Source: Crossaster papposus
Lineage: Eukaryota > Echinodermata > Asteroidea > Velatida > Solasteridae
Assembly: GCA_037893245.1 (NCBI GenBank)
Contig: JBAIAA010000598.1
Coordinates: forward strand, 310,001-374,000
Length of the DNA: 64,000 nt
Reading direction: 5' to 3'
Below, one piece after another: positions 1 through 64,000 of the stretch. The notes below the pieces were generated by a model. That model was given only the letters and a program-made list of their open reading frames with translations. It did not search any database and had not been told where the DNA came from. Every line of letters begins with the position of its first letter. Position 1 is the stretch's first letter. The translations under genes and the position numbers were made by a program.

Positions 1-117
1 TTGGTCCAGGCTCCAAATGTCACCCTGGTCAACTTTCCTATTCGATGTCTTGTACACTGTTGCCGGGCGGAGGGTTTAACACCTGCTCGTTAATTGATTG
101 GGGTGGTTTTTTACCAG

Positions 118-255
118 GTGCGCTGAATGTATCTATATGTTCACCGGGGCAAGTCATCACAGAGCCAGGGGCCAAGAGCTCGGCGGAGTGCACCCAGTGC
201 CCGGCTGGCTACATCTGCACTATCGACAGCATCAGGGCGGAGCCATGCACACCAG
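118..255 (+). CDS. Exon: GCC2/GCC3 (ephrin-receptor-like) cysteine-rich module
   Basis: The exon lies between a pyrimidine-rich acceptor (TTTTTTACCAG) and a CCAG|GTGGGG donor. It is 138 bp, starts and ends in phase 1, and reads as a cysteine-rich module: CSPGQVI, then CTQCPAGYIC, then EPCTPG. The C-x2-C and CPAGY..C spacing fits GCC2/GCC3 repeats, which occur in tandem in extracellular proteins. Symmetric phase-1 exons are typical of extracellular modules that spread by exon duplication. The last codon joins the next exon at 2423 to give a CTPGG-YYC sequence, as expected inside this family. The 5' part of the gene lies to the left of the window. Confidence 0.75.
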
Positions 256-397
256 GTGGGGCTGTCATTTAGGCAGATTGTATTAATGTATGCGCATATA
301 TCAAAGGTGTTCACAAAGTATGTCTAGTGTAAAGGCCAGATCATTATACTTTCTGCAAATGCGAACGCAAAATCGAAATTCACTTCACAAAACCTCC

Positions 398-482
398 GCT
401 GCGAAATTTGCCAGAGTTGGCAATCCGGAGGTCGCTGGTTCAAGCCACGCTCAAGTCAATTTCTTTGTTAAATTTTGAAAAA
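398..482 (+). repeat. Degenerate tRNA-derived SINE, 3' half
   Basis: The segment shares GGCAATCCGGAGG, a B-box-like CGCTGGTTCAAGCC and the tail TCAATTTCTTTGTTaAATTTT with the clearer copy at 2137-2240, then ends in an A-run. The A-box half is eroded. It is the same family by direct comparison of the two copies. Confidence 0.6.
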
Positions 483-1363
483 AATAGTATTAACTGCACC
501 TAGTCGGTTCGTTTAAAATGTTGTATTAAAAAAGCGTATCATCTTTGGGTGATCAGTTTGTTATTTTCCCAGGTCAATGCAACATTGCTAATGTTGCTAG
601 TATTGTGCAGGGTTTCCCCTTAACTCTTTTTTTTTCACTAGCCGGCCGGACCAGTTATTTTTTTGTAAGTAACATTTTACGTCTATTACAATGTAAATAA
701 CGTATACACCGACGTCGTGATAATGGTTAATTGGACAGTGATGTTCTAGAATATTATACATATTATTATTAATAACGGGGACAAAGCGAGCCACTTGAAT
801 TCCGACTCCCATTCTTTTCGGTACGATCGTTGCCGTTTGTTTTGATCGTAGTCTTTGTCGCGCTCAGATCTATCTCGTTTTGTCAATTTCCCAGCTCCAG
901 GATCTGGAACGAACGGGAACAATCGCCACATCGCGTCAATTTTATTTTCGGGATCCACTGTTGTCCGATACGCCCTGTACTCAATCAAAATACTGCAGCA
1001 AAATGTGAAGCTAAAAAACCTTGCACATGCAATTCGCAAGCGACTAGGTTTAATAAATTGATACATTGTAAAACAATTAACTATGGCAGTCCTTCATTTT
1101 TAAGGAGCGCGATCGCACTCTTCCGCGCTCCCAAATATTTTCCAAGAAGAGCAAAACTCAGCGCTCCATAAAAATTCCACAGGGGAAGTAATTTCTTCAG
1201 TTTGATTTGTAACGCGAACCGGAACGACGTCTGTTGATTTTGTGGAAAAACCTATACTACAGTACTAAGGTACTGGTTTTTTTATGTACGCTTGCGGTAT
1301 ACTCACGCAGTATGTGTGCCGCGCCGGCCATACGTGCCAATGCATGCGCTAGCTATTAAGCTA

Positions 1364-1773
1364 GCCGGCCAGCAAATTTTTTTTTCCCAAACAGGTTTGC
1401 AAAATTTCATGAATTATTCAGTAGTTTGGATGAGAAGTTATGTTTATTCATCGGAATAAAACATGACGTCACAGCATTGTTGTTATTAGTTACCTATTTA
1501 CAATAAATCACTTTAAAGAACAGCTGTTGTCGAGCTGCTATACGTAGTGTAGTGGATAGTGGGATTGGTTATGGATCAAAGATCTCGGGTTCGAATCCTG
1601 CTGTAGTAGGTCACCTCGTTTTTCCTAGTCAAATTGATATCTTTAGAGTATTTTTAATTTAAGGGGAAAAGGAGACCTAGAACCTAAGTGTTGTACAGCG
1701 ATCAACGCAACTACTGAATAATTCATGAAATTGTGCAAACCTGTTTGGGAAAAAAAAATTCGCAGCCGGCCAT
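1364..1773. mobile_element. MITE with about 60-bp terminal inverted repeats around a tRNA-like core
   Basis: The left arm (1364-1426, GCCGGCCAGCAAATTT..) and the right arm (1711-1773) are near-perfect inverted copies over about 60 bp, including the T-run followed by CCCAAACAGGTTTGCA. The internal 280 bp has no coding potential but includes a tRNA-like sequence (1536-1609). No transposase is present, so this is a non-autonomous foldback or MITE. The target duplication was not resolved. Confidence 0.75.
1536..1609 (+). ncRNA. tRNA-like sequence inside the foldback MITE
   Basis: An A-box-like TAGTGTAGTGGATAGT is followed at tRNA spacing by the B-box-like GGTTCGAATCC, with a 7-nt T-loop (TTCGAAT). 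The flanking 7-mers TGCTATA (1536-1542) and TGTAGTA (1602-1608) can form a full acceptor stem if G-U pairs are allowed. The anticodon arm is weak (4 bp) and there are two extra bases after the acceptor stem. It is therefore more likely a captured or decayed tRNA, or a Pol III promoter, than a working tRNA gene. Confidence 0.4.
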
Positions 1774-2136
1774 GAACATCGCGAATAAACACTGTATGTA
1801 CAGGAATGACATGATCCTATCTGTGCAATGCACGTGCACTGTTGTGTACATGCATCTCTAAATTGTACATGTACTGTACTAGTAAACAGTTGATCTTGGA
1901 AATCACATGTAATGTTTTCAATATTTTAACTCGCCCGCCGGACGACCGAGGAAAGTGTTTTCACTCGTTCGTGGCTGTTTTCACTCGCATTTGGCGAGTG
2001 GGCGACCGCTATAAAGGGAAAACCCTGTCGTGACTTTGGGGACGTGATCCCTGTCTACATGAAAATTACGAGTTTGTGGCTTCTGACTAGTGCCCCCGAA
2101 CAACGATACATAATTTGAGGAACCCCCAACACAGGG

Positions 2137-2240
2137 CTGGACAGCTCAGTTGGTAGAGCACCGGAACGGCAATCCGGCGGTTGCTGGTTCAAACCCCGCT
2201 ACACTCAATTTCTTTGTTCAATTTTCAAAAGAGGAGTTAA
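2137..2240 (+). repeat. tRNA-derived SINE (tRNA-Ala-like head)
   Basis: The head reads as a tRNA: an A-box (AGCTCAGTTGGTAGAGC), a CCGGA/TCCGG anticodon stem around the loop ACGGCAA, and a B-box (GCTGGTTCAAACCCC). The 3' acceptor half does not pair with the 5' end, and the sequence runs into the tail CAATTTCTTTGTTCAATTTTC, shared with 398-482. That makes it a SINE rather than a tRNA gene. Confidence 0.75.
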
Positions 2241-2422
2241 GATGTGTTCAACTTTTTGAAATTTTTATCCAAAAAAACTTTCCCCGACGTCACAAATTCA
2301 TGTTGGCACTTGCACTTGCTATTTTTTTAAAATTCATGTAGCAGTTCATCATCAAATAAATATTATTGTTGAAATGCAAAACAGTTTTTAAAAAATTGCT
2401 TTCTTTTTTGTGTCGTTTCTAG

Positions 2423-2529
2423 GCTACTATTGTGAGTTTAATGAGGATCCTAAACAGTGGCCGAATCGCAGGCCACCAATTCCAGCACATGCATGCCCTG
2501 CCCAGCTGGCTATTGGTGCAACTACCCAG
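2423..2529 (+). CDS. Exon: continuation of the cysteine-rich module (G-YYC)
   Basis: The acceptor TGTCGTTTCTAG precedes GC-TAC-TAT-TGT, which completes the split Gly codon of the 118-255 exon and yields G-Y-Y-C. The donor is CCCAG|GTATGTGG. The exon goes from phase 1 to phase 0 over 107 bp and contains two cysteines. The same frame stays open through the apparent donor to 2802 without recognisable homology, so intron retention or a longer exon is possible. Its phase-0 end does not match the phase-1 start at 11932. Either an unseen exon lies between them or one of these exons is wrongly bounded. Confidence 0.5.
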
Positions 2530-3776
2530 GTATGTGGTTGTACTCCTCGTTGGATGAAACACTGTCATAACTCTTGCATTCCAGTTTGGAATCTCGATGA
2601 AGCCATCCAAGCCGATGTGATGTTGTGCGTTCAGCTTAGCCATATTATTATGGCTCAAATGATGGACATGCTCCGTATTGAGAGCCACACAGCGGCCATA
2701 TGTGACCTGTTCCCACGAAACCCGGACAAAGTAGCAAAAATAAAAATTGAGTTTAGGCTATTTTCAAATTCTCCAGCTATTCAGCTTTCTAATGATATAT
2801 AATTTGTATAGTTTTTCCCTCCATATGATCCCATGAGAAGGAATTTAGACCCCAGCTTTCACCCACCCATAACAAATTATTACGAGAAAACGAGAGCTGT
2901 GTTCACAGGAAAAAACTCCACAAACTTGGTGAATGTAATGTACACGCGTCAGCGCACTCTACAAGGGCAATCCAAAACCCCATAGCAACCACTATGTTCC
3001 CATTATTGGATTAATCTGACAATTGGCACACATCAAGAACATCTCTCGACAAATATTTTTTGAAAGTTTGAACAAATTTTATTCAATAATGCAAAAAATA
3101 TGACAGTTTATTTCTGTAGTGTTTTAAGTGAAATAAAAATATATCGGCACATCGACCAAAAAAACACAGGTACATGTATGTACGTATACATGTACATGTA
3201 CTTTACAAACACATTTTCTGTTATTGAATACAATACACGTGTACATTGTTTTGTATTGTGCTTATTTGTGTACGACCTTATGTCGAATTATAGTGATCTG
3301 ATATTTTGATTACTTTACCGGTTAATGCATTTTTTTGTATTGAACAAAAATAGATGAACCAAAACATAAACAAAGTTTCAATGTGACTGGCATTAGAAAT
3401 TATTAGGCCAATTAAACGTTACTGAAAATGTAAAAACTAATACCAGTAATAGATGCGTCACCTTTAATTCTATTAAAATTGTTAACTAAACTGTCAATAA
3501 GTACGGTATGTATCGGTATACGTGTACATGTATCTTTGGCAATGGTACAGCGTGAACTTTCGCAAAACGTTTTAGAATATTTTCCAAATACATGTATTTT
3601 GATTATTTTAAAATGTCGGCTATCTAGAGTATACATACATCTATACTGTTTTCTTTCTGCAATTTAATATGCTTCTGGTACTATGTATCACACACTTTAA
3701 TAAGGGTCACATGACATTCATAATAATGCAGCTACCAGCTCTGCTTGTACAGACAAAAATCATAATGGACACCGGA
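2530..3776 (+). other. Intron, no gene recognised
   Basis: An open frame continues from the previous exon to 2802 but resembles nothing I know. The rest is AT-rich with ACATGTA/TGTACA-rich stretches near 3170-3200 and 3520-3530. I see no transposon ends here. Confidence 0.5.
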
Positions 3777-3780
3777 TTAC

Positions 3781-4310
3781 TATTAATAGAACATCAACAA
3801 AAATATAGTATGTCCATGTATGCATACGTAGTGGTTAACCCCCACCCCCGATCCCCCCCAAGTTTCAAGCATGTAAGTATGTACAGTACATGTATGTAAA
3901 ATGTACATGTTACATGTTACTATTAACCAGTTCGCGCCGGATGACGTGTATAAACGCAAACATTTCCCCAGATTCAAAACGGATGACGCATAAACACTCC
4001 AGCAAGTTCAAGTTCGGAAATGTATGTCAGCAGCGGGCAAGGCCGGAAATGCGTGGGTGGGTGGACGTACTTCCCGGCACTATCAGCCTGAACACGCTTC
4101 GGATTGAGTTTCGTTAAAAATAATCCCGCCGATGGGCTCGGCGATGTTAAAATAATCCCTGCGCGAACTGGTTAATAGAACATCCAAAAAAATATAGTAT
4201 GTCCATGTATGCATACGCAGTGGTTAACCCCCACCCCCCCCCCCCCCCCCCCAAGTTTCAAGCATGTAAGTATGTACAGTACATGTATGTAAAATGTACA
4301 TGTACATGTT
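3781..4310 (+). repeat. Two direct 140-bp repeats flanking a TTAA MITE
   Basis: Copy 1 (3781-3919) and copy 2 (4172-4310) share the order TATTAATAGAACATC, AAAAATATAGTATGTCC, a poly-C block, AGTTTCAAGCATGTAAG and a TGTACA-rich end. They differ mainly in poly-C length (copy 2 has a run of about 19 C). Copy 1 preserves the uninterrupted CTATTAATAG site that the MITE at 3927-4171 split in copy 2. The tandem duplication therefore preceded the insertion. Confidence 0.75.
3927..4171. mobile_element. piggyBac-like (TTAA) MITE, copy 1
   Basis: The termini CCAGTTCGCGC and GCGCGAACTGG are exact inverted repeats, flanked on both sides by TTAA (3923-3926 and 4172-4175). TTAA targeting is characteristic of piggyBac-type transposons (Kolobok also uses it). 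There is no coding capacity in its 245 bp. Related copies lie at 45413-45753 and 62268-62345. Confidence 0.8.
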
Positions 4311-4350
4311 ACATGTTACATGTACTGTACATACTTACATGCTTGAAACT
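4253..4350. repeat. Palindrome with about 33-bp arms
   Basis: AGTTTCAAGCATGTAAGTAT and the following TGTACAGTACATG (about 4253-4285) recur inverted at 4318-4350. The spacer is built from ACATGT units. The left arm is also the end of the 140-bp direct repeat. Confidence 0.75.
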
Positions 4351-4353
4351 GAA

Positions 4354-4519
4354 GTGTTGAATCAACATTAAAAGTGTGTGGTCAGTGACTACTCTTTAAA
4401 ATTTGGATATTCAAACTGATAAATTTAACACTCGCGTGTTGAGCTGTATTATGCATGTAATCCAACATTTTAAAGTGTAGTCACTGACCGCACGCTTTTA
4501 ATGTTGATTTTTCAACACT
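4354..4519. mobile_element. Small foldback MITE
   Basis: The left arm (4354-4393, GTGTTGAATCAACATTAAAA..) and the right arm (about 4474-4519) are imperfect inverted repeats of about 40 bp. Both contain GTCAGTGACTAC or its complement. The centre has no ORF. Confidence 0.65.
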
Positions 4520-4751
4520 TGTTGGGGTACATGTTTGTGTACATTAAAGAGTGTCATGAATAAAGGGGTTGGGTGTTGATTTCTTGTGGGAAAACTTAAA
4601 TTCACACGTGTGTAGCAGATTCAGACAACACATACATGCATAATTTGTCATTATGTATAAATTAAAAACTGTTGTTTTTCTTTCTCGTTAGCGAGCTGAC
4701 AGCCGAAGACATTGCGTGATCCCTATAAGTTTTAAGTTCATGGTCATGTAT

Positions 4752-5109
4752 TTAGGGAAGACGAGCACGACGAGCCAGTTTGATGAGTGGTTCATCGTCA
4801 TCTGTAGAGTCTACAGTTGAAGATGAATCTCCAGACGAATCTGCATCCTCAGAATCTTCCGAATCGGTCTCTGCTGGTTCAGGCGACTTGGGAAGTGGGC
4901 AAGTGATGTCCCGCGTCGAGGCACTGCAAAACTCTCGGATGTGCTTGTGCAAATACTCCATGCGGGCAAAGGACAAACCTTGGATTAGCAGAGGCTCAGG
5001 CAAGACCCTCGGTGGCAGGTTAGATGCATCCAAGAGAAGTTGGAACTCCTGTTCAACACTCTCTGCATGCAGCTTGGAGAACACCTTTCCAGGGTGATCA
5101 TGACTAAAC
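4752..5109 (-). pseudogene. DUF7869-like gene, 3' exon with acidic tail
   Basis: The minus-strand acceptor TTCACTTCAG (just above 5109) opens a frame reading FSHDHPGKVF, then an amphipathic stretch, then a Ser/Asp/Glu-rich tail (TDSEDSEDADSSGDSSS) and a basic end (LARRARLP) before the stop at 4752. It joins the 5279-5292 remnant with a phase match (AG|G). The F-S...PG-V pattern is what I recall following the catalytic-looking core in DUF7869-type proteins, which resemble RNase H-fold transposase-derived genes. This exon is itself uninterrupted, but the gene as a whole is broken. Confidence 0.55.
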
Positions 5110-5278
5110 CTGAAGTGAATAAAATGAGGGAAAAATCATAGGATCAAAAATTGTGTTGTCATTTTTGGAGATTGACCTTCATAATAATTATCTTATCCTT
5201 CAAAATATTGAAACAAACAAGTTTTTATACATGTGATGGTATATCACAAGACTACAATAATAAGTAAACAATAAATCT

Positions 5279-5292
5279 TACCTCATGTGGTG
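5279..5292 (-). pseudogene. Remnant of a split DUF7869-like exon with intact splice donor
   Basis: On the minus strand CCC-CAC-CAC-ATG-AG is followed by the donor GTAAGA. The two leftover bases join the G that opens the 5109 exon, giving H-H-M-R-F-S. Directly upstream is the LINE fragment that begins at about 5292, so the rest of this exon was displaced to 7260 and beyond. Confidence 0.5.
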
Positions 5293-5893
5293 GGGCATAA
5301 TGATCGACGACAGTCTCACATGGAAATGGCATGTCAATTACATATGTACAGTTATTTCAAGAAATGTAGGTATTCTTTGTAAATTAAAACAATTTTTTCC
5401 CCGTGATATTTTAATGGTTCTTTATAATACCCTTGTCTTGCCTTACATTTCATATGGCATTCTAGCATGGGGAAATAGTGGTATAGGTCAAATTAATAGA
5501 ATACTTAAATTACAGAAGAAGGCTTTACGTATAATTAACAATGTTAATTTCAATGACCATAGTAATCTCCTTTTTTATAATTGTAATACATTGAAAGTCT
5601 TTGATATTTACGGTCTCCAGCTTGGCTCCTTTATGCACCAACTTAGTAACACTAAATTACCAAAATCCATTTGCTCGCTATTCACAAAAAATCAACAAGT
5701 TCATTCTTACTCCACAAGACAATGCAAGGAATTTCATCGTTCTTATGCTCGTACTAAGCTTGCTAAAGCTACAGTGAAACATGAAGGTCCCAAGCTGTGG
5801 GGTTCTATTGACCCCTCTCTCAAAGCTATATCCAGCCTGCGTACTTTTAAACGCAAGTACAAAATTAAATTATTAAATAAATATTCAAACTGA
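5292..5893 (+). mobile_element. 5'-truncated LINE, C-terminal reverse transcriptase region
   Basis: The open frame begins abruptly at G-I-M-I-D-D-S-L-T-W and continues through PYISYGILAWGNSG and a basic LQKKALRIINN segment to a stop at 5893. This order is typical of the region downstream of the YADD block in CR1/L2-supergroup RT ORFs. It resembles the homologous part of the LINE at 26968-27681. The 5' truncation removed the endonuclease and RT catalytic core. It landed inside an exon of the minus-strand DUF7869-like gene. Confidence 0.8.
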
Positions 5894-5936
5894 TGATAAA
5901 AATATGTCTCTATTTCACGGGGTTACAGGCAACAGG

Positions 5937-7098
5937 TTATAAGTACAGGTTAGGCCAAAAAAAAAAGTCTCCGGTTTCTGGTATGGAGCTTGCCCCAAAA
6001 GTGGTGCGGCGACGCGGCTTTTTTTTTTTTTTTTGGTCCCCTTTTTTTTTTCTCCAAACAGGTGTGTTTGGGCTACATAACATGTGACCCTGCTATGAGA
6101 TGCACGAATAAGCAACTTTAATACATGTATAATGAATGGACAACTGGGGGCATATAAAAAGAGCAAGAATGTTGGATTAATAGTGAAAATAACATGGAAA
6201 TGTTGTGGCATCTAATGTTTGTTGAGAATAAATTAAAATGCCAAAGTATGATCTGTCTCTTGTATACTCTTTATTTAACAAGTCAAAATGGGAAACTTGT
6301 TGAGTTGAAACTGCAAAGCGAATGTCATGCAATTCCTATGGGGTAAAGAATAACATATTTTCCATTTCCAACAGTTTGTTCACCTCATAGTAATATTTAT
6401 TATATTGCACTCCACATACAACAAACTTAAAATAAATAATCATGGCAATAAGGTCTATTGTCGATCGGTTATTCCTAAATCTAAAAAGAAGACCAACTCT
6501 CATCTCATCGTATTTGAGGGCCAGAGGTGTTGTAGTAAAGAATGAAAAGCACAAAAAGCTTGCCGAGAAGGCATACCAGGCCGAAAAGCTTGGTTTAGTT
6601 GCAAAACAGCTCCCTTTGTCTACCCATCATGCTTTGCGCTATACTTTGGGATCGCGATCAGACCGCCGTACCGCGACTTCGACATCGTGCACACACACGT
6701 GTGCCGCAATGCTGATATTAGTCTGCTCCCTTACATATTGCGGTTATTAAAAGCGGTTACAAGTTCCAGATACACGACCTTCGCTTCCACTCACGTCTGG
6801 CTTCTATACACAAAATCACGAAAATACAACGCCGTCTGCAAATGGTGCCCGACTATTCTGTGCAAAATATATGGAAGCCCAGACAGGCCACATAAAGCCT
6901 ATACCTGATGGTAACCCCATCTAAATACACGTTCAAATTGTGCAGCAGCAGAAATCTAGACGAACCAGTGAGTTTGGCGGTTTTGAGTCATCGTCTTACA
7001 TTAAAAAAAAAACTTTTTCATTTTGCCGACGCGCATGGCTACGGCGACGCGCGCGCATACCAGAAACCGGAGACTTTTTTTTTTTGGCCTTATAAGTA
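5937..7098. mobile_element. DNA transposon remnant with TIRs and a possible 9-bp target duplication
   Basis: GGCC, an A-run, then GTCTCCGGTTTCTGGTAT (5953-5985) recurs inverted at 7056-7089. TTATAAGTA occurs just outside each end (5937-5945 and 7090-7098). On the left, seven extra bases separate it from the TIR, so either the TIR is longer and eroded on the right or the match is partly chance. Inside is a decayed ORF with a SAP-like motif (6442-6600). No transposase domain is visible. A 9-bp duplication would suit a Mutator-like element, but the superfamily is not established. Confidence 0.6.
6442..6600 (+). pseudogene. SAP-like DNA-binding motif fragment
   Basis: The plus-strand frame from 6442 reads TLISSYLRARGVVV, then a Lys-rich helix and AEKAYQAEKLGL. 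It matches the helix-turn-helix pattern of SAP domains (leucine, a YLRARG-type turn, then LxxKAxxxE). The downstream part turns into unrelated sequence with no family signature. Such N-terminal SAP motifs occur in some transposon-encoded and YqaJ-type proteins, by recall. The assignment is tentative. Confidence 0.4.
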
Positions 7099-7259
7099 TT
7101 TTTTGTTTCTCTCTAATATGCTACTACAATAATTGTATATCGTGTTTTTGTTTGTTATTTGTCCTACATGTATATGTAATTAGCTCTTATTTGTTAGTGG
7201 GGGCCCCCACCCACACTTATTCTGCAGTGGTTTAAATATTTCATAATATAATATAATAT

Positions 7260-8162
7260 TGTTGTGTGGAAATAAAGTAACATGATGAAAATATGGGGAC
7301 AGGAACTCCTGCCAGTTGTACGTTTAGACGATGCCATGGCCCTTCTCTGTGCCAACAACTCGTGGCACATTTACCCCCTTCACCGAGCTTGACCGTACCA
7401 CTTCTTCTAAGTCAGCCAAGCAGCTGACCATGGTTCTGCGGTACCTCTGCTTTACTAAGCCAAAACACCAATCAGGGGCAAATTTGGTGTGTCCGGCAAT
7501 CATAAAGTTCACGGTGATGGACTTATGTAACCTTGTCATTGCTCTCCAGGCAAAATACCACATTACGTATTTGTTTTTATTTTGCCCTCCACAGTTGTCA
7601 CAGTGTAAGTGTACCTGTTCTTCCCCGAGACCAAAGTTCTCAAAGAAGTCGTGCAAATAGCTGATGACGGCATTTGACCCCTTGCCAACCGAAACACCTT
7701 CGTCTATTAGGTAGTTGGCCTGTTGAGGGATTGCTTCACAGCACACTCCAAAGATCCCACACTTTCTAGGACACAGAAAGTACATGGGCCCAGGCTGAAG
7801 GGGGTCACTTGGATAGTGGACTTGCTGGGCAAAGTCAAATGCATAATGCATTTGACCAGGTCTGCTGCAGGCATCATTGCGGCCGAGCTTCTCCCCTTCG
7901 TTGACTGCTCTCTTAGCCTCCTCTACCATGTTGCGGTACAACTCCCTCTCCATGTAGACCAGACGCAGATGCTCCTCTTGGCATTGAAGGCGTTGGAGTT
8001 TCTGGTCCTCTGGCAAATTGGCGCTGCGGTACACCCCGTTGTTATTTTGTTGACATTGCCAACACAAGTCACTCATTGGTTTTGTTGTTAAGATGAAGGG
8101 TGTGTATCTTCTCCACATCTTTGTGAAGGTTGATCGCCTCGCAACCCTGTATTCTGGATCTC
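7260..8162 (-). pseudogene. DUF7869-like (RNase H-fold, transposase-derived) core exon with an in-frame stop
   Basis: The acceptor TTTTCACAG (8163-8171) opens a frame that starts D-P-E-Y-R-V-A-R-R and includes a Cys pair (LCWQCQQ), CPRKCGIFGVCCE, and the hallmark HCDNCGGQNKNKYVMWY, then HTKFAPDWCFGLVKQ and GTEKGHGIV. The Asp of DNCGGQNKN is the presumed catalytic acidic residue of an RNase H-like fold. The frame hits TAA at 7324-7326 yet continues in the same frame with TYNWQEFLSPYF, so the stop is a later nonsense change. The exon then runs into the transposon block at about 7260. The gene is nested antisense in the host intron. It could be a transposon or a domesticated gene that has died. 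Confidence 0.7.
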
Positions 8163-8464
8163 CTGTGAAAATAAAGCAATTTTTTTTTTCATTAAACAAT
8201 TTAATGAATTATTAACATCAGACCTTTAAAATCGCGGCGTGAATAACATCAATTACATGTACAGGGTATGTTTCTCAATTTTTTTTTTAATTAACCCTAA
8301 CTCCCTAGGGTGTGTGCAAAATCATATTGATTTCGGAGGATTGAGGACTGTAGGGTTAAAAAAATTAAATAAAACGAATATCAATGCAAATAACAACAAC
8401 AACATTGTTTACTCGTGTATGCAAGAGGTCTATAAACCCCAAACAGAAATAAACAACATTCTAC

Positions 8465-8849
8465 CTGCTACAAGACGGGCTTCGTTCGTTGACTCGAGCT
8501 GCGATTTGTACTGCCGCCATATTATTGATTTATTGTCCCGCGACGGAAGGAGTCTCACTCGGGGGTCAGAACACTTGACCCCTGGTATGCGACCTGGAAT
8601 GACCATGCCCTCCCTCTCTGCATAGTTCACGATGAATGTGATGGCTCAGACAAATCTGAGTACATGTCATCATTCACATCATCATCATCATCTGAAGAAA
8701 TACTGTCCACGAAATATTCGTTCAGATCAAAGATCAGACAAATTTGCGCTGTCCCTCCCCGACAAGCCAAGAACGAGTGCTTCATTTAACGCTGTCTTCA
8801 GCGTCGACGAGTCAGATTTCCCCGACGAGGTTGCAGCCTTGTCCGCCAT
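8465..8849 (-). pseudogene. DUF7869-like gene, N-terminal exon with frameshifts
   Basis: The minus-strand ATG at 8849 starts MADKAATSSGKSDSSTLKT. The frame ends near 8735, an adjacent frame continues with a Ser/Asp-rich acidic segment (SISSDDDDDVNDDMYSDLS), and a third frame supplies GRIPGVKCSDPRVRLLPSRD and IIWRQYKSQLES before the donor GCAG|GTAGAA. Three successive frames in one plausible exon indicate at least two indels, unless a small intron is missed. The 300-bp gap to the next exon (8163-8464) is a normal intron size. Confidence 0.5.
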
Positions 8850-10649
8850 GGAATCGGGCTGCTTTCGTGACCTTTCCGTTGTGAAATATCACAAATATGT
8901 TTGGTAACTAATACTGGATAATAACTCACTTCAATAGGCGTAAAATCTATGTCAAACACCCACTTCTAAACACGGAAATATCTCTCTAGTAGCTACATTA
9001 GCTTACCGCTCTCGGCATGCAGTGCGGCGCGTTACACGTTGGCGAATTCTCGTACAAACGAGATGGTCTGGTTCTCAATGCTAGCGCAACAAAACTGTAC
9101 TGATAATGTACATGAACGTTAGGGAACTCAACGATAGAGTAGATCATGTGATGCAAATTGACGAATCATGCTTCTCGTTATAGACGACCTAAGCAACAAG
9201 AAAGTGGTTGTTTACAAGTTTTAGCTCAGTAAAGTGCGCTCCTACTGGCTTATTATGACGTCATTTCCCAATGTTATCAATGAAAATAAATTCTGCAAGA
9301 CGCCAGCTTTACGGTGATACCAAATTTGTCAAAGGGGGGAGTGTTCCGCTTTGTATGAAAGCTACTTATTTTCGGTAACTTTGCGGTGATTTGCGAACTT
9401 TTGTATAAGTCCACGCTTCTTTTGTTCACCGACATCGCTCCGATAATGGGGAAAATAAGTATTTTACGTTAACTGATTTTACTAATTTTTAGATTAAAAT
9501 GATAGACGAATATGTATAGTATATGATCATCCTCTAAAAAAATTTGACGATTCCACCACGAAATGACTTTGCACGCTGTTTACGCAAAATGGATCGGTGC
9601 GACTTCGTCCGGGTTTCGTGGGAACAGGTCACATATGTAAAAATGGCGGAAGGTCCAGAAAACATTCGGTTGCTATTGACAATGAAGGCATAGCGCCACC
9701 AAGGGTAGCCTTTTGACAAGGCCTCGTGACTCTGGCTAAGCGGCTGAGATGAGTCTAGATACCCGGGGTGAACGCGCGACCGAGTGACGAATGTCACGAG
9801 GCCTTTTGCAATGTAGGTTTCACTGCTCGGCATGAATTATTCATAGATACATATTAGCATGCCAATACGCCCAATCAGAACGGCGATCTCCCAGTTGGTT
9901 TCGTTCGTGATTCGTTCAATATCAAAGCATGTAAGAAAAGGTAAAAAAACGTAAATAAATGTTGCTTCTGAGTTGAATATATGAATGATAAATACAAGAT
10001 ATCACATTTAAATCTATTTTACATGCAAAATTGCAATAAATTAGGAAGCAACTAATGATTTGAGCTAAATATTGTAAGTGACATGATTGGACATTCCCTG
10101 TTTGTAAAATGAACTAATCCAACTCAAATATAAGCTGACGTCACGCGGAGATACGTTCGCTGATTGGACGCTACCATATAGGTAGCGATTCAAGTTGGAA
10201 ACAAAGGTTAACATAAGAAATCCAAACCAGATTGATAAAGGCCACTTGTCTGGGCAATTCGCACTGACGTCACTCAGGTTTTCGCGATTAGTCTCTTTTT
10301 AGTCGCTCGGCGTCTATCAGACATGTGGCCTTGTTTAAAGGCTACACCAAGGGCAGCTTTGCCCGTACACATCGAGCATGCGTCATGTTTTTTGGAAACC
10401 AAAGCTGCAATTGGTGGCAATTTGCGATCTTGTGCACAACGATCCATCTTGCTAGTTATTGGTACAGGATTAGCTAGACGGTCTGAAGATACAGAATCCC
10501 CAAGTCAGTAACTGCATGAAAACAAAAGCCCAAACCGCTGTTTTTGTACCCTGTCATCATATCTATGTCCATATAGCAACAGAATGTTTTTTACACGTGA
10601 TCGCTGTGTGGCTCTCGATACGGAGGAAGTCCAGTATTTCAGTCATATT
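8850..10649. other. Intron / upstream region of the antisense gene, no gene recognised
   Basis: The region contains CRE-like TGACGTCA or CTGACGTCAC motifs near 9256, 10136 and 10264, and a short inverted pair around 9713-9812 (AAGGCCTCGTGAC). It could include promoter sequence for the antisense gene, but nothing proves this. The minus-strand open frame at 9534-9833 has no recognisable domain. Confidence 0.35.
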
Positions 10650-11005
10650 TCGTAACCGTCACCACAAAGTAACACTAATGTCACGTGATACGGGCGACCC
10701 ACTTCTCACGTTTTCACGAAGTAACGCAAAGCCTATATATAATATACCCGGAGAGCGTCACTTCGTGAAAACAAACAAATCAGATACGCAGTGTTCGAGT
10801 TTTCACGAAGTGACGCTATCCGTGTGTATTAGCTATAGGCTTTATGTTACTTCGTGAAAATGACAGAAATTGGCCCCGCGTATCAGGTTTTCACGAAGTG
10901 ACGCTATCCGTGTGTATTAGCTATAGGCTTTGCGTTTCTTCGTGAAAATGCCAGAAGTGGGTCCCGATACAGCCACGACATTTGTGTTACTGCGTGGTGA
11001 TGGCG
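10650..11005. mobile_element. Foldback MITE built from alternating TTTTCACGAAGTNACGC units
   Basis: The outer arms (about 10650-10735 and 10922-11005) are inverted repeats of roughly 70-80 bp containing CACTTCT and GTAACAC. Inside, TTTTCACGAAGTGACGCT and its complement alternate about six times (10718, 10757, 10800, 10843, 10892, 10938). A 45-bp block, CTATCCGTGTGTATTAGC followed by TATAGGCTTT, is present twice. The element is non-coding and could form a large cruciform. Confidence 0.75.
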
Positions 11006-11931
11006 GCGATTCCGATGGGGCTACATTCAGCTCATAACAAACTCGCTGTGTTTCTCGCCTGCGCATTCATGTGATTTTGATGAGTGTTCGATTATTAGTC
11101 GGGCAGATTTGTGCACAATATGATAGAATTGTTCACTTGATGATAAAAGTATGAATTTTGGCACACAGTCAGAGTATGTCATGGGAAATATGTTTTGCTA
11201 TATGTTTTTGTCGTTTAAAAAAAATATAGGTAGAATAACATGCAATTGCAGCAATTTGAACATTGTTTGTTATTCTACCTGACTGTATTCCAAATGACCT
11301 GTGGTCCATATCAATGTGCTTTATACCAAATTAGTTTATTGTTGTGTTTGTTTAGCACCATAATCGTTTGTTTTTGTTTATTTGTATGCGTGACAGTTTT
11401 GACATCCAAACAGGGCGTCCTAATGGTAGAACTGTCAGGGTTTTTCCAGCCAATCAAGAAAAACCTTGGAAATGTGTTTCCGTTTTATCCAGTCGGGGAA
11501 AAATAAGGAAATTGGACACTAAACCAGAATAGACAGGTTTTTGCCAGTTAATAACGTATCTTGTACCGTGTGTCTAAGTTGTGTTCATTGATTTGACTGG
11601 CCTGCGAACAAAAGATGTCCACAGGATGCAGGAAGAGATTACGAATTGTGGACTAGCACACATGCACAGTCGGTTTCCCCCTCTCCGGAAAAGAGCTTTA
11701 GAGGGAAAATAGGGTTATGGTTATTTGTAGAAAAATAAAGGGAACACCTGAGGAACACCCAGAATCCAAATTTGAGGTTTAATTTTATTTTTCTGGAATA
11801 ATTAAAAATGAGTAATTATAGCCATACACGGATACAAAGGTATGGAAGTTACAACTGTGTGGTTTGGTTTTTGTGATGTCTTCAACTTGACTTGACTATT
11901 TTTCTGTATTTTTTTATTTAATTGTTCCCAG
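11006..11931 (+). other. Intron, no feature recognised
   Basis: This is AT-rich non-coding sequence. The plus-strand open frame at 11240-11506 is hydrophobic but has no domain or exon borders. Confidence 0.4.
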
Positions 11932-12043
11932 TCATGACAGACTTCACCACCAGTCCCTGTGTGTTGGGTCACTACTGCCCCACGGCCACACCAGAGCTCT
12001 CCTGCCCACCAGGGACCTACAGGGACACACAGGCAGCAAGAAG
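11932..12043 (+). CDS. Exon: GCC2/GCC3 cysteine-rich module
   Basis: The acceptor TTGTTCCCAG and donor AGAA|GTAAGG enclose 112 bp that read TSPCVLGHYCPTATPE, then LSCPPGTYRDTQAA. C-x5-YC followed by CPPGTY is the classic GCC2/GCC3 repeat pattern seen in extracellular proteins. It enters in phase 1 and leaves in phase 2. The phase-2 exit matches the entry phase at 43692. Confidence 0.75.
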
Positions 12044-14359
12044 TAAGGCAATTCTCAAATAATAATGCAGACAGAAGGCAAACCTTTGTTTGGTTTGTTA
12101 AAACAAAAAAAACATGTTTAATTTCTTGTTTCATTCAGGCTTGGATACAAGTTTTCAGGTATAGCCTGAATTTAGCTTTTTCGTGTTTTTTGTGTATATT
12201 TGTGTTCTTTTACAAAATCGTTGTGGAATCACCTCCGCCCGCAATTTTATAAATTGTTTTATCCGACTTTCCACGGAATCGTGGGGCAACTCTAACAAAT
12301 TCTGTCACAGGTACAAAAACAATTTGTTTACCTTAAACACAAGGCTGTAAGTGTCACTTATCAAGCTTGATAAGTTGACTGCGCAAGACTATGATGCTTG
12401 ATGGCAGTTGCCATGGCTAGCTCGGTACAGGAATGTAGGAACAGTTCAGAGTGGACATATTGTAATGTGTGTCTGATGGTATAGCTGGGTGCTTTTACTA
12501 TTACGACTGAGGATTGAAGCACAAAAGTAAACAAAGGTCTCTTTAGAATCCTCTTTGTTAAAATTTGTCCTTGATTGTTCGTGTAACGTTAGGTTAATGG
12601 GGTTAGGTTATAGTACAGGAATAAAGGTAATACAATAGGGTATCTTTCGTCGTTATGTAGCTCGAGACATGGTGTTTATTGGACTTTTTCATAATGAAAA
12701 CTAGCGCGCATCCGCTTCCCCGGGTTTACTACACTGAGCTTAAACACGGTCAAACCTCTCAAAATGGAGGCACTTTTGTTCTAACATTGCTGTATCTTTT
12801 GAACGGAGCATCGTATTAACTTGGGGTGAACGGAATATGAAAGAATACGTTTCAGGCTTTTTCATCATGTATGTTTCGTAAACCTTTTTGAAAAAACCAG
12901 GGATCATTTTGTCTTCAAATGTTTGCACTCCGATGCAGTTGTCTATGGAGAAGCATTGAAAACTGGCCAAACGGCCCGTGTTTACACTGACCCGTCGTCT
13001 TTGACTTGACGCAGCAAGAGAACCAAAGGTCATCGAACTTTGGGGTGAACGGTTTTGGAAAGAGAGAGAACCCCTCTTTCATCCATGTAAACTTCATTGT
13101 GATTGGCTCAAAATCCACGGATCATTTTGTTTCTAATGTTTTTTAATTTATTTTGTTGGTGCAGCTCAAAACTGAAGGAGCCCCCCTTGAAAAGGGGCGT
13201 GTCGATTTGGTTTATGGAGCCGTGCTCTGAGACAATTGTATTCTTATAGAAGTGCAGGTATTCTTGTTTTACCTCACGTTTTGCGTTTGCTTCGGCAGAG
13301 TTTAGAAAATGTCTCCAGGGTGCGCCAGCATATAGGTTTGAATGCTTGCCATGCTTAGCGGTATAGAGTCTTCGTACTGAAGACAACATTTGCACGGTTG
13401 GGAGTGGCTGCACTGATGCGTGACAATGGAATGTGAGAGCGCCACAATGGTCTATGCAAAAGGCTGGCCTATTTGTTTAACAATGAGAGCCAGGAATGCA
13501 GGTTTTAATATCGTGTACAAATGAAGTTATGTTATTCAGGCTACTTAATGTTTGCATACGTTTTCAGCAATGAATTTTCAAAAGAAAAAAACCAAAAAAC
13601 AGATGAAGACATTGATCACCAGTAGAGGTATATCTCTTATCGCATTTAAAAATTCACTTTTGTATTGAATTCATATAATGCATTTTACGTAGAATTCGCC
13701 GTGCGATTAAATCAGGTGTATAGTATATTGCAGTATATGCTGGTGTAGGGGCAGCCCTATAGCACGCTCGCATGTTCTCCGCATTCAAATGTCGTATAGT
13801 GCTCTTAGTGTAATCAGTGGTCTTCGTTGATTGCTCTATTTCGGGGGTGTTTTTCTGGTTTAATTGAGACCTTTATAAACCTCTACCCAGCTAATTATAG
13901 GTTGAGTTTTATTGGAAGTCTGTGTTGAAATATTTAGTTTTGTTGGTTTGAGCTACCGAAATGCCGACAGATGTTAACCACCTTGGGTGGAATGTTTGGA
14001 TGTTGGATCATTCCATTCCTTTGTGTGTTTATTCAATGAAACTAATTCCATTCTTGTTAATCCAAGCGTATACTATACTTTATAAGGCGTGCACATTACC
14101 AGGCCTTTCATTTTCAGGCCAACGCTTCACGTCGAGTATCATCCCATTTGTTCTTGTTCTCCTGTGCACACATCAAGTTCCTGTATTGCTCGTTCTTTGT
14201 TCCTTGTATCTTCATTTCTCAGGTCTGCTTGATCCGACCTGCCCTAAAGCGTCTCATTTATAAGGCAAGTTCAGCGACGTCTTAAAGATCCTTCTCGATC
14301 AAGACATTTGGTTAAAATTCACTGCCAGCATGGAACATTGTATCACTTAACAGTACATT
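12044..14359 (+). other. Intron with old repeat fragments
   Basis: The only structure I can support is a diverged direct duplication. GGGGTGAACGG with GGATCATTTTGT downstream occurs at about 12800-12910 and again at 13040-13130. A GTTATAGTACAGGAATA segment at 12608-12650 resembles 43240-43285. No ORF here has coding signatures. Confidence 0.4.
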
Positions 14360-14700
14360 ATATTGTCAATTGGCATTACAGAAGTTACTATTTTTTAACA
14401 GTACATTATACTGTTGATGTTATCTCTGTTAACAGATTCTACTGTATTGGGTACTGTACACCTACATAGATTCCCCTGTTTTGCAACAGTTAACAATGTT
14501 GTTGTTTTGTTATAACAGCAAGTTTTATGTCGAAGTTTTTGTCCAAGAAACAAACGCTCCTGTTTGAAGTACAGTTGTTATGCGTATTGCGGCAATTTAC
14601 ATCGATGAATGAAGTGGGAATGGGAACGGGAACCAGACTTATTAGGCCTATATAAGTAACTAGTGATTAGTGATTACACATTACCAATAATACACGTATA

Positions 14701-14732
<32 letters not shown>

Positions 14733-15228
14733 AGTGCTTCGATAATCTACTAATTTGTCGTGAGTTACTTTTATATTCAGCTTTTCCCGCCACGATTAAG
14801 TCACGCTTTTAAATGAATAATTTTAATATTTTAATGCGGAGGGAGATGTGATGCGATTCTTCAGCTTTATTTGCTAAAAATCTAAATTTTATCAGGGAAT
14901 TTATTTATTACACACAAATCGTCAAACAAAATGTGTTTTGGGGTAAAACAACACAGTTTAACTTGTCTTAGTTCTGATTGGTCAGTTGCTGCTTAATGAG
15001 ATTCGTGTAGGTGAACAGTAGATTGTCTGTATCTTTACAGCAAAATGTGGCGTTATGAAACGTTGATGTTGCTGTGTCTTAACAGAGACGGGTCGAAATG
15101 CTTGTTTAAAACATGATGTTTTCTTGTTTCAGTACAAAACTTAACTTGATTTAACAGCGGAGATTCTGTAATTTAACAAACAAATTCAGAAAAATCTACT
15201 TGGACAGTACTAGTTTTGTTTTTATACA

Positions 15229-15284
<56 letters not shown>

Positions 15285-15340
15285 TTAAAAATAAAATAAA
15301 ATAATAGTTATACTTTGACATTTTCAACAGGAAAACAAAT
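14360..15340. mobile_element. AACAGTA-rich MITE, copy A
   Basis: It is colinear with copy A' at 41435-42395. Both start CAATTGGCATTACAGAAGTT, share GCGGCAATTTACATCGATGA, CTTCTGATTGGTCAGTTGCTG-type sequence and GACAGTACTAGTTTTGTTT, and end CATTTTCAACAG. It holds a (TA)n run at 14708-14732 and an (AAAT)n tract at 15226-15270 absent from A'. It is non-coding. Confidence 0.75.
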
Positions 15341-15879
15341 GTGGAGGTACATGTATTCGCATTTTTGTATCACTGTGGAGACATGGCTTTGTTCTCGTGT
15401 TCAAAATGGTTAGAAAGTAGAGCACGTTTTTCAAAATGCTCCCATTTTAACCACAAATATTTTCCTGGGTTGAAATGTTGACCCAATATACCATATCACT
15501 AGCCCTAATCCACATCCTAACTCTAGTTCTTGAGTAATTCAAGTAAAATTCAAAAATCTAATTCGTGAAATTCCCAATGGAGACCTATTCATCTATAGAA
15601 ATTACTCTTTGGAGACCTTTTTCACTACCATTGTCCCCGTTGTGTTCACGTCTCCAGAGGGTACCGTTTTTCGCACCACAACTGTTAACAGTGTGTATCA
15701 CATGTATCCGAGTGTTTTGTCTGCAAAGGCTGATGGTACTGTATTAAGGCAGAAGCAAAGGTAAAGACAAAGACGAATAAATATATCTACCAAAAGGTTC
15801 AGGCAGACGTTAATGGTTTACCTAATTTTTTGGACACATCGGTTTAGTGATGCATGTCGTTAATTTCCCAAGATTGGAT
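15341..15879 (+). other. Intron, nothing recognised
   Basis: The sequence between the AACAGTA element and the D-repeat is AT-rich and shows no coding or transposon signature. Confidence 0.4.
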
Positions 15880-16295
15880 TGCTGAAAATGTGATGGAGTA
15901 TATTAAAAATGATTTAATTAAATATATTCTGGTCGAAAAGATTTTTATAAATAATGCTCTGGATATGGCAGGATCCCTGATGTTTTGAATCTCAAGATGG
16001 AAATTGCTGAAATTTGCCAAAGTGTATGCTCTGTGATCAAAATGTTTGGTAGAATATACATTAAAAAAAAATATATATATATATATAACAGTTTGGTTAA
16101 ATAATGCCCTGGATATCGAAAAAGCCTTGGTGAATTGTAACGCAAAATGGAATTTACTGAAATTGATGATTGATAAGTTTGTTTCTTTACAACTTTGGTT
16201 CCGGACAAATAATCCGAAGAGCGTTTGGAGCTAATATCCCAAGGTGGGATTAGTGGAATGGTGATTAAACATATTGGCCTTTGTCCTGTTGATAA
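15880..16295 (+). repeat. D-repeat copy 1, left half, split by the Gypsy element
   Basis: It matches the tandem D-repeats at 31494-32527 (ATCCGAAGAGCGTTTGGAGC, CCCAAGGTGGGATTAGTGG, ATATTGGCCTTT). It stops at GATAATA where the LTR begins and resumes at 25445 with ATAATAAACTGTTT. The uninterrupted copy at 31860 reads CATAATAAACTG, so this is a clean empty-site comparison for the LTR insertion. The TSD ATAA is at 16292-16295. Confidence 0.8.
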
Positions 16296-17275
16296 TGTAG
16301 TAACCTCCGCGAGGGGCAGGGGTTGGGTGGAGTCTCGTTATCAACTCCGAGGAGGGGAAGTGATCCCGGGTTCCGAGCAAGAAGAAACGAAGAGTCTTGA
16401 GACACCGGTGTATCCCCAAAATCTACTGGTTTATTACGAGACTGAGATCCATGGGACACAAAGTCAACCAACATGCAACAGCGACGAATACAACTTATAC
16501 AGATGTGTACGGGGAAAACCCCGGAAAGACCCCTACGAGAGAAAAATGCACAAAACTAGTTCATGAATTTATCCCTCACATACATTTTATGAATACAATT
16601 ACACTTTGATGAAATACACTATTTAAAGTGAGTTACACTTTAACCTTAAATTTATCTCACAAAATACATGTAATAACAGGTCCGGCCGCCCACACTCACC
16701 CAACACTGGAGGGTTTCAGAACAACCTATGTCCCACGGCCGGTGTGTATGCAGGCTAGCAGCCCCCTGCCTGATGTACTATCTAAAAGCCCTGTTTATGC
16801 TGCATACGAAACAGAAAACTTTTCGTGACACACAGCACAAACCACACAGTGGAGCGATTAGGAAAGTGTATTACAAATGTATCAATTTCACCCGCCGCTC
16901 AGCCGAGCCAACACACTGCGTGCACAACAGCCAACAAAAGCAACGTGTATTCCACGCGCAAAATCATGTGCACTGAAAGCGATGAATTTCGACGGTCACG
17001 ACCCAAAATTACAAGCTAAAATATTCCATAATCGGTTCCTACCCAAGCCATAAAGTGTATAATCTCGATCCCCAATAAGTATGCCTTCAGGTGATATACA
17101 TATGCCCACCAAGATCTCCTCAGAGAGTATTTTATGAAAGGTTTTCTCACCGAGAGCCATCCAGGTCGAGGCCTAGTCTGTTCCAGCTCAGTTGGAAAAG
17201 GACCGCTGCAACACAGTAAGACGCAAGGGCGCCCTCTGGCCAATAAGGCGATAAATAAAATTACACACCACTACA
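16296..17275 (-). repeat. Gypsy 3' LTR (980 bp)
   Basis: It is a direct copy of 24460-25444 with TG..CA ends, lacking one TTGGG unit relative to the other LTR. The outer border abuts the ATAA target duplication (16292-16295). Confidence 0.95.
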
Positions 17276-17291
17276 TGTTCCCTGCTTTAAA
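17276..17291 (-). other. Polypurine tract of the Gypsy element
   Basis: Read on the minus strand the bases just before the 3' LTR are purine-rich (AAAGCAGGGAACA). They sit where plus-strand priming is expected. The match is modest. Confidence 0.45.
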
Positions 17292-17668
17292 GTCATACGA
17301 CCTCGGATGATCCCACTGAAAATACCATGTTCCTATCATGTGCACCCTTCATCATCATACCCTTATTTACAAAATGATTAAACCGTCTACATTAAACTCT
17401 CGGTCATCACACAATTCACTTTACCATTAAACAACTCGGGTGTAAACGCATAACAAGAGAACACTAACCTTTGTGAATACATCAATATGTAAATTGCATA
17501 CACTCATACAAAATGCCAGCATGAAGCCGGTTAAATTTAACAATGAAACACTGAATCAACAATGTGATGAACGGGTCATGTTAGAGCGGCAGGCACTGAT
17601 TACAAATCTCCCAGCTGGGAGCAAGGCACAGTGCCCGCCCCCCTGAAAAATACATATATACATATGTC
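17292..17668 (-). other. Untranslated spacer between the SGNH ORF and the 3' LTR
   Basis: It has no open frame of note and belongs to the internal region of the Gypsy element. Confidence 0.5.
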
Positions 17669-18271
17669 TTAACGCGAACAATAACGCATGACCACCTCTC
17701 TAATCTGGCGAATATATCTGGCCATTCCTTCTGCATTAAGGTGGCACCCATCGATCATGTACCTGGGAAGATTCACTCTCCTCTGAGATACCAGACATAC
17801 CCGAGGTGCCCTTCCAGCCAGCTCCGTGCCGAGCATCATATTAAAGCGCCTGACTCGGTGATTCAACGTTTGTAGTGAGACCTGGTTCGGCCTGCGCAAC
17901 GCCGACCTTTGGATCACGGAAAATAGCACAATGCGCCTCGGCTGGATACCGTGCACCGCAAGCGTGTCCAAGAACCTCAAAGCTCTCTCAACCACTACCC
18001 TGGGGGTTGCGTTTTCGGCACAAAGATCGTTTGTTCCCAGGTCGATGCATAACAGATCGATTCGATCCAAAGCCACCATCTTTCTCAAGTAACGTTGGGG
18101 TGTCTCGAGAACCCTATCATATGTTAACCCTGGGTGCCCCTCCACTAATACCGTGTACCCTTCGGTGATACCCATTAAGTCATTTAGTGACACGCGGTGT
18201 GAGCGTGCCTCCCTGGCAAGCCTTGCTACGAACGAATGGCCGTATATGTAAACCACTTGTTTCTCCGCCAT
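17669..18271 (-). CDS. SGNH/GDSL hydrolase-like protein encoded in the env position of the Gypsy element
   Basis: This is a 200-residue protein from the ATG at 18271 (the open frame extends to 18403). SGNH blocks are in order (residues counted from 18403): VVYIYGHSF with the nucleophile Ser57 (GHS for GDS), a block II Gly at VEGHPG, IDLGTNDLC with Asn125 of block III, and IDGCHLNAEG with Asp218 and His221 of block V. Predicted activity is an esterase or acetylhydrolase with unknown substrate. No signal peptide or transmembrane helix is visible, so it is not a classical Env. A strong acceptor lies 2 bp upstream of the ATG, suggesting a spliced subgenomic mRNA. SGNH domains are known from CR1 ORF1 and Ngaro/DIRS-type elements (by recall). 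Presence in Gypsy would be unusual. It is uninterrupted. Confidence 0.8.
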   Translation of the reverse strand: MAEKQVVYIYGHSFVARLAREARSHRVSLNDLMGITEGYTVLVEGHPGLTYDRVLETPQRYLRKMVALDRIDLLCIDLGTNDLCAENATPRVVVERALRFLDTLAVHGIQPRRIVLFSVIQRSALRRPNQVSLQTLNHRVRRFNMMLGTELAGRAPRVCLVSQRRVNLPRYMIDGCHLNAEGMARYIRQIREVVMRYCSR

Positions 18272-18290
18272 GCCTGTACAAAATAAACTC
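18272..18290 (-). promoter_or_regulatory. Candidate 3' splice site ahead of the SGNH ORF
   Basis: Read on the minus strand, GTTTATTTTGTACAG|GC ends two bases before the hydrolase ATG. A T-rich tract plus CAG is a good animal acceptor. Placement before a third ORF mirrors the spliced env mRNAs of retroviruses and gypsy. The donor has not been identified. Confidence 0.5.
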
Positions 18291-18544
18291 GCTTGACTAG
18301 TGAGCTGATGCAAAACTGTGCACGACACCTCGGATGGACGGGGAGGGATATTTTCTCTGTCCTGCAACGTACAAAATAAACATGTTAAGTCCCACAGAGC
18401 CATTAATACCCAAAAATATGAAACACGTCAGGGTTTATAAAACATAGTTACGTCCCTAATTAGGTCTCATCATGGAGGTGGTGAGTACACCAAGTATCCC
18501 GTACATTGCACAGGCAATCCTCCAACACTTCACAGACTGCTGAA

Positions 18545-21500
18545 TTAGGTTATAGCGGAAGGCCAGCGCCCGAATCGATTCTTAGCTCTTAGCCGCTCAG
18601 AACGCCTCAGGCCTTCATGCGCCCCTGTCAGTGCGCTAGGTCCATCACTCAAAGGAGGGACGGCCTCGGCTGGGGTCTTGCTACCACCATCCGTCACGGT
18701 TATAGGAGTCTGGTCACTGGGAACTTGTACAACCACAAATTCCTCCTCTGAAGAATGTGAGTCACTGGACTCATCATCAGATTCCTCTGAAAATCCTGCA
18801 CAAGGCAAGTCACGCCAAATCTCCACTTCACCTTCCGTGCATAGGTCTGCCTCTCGAGGGTCGAGGATCAGCAGCTTTCGGTTGACTACTCTCTCGCTAC
18901 CCCCCAAAACCGGTCGAATGGTCACCACATCCTGCTCTGGGTTGCATCTGACCACAACATGTGGTGTCTCATCAAACTGGTCACTTAATTTATGCCTGCC
19001 TTTAAATGCACAATTTTTGACCAAAACTCTGCTGCCTACTTGTAGTTTCTGGATAGGCTTACACTTGGCATCGTAGTACCGCTTGTTAGCCTCAGCCGCG
19101 CCAATCAGGCGGTCTTTTGCAACCTTATAGGCCTGCTTCAACAGCTCAGCTTGCCGTTGCACATACTCCTCATTCAGGTCATGCTGCACATTGCCGACTA
19201 AATGGTCTATCGGGATGATTGGCTCCCGTCCAAAGAGAAGGGTCCATGGAGCAACCCCTGTCACACTATGTGGGGTGGTGTTGTACATATGCACAAGGTG
19301 GGGAAGGAGTTCGGGCCACCTCCTCCGGTCCCTCCCATCCAGGGATCTGATTAGGGAGCAGAGGGTTCTATTGAACCTCTCTGTCTGCCCGTTACCCTGG
19401 GCGTGGTATGGGCTTGTCCGAGTTTTTCGAATCCCGTACAGTTTACAGAGTTCCCTAACCAGATTGCCCTCAAAATTCCGACCCTGGTCGGAATGGACCT
19501 GAAGGGGCACTCCGTAGTGACTTATCCAGTTCTCCACAAGGGCTCGAGCAACAACAGGTGCGGTTTGGTTCCTACAGGGAACCGCTAATGCATACTTCGT
19601 AAACGCATCTGTCATAATCAACACGTCCTCGAACCCCCCACGGCCCCTATCAAGCTTCAAAAAGTCGATGGCCAGGCGTTCCATTGGTCGGAATGCCAAC
19701 AGGTGTCGCATAGGTGGCCGTATAGTCGGGGTTGGTGCCTTGGAGACAACACATCGCAAACACTTCTGAATATGCTCGCGGACATGGCCCGACATGCCTG
19801 GCCAAAAACACCTTAACCTCAACAGGGCAAGGGTCCTATTGATGCCTTGGTGCCCCCAATTGTCATGAACAGCTTCCAGCATACTACCCCTCAAGCATTT
19901 TGGAGTGAAGATCTGGAAGACATCACCCAGAGCTGAATCCTTGTAGGTTCTATAAAGAACTCCATTTCTCTCCACGATTGAAGACCACTCCTTCGTCCAT
20001 CCATTCACACCTGGTACTGGTAGACAGTCTTCGGTTTGACCCGGTCTCCATCCATTTGACCATCGCCTCCAAACCACTCGCAGCTGCTCGTCTGCCTTTT
20101 GCATTAAAGCAAGTTCACTGCATGAATACGAGGGCAGCACCGCTGAAGCTTGGTACCCTTGATCACCATCAGTGGGGTCATGATCACTGGACCCGTCCGT
20201 TTGGCTATTGGTCTGTAATGCACGGCGCACTTCGACTGGGACAGACGTACACATGACTATATCGTGCATAACTCTAACCGTATCAGCAGACTCTAAATTC
20301 AAAGGACACCGACTGAGCGCATCTGCGCATTTGTTGGTCCGCCCACTTCGAAACTTCACCTGCATGTCGAATGGAGCCAGTTGCGCAACCCACCTTTGCT
20401 CTGTTGCCCCTAACTTAGCATTCTGGAGATGGGCAAGGGGATTGTTATCTGTATACACGGTGAAACGGGCTCCTAGCAGATAATCCCGGAGTTTCTCTGA
20501 GACGGCCCACTTAAGAGCCAGCAATTCAAGCTTGAAGCTTGATAGGTCACTGTAGCACTTTTCTGCACCGCGCAACCCGCGACTTGCAAAGACAATCGGG
20601 TGTACAGCTCCATCATCCCCGACTTGAGCCAAACAGGCACCTAGACCTCTGAGTGATGCGTCAACTTCAACTATGAACTCTCTATCGAAACGTGGGTAGG
20701 CCAACACGGGAGTGCAACATAATTTAGCCTTAAGCTTCTCGAACGCTTCGTCTGCTTCCTTGGACCAGTGAAAGCCCTTCGTATGGTTCCCTGCTTTTTC
20801 GCTTGCTTTGGCCGTCAGGCTATGTAGGGGTGCAGCAATAGCCGCAAAGCCGGCAATAAAACGGCGGTAATAAGCCGCCAGACCTAAGAAAGAGCGCAAC
20901 TCCTCCCTGCTTTTTGGTGTGGGCCACCTAGCGATCTTGTCTATCTTATCACTGTTCACTGATACCCCCGACTCTGACACAACATGTCCTAGATATTTCA
21001 CCTGCCTCCTAAACAGGTCACACTTTGCACCCTTCAACTTGAGGCCATTTTGTACCAATCGGTCGAAAACCACACCCAACCTCGTCAAATGCTCCTCAAA
21101 GTCCTTCGAGTGCACCAATATATCGTCGAGGTAGAGTACAACCTGCGACAGATTAAGGTCCCCAAAAATACGCTCCATGGTCCTCTGGAAGGTTCCAGGA
21201 CTATTACTAAGTCCCATGGGTAACCTCGTAAACTCAAACAATCCCCAGGGGACTCGAAAAGCCGTCTTCTCTATCGATTCCTCGTGCATTGCCACTTGAT
21301 AATATCCATGGGACAGATCCAAAGAGGAGAAGTAACGGGCACCGCCTAAGGCCTCCAATGTCTCCTCAATCCTTGGAAGGGGGAAGGCGTCTTTCACTGT
21401 CAACCCATTCAGTTTCCTATAGTCTATGCACAAGCGAATAGACCCATCCCGCTTGCGAACTAACACCACGGGGCTAGCATACGGGCTAGTGGATCTTCGT

Positions 21501-22828
21501 ATGACCCCCTTGTCGAGTAACTCTTGGAGCATTCGCTGGACCTCTGGCATAAGATGTGGTGCGATCCGCCTATATGGCAAGCTCACTGGCTTCCCATCAA
21601 CGAGGTGTATTTCGTGGGGGATGAGGTCACACTTCCCAACATCCCATGATCCCTTGGAAAACGCCGCGTCATATTTCTGAATCAATGCCGCTACTCGGGT
21701 GGCTTCACTGGGGTTCAATCCTTTGAGACTTAGACCTGGGGGCAGCTGGTACTCCGTTCCATCTGGTAAGGTGAAACTCTCCTGCACAGCCTCTGATTGA
21801 TCTTTACACACCCCGTTGGGGTTCTGATCAACAGCTGCAGGACAATTTAACATATGAGAGCCCGGAGTGTCCTCTATACTCCCTTTCTCAAGAATCACCT
21901 CATCCACGGATACCCTAATATCCCCCTGCACAAGTTGAAGGCTAACTTCCTCCAACATGTCAGCCTCTCTGACAACCGCCAACTTCACACCCGCCGGCAC
22001 CGTAACCGGTTGGCCACCACGATTGCACACCAGTACATCCATTGAGGGCCCAGCTTGTATTCCCTCGACTATACTCCAGTTTTGAATACCAGGGAAAATC
22101 CCGTCATCTGAGCTGAGAGGTGATGCGGGACACCCCTCCACTACGACACAACTTCCTCGTGGTATCACTACCTTGGCATCCACCTTACAGCTTACTAACA
22201 TAGCTGTACAAGGGGGGATGACCTCCGTCTGCAGTGCGTGCACTTCACCCACAGTTCTTTGTGCTACGGTGTCCCTTCTCTCCTTACCACGTGACCGCTG
22301 TGCGTCAACCCACTGAAAAGCTGTCTCCCACTCACTCCCATGCAGTCCAGATGGCTTCGTCTTCAGAGCAGACAATGCTCTCAGAATATTACAACCAATT
22401 ATAATTGGGAACTCCTCCCGTCTATCTAGCTTTTCACTTGACTGTGTCGAGCGAACTAGAAAATGGGCCTTAATTTTCTTGCCAAGAACAACTATGTCCG
22501 TACTCAAATATCCATGAATTGGAATCTCAAGATCGTTGGCCCCTACAATTCTCACCAAATTTCCGACTGCGCCCAATTTACCTAACTTAGCTGCCAAGTA
22601 CTTCTGATAAAAGGGGAAACAAATTAGTGATGTCTCAGCCCCTGTGTCTAGGATACAGTTGGCTGTTACCCCACCTATTTCAACCTCCGCTGTGGGGCTT
22701 GCCGCAATCAATTTATCACGCAAATTATCGACAGCCCCCACCCCCTTCTCTAGGCTTATGTCAGCACCTGACAGATTGCTTGCAACCCCAACCGTAGGCG
22801 CAGCCTGCACCTCCGTCATCTCGCCCAC
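18545..22828 (-). CDS. pol: Gypsy pol: protease, reverse transcriptase, RNase H, integrase
   Basis: An uninterrupted 1427-codon frame. The aspartic protease motif LDTGAETSLI is near residue 60. RT has SPVVLVRKRDGSIRLCIDYR and the catalytic YLDD (near 564). RNase H begins at VDASLRGLGA and includes YTDNNPL. Integrase has the HHCC finger (H-x4-H with CLRC, about 995-1035), then a D,D-35-E core with AIDF, HSDQGRNFEGN and GQTERFNR (near 1054, 1113, 1144). It ends with an Arg-rich tail (RRSERLRAKN); I see no chromodomain. The first codon listed is GTG and the frame is open upstream in the -1 frame over the end of gag. Synthesis is most likely by frameshifting at the GGGAAAC site at 22846-22852. 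Confidence 0.95.
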   Translation of the reverse strand: MGEMTEVQAAPTVGVASNLSGADISLEKGVGAVDNLRDKLIAASPTAEVEIGGVTANCILDTGAETSLICFPFYQKYLAAKLGKLGAVGNLVRIVGANDLEIPIHGYLSTDIVVLGKKIKAHFLVRSTQSSEKLDRREEFPIIIGCNILRALSALKTKPSGLHGSEWETAFQWVDAQRSRGKERRDTVAQRTVGEVHALQTEVIPPCTAMLVSCKVDAKVVIPRGSCVVVEGCPASPLSSDDGIFPGIQNWSIVEGIQAGPSMDVLVCNRGGQPVTVPAGVKLAVVREADMLEEVSLQLVQGDIRVSVDEVILEKGSIEDTPGSHMLNCPAAVDQNPNGVCKDQSEAVQESFTLPDGTEYQLPPGLSLKGLNPSEATRVAALIQKYDAAFSKGSWDVGKCDLIPHEIHLVDGKPVSLPYRRIAPHLMPEVQRMLQELLDKGVIRRSTSPYASPVVLVRKRDGSIRLCIDYRKLNGLTVKDAFPLPRIEETLEALGGARYFSSLDLSHGYYQVAMHEESIEKTAFRVPWGLFEFTRLPMGLSNSPGTFQRTMERIFGDLNLSQVVLYLDDILVHSKDFEEHLTRLGVVFDRLVQNGLKLKGAKCDLFRRQVKYLGHVVSESGVSVNSDKIDKIARWPTPKSREELRSFLGLAAYYRRFIAGFAAIAAPLHSLTAKASEKAGNHTKGFHWSKEADEAFEKLKAKLCCTPVLAYPRFDREFIVEVDASLRGLGACLAQVGDDGAVHPIVFASRGLRGAEKCYSDLSSFKLELLALKWAVSEKLRDYLLGARFTVYTDNNPLAHLQNAKLGATEQRWVAQLAPFDMQVKFRSGRTNKCADALSRCPLNLESADTVRVMHDIVMCTSVPVEVRRALQTNSQTDGSSDHDPTDGDQGYQASAVLPSYSCSELALMQKADEQLRVVWRRWSNGWRPGQTEDCLPVPGVNGWTKEWSSIVERNGVLYRTYKDSALGDVFQIFTPKCLRGSMLEAVHDNWGHQGINRTLALLRLRCFWPGMSGHVREHIQKCLRCVVSKAPTPTIRPPMRHLLAFRPMERLAIDFLKLDRGRGGFEDVLIMTDAFTKYALAVPCRNQTAPVVARALVENWISHYGVPLQVHSDQGRNFEGNLVRELCKLYGIRKTRTSPYHAQGNGQTERFNRTLCSLIRSLDGRDRRRWPELLPHLVHMYNTTPHSVTGVAPWTLLFGREPIIPIDHLVGNVQHDLNEEYVQRQAELLKQAYKVAKDRLIGAAEANKRYYDAKCKPIQKLQVGSRVLVKNCAFKGRHKLSDQFDETPHVVVRCNPEQDVVTIRPVLGGSERVVNRKLLILDPREADLCTEGEVEIWRDLPCAGFSEESDDESSDSHSSEEEFVVVQVPSDQTPITVTDGGSKTPAEAVPPLSDGPSALTGAHEGLRRSERLRAKNRFGRWPSAIT

Positions 22829-23859
22829 TACGACGAAGGTGGGGCGTTTCCCGAAACATTCTGTTCCGTTTTGGCCGCATGTGTCTTGTATGGCTCCCTA
22901 TCCCTACACTGTTTTGCATAGTGGCCCGGCCTCTTACAGTTATGACAGATAACCGCAGATCGGTCATAACTTCTAGGCGCTAGCGCCTTGTCCAACTTTT
23001 CGCTCAAAACTGAGGTTAACTGTGCCAACTGGGCAGTAGTTGCAGCTTGCTGCTGCCCAAGTACATCTAACTTTTGAACAACCAACTTGTTCGACGCTAC
23101 AAGTTGGGTCAAAATGTCATCTGTCATGCTTGAATTCGAAGCAACCTGAACGTTGACCTGTTCAGGGTCACGCATGTCTGCTACCTCCCTAATTTTGTTC
23201 TTACGCGCAGCCTCTTCCTGATCTGGCAGTACAGCAAGTACATGCTCCCTGAGCTTAAAGAACGACAACTCGGGTTTTTCAACCAACAATCGCCGCAACT
23301 CTCTCCGCGCACTCATGTCTCTTGCGCCATTTACAAATTGCTCCTTAAGCACACGGCCTCGCATCAGGCGCAAGGCATCACGTTCCGGGCCTTCAGCCGC
23401 CTGCTCCATACGATCATGAAACCGCATTATAACCCGGCTAAAATCTGCCAGTGACTCTTCCGGTAATTGTTTCCGCGCATACAGTGCACTAGTCAGCGAG
23501 GACACGCTTTCGGAGGTGCCAAATCTGTTACTTAGGAGGGTGATTACCTTTGGTAGGGTGTCCCTTTCATCCTGGGGCGCGCATAGTATTTCCTCTTTTG
23601 CTATTCCGCCCAAGTGGTCCACAAATTCCCCAACTTGTCTATCACCCTCGAGCCCTAACTGCCGCGAATAACGGTCAAATTCCTCAAGCCATTCGTTTAT
23701 GGTCAAATCCCCAGGCTTGCGAGGGGGCCCACAGAACTTCACCAGACTAACCTTTGGGGTTGGTGTGATTTTCAAATTTCCAAAAGCATTCGCCAACGTC
23801 TGTGCTAAGGCCTCGTTAGACCTTGTGATTACTTCACCCAAAGCTTCTGGTAAGGCCAT
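22828..23859 (-). CDS. gag: Gypsy gag (capsid and CCHC nucleocapsid)
   Basis: A 343-residue protein. Residues about 40-220 look like a Ty3/Gypsy retrotransposon Gag capsid domain (KFCGPPRKPGDLTINEW, then a helical region with FVDHLGGIAKEEIL and LADFSRVIMRFHDRM). A single zinc knuckle CHNCKRPGHYAKQC lies at 305-318. The protein should assemble particles and bind element RNA. The ATG at 23859 is the first in a clear frame, about 600 nt from the 5' LTR. It ends at TAG 22828-22830, overlapping pol in the -1 frame. The product lacks breaks, supporting a young copy. Confidence 0.92.
   Translation of the reverse strand: MALPEALGEVITRSNEALAQTLANAFGNLKITPTPKVSLVKFCGPPRKPGDLTINEWLEEFDRYSRQLGLEGDRQVGEFVDHLGGIAKEEILCAPQDERDTLPKVITLLSNRFGTSESVSSLTSALYARKQLPEESLADFSRVIMRFHDRMEQAAEGPERDALRLMRGRVLKEQFVNGARDMSARRELRRLLVEKPELSFFKLREHVLAVLPDQEEAARKNKIREVADMRDPEQVNVQVASNSSMTDDILTQLVASNKLVVQKLDVLGQQQAATTAQLAQLTSVLSEKLDKALAPRSYDRSAVICHNCKRPGHYAKQCRDREPYKTHAAKTEQNVSGNAPPSS
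22846..22852 (-). promoter_or_regulatory. -1 ribosomal frameshift site GGGAAAC
   Basis: The gag codons TCG-GGA-AAC contain G-GGA-AAC in the X-XXY-YYZ phase, and pol lies in the -1 frame. The gag stop is only 15 nt downstream. The same heptamer is the slip site known from the Gypsy-derived mammalian gene PEG10. A stimulatory structure was not assessed. Confidence 0.75.
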
Positions 23860-24004
23860 AACTGTATACTGTTACCGCGCAAAATTGAAAAAAAAATTCA
23901 AAAGCCAGAAAGGTCAATACCCGAGCCCAGAAAACTGTTTCAAGACACCCCAGCGCTTTAAACAAACACCCTTACCCTTGCAAAGTCACAATTACAACAA
24001 CAGA

Positions 24005-24036
<32 letters not shown>

Positions 24037-24459
24037 GTGTTCTTACAACCACGAGTACGCACGCTTTAAGTGCACAATTGCGAAAAAAAGAGCATCAACT
24101 TTCCATTTACAGGCACATTATTTTCTTCTTATTAAAACTGCAAACCAGCTCAGCTTTCCAACAATCACCAAAACCCTTACAATTTTCCAGGGATTCTGTT
24201 AACATTACTAACTCAGTACACCGCTACACCTACACCGGGGTTTTCTAATACAATTAGAATCCGACTTATGGCAATAAAATACACTTTATTTATGTTATAC
24301 AGTCAATGATGTCTGACAACAAAACAATGTGTCTTATTCACCACACTTCTCCATGTGTTGGGGGTCCACATAAAATTACAAGGAAAACAATTTACATGTA
24401 GTCAACAAATATAACCCTATATATTCTTGAATCTTCTCTATCCTGTCTACGACGCCACT
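23860..24459 (-). other. Gypsy leader, including primer-binding site and a long A-run
   Basis: Directly inside the 5' LTR the minus strand reads AGTGGCGTCGTAGACAGGAT (24440-24459), the expected position of the primer-binding site. I cannot name the tRNA. A run of about 26 T at 24010-24035 (A on the element strand) lies between it and gag. No ORF. Confidence 0.6.
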
Positions 24460-25444
24460 TGTAGTAACCTCCGCGAGGGGCAGGGGTTGGGTTGGGTGGA
24501 GTCTCGTTATCAACTCCGAGGAGGGGAAGTGATCCCGGGTTCCGAGCAAGAAGAAACGAAGAGTCTTGAGACACCGGTGTATCCCCAAAATCTACTGGTT
24601 TATTACGAGACTGAGATCCATGGGACACAAAGTCAACCAACATGCAACAGCGACGAATACAACTTATACAGATGTGTACGGGGAAAACCCCGGAAAGACC
24701 CCTACGAGAGAAAAATGCACAAAACTAGTTCATGAATTTATCCCTCACATACATTTTATGAATACAATTACACTTTGATGAAATACACTATTTAAAGTGA
24801 GTTACACTTTAACCTTAAATTTATCTCACAAAATACATGTAATAACAGGTCCGGCCGCCCACACTCACCCAACACTGGAGGGTTTCAGAACAACCTATGT
24901 CCCACGGCCGGTGTGTATGCAGGCTAGCAGCCCCCTGCCTGATGTACTATCTAAAAGCCCTGTTTATGCTGCATACGAAACAGAAAACTTTTCGTGACAC
25001 ACAGCACAAACCACACAGTGGAGCGATTAGGAAAGTGTATTACAAATGTATCAATTTCACCCGCCGCTCAGCCGAGCCAACACACTGCGTGCACAACAGC
25101 CAACAAAAGCAACGTGTATTCCACGCGCAAAATCATGTGCACTGAAAGCGATGAATTTCGACGGTCACGACCCAAAATTACAAGCTAAAATATTCCATAA
25201 TCGGTTCCTACCCAAGCCATAAAGTGTATAATCTCGATCCCCAATAAGTATGCCTTCAGGTGATATACATATGCCCACCAAGATCTCCTCAGAGAGTATT
25301 TTATGAAAGGTTTTCTCACCGAGAGCCATCCAGGTCGAGGCCTAGTCTGTTCCAGCTCAGTTGGAAAAGGACCGCTGCAACACAGTAAGACGCAAGGGCG
25401 CCCTCTGGCCAATAAGGCGATAAATAAAATTACACACCACTACA
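24460..25444 (-). repeat. Gypsy 5' LTR (985 bp)
   Basis: It is near-identical to 16296-17275, differing by one extra TTGGG near 24487. The outer edge is followed by the ATAA duplication at 25445-25448. Confidence 0.95.
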
Positions 25445-25640
25445 ATAATAAACTGTTTACAATTGTCTTTTAGTAAAAGATGTTACTGGGTAGATTTATA
25501 CCAGACAGATTTATATTTGAGATCGAAATTTTCAAGCCCTCTTAACTTATTAGATGATATCCTGACAGATAATCCGAAGAGCCAAGAGGGTTACAATCTT
25601 GAGTTGGGATTGTCACAGCTGAATTTAGGCAGGTGCATTT
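25445..25640 (+). repeat. D-repeat copy 1, right half
   Basis: It continues the D-repeat interrupted at 16295 (AATAAACTGTTTACAATTG, then ATTTATACCAGACAGATTTA and CCAAGAGGGTTACAAT), matching 31860-32020. Confidence 0.8.
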
Positions 25641-25964
25641 TTCTATAAATATTTCAGGGATTTATGGGTGGGACCACGATTGTTATATGTTCAATGTATA
25701 TGTAATCTTCTTTTGTTAAGTAGGTATTTGTGGTTTAGCTGGCTGGAATGCAGTTGGCGTGCTCGAGGGACTTCGGGTATGCTGTGAAATTGGTTGGGGT
25801 TGTATACAAGGTGAGAGTAACATTAGAGCGAGAACAGTTTTTGCTATAAGTTGGTATGAAGTGAACAGTGGTTTTGAGTGTCTGCTGGCGGAGCCATTTC
25901 TTGGCAGCTTGTGCTGTCACTTGGCCCATCGGCACAGTAAAATTGCAGTCCTGTGAGGTAGTGG
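25641..25964 (+). other. Intronic sequence, nothing recognised
   Basis: Short stretch between the D-repeat and the LINE 3' end with no motif I can assign. Confidence 0.4.
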
Positions 25965-26197
25965 TAGTACATTTATTTCAACGCTGCCATTAACACAGAA
26001 TAGAAGAAAACAGAATTCACTTTAACAAAGAATAAACAATTAAATGATCTAATTATAATTATATACAGAAGTATTATAATTATAACCAAATTAATGACAA
26101 CATTTAGGTATAAGGTGAAGCGAATTGCTTTTGTACCCTAACCTATTGACAGACAATCTATATGGTCAACACACAGGACAAAGGACATTATACGTAA

Positions 26198-26882
26198 TGG
26201 GCCAGTCACAAATCAGTTGCGATGCGTCGGCGATGGGTAAAACCGGGAAATTTGAACAAAATCTTGAGACAGATCTCACGATTTTGCACCCGTCGGAGGC
26301 GCTCTCCGGACGCCTGCGGCTTGTCGCAGATTTTTTTGGCATCGCCACACCCGTCGCGGTCCCCAACTTTGAACTTAAAATTTTAAGATTGCTCGCAAGA
26401 TTTTTCACCCATTTTGGGCAACCCAGACACAATCTCCGATGACCTACGATGCCCTCCGATTAATCGGAGGCGTCCTCCGAATAATCTGAGACTAGTCGCA
26501 AGATTCTGTGTGGGATTGGAAATTCAGGTTGAGATTCAATGTCTGCGAGTGGTCTCCGGCGCCCTCCGACTGAATCGGAGGCGCCCTGCGACGATTCGTA
26601 CGCTTTCTGTGATCGTCTCCGACGAATCGTACGGTGGAATCGTAGTAAATCGTAGAAAAGATGCTCGCAGATATCGTCTCCGATGCAATCGGAGGCGATC
26701 GGAGGCTAATCCCACGATTTTTCGACAAAACCGGGTCAAAATCCTTGAAAAAATCTCAGACAATGTGACTGCTCCACTTTTATTAGGATTATTGCTAGGA
26801 TTGTTCAAGGATTCTTTATTTTCTACGACGACCCCCGGCCAAAACTAATCCCCGACAGATCGCCGACATTGTGACTGGGCCA
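26198..26882. mobile_element. PIF/Harbinger-like MITE (TAA target) rich in CTCCGAT palindromes
   Basis: The ends TGGGCCAGTCACAA and TTGTGACTGGGCCA are inverted repeats flanked by TAA on both sides (26195-26197 and 26883-26885). A 3-bp TWA duplication fits PIF/Harbinger. The 685-bp interior contains many short palindromes of the CTCCGATnnATCGGAG type and GATTCGTACG-like units. It is non-coding. Confidence 0.75.
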
Positions 26883-26967
26883 TAAACAAACAATATAACG
26901 AAACACACACTGGAAAACACAAGCTGGTGAGAGACAAAACCACAACAATTAAGTTCATAAATTATAA

Positions 26968-27681
26968 CTAATTATATGGATGTGAATCAAGAAGATAGAA
27001 TTTCAGCTTTTTAACAAATATAGAGAGGGAGTTTGATGATTTTAGGGACTCGTCTAAGCTATTCCAATATAAAGTGCCACGCTGAAAAACACTATTTTTA
27101 CACAACTCTGTTCGGCTAAACTGGACATAAAAATTGTTCTTGGCAGTACTTCGGGTATTATACAAATGAATGTCAGAGGTTAACATGAAGAATGAATTAA
27201 AACAACGGGGTAATACATTGGTTTTAAATTTATACATCAATTTGCCTAAATTAAAATAGTACAGGTCATTAAACTGTAAAAGACTCAGGTTTGTAAATAA
27301 AGGAAGGGAATGATCACGACAGCCAGCTTTTGATACTATTCGGACTGCTCGTTTCTGTAAAGTAAACAGTTTGTTGTATTTAGATGAACCCCCCCAAGTC
27401 AAGATTGAATAATTTAAATATGGCAAAACAAAAGAATTATACAGAGTTAACAAGATTCTACTGGGCAGGTAATATTTTAGACGGTTCATTATGCCAACAT
27501 TTTTAGATATTTTTGTCGCTATGTCATCAATATGGTTTCTCCAGGTGAGATGCTCATCCATAGTTATTCCTAGGAATTTAGTAGTTGTTACTTGGTTTAG
27601 CCTTGATTCATTTAAAATTAGAGGAACAGATTGAGAATATTTATACTGATGGGCACAGAAAATCATATAGTTAGATTTCAA
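26968..27681 (-). pseudogene. LINE ORF2, RT C-terminal region
   Basis: The frame reads TTTKFLGITMDEHLTWRNHI, PYLNYSILTWGGSS, a basic LQKRAVRIVSKAG and a YNTRST region to the stop. This is the thumb and C-terminal part of CR1/L2-type RT ORFs. It is shifted by one frame relative to the endonuclease part and lacks the catalytic block upstream. A homologous stretch is at 5292-5893. Confidence 0.85.
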
Positions 27682-27704
27682 TAAGTTAAGACATAATTTG
27701 TTTG

Positions 27705-29540
27705 CTAAGAGCCATTATGATCGATCGCATTACATATTTTACTGAGAACATATGATGTTGATAAATCAGTTGACCGGTTTTGTCTGAAGCCAAATTGTGC
27801 CTCCGAAAGAATATCATTCTTATTAATAAAAGATATTAACCTAATGTATATGAGCCTTTCAAATAACTTGGAGAATGTCGACAGAACTGAAATTGGTCTA
27901 TAATTAGTAATATCATGTTTACAACCTTTTTTGTAGATTGGTATAACTTGGGCTATTTTTAAGCCATCGGGAAATACTCCTGCTGTTAGACATTTATTAA
28001 AGATAATAGCTAAAGGTTTTGCTAACGAATACCTTGCCTGTTTTATTACAAAAGAATTCAAACCGTCGAAACCAGGAGCCTTGCCAGAAGGAATTTTGTT
28101 AATATTGTCCACAATCTCCTCTTGGGTAATAGGTGACAAGAAGAATGAATCCGAACATCGAGTATTTAAAAATGAATGAAAAGAGGTGTTACATAATGGT
28201 AGTCCACTAGAAAGACTGCTGCCAATATTAACAAAATAGTTGTTAAATGAATCAGCAATTTCGGTGTCGTTCGTAATGTTGATGCCATCATGGTTAAAAT
28301 AGGAGCTACTATTTTGTTTACGCTTATTTAAAAGAGAATTAATTACATTCCACGTACCTTTTATATTATTTTTTACTTCATTGAATTTTTTATATAGATA
28401 ATTCTTTTTGGATAATTTAATCAGAGAGTTAAGTTTATTTTTAAAGCTAGTATAAGTAGATTTATTTCGCGGAGTAGGGTTTTTCAAATACTTTTTGTAC
28501 AAGTGATTCTTACGCCTTATCGAGTTATAAATACCATTAGTTAACCATGGGGATTTGAGTTTATCATAGCGACATTTTACCTCGTGCAGAGGAAAGTTTT
28601 TATTATAAAGTTGTTTGATATGTAATAAAAACGTATCATACATACTGTGGATATCGTTTATAGAAGTTATACAATCCCACTCAGTATCATTCAAGTCATG
28701 AATAAAATTATCAACATTACTGTGGTTAAAGTCACGCTTTTTACATTTACTATCCGGTCGGACTTTTTCAGTAAGGTTTTCAATAATTACAAATATGGGA
28801 AGATGGTCACTAATATCAGTGGACAAAATACCAGCAGGTTGGTCTTGATAAACATTGGTAAAAATATTATCAATAAGTGTTGCACTATCATCAGTAATCC
28901 TGGTTGGTTTGTCTATGGTGGGAAAAAATGAATGAGATAAAAGGGTATTCATGAATGTTTGTACGCTATTATCAGTATCATACTCCAGTAAGTTTATATT
29001 AAAATCGCCCAAAATGTAACACTTTTTGTTCTCGCTGTCTATATGTGACAGAACTGTATCAGTACATTCAATAAAGTCAGTACATGATATGCAGGGTGGC
29101 TTATAAACAATACCAATGATAATATTTGCCTTACCGGTATTAACAAGTTCAATAAAGCATGATTCAATATCAGGGTTATCAAAACATAGGTCAGTACGGT
29201 TTATATAAACTAAATCCTGTTTTATATAAAGTGCAACACCACCACCTCTTTTGTTTTGTCTACAAGTACCTTCAATAACATAGTTTGGTATTTGTATCAA
29301 AGGGTCTTGTATATCCGTTAACCAGGTTTCCGATATTCCAATAACTGTAAAACTATTTTGTAAAAGATTCAGGTATTGAATAATGCTTGATATATTTCTA
29401 GGTAGACTACGAGCATTTAAGTGCAGCAGCTTCGTACCAATGTAACTTTTAAAATTATCCAAAAATTCATCCTGATCATAGTAATTACAGTTATTGTCAG
29501 GAATATGAAAATTTAAGTCTGGGTCGATATTAGAGTTCAT
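27705..29540 (-). pseudogene. LINE ORF2, apurinic endonuclease and N-terminal RT
   Basis: The APE-type endonuclease has Asn42 (LLHLNARS), Glu71 (ISETWL), GGVALYIK, YILGDFNINLL (Asp179, Asn181) and ISDHLPIF (Asp245, His246), so all catalytic positions are present. RT begins at IPSGKAPGFDGLNSFVIKQ and continues through IPIYKKGCKHDITNYRPIS and EAQFGFRQNRSTDLS before a stop at 27705. The rest of the palm, including the metal-binding YADD box, is absent from this copy. The break is an internal deletion of roughly 140 codons joined out of frame. Confidence 0.88.
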
Positions 29541-29756
29541 ACTAACTGTAAGTAATATGTTAAGTAATAATAAATATTAACTCACCGATGTTTAGAAGAT
29601 CCTTCACAACTAGTTGAGTATAGACCAGAATACATCCAAAGTGGTTTGTCTCACACCAGTGCATACATACAAACACATACATACATAGACAGGGCAATTG
29701 ACAAAATTGCATTTTATAAATAACTACAAATTAAGTGGAGCGTGGGTTAAGACATC

Positions 29757-30479
29757 TCAGGCATCTCCCCCAGTACGGTAGGATTTGAAAGGGCCATCGC
29801 GTATCTTGTACCGGATCATTGCTGGAACAGACCACGGGATATATGCGAAATGGACCCTCTCCTGGTTCTGAATGCGCCGTAGATGTGATTCGCGCAGTTC
29901 CTTGCGCTGTCCTCTGACTTTGGGTGTTACATCATCTGTGATGAATATGTTGTGGTCCTTGAATTTGTTGTTCTTGAGGTGCTTTGCTGCATTTTTCAAG
30001 ATGTACTGCCGATCGCTGTAGCGAAGAAGACGACAGTGGATTGGTCTTGGTCTCGGGGAAGTGAGTGCGGCAGCTGGGCCAACCCCAGGTGGTGAACCCG
30101 TGCGGTGTGCCCGGTCGATCTCAATGTCCTCGCCGTTCTGGAGCTTCATATGGTTAGTGAGGAACTCATGGATAAAATCCTCACAAGATTGAGACCCAAC
30201 CTCACTTCGTTCCGGAACACCTTGAAGCACGATATTGTTGCGACGGCTGCGATTGTGCATGTCATCAATTTGGTCTTCAATGTTCCTAATTATCCTGAGG
30301 TTGTATTGTGTTTTCTCATTGAGCTGTGTCTTAATGGCGTCGGACTTGTCTTGTACGAAAGTTACAGATTCCTTCAAGTCGACAATGTCTTTGGTATTTG
30401 AAGACACCTGCTGATGGACTTCTTTAAATCGGACTTCTAAGGAGGTCAGTCGCGATTCAATGTTGTGAATGGACTTCAA
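29757..30479 (-). pseudogene. LINE ORF1 (coiled coil, RRM-like, RNA-binding)
   Basis: The N-terminal about 90 residues form heptad-like coiled coil (ESRLTSLEVRFKEV.., then IEDQIDDMHNRSRRNN). A region with NIVLQGVPE, an IDRAHRTG block and RPIHCRLLRYSDRQYIL follows, the pattern of L1-type ORF1 RRM and C-terminal domains. The protein binds RNA as a trimer in relatives. There is no ATG before residue 74 and a TGA lies just upstream, so the 5' end is lost. Confidence 0.75.
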
Positions 30480-30771
30480 GATTTTGTCGAGCTTGTCTTC
30501 AATGACTGATAGGTTTCACGGGTGTGGCTCGGACAAGCAGGTCAGCGTGGCAATTACAATCGTAAGTGATGTTTTCTTGTTAATTCATCATTGTTATTTA
30601 TGTAGATGATTGAAGGAAGATTGTTTGATTTAACTTTGCCCACTTAAAATATTTCAGTGTGATTGTTTTTGTAGTATCGAATTGATTAGTTTATTTATAT
30701 AGATGGTCCCTATGTCACGTTATGAAGCTACTTGAGCTGATATGTGGGGCAGTAATCGGACCCTAGTCGAG

Positions 30772-30990
30772 TGATTGGACCTTGAAGGTTGGATGCCGTA
30801 TAGCGGATGCCTGCCCACCGGCTAGTTACTGGACCTTGGAGGCTTGGATGCCGTATATAGCGGATGCCTGCCCACCGAGTAGTTACTGGACCTTAGAGGG
30901 TTGGATGCCATATAGCGGATGCCTGCCCACCGAGTACTTACGGGATTGGGGGTTGGATGCCGTATATCGGATGCCTGCATACCGAGTAGA
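30772..30990 (+). repeat. Minisatellite, about 58 bp x 4
   Basis: Four imperfect units share GGTTGGATGCCGTATA, CGGATGCCTGCCCACCG and AGTTACTGGACCTT. The array is just upstream (in LINE orientation) of ORF1, so it may be LINE 5' UTR monomers or simply neighbouring host sequence. Confidence 0.8.
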
Positions 30991-31493
30991 CTTCACCTAC
31001 CGTAACCAGTATCTCGGACGCCGTGCCTAATATCACCGAATGTTTTTTCATCCTCGGCTTGTGCGACGGGCGTCGCATCCCAGCTAACCAGCACAACTAG
31101 CGAAATTCCATATTGTATTAAATGTTATTGTATTGTAGATGTGTTTTTAGTCTCTGCACTTGTAATTTAGATGTACTGAATTTACAGTTTGTTCTTGATG
31201 CATGGCGATGCTGTGCAAACCAAAGCATTATTTAGCCTGCGTTCACAGTGAACTGAAATGGCCATCAGTGTAGTATATTTGGAATTATGAAATTGCGTTA
31301 TAATTGAATTGCCTCGAAATATATTGTTGATACGCTTTCAGGTTTTTAAAATAACTTGAGATAATTCCGGACTGTAAAAAGACCAAAAATGATGTAACCA
31401 TAATCAAGTTAATACATGTATAATTCATAAATATTTTAAACGATATAAGTTGTATCATGGAGTTATTGCGAGACCCCGGAAGTTGTGACAGGG

Positions 31494-32527
31494 ATTTGAT
31501 GAGGTAATACAGGTGTATATCCATTAGTTGTTTAATGTAAAAATCTGATTCTAAGTTTTGCGGTGTCGCATATTTTATCGAAAAAATATGTGACATGGGA
31601 TGTCAAAACAGGCGGAATTGTTGAAGATGTGATTGAGTATATTGAAAATGATTTAATTGACGAATAATGCTATAGATATGATAGGAGCCCTGATGTATTG
31701 AATCCCAAGATGGGATTTGCTGAAATTGATCATTGGTAGATTTGTTTTGTTTTTATAACTGTCGTGGTTCCGAACAGATGATCCAAAGAGCGTTTGAAGC
31801 TATAATCCCAAGGTGGGCATTAGTGGAATGGTGACTAAATATATTGGCCTTTTTCTTGTTCATAATAAACTGTTTTCAATTGTGTATTTTAGTAAAAAAT
31901 GTCATAGATAGATTTATACCAGACAGATTTATATTTAAGATCGAAATTTTAGGCCATCTTAACTTATCACATTACATCCGAAGAGCCAAGAGGGTTACAA
32001 TTTTGATTTGGGATTTGATGAGGTAATACAGGTGTATTTCATTTAGTTGTTTAATGTAAAACAATCTGATTCTAAGTTTACGGTGTCGCATATTTTATCG
32101 AAACAATATATGACATGGTATGTCAAAACGGGCGGAATTGCTGAAGATGTGATTGAGTATTTGAAAATGATTTAATTGACGAATAATGCTTTTAATATGA
32201 TAGGAGCCCTGATGTATTGATGGGATTTGCTGAAATTAAAGATTGGTAGATTTGTTTTCTTCCTAACTTTCGTGGTTCCGGACAGATAATCCGAAGAGTG
32301 TTTGGAGCTAATATCCCAAGGTGGGATTAGTGGAATGGTGACTAAATATATTGGCATTTTTCCTGTTGTGCAATTTTGTTTTTTAGTAAGAATTTTACTA
32401 TACAAATTTATACCCGGACAGATAATCCGAAGAGCTAAGAGGGCTACAATCCCGAGTAAGGATTTGCTGAGATAATGCATGTGTATATCAATTAGTTGTT
32501 TAATGTGAGTTGTCTGATTTCATGTTT
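31494..32527 (+). repeat. D-repeat tandem copies 2, 3 and partial 4
   Basis: Units start at GATTTGATGAGGTAATACAGG (31494), 32012 and 32461. The first is about 518 bp and the second about 449 bp. They share GTCGCATATTTTATCGAAA, CGGAATTG and CCAAGAGGGTTACAAT blocks. The copy at 15880 and 25445 belongs to the same family. Confidence 0.8.
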
Positions 32528-34479
32528 TACCTTTTGATTGATATTTTATAGCTTCAATTATAATTTGATGAATTGAGTACTCCTTTAATTTTATATATTT
32601 TTGTGAATCAAGTAATTGTGTATACCGAACGTAATCACTTAAATATTTCTGCATTCATTATACATTTGTAATTATAAAGTCACAGTTCGATACTCGTCTG
32701 AAACATGGCCACACTCCCATGCTTTAATAAATTCTGATACAAAACTGAATTGTGTTTGTTGTATTCATTGAGGTTGTCTCAATAGAATAAAACTGTTTTT
32801 CATGCGGATGAGCGCAGCGAAGGAGCATGAAAAATATATTTCCGCTGCATATCTGTAGGAAAGCCTGTATAATCTAAATGTTGGGACTTCGATGCTAATT
32901 CATACCATGGGAATGAAATATCGCAGAGCCTGGTGGGTGCTCTCGCATCGTATATGGCCAGTCAGAATGCAGCGTAGTCTTTATCATGATGTACGCAGCG
33001 ACGTCTTGAGCGGTTTGACGGCTCACAGCCGCAAAAATGCGAGGTTTTGTGCGCACGAAGGAGTGCCCCGCAGTATAGTAATATTCCTTTTGGCAGTAGT
33101 GTTGGGCCAACATAGTGACTCTGACTGTTTCGGGATATAAAAAAAAAAAAAAAAAAAAATTAGATTCATAGTGTCTATTTTAAAATGAGATAATTCAAGT
33201 GAATTATAATGCATACTCGTACCTGTTGTTATATTACTTTGCTTTATGCTCCTGTTTTGCATGTGATGTTTGTTTTCGATAGTCCGAGCGCCACATGTTC
33301 TGGTTGGGCGCCTTTGCTCTGCTCTGGTATGGGGCAGGGGTTCTGACATGTCATTTGCTTTTGAGTTTAGTATAGCAACGCAGGTTTGGTCGGGGTGTTA
33401 CATCGTTTTAACCTTCGAGGTCAGTACACTTTTAATGAGGCATTTATGTGCTTTTTGCGCGGCATTATTTTTGTGAGCCTGCTTTCGGATTAGACGACAT
33501 TTTGAGTGTTCCTAATTGTTTTAGGTAACTAAAAAAGAACCACACATTTTGAAGATAGGTAACTAAATCACATAGATATCTTGTCGCCAAGCCGGCACAG
33601 TATTCTGCACAACTCTGTTGATTAAAACTTGAAAAGTCTCTCTAAACAATAAGACGATACTAGTATTTTTTAGCCCTTTTGTTGCAAGCAATCGTCGTTA
33701 AAAAACAAAAAAACAAAAAAACAACAACAACAACAACCGTATATATTGAAATTGAAGCTTTTGGTATTATTAGAGTCCAAGAACACTGCCGGTTATGTCA
33801 GCATGTCTTCACTGGCTATAAGTGCCTCCTTCGTCGGTGGCAGATGCGTTTCAATCATAAATGTAAAATTGAACCCATGTGTATATGTTTGTATATAATA
33901 ATGCTATTTAAGCAGAAACTTATTTCAAGCCTTGCTTATAGGGGTTTAACATGGGAGAATACAACCAAGGGGCAGGTTTGTTTCAGGTCATCCATGTTCA
34001 AGGAAACCCCCCCAAATTTAAGATTTTTGTTGCTTACAATAATCATATCTACGTTAAAATGTATTTTGGGGATTTCCTCGAACTTGTTCAAGTCTTCCAT
34101 GTTTGGAAACCCTTTAACTACTTTTTAGCCCAATTGATGATATCTGGAGACAGTGTAATGTGCGCACATTTATAGGGTCACGAAGTTGTCATTTTGGGAT
34201 AATTACTGTGTTCTCATAATTATTCAGTCACTTATAAGTTATATGCTTTAGCAAATGTTGTTGAGGTGGGGATGTTTGGGTAGAATCACCAAAATGAACT
34301 TCAAAAAAAAAAAAAAATTAAAATAAAATATATAGGCCTACCCAAATATGGGAATAAACATATTACACAGCAGGGATTAACGATTTATGCAAATTTAACA
34401 TTTTTCCACCAAATATATTTCGGTATACTTTTAGTATGGTTTTAAGGGAACATTTCTCAAATGCATAGCAGTAAAAAAA
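32528..34479 (+). other. Intron, no gene recognised
   Basis: AT-rich sequence with an A-run at 33141-33161 and a CAA-rich stretch at 33704-33738. The plus-strand frame at 33679-34128 carries no domain signature. Confidence 0.4.
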
Positions 34480-35039
34480 ACAAAAAAAACAATTCTGTTG
34501 CAATTAGTGGTGGGTTGAGCCACTAATTTGGTTAGATTGACTGGACTACAAGTGCTCCATATTTCTGGTCAGACCTCCAGACTCCAAGCATATAGTCCGA
34601 GTACGGCAACAAGTCCAACTACACTCTAACTAGCACGGGTTCAAACAACTGTAATTGTTTTGCACCCTTAAGATCCTTCTCTGGGAAAAGGTTTTTCAAC
34701 CTCGCACTATGCTAAGCGCGGAGTGTTTTGTTCTCGGTACCATCTGGAATTCTCCTTTTCGGTTTGGCGGCTGTAGAGTCAGTTACGGCTTGTAGATGTT
34801 GGTAGCGTTATTGGTTTTCAAAATATCAGTTGGTTGATCGCGCCCTATTAGCACGGCGTATCAGATTTAATCATGATTGTCCATAGTATCTGTATCTGTT
34901 GGCTACTGTGCAATCTCCATTAGGTGGATATCCAGCACAGGGCGCTGACGCGGAGCAATACGGCAAGCATTTTTAGTGAAGAGCTCCCCCGGTCAGTTTG
35001 AGCAAATTGCTGGAACTTAGCTGATGTTTCAGGTTTTCG

Positions 35040-35885
35040 AATGTGGGTCATTGCCTTTTTAATACCGGGAGAGAATTACATTGTGCTGTCGTTCGTGGGA
35101 AGAAGGAAAACTTGTAGCAGTCGTTCTGAGTGGGAAGTTTTCTAAATGAAGTGGCTGATGTTTGTCTGATTGTGGAACGTTGTCTAGCTTCCTTGTCGAT
35201 TGTAAATTTGTGGATGTCTATGGCTGCTAGATGGTTAGCTGCTTTGTAGAGAAGTATTATCCGAGCTCTTAACCTTCTTTCTTCCAACAAATCCCATTCT
35301 AGGTTCTTTTTCATAGATGTTACACTACTTCCCCATTTGTTGTCACTCGATTCTGCACAGCTTCAATTCGATCAATGAGTGTTTGGTGATGTGAGTCCCA
35401 GATTGTACTGCAATATTCCAATTGTGGGCGAACCAGTGTTTTATAAGCAATTGACTTCACCTTTTTGCTGCACTGATTGAAATTTCTACGTAGCAGACCA
35501 AGTGTCTTATTGGCTTTGGTTGCAGTCCTGGTGATATGTTGGTTCCAATTGAGTTTGTTATTTAAATAAATGCTAAGGTAGGCGTGGTTGTCAGTTGACT
35601 GTAATGGTTACCCTCCCATGTTGTATTTGTGAACGACAGCAGTCTTTAAGTTTATGGGTGATGTCCATAGAGAAGCACTTTTTGGGGTTGAACCTCATGA
35701 GCCACTGATTTTGCCAGGAACACAGAGGGTTAATGTCTTCTTGCAGGATGTTGTTATCTGCAGGTATGCTGATCATCCTGTACATGATACAGTCATGTAG
35801 TATGAACATCACGGTAGAATGAACTTTCTTAGGCAGATCATTAAGGTAGACGACGAACAGGGCCGGACCCAAGACGGTTCAGATC
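35040..35885 (-). mobile_element. 5'-truncated LINE RT fragment, frameshifted
   Basis: On the minus strand: MGPALFVVYLNDLPKKVHS, a degenerate catalytic segment (LHDC where ADDC is expected), CSWQNQWLMRFNPKKC, then in a different frame KANKTLGLLRRNF, VRPQLEYCSTIWDSHH and IEAVQNR, and finally WDLLEERRLRARI to a stop at 35048. The order is that of CR1/Rex-type RTs. The catalytic change and frame breaks show it is dead. Sequence 34480-35039 may be its 3' end but was not resolved. Confidence 0.75.
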
Positions 35886-36657
35886 TATAATGAATTGGCA
35901 GCATTCGTGTTTTAGGATGGGCCTAAACAAACAAAAGGGGCCTTGATATTCAAACAAAACGGGGAGTGGACCCTCAAATGAGTTGTAGCGCCTTGAGCAG
36001 CGTGTGAACTTAGGCGGACGGCAGCCTCGCGGTGCTCGCTGGCTTATGAGTGCAGTCTTTTGAACGCATTTACGCGTGGAAATGACGCGCATTGTTGTTT
36101 AGCATCAGGTATGATGAAATGGTACAGCTATGATAAAATGATACAGCTAGTACCCTCTTTATCACAATAGAACAGCCCAAAAGGCAAGCCCTCATGCTGG
36201 ACGGCCTGTTGAGTCTGTTTTTGTAGGGGAACAATGATCTCATGAATATTCATATAATGCACAAAACCAAAATAATATGTGATTGGACAGCGCCCTCTTG
36301 TGTTTTAAATTGGACAATAGATTTCCGGTTTTAGGCAATCTGAACAGCCGTGTTTGGTGGCACGTATAATGCAAGAAGGCGCGACCGACTGTCGGTCGAG
36401 TTGTACTAAAATGCACAATTTTACGCTAGACTAGCGCGGTTAAGATCGGAGGACGGGCCTCCGCATAAGAGAGAACAGTGGATGGGCCCTGTGTGTTCAA
36501 TTGTAATCTAACATGGTTAAGATAATAGGTTTTGCAGCGGACGGGCCCTGCGTTTTGGATTTTAATCTAGTGTAGTTAAGATCAGAGGATGAGAGATAGT
36601 TATAAGTTACGCAGCAGACGCGCCCTGTGTGCTGAATTTAAATCTTACATATTGTTA

Positions 36658-38117
36658 CACTCTAAAAACTGAAGTGTTATAAATAAATCCCTAAGTGTTA
36701 GATTTAGCACTATCCAGGTGCTTCCTGAGGGACTGCACCTCAAGTGCCATTTCAGCACTTGATGAAGTGTCAGCATTGCAGCACTATCTAAGTGCTGTGA
36801 AAGTGCTACCAATACAGCACTAATATAGTGTTGATTTAAGTCCTTTGTAGCACCATCTTGGTGTACATCCAGCACCCCAAGGTGCAATCCATACAGCACT
36901 TGATGAAGTGTCAGCATCCCAGCTAACCAAAAAACGTTCCATGAACGTTCTTACAACGTTACGGTAATGTTTCCGGAACGTTTGGAAAAAACGTTGCGGG
37001 AACGTAAATGTGTGAAGTTCTCTTGACGTCCTTTGAACGTTACAAAGAAACGTTGTGAAATAACATTCGTACAACATTCAATGCACATTGGCAAGATACA
37101 CAAATCTACTGTTGAACACTCTAATTATGTACATGTACATATTCACTGCGTGTACAGATTACGTAATACTACATTAACTTATTACACATTGCAATTACAC
37201 ATACATACATACAATAATAACCTATTCCTATTAGATATTACCTACTGAACACTTACTACAAACTTAGCTATTGCCGTTGTTAGTTTTATAGTTCGCTTTT
37301 TTGTCCACGAAAAAGTCACAGCAAATTTTTATGAATAATGTCAACATTTGAATACGAATAAAATGTAATGCGATTTTTGTCTCACTATTTGCCCAAAAAT
37401 CAAAATTCAATCGAGGAATCGTTTGAATAATTACATATCATGGTCAAAAAAGTGAATTGTTGTACTAAATACCACAATTTAACATCGACTATTGTGAACA
37501 CACATTTCCTCCCTTCTGATTGGTCAGTTGCTGTAGGTAAATTTCCTAATCGATACAGCACCAATGAAGTGCTAATATAAGTCCTTCCTAGGCGTTACTT
37601 TTAAATGGGCGGGGCAGTGGGGGCAGGGCGGGGTGGTTGGGGGCAGTGATTTTTCATGAAGTTAGTTGACACAAGGACCAATTTTTGGACAAATTTAAGA
37701 TAGTTAGGTCCTTGTGCAGACTTACTTTATTGAACAGAGAAATGACAAATTCAAAAGGATGTCTCTTCAAATTAGCCTTTATTTTTTACTTGATCCCTCG
37801 AAGCAACAACCATGTCAAAAGTTTAGACAAAACAATACGTTTATCGAGGTAAAACCAAACAAATATCCTATGTTTTAGATGTTTTAGATGTTTTAGATGT
37901 TTGTGTATTAAAGCACTTTGAAGTGCTAGAATAGCACCAATTATGGTGTTGGAAATGAACGCCTCCAAGTGTTATTATAGCACTATAAATAGCACCAATT
38001 ATGGTGTTGGAAATGAACGCCTCCAAGTGTTATTATAGCACTATCTTAAAACTTAAAGTGCTGAATTTATGTAGCACTTGGATAGTGCTAGGTTTTAACA
38101 CTTCAGTTTTTAGAGTG
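36658..38117. mobile_element. mariner-type MITE (TA target) inserted in the satellite
   Basis: The ends CACTCTAAAAACTGAAGTGTTA and its exact complement are flanked by TA (36656-36657, 38118-38119). The satellite resumes with AAGATCAGAC directly after it. The 1460-bp interior has AGCACTT-type short repeats, a two-copy 60-bp unit at 37935-38045, an AACGTTC-rich block (36935-37065) and a core related to the AACAGTA elements. No transposase. Confidence 0.85.
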
Positions 38118-38664
38118 TAAGATCAGACGATAAGAGAGAATATAAGTTATGCAGTGGTCAGGTTCTGTGTGTTGAACTTAAATCTAGTAATGGTTAAGAT
38201 CAAAGCATAAGAGAGAATAGAAGTAACGCAGTGAATGGGCCATGCGTGTCGGAATGTAAATCTAACATTGTTAAGATTACAGAATAAGAGGTAAAAGAAG
38301 TTGCGCAGTGGATGGGCCCTCTGTGTTAAATTTAAATCTAACAATGTTAAGATCATAGGTTAAGATAGAATATAAGTTCCGCAGTGCACGGGCCCGGTGT
38401 GTTGAATTTAAATATAACAATGTTAAGATCATAGGATAAGAGAGAATATAAATTCTGCAGTGGGTAGGCCCTGCATCTTGAATTTAAAACTAACATTGTT
38501 AAGATCAGAGGATATGAGAGAACAGCAGTTACGCAGGGGACGGGCCCCGCGTGATGAATGTTTATCTTACATGGATATCATCAGAGGATAAGAGAACATA
38601 GAAGTGACGCAGTGGACAGGCCCTGTGTGCTGAATTTTTAATCTAACATGCTTATTAAACGTTT

Positions 38665-38726
38665 ACATAGCCCGCAATGCATTATTATACAGCTGGTTCT
38701 CTATAATAATGCATTGCGGGCTATGT
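38665..38726. repeat. Perfect 25-bp-arm hairpin
   Basis: ACATAGCCCGCAATGCATTA.. (38665-38689) and its exact complement (38702-38726) flank a 12-nt loop. It interrupts the satellite array. Confidence 0.85.
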
Positions 38727-40505
38727 ACACGTTTGGTGTTATGACAAACGATGATCCCACGTTGCGGATACAGTGCAGCCTTGTATTCAAGGCTAGGCTT
38801 AGCCTGGTACAGCCACGCTGTATTCTTACCGTGACGTCATCTTTTGTGGGCGGGGCACGGCGCATCTTGCTTTTCATTTTAGGGTCACGATTAATGAGCA
38901 AACCTAAACAAATAAGAAGTTTTTGCAGTTGTTAAGTATTCAGCGTTATTAAAGCGTATATTTCGCCATATTAAAGTTTTTAATTTCAGTTACCCTTTAA
39001 ATTTGAATGTATCTGATTAAGATCAGAGGACGGGCTTCTGCATTTGAGACATAAGGAGTTCCGCCGTGGAAGGGCCCTGCGTTTTCAATTTGAATTTAAC
39101 TGATTAAGATCAGAGGTCGGGCCTCTGCATTTGAAGTTCCGCAGTGGATTAGGCCCTGCGTCTTAAAGGTGGTATACACTATTGGTAAATGCTTGAATTA
39201 TCATGAATGGGCGAATTTGGAAGGTTGTATTTTATAGTAAATATCTTTAAACTGGCCTGTCCGAAGTTTTACAGTCATAAATGCCGAGAAAAGCACGAAA
39301 AACAGCGTTTGTTTTCAACCGGCGTCGAGCTGTTATTCTTATGTTATTTGTGTTTTTTCGCGATCAATTTGCTGGATGCCTAGATCTTTATTTACTTTCA
39401 GATGAGTAAGATATTTCTTAACAATTCGGTAGTAAATGTTGTGTTTTTCTCTCTCCATATCTGCAAATGGTGTATCCTACATTTACATTTTAATGTAGCT
39501 GATTAAATCAGAGGACGGGCCTCTGCATGAGAGACAAAAGTAGTTCCGCAGTGAATAGGCGCTGCGTGTTAAATTCGTATGTATCGGATTAAGATCAGAG
39601 GACGGGCCTCTACATGAGGGACAAAAGAAGTTCCGCAATAGATAGGCCACGCGTGTTAAATTTGAATGTAACTAATTAATTATTCTGAAATTTTTCTCAT
39701 GTAGGGACATGAGAGACAAAATGAGTCTCGCAGTGGATATGCCCTGCGTGTTAAATTTTGAATTTAACTGAATAAGATCAGAGGACTGGCCTCTGCATTT
39801 GAGACAAATAGAAGTACCGCAGTGGATAGGCACTGCGTGTTAAATTTTGAATTTAACTGATATGATCAGAGGACGGGCCTCCGTATTTGAGACAAATGGA
39901 AGTTCCGCAGTGGATAGGCCCTGCGTGTTAAATTTGAATTAAACTGATTAACCCTAACCCCCTAGGCCTTACTCTGGGCCGGCTAAAGAACTGAGTACTA
40001 CAGAATATTACTTAGTATTTTGTAGCTCTGTTCCTTTCTCTACAGTCTCTCCGTGACTGATGATTGGGTGTGTACTGTCAAATTACAGATACTGCCAACC
40101 ACAAAATACCAATAGTGGTAATACAGGTCAGTAATTCTTACCTGGCAAAAAATGCAGTAGTCCAGCCTTGACCCATTGCCGTGTCCCAAGTGACAATCTT
40201 TGCTGTAGAGGTTAGAACACTCCACGCAGTATACATGGGCCATGAACACTCAGCAAGCAGAGGGACCCAATGCTTAGTACTACGAGTGCAATTAGGGGTG
40301 CACATGTACCAAATACTAAAAATTACTATAGGCATTGTACACAGGTAGGTGAGAGTTCTGCATACTACTTTTTACTGCTAGTCAAAGCAGCATTAGGTAG
40401 GGTTAGCGTTAAGATCAGAGGACTGGCCTCCGCATTTGAGGCAAATAGAAGTTCCGCAGTGGATAGGCCCTGCGTGTTAAATTTGAATGTATCTGATTAA
40501 GATCA

Positions 40506-41363
40506 CAGTATTAACTAAATGAACAGCGTTAAAGGTAGGGGGCGGTCTTGTAGGTTCATTCAGGATGCATTTCCCAGTTCCGCGCTATTTTTCTTTCCGT
40601 GCTCGTTTGGCGTCTGCAAGTCTATCGAGATGTTCCCGAAAGCGAGGGCGGAGTTCTAAGCGAGGAGTGACGACACGAGACCCCATAATAATATACCCGT
40701 CATTGACGCTCCTTGGCACCGCGGAGCATGGAAAATGTACATGTACGTTTAAGATATCTTGAAGGTCGCAATTGCGCCGGATGGTTCGAACTGTCGCTCA
40801 TTAGGTAGTATTCCGCGCCCTAATAACTCTCGGCTTTTTATGCCTCGGTATGTAGGGCTATCCACCCTCTGCCCACCTACAGTGTCAAACTGCAACGCGC
40901 TACTCGCAAATGTCGGATATTCTAACTCTGGTACTGGTCCTTCAGAACCTGCCTCCGCCGATCTGGTTAGCATCGATATTCTGAATGGCTACGCGCGCCC
41001 CCGTCTACAAGGGGCGACTTTCAAATACAAGTTGGTTTTCATTGCACGCATTTCCACCGCGTCTGTCGAATAATACGCTATAGCATTTACGGCAAACGCC
41101 ATCAGATAGGCGTATAGTTCCCGGCTTTACCGGTTGGATGGCGGCGTCGCGTTGTGCGTGTGGCGTCGTGCGGGTGGCGTCGTGCGAGTGGTGTTGTGCG
41201 GACGGCGTCATGTAGGCGGCGTCGTGCGTGTGACGCGTTACGATGCGGTACGGGCGACGCGGTACGGGTGAGGTACGGGTGAGGTATGGGTGAGGTATGG
41301 GTGGTATTTGGGGCGAGATACTGTGGGAATGGGTGAGGCTTCGTGGTCCCGGTTCGGAGCGAA
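40506..41363 (+). other. GC-richer region with GGCGTCGTGCGNGT minisatellite
   Basis: A degenerate array around 41140-41320 repeats GGCGTCGTGCG and then GGTACGGGTGA. The open frame at 40759-41073 has no recognisable domain. It may be part of the mobile element that carried the SGNH domain to 42513. Confidence 0.4.
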
Positions 41364-42508
41364 GAATCTCCCCATATCTAAAACTCTAGTATAGATTCTG
41401 GGGCCCGAACAAAGCAGCAGTGCAAATAGAGTACAATTGGCATTACAGAAGTTACTGTTTTTTAACAGTACATTCTGCTGTTGTTTTTATCTCTGTTTAT
41501 TAACAGAGATTCTACTGTAGTGGGTACTGTACACCTACAGTGATTCCCCTGTTTGCAACAGTGTTTAACCCGTTGTTGTTTTGTTAATATAACAGCAAGT
41601 TTTATCCAAAAACAAACGCTCCTGTTGAAGCACAATTTTCTGTTACGCGTATTGCGGCAATTTACATCGATGAATGAAGTGGGAATGGGAACCAGACCTA
41701 TTATAAGTAACTAGTTATTACACAATACTACATGTATTACGTATACAGATATATAGTACAAAAGTACTAAACACTTTAACCACGGTCGTGAGTTACTTTT
41801 ATATTCAGCTTTTCCCGCAATGATGAAGTCACGCTTTCAAATGAATAATTTCAATATTTCAATGCGGAGGGAGATGGGATGCAATTCTTCAGCTTTATTT
41901 GATAAAAATCAAAATTGTATCAGTGAATTGCTTTAATAATTACACAAAGTGGTCAAAAAAGTGTGTTTTGTGGTATAACAACACAGTTTAACATGACTTT
42001 TGTGAACACTAATTCCCTCACTTCTGATTGGTCAGTTGCTGCGTAATGAGATTCGTGTAGGAGAACAGTAGATTCTCTGTAAATAAATACTTCGTTGTCG
42101 TTGCTGTATATTTACAGCAAAATGTGTTGTTATAAAACAGTAATGTTGATGTGTCTTAACATAACGGAAGAAAATGCTTGTTCTAAAGATGATGTTTCTT
42201 GTTCCAGTACAAAACTTTAATTTAACAGCGAACTTTCTGTAACCAAACTGAGAAATTCAGAAAAATGTACATAGACAGTACTAGTTTTGTTTATATGCAA
42301 AGAAATCTCAAACAGTAATATCTACTGTTATATATTGACATTTTCAACAGAAAAACAACTGTGAAGTTTCACAATTGTCAACAGTGTACCGCCTTTCCTC
42401 TCCACGTTGGTTTGTTCGGGCTCCGGTTTCTTCTCTCGAATCTCCCCATGTCTAAAACTCTAGTATAGATTCTGGGGCCCGAACAAAGCAGCAGTGCAAA
42501 TAGAGTAC
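41364..42508 (+). repeat. 71-bp direct repeats flanking MITE A'
   Basis: GAATCTCCCCATnTCTAAAA through CAAATAGAGTAC occurs at 41364-41434 and 42438-42508 with one mismatch. It brackets the AACAGTA MITE. The second copy leads directly into the SGNH frame. A 71-bp target duplication would be far too long for a transposon, so a prior tandem duplication is more likely. Confidence 0.8.
41435..42395. mobile_element. AACAGTA-rich MITE, copy A'
   Basis: It is colinear with 14360-15340 and also shares CTTCTGATTGGTCAGTTGCTG and GGTCAAAAAAGTG blocks with the interior of the mariner-type MITE at 36658. The ends carry ACAATTGGCA and ACAATTGTCA. It is non-coding. Confidence 0.75.
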
Positions 42509-42512
42509 TAAT

Positions 42513-43034
42513 TTGACAGGTCCCGTGTGGATCGTTGGGGATTCCCTCATTCGCTGGGTAGCGCAGCCTTTGGATCCCAATATCACTGTGTTGTGGCAAG
42601 GCAAAACGGGTGCCGGGCTAAACGATCTTCCTGAATTACTACACAGTATGCAAGGGCCCCTTCCTTCCGTTATCATTGTACATTTGGGTTCAAATGACCT
42701 GGGCAATATTGATTTTTTCTCGATGCGACAACGCGTTGTGATTTTCATGCAGTTTTGTAGAAATGCATATCCAGATACACTTTTGATCTGGTCCGAAATA
42801 CTCCCCAGGGCGTTCTATTACGGGGCCAATCCCCAGGACAGTATGGACAGGCAACGGCGAGCAGTTAACCGCTGGGCAAGGTCCCGCTGCGGCAGATTGG
42901 GGCAATCAGTTTAAATCACCCCCAAATCATTCGAACCCATTTTCACTTGTATAGGCAAGATAGGGTGCATCTTTCACCCGCTGGCAATACAATTTTCAGG
43001 GAAAATTTTCAGTCGGCCATTCGACACTTTATGT
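42513..43034 (+). pseudogene. SGNH hydrolase domain of a YR-retroelement type, frameshifted
   Basis: The first frame has block I VWIVGDSLIRW, a TGAGLNDLPELL Gly block, block III VIIVHLGSNDLG and LLIWSEILPRAFYYGA, then stops at 42912. Block V (DRVHLSPAGN) follows in another frame (around 42962-42991) and ends FMstop near 43034. All catalytic residues Ser, Gly, Asn, Asp and His are thus present across a frameshift near 42900. IHLGxNDLG with VWSxILPR is the pattern I recall from SGNH domains in fish and amphioxus Ngaro-like elements. No recombinase or RT is next to it. It is a different subfamily from the Gypsy SGNH protein. Confidence 0.7.
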
Positions 43035-43036
43035 AA

Positions 43037-43175
43037 CCCAGCCGCCCCCTCACCCCAGCCGCCCCCTCACCCCAGCCGCACCCCAGCCGCACCCTCACCC
43101 CAGCCGCACCCCAGCCGCACCCTCACCCCAGCCGCACCCTCACCCCAGCTGCACCCTCACACCAGCCACACCCTT
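43037..43175 (+). repeat. 18-bp minisatellite CCAGCCGCACCCTCACCC
   Basis: About eight units vary between CCGCCCCCTCACC and CCGCACC. The array starts directly behind the SGNH stop. Confidence 0.85.
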
Positions 43176-43691
43176 ACTTTACCAAAAAAAATTCATCTTG
43201 TACCCCTACCCAGCCCCCATTTTAACCGTAGATGGGGTTGGTTATAGTGCAGGAATACAAGAAAATACAATTGGGTATCCTCGATCATTATGTGGTTCAC
43301 GACTGGGTGCTCAAATCCTATGGAGATATATGGAGTATAAACAAAAGAGGGACAACGGTCGGACAATGCCCTGTCCACGATCGAAGGTCTTTGGAAACTT
43401 GCGTGTGTGGGGTTTTTTTTTGGTTTTTTTTGTGGGGGGGGGGGGGGGGGGGGGCGGGGTCAGTTTAGATTGGTTTTTCCATAAATATTGTAAGATAAAT
43501 AGTTTGAGGTAACACCATATGGTAATTCTCTTAAGTGAGTTGTGTGGTTCTGTGAAGAACCGGAGGTTGGAGAGTTACGATTCGTTTCAGTTCGCATTTT
43601 TTATTTGTATCCATCATGTTTTATGTTGATTTGGCCTGATCATTACCAGAACGTCTCACAAATGGTTCCTTTTTTCCCGTTTCTTTATTAG
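43176..43691 (+). other. Intron end with poly-G tract
   Basis: A run of about 20 G at 43434-43456 is the main feature. 43240-43285 resembles 12608-12650. No coding signal until the acceptor at 43690. Confidence 0.5.
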
Positions 43692-43927
43692 GAGATTCTG
43701 AGCGGGGAAGACAAGCTCGACAGAGGCAAGCGCCATCCTAGAGAAATATCTGGACGATGTTGGGGAGCTCCAAGGCAAGATGGACACAGCCCGGCAGGAG
43801 CAGAGAGCGCACCTCCTAGCCAAGCTGGCTGCCAGGAAACGACTCAAGGAGGACTAATGACCGAGGAAGCGGTGGCTAAGCAGCTGGACCACATCACCAA
43901 GAAACAGATTAGATGGAGGAAATACGG
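43692..43927 (+). pseudogene. Exon of the coiled-coil part, with stop and frameshift
   Basis: The acceptor TTTCTTTATTAG precedes coding-like sequence. One frame reads TSSTEASAILEKYLDDVGEL, then KMDTARQEQRAHLLAKLAAR. It meets two stops at 43855-43860, and a neighbouring frame continues MTEEAVAKQLDHITKKQIRW. A 1-bp indel near 43853 explains both. A TGA (43699-43701) also precedes the first part if the exon starts at 43692; an acceptor at 43702 would avoid it. The donor is poor (GTTTGT). The charged heptads match the later coiled-coil exons. Confidence 0.6.
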
Positions 43928-45218
43928 TTTGTGCCAAAACTAGCAGAGACTTTAGAGCGCTTTTTCATCAAGAGAAACCTTTAATTGTATATGATCATAC
44001 GACAGTTTCTTAAGTCTATACATATGTATTTAAAGGTTCTACGCAGACCTTTCGTGAAGAATTGCTGTTTAATAATTTAAAATGTGCCTTGGTGTGTAAG
44101 TAACAAGACCAACTATTCTTTTGGTACATATCGTTATGGGGACAACCCATAGGGTTTGTGTGTAAACTGAAATCTCTCTAATCTCAAACTCAGAACACTC
44201 TAAAATTCAAAAATGTTCAGGATCACCCTAATTTGTCCTCTTCTTCAATTTCTTTCATTATACCCTAACCCGATTTTACCTTGTTCTACCTTAACTGAAC
44301 ACCCAACGCGCTATGGGGACTCGAAAATGTCCTCACTACTCGGTCTGTCTTTTCCAAACAAAAGAGCCTGTCCCCCTAACGCGGTGAGTGCCTACCCAGG
44401 GGTGATAAAATGGTATAAAATGACATTAATTGGGGTTAATCACCGTAAATGTAATTGGCCCCCTCATTAACATGTTCAAACACTGACAAATGGTGGCGCT
44501 GTTCGTGACGAACATTTGGCAACCCCCAAAAAGAAACAAAATTATAGTCTGCTACCTGACAATACGTCTGGACACGGCGTGCGTGCAGCATGCGATTCGC
44601 GTACGTAAATACATGTACAATGTACATGTACATGCACATGCGAGATGCCATGCACAAGCATACGCACGCAGCAGATTTTGTTCAGACATGGCGAGTGAAA
44701 ACGACAGTTCGGGGCCGGGGAGCGCATATTCCACAGAATCGGACAAAATATCCGCAGTATCATCAGGTCCTACATCTGAAGAAGATATTCCACTTGACAA
44801 TTCTTTTGACAATAACTTGAGTCGACCATCAACTGAATGATTTTGCATCGATACGCGTGGCACATGATGCATACGTCACAATTATGCCAATTTTACATGT
44901 TAATAAGCTACCATTCTAGGGGCGGGGCTGGTCCCCCAAAGCACTTCATTTTTTTTTGTTCATATTAATTACCCCAAAATAAAACTTTTATGAACTGAAA
45001 ATCACTCAATTAGTTATGATCTTTCATTTAAACTAATACAAACCACATTTCTAGGACCCTTAATATTGGTTTAATAACGGTTTCATTATGTATGTATTTT
45101 GCGAGTCCAACAATATTTCCTGGGATTGTTTTTAAACATTGGTTGACAAAATATATCTACATCAGGTATCTATCTAAAAAAGACAAACGGTGAAATGTCA
45201 GCATTGAGGAGATGGATG
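43928..45218 (+). other. Intron with one small open frame
   Basis: Apart from the 44688-44840 frame, I see TGTACATGTACATG repeats at 44610-44635 and nothing else I can name. Confidence 0.4.
44688..44840 (+). CDS. Small Ser/acidic open frame of unknown function
   Basis: The 50-codon frame from ATG 44688 reads MASENDSSGPGSAYSTESDK and continues with Ser, Glu and Asp (TSEEDIPLDNSFDNNLS) to TGA. The composition is like a disordered N-terminus of a transposon or regulatory protein (compare the N-terminus at 8849), but there is no partner exon or domain. It may be a chance frame. Confidence 0.25.
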   Translation: MASENDSSGPGSAYSTESDKISAVSSGPTSEEDIPLDNSFDNNLSRPSTE

Positions 45219-45375
45219 GTTTATATGTGAGGGGTTCTGGTAAAATGAGACGAAACTGGGCAGATGTTGACGTTGAAATTTTCTTGACAAGTTATGGCTG
45301 GTCAAAGTTCGCATTTATCAACATGTCGCAAAAGTAAAACGTTGAGAAAAGGACCCTGAAGTTTTGAGTTTTGCA
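45219..45375 (+). repeat. C-repeat copy 1
   Basis: It shares AACTGGGCAGATG, a CAAAGTTcGCATT block and GTTGAGAAAAGGaCC with 50215-50400. It is an interspersed family of unknown type. Confidence 0.6.
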
Positions 45376-45412
45376 CAGGTGATATTGAACAATGCCAATT
45401 GTTTTTTCTTAA

Positions 45413-45753
45413 CTAGTTCGCGCCGGATGACGTATATAAACGCAAAGTTTTCCCAAAATTCAAAACGGATGACGCATAAACACGCCAAGTTCAAGTTCAG
45501 AAAATTTCCTTCAGCAGCGAGCAAGGCCGGAAATGCGTGGGTGTTCTTCCTGGCACTATCGGCCTGAATCGACTGGGACAAGGCGCGGGATTGTTTTTCA
45601 CAAACCTCGCACCGAGACAGGTTCATGCCAGCATCTGTGGGTAACACACCCTGATAATTCTGGCCTTGCTCACTGCGAGTTGGTCACTGACAGCCTTGCT
45701 CATGACGTGTTTATTAGTCATCCAGCCATTTTAAATTTTCGAACTCAAACTGG
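45413..45753. mobile_element. piggyBac-like (TTAA) MITE, copy 2
   Basis: It is related to 3927-4171 through GTTCGCGCCGGATGACGT, ACGGATGACGCATAAACAC and GCAAGGCCGGAAATGCGTGG. TTAA flanks both ends (45409-45412, 45754-45757). It is about 100 bp longer than copy 1. Confidence 0.75.
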
Positions 45754-45894
45754 TTAAAAATAATTACAGAAGAATCATATTTATACAATACGTCTGAATC
45801 AATCTCTCTTGTCCGATTGGTGGGAATGCACAGTTTCATTGCATGATTGCCCCTTTTGGCCTATCTAACCAATGTTACAGATTTGAGCATTGAA

Positions 45895-46630
45895 AATAAT
45901 AATTGTATGTGGTAACAGATGAAATATTGCATTCGCCTCGTGTTATGGAACATTGCATCTGTTACCTCATTAAATTATTCTTGCCATCGCACTCCAAAGA
46001 AATATTATTTGTGACCCACTCCATCAAAATCAGGAATAAGTCTCGAAATGACTTTTTGAGATATACACATGGTGAAAAAGGGAATTTCATAAGCTTTCTA
46101 ATGATACCCATCACAAGTGTGTATCTTCTTAGGTTAACGAGTTATGGTCTGATGAAAAACGACTTGGTCACGATTTTCATCCATGCGTTCACTTCAACGG
46201 CCGATTGCGTAAAACGGCCCCAGCCACTTATTCCTGATTACGATGGAGCGGGTCACATTTGTGTATTATACAACATCTGAATATGAACCCCCCTCATCTG
46301 ATTGGTGGATCGTTGATCACGTGCATTTAATAATTTGTCCCAATGTTAGGCGTTACCGCCCGGCAAAAACGGTGAATAGAGCTTCCATTGTGTGGTCACA
46401 TCATTGGTTGCTCTCTGACCAATCAGATGGCAATGATGTATTCAGGCCTTGTAAAAAGCAACAACTAATGTTTCACGTTCATGCGATGGAAAGAATAATT
46501 TCATTTGGTGACAGATGGAATGAACCATTCCACTCAGCTTTGCCTCATGTCGTGGAACATTCCCTCTGTCACCTCATACAATTATTCTTGCCATTGCACT
46601 CACAAACATTTATTTTTTGTTTACTACCAT
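45895..46630. repeat. Foldback repeats related to each other
   Basis: Blocks with GGAACATTnCnTCTGTnACCTCAT and AATTATTCTTGCCATnGCACTC occur at about 45945-46015 and 46553-46605. Each is preceded by a partial inverted version (45900-45930 and 46480-46530). They appear to be two copies of one foldback family. The intervening sequence shows nothing else. Confidence 0.6.
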
Positions 46631-46758
46631 GCAAGATGCCATGTTGAAGCAAACCCAAATCCTCTGTCCAATCAATTTTTCTTCCCCAGTTATATAATTT
46701 TGACTATTATAAAACAACAAACTGACATATTTCCATTTTTTTTGTGTGATCCTTTTAG

Positions 46759-46854
46759 GTGTTGAAGGGCACGAACGAGGGTGCTTTTGCCATTGATACA
46801 GTCAACAGCAATGTCATGGCCGACGAGGCGCTGGAGGAGAGAAAGAAACTGCTG
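46759..46854 (+). CDS. Coiled-coil exon (32 codons, phase 0/0)
   Basis: The acceptor ATCCTTTTAG and donor CTGCTG|GTGAGA bound 96 bp: VLKGTNEGAFAIDTVNSNVM then ADEALEERKKLL. The open frame, phase symmetry and charged C-terminal half support an exon. It is undamaged. Confidence 0.7.
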
Positions 46855-47415
46855 GTGAGATTTCCAATTGAATAAAGCTTGATTTTAAATTAACGATTGT
46901 TAAGAAGTCTGAACAGGTTTTATTTTTTTACAAAAAATACAACTTATCTTGTGCGACCCCAAACAAAAATGTGGCTCCACATGTAATAACCCGCTCAATG
47001 TTGAGAGAGTGAATATTTTGTAAAAGTCTTTGAATATCTACTGTTTCAGGTTTCATTCACAGAAATGTTGATTTTGATATAAAGTTTTAAAAAAACGCCC
47101 ATTTTGTGTGCATCGTTCTGTTGTTTTACAACAGAGCCAGCTATTTCAAAGCCTGTTTTCTCAGTTGTGTATTTTGAACTTGAAGATAGTAATCAATTTG
47201 CAAACGAGTCATATTTCTGAAACAGGAGGGGCTAATGAGCTCTATTACACATGTATATATCAAATGCTGACATTGTGGGGTTTTCAACCACGTATATAAC
47301 CTATTTTTACTTTGTTTGCGACATAATAGCTTTGTTTGTGAAGCAGGTCACATAATGTACCATCTCACTTCTGATTGCCTCTTTTCTCCCCCCCCCCCCC
47401 CCCCAATCCCTACAG
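46855..47415 (+). other. Intron ending in a poly-C tract
   Basis: A run of about 17 C (47388-47404) acts as the pyrimidine tract of the next acceptor. No other feature. Confidence 0.5.
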
Positions 47416-47658
47416 GAATAGCAAGAATCCCGCCAGGCCCAGCTGCATCTGTCCCAGCAGGCCAAGCTGAACCGAGCGGAAGAAAGTCTGGATGAGGAGC
47501 TGGCCACGACGACAGCTGCGGTGGAAGAGCAGCTGGAGGACCAGAAGAGGGCGCTCCTGTCGCGCCAGGGACTGGAGTTTGAGAAGGAGATGCAGGTGAA
47601 GCGCAAGACACTGACAGAGGAGGCTTCCAAGGAGTTGGTAGACGAGCACGAGAAGAAT
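47416..47658 (+). pseudogene. Coiled-coil exon (81 codons) with TAG at codon 2
   Basis: The acceptor CCCTACAG at 47415 opens E-stop-QESRQAQLHLSQQAK, then LDEELATTTAAVEEQLEDQK, GLEFEKEMQVKRK and LVDEHEKN, to the donor AAT|GTGAGG. The TAG at 47419-47421 fits a CAG-to-TAG change. Alternatively the TAG itself could serve as the acceptor (exon from 47422), which keeps phase 0 and removes the stop. The rest is a clean coiled coil. Confidence 0.75.
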
Positions 47659-47786
47659 GTGAGGGGGTTCTCCAGACACTTTGATTCAAATTTAAACTGG
47701 AATTTTATGAAAAACCTAATAAAAAATCCTGTTTGGGAGAATATTATGTTCACCCTTAAGGTTTTATTTGGCCAGGTTGGCATATA

Positions 47787-48196
47787 TGTGACCTGCTCTG
47801 TGAAAATGAGTCAAATGTCGACAATTTGACAAACAGAGTTATGTATACCATTAGAAAGAGTGCACTGTCTTTTTGTGGGAGGTCTGTAGCATATGTTGCG
47901 TTCTTGTGATATACCGATTTTTATTTTGACGATTGTGTGAAATATAAAAAACCCATTCATGACAAAACATGCATTAAACAAATTATTTCCCTTTAGGAGA
48001 TGTATGCAATAGAAACCCTGTGTTAATTCAGCACGTTTTAATGAAGAAATTGAAAATATAGATCCTGACCAAGGTGAAAATCATAAAATAGGAATATCAA
48101 ATTTTCTTACGAAAACCCCCCTCTCCGCGTTCAACCACCCAAATCTCGTAAGTGCGCTGTACGACATCTGACTCATTTTCACAGAGCAGGTCACAT
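47787..48196. mobile_element. MITE with GTGACCTGCTCTGTGAAAATGAGTC-type ends
   Basis: GTGACCTGCTCTGTGAAAAT.. at 47788 onward recurs inverted up to 48195, and both arms continue into GTCG-like sequence for about 35 bp. ATAT-rich flanks suggest a short AT target duplication. It is non-coding. Confidence 0.75.
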
Positions 48197-48491
48197 ATGA
48201 GCATCTTAATTGTGTCTTGTCCAAGTTTGGTTCATTGACTGACTGGCCATGGTGGCTAATTGTTTGTGCTTATGCAGTGCGAGTATGAGAGGTGATTGAT
48301 AATGTTTTGTGGCCTCGAGGTAGAAGAGGTACATTTTTTGAAAATCAAACACATCTATTTCTTAACCTAGTTTCCTCCTACATTTAACACACTTCTAGCG
48401 GACATTGGGCATACAGTTAGGATCCCTTCTAGGTACCCCAGGAAGTGATCCACAGCATCAATGAGGCAAAAAAACATTATTTTGTTTGCAG

Positions 48492-48671
48492 ATGGAGAAG
48501 CTATTTCAGAACATGGATTTGGAGAAGGGCCGGCAGAAGGCGGCCCTGGCCGATCGCATCGCGGAGAAACGACAGCAGCACAAGGAGTGACTACAGCAGA
48601 AGAACCAAGCCGAAATGTCCAAGAAAATATTGGATCAGAGAGCTGAGAGAGAGCAGCTCAACAATAAACAG
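48492..48671 (+). pseudogene. Coiled-coil exon (60 codons) with in-frame TGA
   Basis: The acceptor TTTTGTTTGCAG and donor AAACAG|GTGGGA bound 180 bp in phase 0/0. It reads MEKLFQNMDLEKGRQKAALA, DRIAEKRQQHKE, a TGA at 48588-48590, then LQQKNQAEMSKKILDQ and REQLNNKQ. CGA-to-TGA, a CpG-type transition, is the simplest cause. The coiled-coil pattern resumes directly after the stop. Confidence 0.8.
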
Positions 48672-48680
48672 GTGGGACCA

Positions 48681-48910
48681 GGGACCTGTTTCATGGAGCT
48701 GCTTAGCATGAGCATTTTTCTTTAGCAAAAACAGTGTTACCGACCAAGATTTCAAGGGATGTATGTTGTTTGTGACTGATATTCAGTTGGATTTGTTTTG
48801 GCTTAGCATGAAAAGCACATGGAATTTTGGCTGGTAACCTTTTTTTACTGAGCAAACTTCCTTTACACTTAGCAAATTTGTGTGCTAAGCAGCTCCATGA
48901 ATTTGGCCCC
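48681..48910. mobile_element. Short MITE ending TTTCATGGAGCTGCTTAGCA
   Basis: The left arm GGGACCTGTTTCATGGAGCT.. and right arm ..AGCTCCATGAATTTGGCCCC are inverted repeats of about 30 bp. I recall GGGCCCAATTTCATGG..CTGCTTA elements from echinoderm and hemichordate genomes. It starts 9 bp behind the splice donor of the 48492 exon. Confidence 0.75.
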
Positions 48911-49427
48911 TGCTCGATTAAGACAACGCCTTCTCTTGTCCAATTGTGTGTCGCCTAAACAAAGTGCTAAACTCTGTAAGACCGTATGATCAGATCAACA
49001 TGCTTTCATGGATTTTGATGAAACTTGGATGCAGTGACCCTTGGGTGAAGGATACAATTCTTCATCGGTTTACGGATGTCAAAAATCATGTCGGGGTAAT
49101 TAGAGGCCATTGTTCAAATATGCTTCAAATTTTTCTGTGATGAATTTTATGGATTTTCATGCAACTTGGATGGGGGTTCATTGCACTCTTTCTAAATTGG
49201 AGGTCAAGAGTTATCTAGAGGTCATTTGGGGTCGTCTTAAAAACAATAAACTGTATAATTTTACTTTTTTTAAGAACACAAAACATATAATATGTATCGA
49301 TTGCAGGACTAAATAATGCCACAAGCAATACGAGGATCACTTGTTGAACATGTAGACTGCCTAATAAACCTCATGGACAAAGACAACAACCTAACCATGA
49401 AGTGATTTATGACGATGGGACCAGTTC

Positions 49428-49755
49428 TGCACTCGGGTACTATGCACGCATTACGCGCTATCTAGACCAAAAACATTCAAGGCATAGTAACCATTTGTCA
49501 GTTCTGCATTCGAGTACTATACACGCATTACGCGCTCTCTAGACCAAAAGCATTTAAGGCATAGTATACCATTTGTCAGTTCTGCATTCGGGTACTATAC
49601 ACGCATTACGCGCTCTCTAGACCAAAAGCATTCAAGGCATAGTATACCATTTGTCAGTTCTGCATTCGGGTACTATACACGCATTACGGGCACTATACAC
49701 GCATTACGGGCTTTGTAGACCAAAATCATTCAAGGCATAGTATACTATTTGTCAG
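49428..49755 (+). repeat. Minisatellite, about 78 bp x 4
   Basis: Units contain CAGTTCTGCATTCGGGTACT, ACGCATTACGCGCTCTCTAG and CATTCAAGGCATAGTATACC. The fourth unit has an internal duplication of ACTATACACGCATTACGGGC. Confidence 0.85.
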
Positions 49756-49933
49756 TTTTGCAAAATCTATAGAAAAACGATTGTCAACTTTAAACCTGTT
49801 GGAAGTTTAAGCCTGATAAATTTTATTTATTCCGCGAAATTTTTTTTTCAAAATGCGCGCAAACCATCTACTAATGGACATTTCCAAAGATGCGTCTCTA
49901 GAAGTTAAGATTTTCTCGTTGTGTTGTTTACAG

Positions 49934-50053
49934 TTAAAGGGGGCAGAACATCAAGCGCTGGTGGAATCACTAGAAGACGAGGAGAACGGGAAAGCTGAAA
50001 ACATCATCTATCGGGTGCTACGGCAACGCCACATAAAGGAGCAAGTCCAATAG
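49934..50053 (+). pseudogene. Coiled-coil exon (40 codons) ending in TAG
   Basis: The acceptor GTTGTTTACAG opens LKGAEHQALVESLEDEENGK then ENIIYRVLRQRHIKEQVQ and a TAG exactly before GTTCGT. If GT at 50054 is the donor the exon is 120 bp in phase 0/0 and the last codon would ancestrally be CAG. The donor is weak. An earlier GT at 50045 would remove the stop but also fits poorly. Confidence 0.65.
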
Positions 50054-50214
50054 GTTCGTCTGTCTGTCTGTCTGTTGTTCTCTTACATGTCTTATGTCAG
50101 TTTATTTGCAACAGACTGGTTTTTGTCTGGGCTGTCCGTCCGTCCATAGTCCATCTGTCTGTAGTCTGTATGTGTCATTCCGGTTAAAATCTTTGAAAAA
50201 TTGGTCTTACATGT

Positions 50215-50400
50215 GAGGCATTTTGACAGAAAGGAACAAAACTGGGCAGATGCCAAAATGAGGGTCTGCAAGTGTTGAGAAAAAAGTACTTTGTTGGACT
50301 TCAATCGGACATTCGTGTGACGTGTTATGCCTGTTTAAAGTTTGCATTGATGGACACGACAAACAATAAAAACAAATGAGGAAAAGGCCCACAGATGTTC
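50215..50400 (+). repeat. C-repeat copy 2
   Basis: It matches 45219-45375 through AACTGGGCAGATG and the GTTGAGAAAA and AAAGTTTGCATT blocks. Confidence 0.6.
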
Positions 50401-50976
50401 AATTTGTTTATTCGAGAAAAATGCCAAAATGCGTTTTTCATTAAAAACATTTTTATTCAACATATTTTATACTATAACTTTAAAACATGTGTAGTAGACA
50501 TATCAAGAATTACAAATAAATAAATTTGAAAAAAATATTAAAAAATTGTCATTTCAGTTTTGGGCTGTTTTGAGTCTGTTCCAGGTTACGTCCCATTTTG
50601 CCATAACGCCTCAAATATAGGCAAAGTTGAAGTCCAATTGCAATCAAACTTGGGTCATGGATGCAATATTGTAATGTCTGCTGTACCTGTGTTTGCTAAT
50701 TTTAAGTAACCCCCGCACTAGACTTGATGACAAGTCGTTAGATAGTCAGGTTTAATCCGTGTATTTCAGTCGAAGTTTATCGGCACGGCTGGTTTAAGAC
50801 TAGTAACGTGCCATATCTAACGACTTGATTAATACGTTCTCGCACCGTTATTCATATATGCGTGCAGCGCAATACATAATGCAATGTATTTCTGCGGTGA
50901 GATCCAATGGCGCACTGGTATGCAAATGAATGCTGGTATGCATCCATTCCGTTATATGGGGAGTTCTTCTCAATAC
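50401..50976 (+). other. Intron left of the LTR element
   Basis: AT-rich, no gene or transposon end recognised. The ATAC target site is at 50973-50976. Confidence 0.5.
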
Positions 50977-51260
50977 TGTAGCGCCGGCGCCGGGTTTGGG
51001 GCAGAGGGCGCTAGAACGATTCCACGGTGGAATCGCTCTGGTGGTTTCCGCGGGTGCGCGCGGGGGCCCGTGTTGGGTTGCGCGCGCGCCGAGCCAGTTA
51101 GAACCAGTCTTAGAGACCGCGTGTAAAGCGGAGTTTAGTACGACAGTTGTCAGTAGGGTTTTGGAGCAATAAACCAGGCTAAAGGCAGCCATTTTCACAG
51201 AAGGAGTGTTTCCGTGTGTCGGTTAATGCGTCAGGGAACCCCGGGAGAAATCTCGTTACA
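50977..51260 (+). repeat. 5' LTR (284 bp) with poly(A) signal
   Basis: TG..CA ends, GC-rich U3, and AATAAA at 51168-51173. Since the element is in the host sense strand, this signal and its copy could end host transcripts early. Confidence 0.93.
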
Positions 51261-51278
51261 TTGGTGGCAGCGGTGGCA
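51261..51278 (+). other. Primer-binding site
   Basis: TTGGTGGCAGCGGTGGCA begins at the 5' LTR edge, the usual position. The tRNA is not identified. It differs from the site in the 16-25 kb Gypsy element. Confidence 0.65.
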
Positions 51279-51311
51279 TAGACTGACGAAGGAAAACAGG
51301 TGAAGTTTGGC

Positions 51312-54300
51312 ATGTTTTTGAGGAAAACGAGTGGCCTGGGGGCCGACTCGCCATGCGGCGAGGAGGCCGGCCAAGGGATGGGCCCGGGAAGCGGGGCTCA
51401 GACTACGGAGGGGTCCGGCGGACAAGGGATCACGCCGGGGGACCTGGAGGCTTTCTTTAGGGATGTACCGGAAAATTCTGGGGGGGCCATGGGGTCCTGG
51501 GAGTCGGGTTGTTTTGTGGGAGAGGAATTGGGGGATGAGAGCGGGGATTTTGGAGACATGGACAAAGGGCCGGGAGGTGGCAAGGCGTCCACTCCGATTT
51601 GGAGTGAGGGCGCCCTCACCCATGACCGGTCCGGAGTCCCAGTCGAGTTTGGGAAGGGCCCGGCCCGCGCAGCGGAGGGCGGCGCGGCAGACGGTGTGTT
51701 CCCCACGGGACGTTCCCGGGCCGCGTCCGCCGATGCGGCGGGGGCGGGGCCACGTGAAAACTGTTCCCAAGGGTCTGAAAATAAGAGTACCGAGTACCGG
51801 GGGGGCCCGGCCCGTGCCGTAGATGGCGGCGCGACCGATGGGTTGCGTCATACGGAGCGACCCCAGGTTGTTGCCGGCGGTGCGGCGGGGGCGGGGCCCT
51901 GTTGGGGCAGTTTCGGGGCCTGCCAGGCCACCCCAGAGTGTTTCCGGTCCAGGGGGGGCCCGCACAGGAGCGAAGGGGGCGGGGCGGCCGGGGGGTCGTT
52001 CCAATCGGAACGCCCGCGGGCCAGATCCGCCGGAAGCAGTGGAAGGGAACACTCGAGACTGCTACTCACGAGGGGGCGGGGAGCGGAACCAGTGGAGCTG
52101 CTCCTCACAGGGAGCAACGGGACGAGGCTGCTACGCACACGAGGCAACGGGTCAGAACAGCCGGAGCTTCTGCTCGTGGGGACCAACGGGACGGAGCTGC
52201 TCCGCGCACAGGGGAATGGAGCGGAGTCGTCGGAATTGCCCCGCGCGCAAGCGCATGGAGCGGAACCGATGGAGTTGCTCCGCACACGACTCAGCGGGGC
52301 GGAGTTGCTGCAGCTGCTCCTCACACGACCGGACGGGGCGGAGCTGTTGGAACTGCTCCGCGCGCATCCCAATGGAGCGGAGCCGACGGGGCTGCTCCGC
52401 GCACGACTCAACGGTGCGGAGCAACCGAGTTCGCTCCTCACACCTCCCTACGGAGCGGAGCAACCAGGATTGCTCCTCACGCAAACCAATGGAGCGGAGC
52501 CGTCGGCACTGCTCCGCATGGGGGTCAATGGAGCAGAGCTGCTCCGCACACAAACCAATGAAGCGGAGCCGTCGGCACTGCTCCGCATGGGAGTCACTGG
52601 AGCGGAGCTGCTCCGCGCACAAGCCAATGGAGCGGAGCCGTCAACGCTGCTCCGCACACAAGTCAATGGAGCAGAGCTGCTACGCGCACAAGCCAATGGA
52701 GCGGGGCCGTCAACGCTGCTCCGCACACAAGTCAATGGAGCGGAGCTGCTCCGCACACAAACCAATGGAGCGGAGCCGTCGGCACTGCTCCGCATGGGAG
52801 TCAACGGAGCAGAGCTGCTCCGCACACAAGCCAATGGAGCGGAGCCGTCGGCACTGCTCCGCATGGGAGTCAATGGAGCGGAGCTGCTCCGCACACAGGA
52901 ACCAATGGAAACGGGAGGCCGAAGACCGTTGATGCTCCCGGATAGGTTTGATGGGGTCTCGTCTTGGTCGGACTACTTGATCCATTTTGAGAGCGTCGCG
53001 GCGGTCAACCATTGGAGTGAGTCCGAGAAGGCGATGTATCTGGCGGCTCACCTGAAGAGCACAGCTCTGGAAGCACTGGCAGATATGGCGCCAGAGGCAC
53101 GGGGGGAATTCTCCTCTATCTTGGAGAACTTTGATCACCAGTTCGGCGTGACGGCACAGGTCCCATTACATCGGGCCCAGTTGTCCATGCGGACGAGGGG
53201 CCGCGACGAGTCGCTCAGCAGCCTGGGACATTCTATTCGGCGGCTGGTGCTAAAAAGCTACCCAAGGTTCCCTGCGCACGCCCGGGAGGACTTGGGCGTA
53301 GAGGCGTTCCGGAGGGCCTTGGGGGAGGAACAGCTGCAGCGTCACCTGTTCTCCCGGAAGGCGGCAACCCTGACCGAAGCAATCACGCTCGCAACCGAGA
53401 TGGAGGCGTTCATGAAGTCACAGGAGTACATGTATAGCCGAAAAAGGAAGACCGGAGCCAGAGACGTGATGTCGGTAGGGAAGCTTCCTCCAGTTTCTGC
53501 TGCAGAGCCTGAGTCGGTTCCCCAGGTGGAGTACAAACCTAACGCGCCGGCTCAGGTGGAGTGCTACAGGTGCCACGAGTTTGGCCACTTCAGGAGAGAC
53601 TGCCCCCGCCGGAGGGGAAGAGCCAGCCCCCCGCCGCCCCAGCCTGGGGCCGAAGGAGTGCTGAGACCGCCTGTTCCTGGACCGACGGGTCAAGCCAGGC
53701 CAGCCCCGCAAGGGGACATGGGTGACCAGACGGACGAGGAGGAACTACCACCGGCATTGACAGAGGCGGAGGCGTCGCCACCAATTGCGAAGGCGGATGC
53801 CGCCCCTGAAGGGCAGGTTGAGACGGGTGCAAAACCGGGTCCGGGGCTAGGCGAGCACGAGGCGGGGTGCGATCGGCCACCTTCTCCACCGACGGAACCA
53901 GACGCCGGGAGGTATACTCGTGCCGGCCGGAAGGTAGTCCGGCCTAGCCGATATTGTATTGCGTTAACCAAACTTCCTTCCCTCCGCAGGAGGGCTCCCG
54001 TGATGTGCCCCCACTGTGGGAAGGCTTTCACCCGCAGCAGCAACCGCCGCAGACACATCCTTACTGCGTGCGAGAAGCTCCACGCGGAACGCCCGTACGC
54101 GTGCGAACGGGGCTGCGGAGTGCGGTTCTACCGAGACGATATCCGGGGACGTCACCATCGGTACTGCCGGGAGGGGCTGGTGGCCGGGGTGATGGCGGAG
54201 ATGGACGCCCTAGAGATTCATCCCAGCGACGACGAGATAGAGCTCATCAATCCCGCCGGCCGAGGACCTTCTCCGCCTCGCCTCTCCCGACAGGAGAGCC

Positions 54301-54752
54301 CCGACCTTTCCCACGGCAGGCGGGATCACCCAGCCGCTGCCAGTCCCGCGTCAACGCCCCCGGCCAAGAGACGACGGGGCCCAGTTCCAGCGGGAGAGCC
54401 GGGGAACCACCTCCACTCGGAGCGGCCCTCCCGGCCTCCTCGCACGAAACAGGACGAGTCGGCCAGCCAGCCAAGCCAGGACCAGGAGAGGCTACCTCGG
54501 CGCCCCCGGGCCGTTGGTCAGGACAACGGGGACACTGACACCGCTCTCGCCACCCAGAAGGAAGCAGCACCGCCAGACTCTCCCCGCCAGCTCGGGCAGA
54601 AGGAGGGACGCAGACGGAGCTCCAATGGCGTGGGCAGCCCTGATTCTTGCCGGCCGGGTGTCGGGTGGAGCTACCGGACGGGACCTGGATGCGTTTGGAC
54701 AGGGACGGTGTCATCCGGCGGCCACCTCCCACCTCCTAGACGGGAACTTTAA
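51312..54752 (+). CDS. Gag polyprotein with repeats, CCHC knuckle and C-terminal C2HC/C2H2 zinc fingers
   Basis: About 1146 residues from the ATG at 51312, uninterrupted. Order: Gly/Ala/Arg-rich N-terminus with three longer repeats (GGPxR..GGAAxG), residues 100-250; a 10-13-residue tandem repeat NGAELLRTQ / NGAEPSALLRMGV (250-535); a Gypsy-type Gag capsid domain starting LPDRFDGVSSWSDYLIHFES (540-705); the knuckle CYRCHEFGHFRRDC (750-765); a Pro-rich linker; GRYTRAGRKVVRPSRY, which resembles the C-terminal tail of Gypsy integrases; then CPHCGKAFTRSSNRRRHILT and CERGCGVRFYRDDIRGRHH zinc-finger motifs (about 897-952); and a basic, Pro-rich end. It likely assembles particles and binds nucleic acid. 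Integrase tail without the enzyme suggests an old pol deletion. Confidence 0.85.
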   Translation: MFLRKTSGLGADSPCGEEAGQGMGPGSGAQTTEGSGGQGITPGDLEAFFRDVPENSGGAMGSWESGCFVGEELGDESGDFGDMDKGPGGGKASTPIWSEGALTHDRSGVPVEFGKGPARAAEGGAADGVFPTGRSRAASADAAGAGPRENCSQGSENKSTEYRGGPARAVDGGATDGLRHTERPQVVAGGAAGAGPCWGSFGACQATPECFRSRGGPHRSEGGGAAGGSFQSERPRARSAGSSGREHSRLLLTRGRGAEPVELLLTGSNGTRLLRTRGNGSEQPELLLVGTNGTELLRAQGNGAESSELPRAQAHGAEPMELLRTRLSGAELLQLLLTRPDGAELLELLRAHPNGAEPTGLLRARLNGAEQPSSLLTPPYGAEQPGLLLTQTNGAEPSALLRMGVNGAELLRTQTNEAEPSALLRMGVTGAELLRAQANGAEPSTLLRTQVNGAELLRAQANGAGPSTLLRTQVNGAELLRTQTNGAEPSALLRMGVNGAELLRTQANGAEPSALLRMGVNGAELLRTQEPMETGGRRPLMLPDRFDGVSSWSDYLIHFESVAAVNHWSESEKAMYLAAHLKSTALEALADMAPEARGEFSSILENFDHQFGVTAQVPLHRAQLSMRTRGRDESLSSLGHSIRRLVLKSYPRFPAHAREDLGVEAFRRALGEEQLQRHLFSRKAATLTEAITLATEMEAFMKSQEYMYSRKRKTGARDVMSVGKLPPVSAAEPESVPQVEYKPNAPAQVECYRCHEFGHFRRDCPRRRGRASPPPPQPGAEGVLRPPVPGPTGQARPAPQGDMGDQTDEEELPPALTEAEASPPIAKADAAPEGQVETGAKPGPGLGEHEAGCDRPPSPPTEPDAGRYTRAGRKVVRPSRYCIALTKLPSLRRRAPVMCPHCGKAFTRSSNRRRHILTACEKLHAERPYACERGCGVRFYRDDIRGRHHRYCREGLVAGVMAEMDALEIHPSDDEIELINPAGRGPSPPRLSRQESPDLSHGRRDHPAAASPASTPPAKRRRGPVPAGEPGNHLHSERPSRPPRTKQDESASQPSQDQERLPRRPRAVGQDNGDTDTALATQKEAAPPDSPRQLGQKEGRRRSSNGVGSPDSCRPGVGWSYRTGPGCVWTGTVSSGGHLPPPRREL
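52080..52915 (+). repeat. In-frame coding minisatellite GGAGCGGAGCtGCTCCGCAC
   Basis: Alternating 30- and 39-bp half-units (GCGGAGCTGCTCCGCACACA and GCGGAGCCGTCGGCACTGCT..) fill about 0.8 kb. Units become more alike toward the 3' end. Each unit is internally palindromic (GAGCnGCTC), so all frames stay open on both strands, which creates many shadow ORFs. Confidence 0.88.
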
Positions 54753-54882
54753 CTGTTGTTTTTCTTGCTGTTCTTTTCTTTGTGTTGTAAGGCTTGGCGT
54801 GTGCGTTCCCGGCGCGGGTCCTACGGGCGGGGCGGCGGAGCCGTTGTTGTTTGAGGGCAAACAAAGTCTTAGTGGGGGGCTG

Positions 54883-55166
54883 TGTAGCGCCGGCGCCGGG
54901 TTTGGGGCAGAGGGCGCTAGAACGATTCCACGGTGGAATCGCTCTGGTGGTTTCCGCGGGTGCGCGCGGGGGCCCGTGTTGGGTTGCGCGCGCGCCGAGC
55001 CAGTTAGAACCAGTCTTAGAGACCGCGTGTAAAGCGGAGTTTAGTACGACAGTTGTCAGTAGGGTTTTGGAGCAATAAACCAGGCTAAAGGCAGCCATTT
55101 TCACAGAAGGAGTGTTTCCGTGTGTCGGTTAATGCGTCAGGGAACCCCGGGAGAAATCTCGTTACA
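54883..55166 (+). repeat. 3' LTR (284 bp)
   Basis: Identical by eye to 50977-51260. Poly(A) signal at 55074-55079. ATAC follows at 55167. Confidence 0.93.
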
Positions 55167-55170
55167 ATAC

Positions 55171-58109
55171 TTTAGGAACATGTTTCTAGATCTGGCGATG
55201 TTTAACGACCAACACACTCAGCTAGGTCAATTGCGTGTTGCAATAAAATATATCATTGTGATACACTTGATTTATTTGAGTTGTGTATGCTCTATTATTA
55301 CTTTTGTAATGCTACACAATACAAAGTACGAACCCTTGAAGTAATGAGAATGATCTACGTAGAAAAAGAATAGTAGCTAAACACCTCTTTTTAACCGCAT
55401 GTGTTGTACGAGATCTGTAAAGGTGGTTTAAAAACACTGCAGGCGTACACATGTTCGTATAGCGCACGACCGAGAAAACGAATTTAATATCACAGGAAAC
55501 GAAGTTAATATCACAAAAACAATCCAGTTTGATCAGGAAAATTAAGTTAAACATAAAAACACCCAAGAATGACATGTATACGCCAAGTTTGAATGTTAGG
55601 TAGACCTATTTTCGGGAAAAGATACGAGACACTCGTGTGAGACGATGCAATGCAGTGCACGTATTTACAAGATGTTAAAAAAAAAAATTTAGAAAAGTTT
55701 TTTTTGGGGGAAAGAATTCCAGGGGACATCATAATCTTATGCACAAACCATAGAAAAACGAGATTTTTTTGATTAAGAACATTTTTGAAAATGTTGATTT
55801 AATTTTATATCCAGACAATAAAAAGTGCAAGTTTTATGATAAAATTAAAAAGGGAAAATGTCTGTGTTTTAGGAAAATGTATTTGGCACATTAATTGGTT
55901 TGTTCGTGGGGACAGTGTCCAGATTTGGAATCAACCTAATGTTTAACCAGGGTCCCAACAATTCTTGCTGGACAAGTGGACAGAAAAAATAAATTATGTG
56001 GTTTGAGCTTAAACCATAGAGCTGTATAATAAAGATACAGCTCTATGGCTTAAACTATGAACTTGAGAAACTTGAAATAAATCACAATTAAAAATACCAA
56101 TCACACATGTAACTAACGACATACAAGTCACACAATGGATTAAATTTTGCTTGCTTTTATTTGGCATTGATACACTGCAGATAACATGTAATAACTACTG
56201 CCATAGTATTAATATTCGTATTCTTACATAATATGCATTGTTTACTGATGTTATAAAACCAAAATAATAAAACGAAAACAAAATTTCTATGAATTTAAAA
56301 CCAAAAATAAAAACTTGCGATGTCATTTTAGAATAATAATTGTTCATACTATGCAAAGATACATTTGGCAGCGTTCTTCACAGGCCAAATTTTGATAGGA
56401 CACCCTGTACGGCTTTAACTTCGAATTGTGAGTGTTTCTAGATATTTGTGCAATATGAACACGATATTAAAGATTTGTACAACACAATTTCTGTTTTGTA
56501 TAAAACCGTGATTGAAAAGCAAAACAGGGCGGCATAAAAAGAATGTTCAGAATATGGCAGAACAGCGTAACATTTACACAGGGCAGGCTACCCTGCTAAA
56601 ATAGATTGTGGAGAACACTGACTGGGTAAATCTATGTCATTTTAACATCTGTATAATTTGCTTTGAATATTAACAATACAATTTTAACCAAACTTGTCGG
56701 TTTTCATGAATCACATATTCACTATACGAAAGCTCAAAAGAATATTATGTATACTTCCATGTTTCCAAGATAATTTTGTGACTGTTGCGACTGTTTTATT
56801 ATCTGTACTTATATTGTTGAAACATGAAATGCCAAGATGCAGAGTTCTGCGATATTTTTACAGCACATCTAAAAAATGTGGAACACCGAGATAGCTTATC
56901 TTGGAAAATTTAGTTGGTCAATTAAGCTTCCGTAGTTTACTGATGGTTAAACAAAATAAGTTTTGACATTCGCTGTCATCTGTTATCCCTCTGTCATATT
57001 AATGGGAGCAGTTCGTCCTGTGACTTGTGCAGCCGTATTAATAAGCTGTACAGCCTGACATCTCAGTAGTAAGAAGTGGACTTGGGTAAACCAATTAGCT
57101 GTAGTGTACAAAGAAAGAAAATATACAGGTATAAATTAAATGCCAAGGGAATAATGTTGCAACATTAGGTGGCTCTACACTTCCAGAATTGTGAGAGAAA
57201 AAACTGACCATTGCGATTTTAGGAAAATTCTACAGAACATTACATTTATGCACGTCAAATAGTTCATGACACAATATGTTGTGTACACAAATTACCACCA
57301 TGAACCAAAGTCAACGGGACAGTCTTATGGGAATGTGTACAACATTGATCTGAAAATACCTGTATTGTGGAATTCAATCCTTTGTAAAGGGTACCCTAGA
57401 CCAACTGATTCTACTGTTCTTTCGAAATATTCAAGTTTTTCTCTCAGAAAGGACCACAATAATAATGAACAAATCCCGCTGAAAACAAAAATAACATTTT
57501 CGCCAAGAGCAATGTTCTCCTAAATCTCACTTAAAACCGTAGTTCTGACATTTTCTACACGGATAGTTCACTGATCGTACAGTCTGCGAGTTTATATAAT
57601 AAATTTAATTATTTACAAAGGATTTTAATGCAATTTTACCCACCATCGCTGCTGCCACTGTGTCACTCTCGACGGTCTACGGTACGCATGCACGAACTTG
57701 CGAATGCGAAGGCAATACAAGTTTCACGGCTCTCTATCCTATTAATGTACGCTCGAATTATCCAGTTTGTAGAGATCAGTGGTACCGGGTAACAGTACAA
57801 TACGCGAAGCAGCGTAGAATACATGCTGTATAAAACTGCTCATAAATTTGTATCCCTCTGGAATCTGAACCAATCAGAGTGCTCGCATAGAATTCGCTAG
57901 CGATTGTCATAGGTTGTGTACAAAACTGAAAACGAATTGTCCAAGTCGGTAATTTAACTTCGAAATTGGGAACGAGGCAACCGCAACCTCCCCCCTGTAT
58001 ATACCGAGTGGACCGCTATTACCGACTTGGCACCAAGTCTACCCCCGCACCAGCCAATCCACGCATGTTCTCTAATATTGTTTGTGTTCAATGGTGGTGT
58101 TCTATTCAG
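55171..58109 (+). other. Intron, no gene; one hairpin
   Basis: AT-rich sequence. CCATAGAGCTGTA and its complement form a hairpin at 56012-56052 (arms about 20 bp in all). Nothing else recognisable. Confidence 0.45.
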
Positions 58110-58304
58110 GAGGATCAAATGGATCGGGAGAAGGAGGCAGATGTCGCCAACGCCCGATCCAAGATGGCCGAGCTCTGCCAGAAGGAGCGTGACGCCCTGA
58201 TTGAGGCTCAGCAGAAGGAGTTCCTAGAGCTGGTGTCCAACTCGGGCTCGCTGTCAGCCGCCAACCTGGCCGAGAGGGAAGAGAAACTGCAGCAGCAACA
58301 CCAG
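58110..58304 (+). CDS. Coiled-coil exon (65 codons, phase 0/0)
   Basis: The acceptor TTCTATTCAG and donor CACCAG|GTGGGT enclose EDQMDREKEADVANARSKMA, ELCQKERDALIEAQQKEF and LAEREEKLQQQHQ. Charged heptads are continuous and no stop occurs. In phase with both the 46759 exon and the 59523 exon. Confidence 0.85.
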
Positions 58305-59139
58305 GTGGGTTAGAAGCCTCACTTGGACAGGGATGTGGCAAATCCAGCAATGTTTGAATCAATTCTAATTCAGTCTGGGAATCGTGATTTCACTCGGAAT
58401 CGATTTCGAACATAAACAAAAACCAAACATAAAAGAACCTCAGTTTTTTATAAAGATGTCATCAGAAGTAACCAGACCTCACCTTTGCGGCACTATCAAC
58501 AAAAGACGACTGAAAATTGCATCTTGCGACAGGCGGGTCACGTGGAAAAGAGTGTGGCGCCGGCTGCCTTTGTATTCCACAAATAAAATAGCTCACGTTT
58601 AAACAAAAAGACGGCTTTATTATTGTGCTATCAGCTTGATGCACTGCGTGCTTTTTAAACATTTTAGGATACGTTTCGTTAAAGAATCAGACGTTCTTTG
58701 AAGTTGTGTTGGAGTTGGTCAGTCTTTAAAATCATTGCGCAAATACAGGAATTGCTGCTCGCAGAACTGTAATTGGCTACATCAGAGAATCGATTCCTCG
58801 GAAAAAGTGTAATCACGATTCTGATTACGAGTTTGGAATCGATTTTAATCAATTCTGGTGTGGAATCACCCAAGCATATAGTCTAGTCCATCACAAATCC
58901 CTTGCAAGTCTACCACAAGTTCTCCAGTCCCTATTCAAATTAAAAGCTGCCCCGCTTCCAGTCACCATACCAAGCTGTTGGAATCTCTCAGTCTCCTAGC
59001 CAACTTCAATTAAACATCTTCAATTAGGATAATTAAAGCCATCTAGTGTCAAATCTAGTAAAACTGTTCAAACTAGCTGGGACAACGGTATTCTCTTGTC
59101 ATTGGTCATTTCTCTTGTCAGGGATCACGCCCTATTTTA

Positions 59140-59345
59140 TGAAAGAGACCGCTTAAAGAGCTGGCTGAGGCCATGAGGGACCTGCCCCTGAAGAAGTCAG
59201 TAGATCATAGTGGCCTAGTGATGTCTAGGGGTGGTAAGGGGAGGGTTGAGTTACTCAGAGGTTACAAACCCCTGTCAGACTGGCCATGAGAGAGAGAAAC
59301 AGCTCAAGGAGCTGGCTGAGATCATGAGAGAAAGGTCAGTAGATC
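59140..59345 (+). pseudogene. Possible duplicated small coiled-coil exon
   Basis: AAgGAGCTGGCTGAG..ATGAG followed by GTCAGTAGATCATAGTGG occurs twice (59155-59215 and 59307-59352). The second copy reads HEREKQLKELAEIMRE before AG|GTCAGT, with CCTGTCAG ahead as acceptor. As bounded it is 56 bp and would break the phase between 58304 and 59523, and the first copy has a 4-bp length difference. It is probably a decayed exon duplication. Confidence 0.35.
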
Positions 59346-59522
59346 ATAGTGGCTCAGTAACGGGTAGAAGTAGGAAGGGGCCGAGTCATTTGGATATGGT
59401 GAAACGGAGAGGGGGGTGTAAAATCAGATCGTGCAATTAGATCATGTCTAAGGCTTTAAAAACAAAAGTTTTGATATGCTTTGTTATGCCAATTTAACTG
59501 TTTTTATTTATTCATTTATTAG

Positions 59523-59665
59523 TCGCTGGTCCACCAGTACACAGAGGATGCCAAGAAGTTCCGGGAGCAGAAGATGAGCCAGATGACCTCGGAGATCGAA
59601 CGCATCAAGGTGGAGAAGAAGAAACGGAACGAGGAGAGGCGACACAAAATGGAGAAAGAAATGAT
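59523..59665 (+). CDS. Coiled-coil exon (phase 0 to 2)
   Basis: The acceptor TTCATTTATTAG and donor ATGAT|GTAAGA bound SLVHQYTEDAKKFREQKMSQ, MTSEIERIKVEKKKRNEERR and HKMEKEM. The two leftover bases AT join G at 61035 to give Met, and the coiled coil continues without a break. Confidence 0.87.
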
Positions 59666-61034
59666 GTAAGATGTATTTTGTATTGTTTATTTGAACCTCA
59701 TCTTTAAGGCACTTGATCTTCAGTAGATCTCTTAACCTTGGTGTAGGTGTCTGACGATCGATAGTCGGTCACTAACAGTAGCCACTTGCTAGCACCCGCA
59801 CATACTGTTGAAGCACGAACAGTGACCTCGTGTTGTGAGGCTACAATCTGAAAATCAGTTGGTGCTTGCCAAATGTCTTGGCACAACTGTTTGTTTTAGC
59901 TTTATTTTTTCTTGTTTTGTCACTGGATTTTCAGCGATGGCCTTGTATTTGATTTAAGATGGTATTTGGATACAGTATTTGGTTGCAGAGGTTATGTTTC
60001 ACACGGATAGAGAGCTGGATAGTGCGGCTACATTCTCAATGTATCAATATAAAAGTAGTAGGCTTAATGCCTGTTGGTATCACTTCACAGATGTGCATAT
60101 GCTTCCAACTGACAACTATATAAACTGCCCAAAAAGGCTTTAGTGTCCATCGCGACCATGAGCATCGGACGTTATAATTATCGCATAACCGACTATAAAT
60201 CTGGGGAGCTTTCGTGTGATTTGGCGCGGTATTAATCAATATTCATAAATACCTAGGACAGTTTAGGCATTCCTATTGGTCGAGAGCCCGTCACGTGGCC
60301 GGTATTAAACGGACAATAAAGACATGGCTGGAAGTGTTTAAAACCAGCTGGCAACAAAACAATGTCACGCGATGTCGCATTATACTCGTCCCCAGGGCTT
60401 ACTTTATTTCCAACTGTACCTCGTCTCTAATATGAAGAGCGGTAGTGTTGGGCGCGTACATCTCGACACCCTAGGAACAAGGTTGCCAATGGCAGTAATA
60501 GTCTGGTTCATAGTGAATACGCTTTATTGCATGTATTGTGTAGAGCGACAGAGGCGGAAACATGTCATTTGACATTGCGAAACACCAAAATTGACTTGCG
60601 AAAATTTTTGGGGATTTTCAGGGTTTTTTTTGCTGAATTTTACAAAAAGGTATTTATGAATGAGAATAAATGTGTGTTCGGTCGGTATTAATCACTCTGT
60701 TTAATACCGCTTGGAGTTTGGGTGCTGATAATTACCCTTGCTTCGGCTCGGGTAATTATCAGCACCCAGACTCCAGCGGTATTAAACAGTGATTAAAACC
60801 TCTCGAACACACATTTATTCCCTTATTAGGAAACGTCTCAAATGCTTGAAACATTTCATTTGGGATCAAAAGATGTTTTGGAGAACGGCAGGGAACACCG
60901 CAGATTCCAAGTCATTGGCTGTTCCCATTGGGAACAACGAATCTTCTTGATAGGAAGATCCAATGTTCCAAACGGAACGTTCCGAAAGAAACAAGAACGT
61001 TCTGACTTTTCAGACGTTGTTGTCACTATTACAG
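59666..61034 (+). other. Intron with a foldback element
   Basis: Contains the hairpin at 60659-60831 and, at 60840-61020, short GGAACGTTCC and GGGAACA motifs similar to 36935-37065. No gene. Confidence 0.5.
60659..60831. mobile_element. Foldback MITE with about 80-bp arms and an 11-nt loop
   Basis: The arms share AATAAATGTGTGTTCG, TTTAATACCGC and GGGTGCTGATAATTACC. The short loop region is TGCTTCGGCTC. Almost the entire element is one hairpin. Confidence 0.8.
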
Positions 61035-61191
61035 GACTTTGGAGTCGGAGCTTGAGATGGACCGCTTCAGAGACGATCACCGTCGGCAGGAACGCGACGA
61101 GCAGAGAGCGAGGACTCTGGAGGAGCAGGAGAAAGAGAGACGACTACAGCAAGAACTGCAGCAGCTGGATGGCAACAAAGAGGCTCAGGCG
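61035..61191 (+). CDS. Coiled-coil exon (phase 2 to 0)
   Basis: The acceptor CACTATTACAG and donor CAGGCG|GTAAAG bound TLESELEMDRFRDDHRRQER, DEQRARTLEEQEKERRLQQE and LQQLDGNKEAQA. The charge pattern is strongly coiled coil, with splice phases matching on both sides. Confidence 0.9.
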
Positions 61192-61709
61192 GTAAAGGCA
61201 GTTGAGCACGTTCAAAAGAGGAATCCATGTAGTTGAAAGAAGAGAGTCAAGTGTTGATTTTGTGTACACAGTTGGCCCATAGCATTATAATCAACTAAAG
61301 TCATTGTGTCATGATAGTGGTTGTTTAATTAACTCTTATCTCTGATGGTGAAATTTATGTATTAATCACTTTCTGTCGCGCTGTCTGTCGGGTTGTCTTG
61401 GTGTGGCTGTCTGTCGGGGTGTTTGTTTGTTTGTTTGTTTGCTAGGAGGATTATGAAATTTATTTGGGAGGAATGTTAACGAAACTTGGTGGGTCACAAG
61501 GATGATTCCTTTATATTTTTAGATTGATCTGTGGGCAGATTAGAAATCTGGATAACATTTAGGGTGGAAATCTGCACTCTACCGAGTAGCCTTTTTCAAG
61601 TTTACTCATGTTATTTCCTTATTTGTGCCTTAGCTCTTGAAAATCGGATATAATTTTGACTGCCCCCTCCTAATAGTTTTTAATATAATAACACATTTCG
61701 CTCTCACAG
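61192..61709 (+). other. Intron with (GTTT)n
   Basis: A short GTCTGTCGG-rich stretch at 61377-61415 and (GTTT)n at 61423-61441. No other feature. Confidence 0.5.
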
Positions 61710-61926
61710 AAACTATTGAGGGAGCATGAGGAGAACATGAAGCGCTTTGAGGTCTCGCAACGCCTGGAGCAGGGGCGCAACCAGGAGAAAACGCGAACCC
61801 GGCTGGAAGCCAGACGGAGGAAGAAGAGAGCGCAGGAGACGGAGAGGATCAAAGGGGATGTGAAGGGACAGGCTGAGGTGGATGAGAGGCGAACCCAGGA
61901 CTATCTGAATAACATCCAGAGGCCGG
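61710..61926 (+). CDS. Coiled-coil exon (phase 0 to 1), last seen
   Basis: The acceptor TTCGCTCTCACAG and donor CCGG|GTAAGG bound KLLREHEENMKRFEVSQRLE, RTRLEARRRKKRAQETERIK and AEVDERRTQDYLNNIQRP. Very basic coiled coil. It ends in phase 1 and must continue beyond the window or across the LINE at the right edge. Confidence 0.9.
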
Positions 61927-62267
61927 GTAAGGTTTTATAGGATGTGAACCCTCCAGCCACCCAAGACATTATTATAATGTACTTTTGTACTTTAGCAGTT
62001 GCAATGCACTTTAAAAAACATTATATCAACAGAGGGCGCAATTAAGTTAAGGCTCCAAGTCAAGACAACTCTACTTTCTAGACTGGGGCTGAGATGGTTA
62101 GGGGCCGAGTTTACCTGTACCCTGGACAAAGCTATACCATGTATGATCACCTAATCTTGCCGAAGAAAACAATCTTTGCGATTAATGTATGATAAAAAGG
62201 TACCTTTATGTGCTGACATCGCAGAAATGTGCACAGAAATCTGCAAAGAAATTAGTCTTGGGCTTAA

Positions 62268-62345
62268 CCAGTTTGCGCCGGTTGACATATATACACACAC
62301 AATTTTTCTGAGATTTAAAACGGATGACAAATAAACACATCCCGA
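62268..62345. mobile_element. piggyBac-like (TTAA) MITE, copy 3, truncated
   Basis: TTAA then CCAGTTTGCGCCGGTTGAC and ACGGATGACaaATAAACAC match copies 1 and 2. The right end is missing and the LINE tail lies nearby. Confidence 0.65.
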
Positions 62346-62387
62346 GCAAAGCCCCAACAAATTGTTTACTATCCACGGATGACGTGT

Positions 62388-64000
62388 TTTATTTATTTAT
62401 TTATTTATTTATTCCATTTCTTTACCCAGGGTGTGCCCAAACAGTTTAAAACTGGTTTTCATTGGGGCCCTGCATACATCATCAAATAAAATAACAGTAC
62501 ATATTATAAATACAAGGATATTACAGGAATTCTAAACATTAATACTAACTCTGATTTACGAGATAGGCGAAAACCCGCCAAATAAAAAAACCTTTTAGGT
62601 GAAAAATAAGAAGGGGAAATTCCTATCCGGCTCCACATTATAGTGGCAACCAAGTTCTAACTCCGTAGGTCAGCGCAATTGGCATAATATCTAACACTCA
62701 GATGGCATGTCGGAGTTCTGATTTAAATGTGCTTAATGAGTCCAATGTTCGCAATTGTTCGGGCAGATTATTCCAAATATTTGCACCACTCACAGCGAAA
62801 CTTGTGGCGTAGCATTCTTTTTTGGCGAAAGGAACTTTCAGTGCCGTGTGGGTTGATTGCCTTGTTTCGCGAATTACTGTAAGTGGTTTGAAAATATTTG
62901 TCATGTACAAAGGAGTCATTTTGTTGATACTTTTGAAGACAAGAATAGCCTTTTTTGACTTGACTCTTTTTGAAAAAGGGGTCCAATTAAGACGAGCAAA
63001 CATATCCTCTGAAGGGGTGAGGAAGGTACATTTAAGGATTATCCGCGCGGCTCTTTTGAGACATTTGTTTAAAATATTATCGTGAGATATGTACCTTCCT
63101 CCCCACACAGTACAACAATACTCTAATGTTGGCATAATTAGACTTACAAATAGTGTGTGCAAGCTGTGCTGAGGAATACAATCACGGATTCTTCTTATAC
63201 CTAATTTAGACACCACATTTTTTCTTACGTATTCGACATGTGGGCCCCAACTTAATGCTTCATCAATAATTACACCCAAACATTTATATGACTTCACATT
63301 TTCAATACGACTACCAGCAATGCATACATTTAAATTAACATTAGATATTTTCTGCCTAGTACCAATAAGCATGCATTTGGTTTTGGTGGCATTTAAAGCT
63401 AGCTTGTTTTTTCCGCACCAGTTGTGAAAACTAGTAAGAGCTGTATTTAAGCTACTTTCTATTATATTAATGTTGGAGGAGCTACACGTTAATGTTGAGT
63501 CATCTGCATACATAAATAAGTTGCAGTTTGGGGCAATACAAAATGGAAGGTCACTAGTATAAACAATGAATAAAAGTGGACCTAGTATCGACCCCTGTGG
63601 AACACCAGTGTTTACGGACAGGACCTAATTTGATATGGTGCCGCCAATATTCACAGACTGACTACGTTCACTTAGGTACGACTTAAACCAATTTGTTACA
63701 GAAGATGACACGTTCATCCTTTCTAGTTTCTTTAGTAAGATTTCATGATCAACACAATCAAATGCTTTACTGAGGTCTATAAACACACTGCCTGTAACTT
63801 GTCCATTCTCCATGGCCGCAAAACACTTGTTTGTTAAGTCATGTAGGGTGCTTTCAGTTGAGTGCAGGGGTCTAAATCCCGACTGGCAACTAGGAATCAG
63901 ATTGTTTTCATCAAGATATCTATATACCGATGAGTGCACCCATCTTTCTAAAATCTTAGAGATAATTGGCAGTATAGAAATTGGACGATAGTTACCTGTA
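62388..64000 (-). mobile_element. LINE RT (CR1/L2-supergroup), runs off the right edge
   Basis: The minus-strand 3' end is an (AAAT)n tail (TTTA on the plus strand, 62389-62413). RT reads IPSCQSGFRPLHSTESTLHD, VFIDLSKAFDCVDHEILL, SWFKSYL-type and SQSVNIGGTISN, then TAG (63625-63627), VLSVNTGVPQGSILGPLLF, the catalytic MYADDSTL at 63513, KLALNATKTKCMLIG, KCLGVIIDEALSWGPHVEY and LEYCCTVWGGRY to the stop at 62698. Frames before and after the TAG are the same, so a single nonsense change is the only break seen. The endonuclease would lie beyond 64000. Confidence 0.88.

What the first reader, a model, noticed from the sequence alone, without database searches (positions are those of the whole stretch)
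17669..18403. Gypsy retrotransposon with an SGNH hydrolase in the env position
Seen: a structurally complete, young Gypsy element (TSD ATAA, near-identical LTRs, open gag and pol) has a third ORF between pol and the 3' LTR with the four SGNH blocks in order (GHS, Gly, GTND, DGCHLN). Known: SGNH/esterase domains occur in CR1-type ORF1 and in Ngaro/DIRS-like elements, and Gypsy/errantivirus third ORFs are usually fusion-type Env. Inference: the element has recruited an esterase, perhaps to act on membranes or capsid entry, in place of Env. The frame is open where neutral decay would have broken it.
Basis: partly seen in the sequence, partly recalled or inferred. Interest (0 to 1): 0.88.

Follow-up and report, generated by a model that had tools for sequence, protein, structure and literature searches.

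The report
Jumping gene carrying its own esterase
A young virus-like jumping gene in an animal genome carries, where related viruses keep their coat-protein gene, an intact gene for an SGNH-type enzyme, and many related jumping genes in the same genome carry it too, so it is probably a working part of them, although its activity has not been tested.

The parts
25445..25448 (-). target-site duplication, 5' side (TTAT on minus, ATAA on plus)
24460..25444 (-). 5' LTR, 985 nt, TG...CA
24440..24457 (-). probable primer binding site (starts TGG two bases after the LTR); tRNA not identified
   Evidence: sequence; role inferred from position
22828..23859 (-). gag, 343 aa, CCHC zinc knuckle
   Evidence: zf-CCHC E 1.1e-4
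22846..22852 (-). G GGA AAC heptamer in phase for a -1 frameshift from gag to pol
   Evidence: downstream fold z -1.56; frameshift itself inferred
18545..22897 (-). pol frame: protease-like motif, RT, RNase H, integrase
17669..18271 (-). third gene: SGNH hydrolase, 200 aa plus stop
18272..18427 (-). open 5' extension of the third frame, not shared as protein by the close relatives; holds two splice-acceptor-like sites (first exon bases 18361 and 18273)
   Evidence: not conserved across families
17276..17288 (-). probable polypurine tract (AAAGCAGGGAACA)
   Evidence: sequence; role inferred
16296..17275 (-). 3' LTR, 980 nt
16292..16295 (-). target-site duplication, 3' side

Best explanation
It is a long-standing third gene of a clade of animal Gypsy elements. 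Shown: it lies downstream of pol in many families, keeps the SGNH catalytic set, is predicted to fold as an SGNH hydrolase, and is conserved together with pol. Inferred: it is made as a separate soluble cytosolic enzyme, is drawn to anionic surfaces (acidic phospholipids, possibly RNA) by its positive charge, and hydrolyses an ester or acyl bond on a lipid or acylated protein at host membranes, helping particle assembly, transport or release. It is an auxiliary replication protein, not an entry glycoprotein. I hold the anatomy and clade-wide conservation at about 0.95 and the membrane mechanism at about 0.4; the figure below is for the whole.
Against: No activity, transcript or localisation data. 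Five residues conserved do not prove catalysis; 9 of 73 relatives lack at least one. A pI above 8 also fits nucleic-acid binding. Within one lineage the pol/SGNH correlation is weak (6 pairs, r 0.61, 1723 of 20000). One family pair has 7 replacements to 1 silent change. One good pol copy (L057) lacks the gene, so it may be dispensable. Seven of 44 loci have no such pol upstream. How the ORF is translated is unexplained: a conserved splice acceptor was not found.
Confidence: 0.5

Rival explanations
1. Env replacement: the enzyme acts at the cell or particle surface in passage between cells, as viral hemagglutinin-esterases do.
For: It sits in the env position; sialate O-acetylesterases are among the near-tied fold matches; the Vesta authors leave an env-like role formally open (PMC5408684, section 14).
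Against: Highest 19-residue hydropathy 0.84; only 2 of 62 relatives of 185-213 aa show a hydrophobic stretch in their first 40 residues or so. The same lack of TM made the Vesta authors prefer an auxiliary role.
Confidence: 0.12
2. Non-membrane role: the basic protein works on nucleic acid or nucleoprotein, for example as an RNA-binding or deacylating factor in particle assembly or against silencing, with catalysis secondary.
For: pI 10.3, charge +13, 61 of 62 relatives above pI 8.
Against: The full SGNH catalytic set is conserved; the ZfL2-1 esterase did not bind oligo-A RNA (PMC3905857).
Confidence: 0.25
3. Captured passenger or nested insertion, kept by chance because the copy is young.
For: 7 of 44 SGNH loci lie outside this pol context; most copies of the window's own family are nearly identical, so their open frames alone say little.
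Against: 11 of 13 SGNH clusters have a pol-linked copy; 30 of 33 against 0 of 30; between-family conservation with saturated silent sites.
Confidence: 0.04

Closest known systems
Vesta LTR retrotransposons of bdelloid rotifers with a GDSL/SGNH ORF3 (Rodriguez et al. 2017, PMC5408684)
   Same: LTR retrotransposon with gag, pol and an SGNH/GDSL enzyme gene as ORF3; catalytic residues intact; no TM or coiled coil (paper: outline, passages, sections 8 and 14).
   Different: Vesta has a dUTPase between PR and RT and, like the other bdelloid families, LTRs of 159-551 bp; none is found by Pfam here and LTRs are 980-985 nt. The paper's GDSL clones are 1.3 kb, ours 0.6 kb. Its authors see recent acquisition and no significant departure from neutrality; here the gene is old and constrained. 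No Vesta sequence was at hand, so common descent is untested.
CR1/L2/RTEX ORF1 esterase (ZfL2-1, PMC3905857)
   Same: SGNH esterase encoded by a retrotransposon; proposed work at membranes.
   Different: Non-LTR element, esterase in gag-like ORF1 upstream of pol, with coiled coil (passages).
Ngaro-like YR retrotransposons with SGNH ORF (PMC9210276)
   Same: Extra SGNH ORF downstream of the polymerase genes.
   Different: Tyrosine-recombinase element with split direct repeats, no integrase (passages).
Errantivirus-type Gypsy with env (recalled)
   Same: Gypsy pol and a third gene before the 3' LTR.
   Different: Third gene here is a soluble SGNH protein, not a membrane glycoprotein.

Membership tests
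Gypsy/Ty3 (Metaviridae) LTR retrotransposon | LTRs with TG...CA and short TSD | tested here: met
Gypsy/Ty3 (Metaviridae) LTR retrotransposon | pol order RT-RNase H-integrase | tested here: met
   Pfam positions 457-616, 688-820, 976-1142
SGNH hydrolase superfamily | flavodoxin-like SGNH fold | tested here: met
   predicted model
SGNH hydrolase superfamily | four blocks with Ser, Gly, Asn, Asp-x-x-His | tested here: met
SGNH hydrolase superfamily | hydrolase activity | not testable with these tools
   no assay
Vesta-type GDSL LTR retrotransposon | GDSL/SGNH enzyme as ORF3 | tested here: met
   description
Vesta-type GDSL LTR retrotransposon | dUTPase domain between PR and RT | tested here: not met
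   no dUTPase match at E up to 1 in Pfam; feature from PMC5408684 section 8; a degenerate domain is not excluded
Vesta-type GDSL LTR retrotransposon | shared descent of pol and of the GDSL gene | not tested
   no Vesta sequence at hand
Errantivirus-like env-bearing Gypsy | third gene encodes a membrane fusion glycoprotein | tested here: not met
   no membrane stretch, SGNH fold instead

The most novel reading that the evidence does not exclude
One ancient acquisition made an SGNH enzyme a defining gene of a large animal Gypsy clade, where it takes over part of env's task by other means: a soluble, basic, lipid-acting enzyme that lets particles cross or leave membranes, an enzymatic rather than fusogenic route for a retroelement.
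Probability: 0.12. Interest if true: 0.88.

Novelty: new variant of a known kind. Interest (0 to 1): 0.57.

Why it matters
Enzymatic third genes of LTR retrotransposons were reported in bdelloid rotifers, where the authors inferred fairly recent acquisition and found no significant departure from neutrality. Here the same kind of gene is linked to one Gypsy clade across at least 11 SGNH clusters of a single genome, shares pol's deepest split and is constrained. That makes the question why a retrotransposon needs an esterase testable by comparison and with one small soluble protein.

Tried and rejected
Rejected: the plus-strand reading (13 stops). Chance ORF: excluded by homologues. The exact contig-length match 8049 between SGNH P0009 and pol P0118 was dropped as coincidence: chance of at least one such short match about 0.23, and the two trees disagree there. 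The three matches above 100 kb (764437, 2377792, 3029036) stay (0.0002 expected; 94 SGNH lengths against the 115 of 120 listed pol hits that have a length), but the same contig does not prove adjacency. Splicing to the ORF as a conserved feature: acceptor-like sites in the window (window p 0.088) but only 1 of 11 loci beats its shuffles at 0.05, so dropped. Read-through from pol: the frame offset differs between families (my reading of the gaps). Searches without use: IMG/VR (no relative), phage records (none), GTDB (two bacterial partial matches, not pursued), PDB by single sequence (none).

Against the simple picture: of the three pol copies without a listed SGNH, two (L055, L056) match family L028 up to about 99 nt inside the SGNH gene, where other sequence begins (weak remnant, hmmsearch E 1e-7), and one (L057) shows no significant SGNH in about 1.7 kb downstream. 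Loci without such a pol in the stretch fetched: L019, L042, L044, L046, L047, L050 and L054. L025, L026 and L043 have a stop in or before the SGNH frame; with L046-L050 (L046, L047, L048, L049, L050) they were left out of dN/dS, leaving 33 copies in 8 groups. I fetched 44 loci of the 91 matches besides the window's own; several of the 91 rows are pieces of one gene.

Full report
WHAT IS THERE. On the minus strand of the window lies a complete Gypsy-type element, 16296-25444. Its LTRs (985 and 980 nt) differ by one 5-bp indel and no substitution; the flanks repeat TTAT (ATAA on plus), a 4-bp target-site duplication. Gag (22828-23859, CCHC knuckle) overlaps the pol frame (18545-22897). A G GGA AAC heptamer at 22852-22846 stands in the right phase for a -1 frameshift; the fold behind it is only mildly unusual (z -1.56). 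Pol has RT, RNase H and integrase. The third ORF follows pol in the same orientation. Nothing else in the window resembles the element by blastn.

IS IT PART OF THE ELEMENT? The host genome (unnamed, 1.02 Gb, 1841 contigs) gave 91 matches. Nine, the window included, are at least 99% identical with the same open 252-codon frame. I fetched 44 other loci. In 34 of the 40 loci a pol of this kind lies upstream on the same strand, and in 3 of the 4: 37 of 44. With the window these loci form 13 SGNH clusters at 85% identity, 11 of them with a pol-linked copy. The reverse test: of the 33 best pol copies (33 of 7855 candidates were scored), 30 have an SGNH match downstream on the same strand, 274-2916 nt away (the largest gap is a copy whose pol matched only in part). 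Two of the other three break off inside the SGNH gene where other sequence begins, and one lacks it. Control: of the 30 best copies of another Gypsy lineage (query P0180; 30 of 7783 candidates scored) none has an SGNH match within 6 kb.

HISTORY AND CONSTRAINT. In the 8 adjacent pairs with uninterrupted pol, SGNH and pol distances correlate (r 0.93; 84 of 20000 permutations reach it). Most of this comes from one deep split; among the 6 pairs of one lineage r is 0.61 (1723 of 20000). So the association predates that split, while exchange on shallow branches is not excluded. Three SGNH/pol protein pairs from other assemblies share exact contig lengths above 100 kb and form one group in both trees; a fourth, short match was a coincidence. 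The pol clade contains named sequences from a sea urchin and two sea cucumbers; whether those carry SGNH was not tested. Within families 61 of 111 variants are replacements against 71% expected, p 2.7e-4 (variants treated as independent; two of the 8 groups, L023/L024 and L019/L042, show no deficit or hardly any). Between families silent sites are saturated and dN is 0.30-0.66. SGNH identity between the 8 adjacent pairs is 30-56% against 51-68% for the RT-integrase core: constrained, though less than pol.

HOW IT MAY WORK. Shown: linkage, conservation, catalytic set, predicted fold, charge. Inferred: a soluble enzyme acting on an ester or acyl bond at anionic membranes, in assembly, transport or release of particles. 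[quoted passage not shown] An Env role is disfavoured by the lack of membrane segments. How the ORF is translated stays open: the window has acceptor-like sites upstream, but such sites are not conserved across families.

WHAT IS KNOWN. Rodriguez et al. 2017 (PMC5408684; outline, passages, sections 8 and 14) describe GDSL esterase/lipase ORF3s in bdelloid Vesta LTR retrotransposons, with intact catalytic residues and no TM or coiled coil. They see recent acquisition, no significant departure from neutrality, a possible role in crossing membranes, and probably an auxiliary role. A 2017 review repeats the finding (PMC5718144, one passage). Ngaro-like elements carry an SGNH ORF (PMC9210276, passages). 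Ten full-text searches of open-licence PMC (listings of up to 30) showed me no report of such a Gypsy clade outside rotifers; Repbase and subscription papers could not be searched. Hence: a new, apparently older and broader variant of a known kind.

Noticed in passing
window 42513-42914 (+): A second, unrelated-looking SGNH-type ORF (133 aa, WIVGDSLIRW, HLGSNDLG; Pfam Lipase_GDSL_2 E 7.4e-5, below cut-off), away from the Gypsy element; its carrier was not identified.
   Followed up: partly
window 51300-54752 (+): 1150-aa open frame with NGAELLRTQ-type repeats, a CCHC knuckle and a C2H2 finger near Pfam cut-offs: looks like the gag of another Gypsy-type element.
   Followed up: no
L044: SGNH gene preceded by a remnant like the pol C-terminal tail and by long repeat-rich frames that look, by eye, like window 51300-54752: perhaps a pol-less derivative that kept the SGNH gene.
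   Followed up: partly
L046, L047, L050: SGNH copies lacking the GHS block, inside another repeat about 98-99.7% alike between copies; parts look, by eye, like window 41.0-41.5 kb.
   Followed up: partly
L054: The most distant SGNH hit fetched (26%) lies beside two related ORFs beginning MQSHTFV and no such pol: a different mobile context, not identified.
   Followed up: no
L019, L042: An SGNH family (copies about 95-96% alike in DNA) with no pol in the 5 kb upstream; in L019 the strongest acceptor-like site of the 11 loci tested lies 8 nt before the ATG.
   Followed up: partly
window 27705-29540 and 26968-27681 (-): LINE-type ORFs (endonuclease and RT domains) next to the Gypsy element.
   Followed up: no
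window 7324-8199 (-): 291-aa frame with a DUF7869 match, E 1.1e-13.
   Followed up: no
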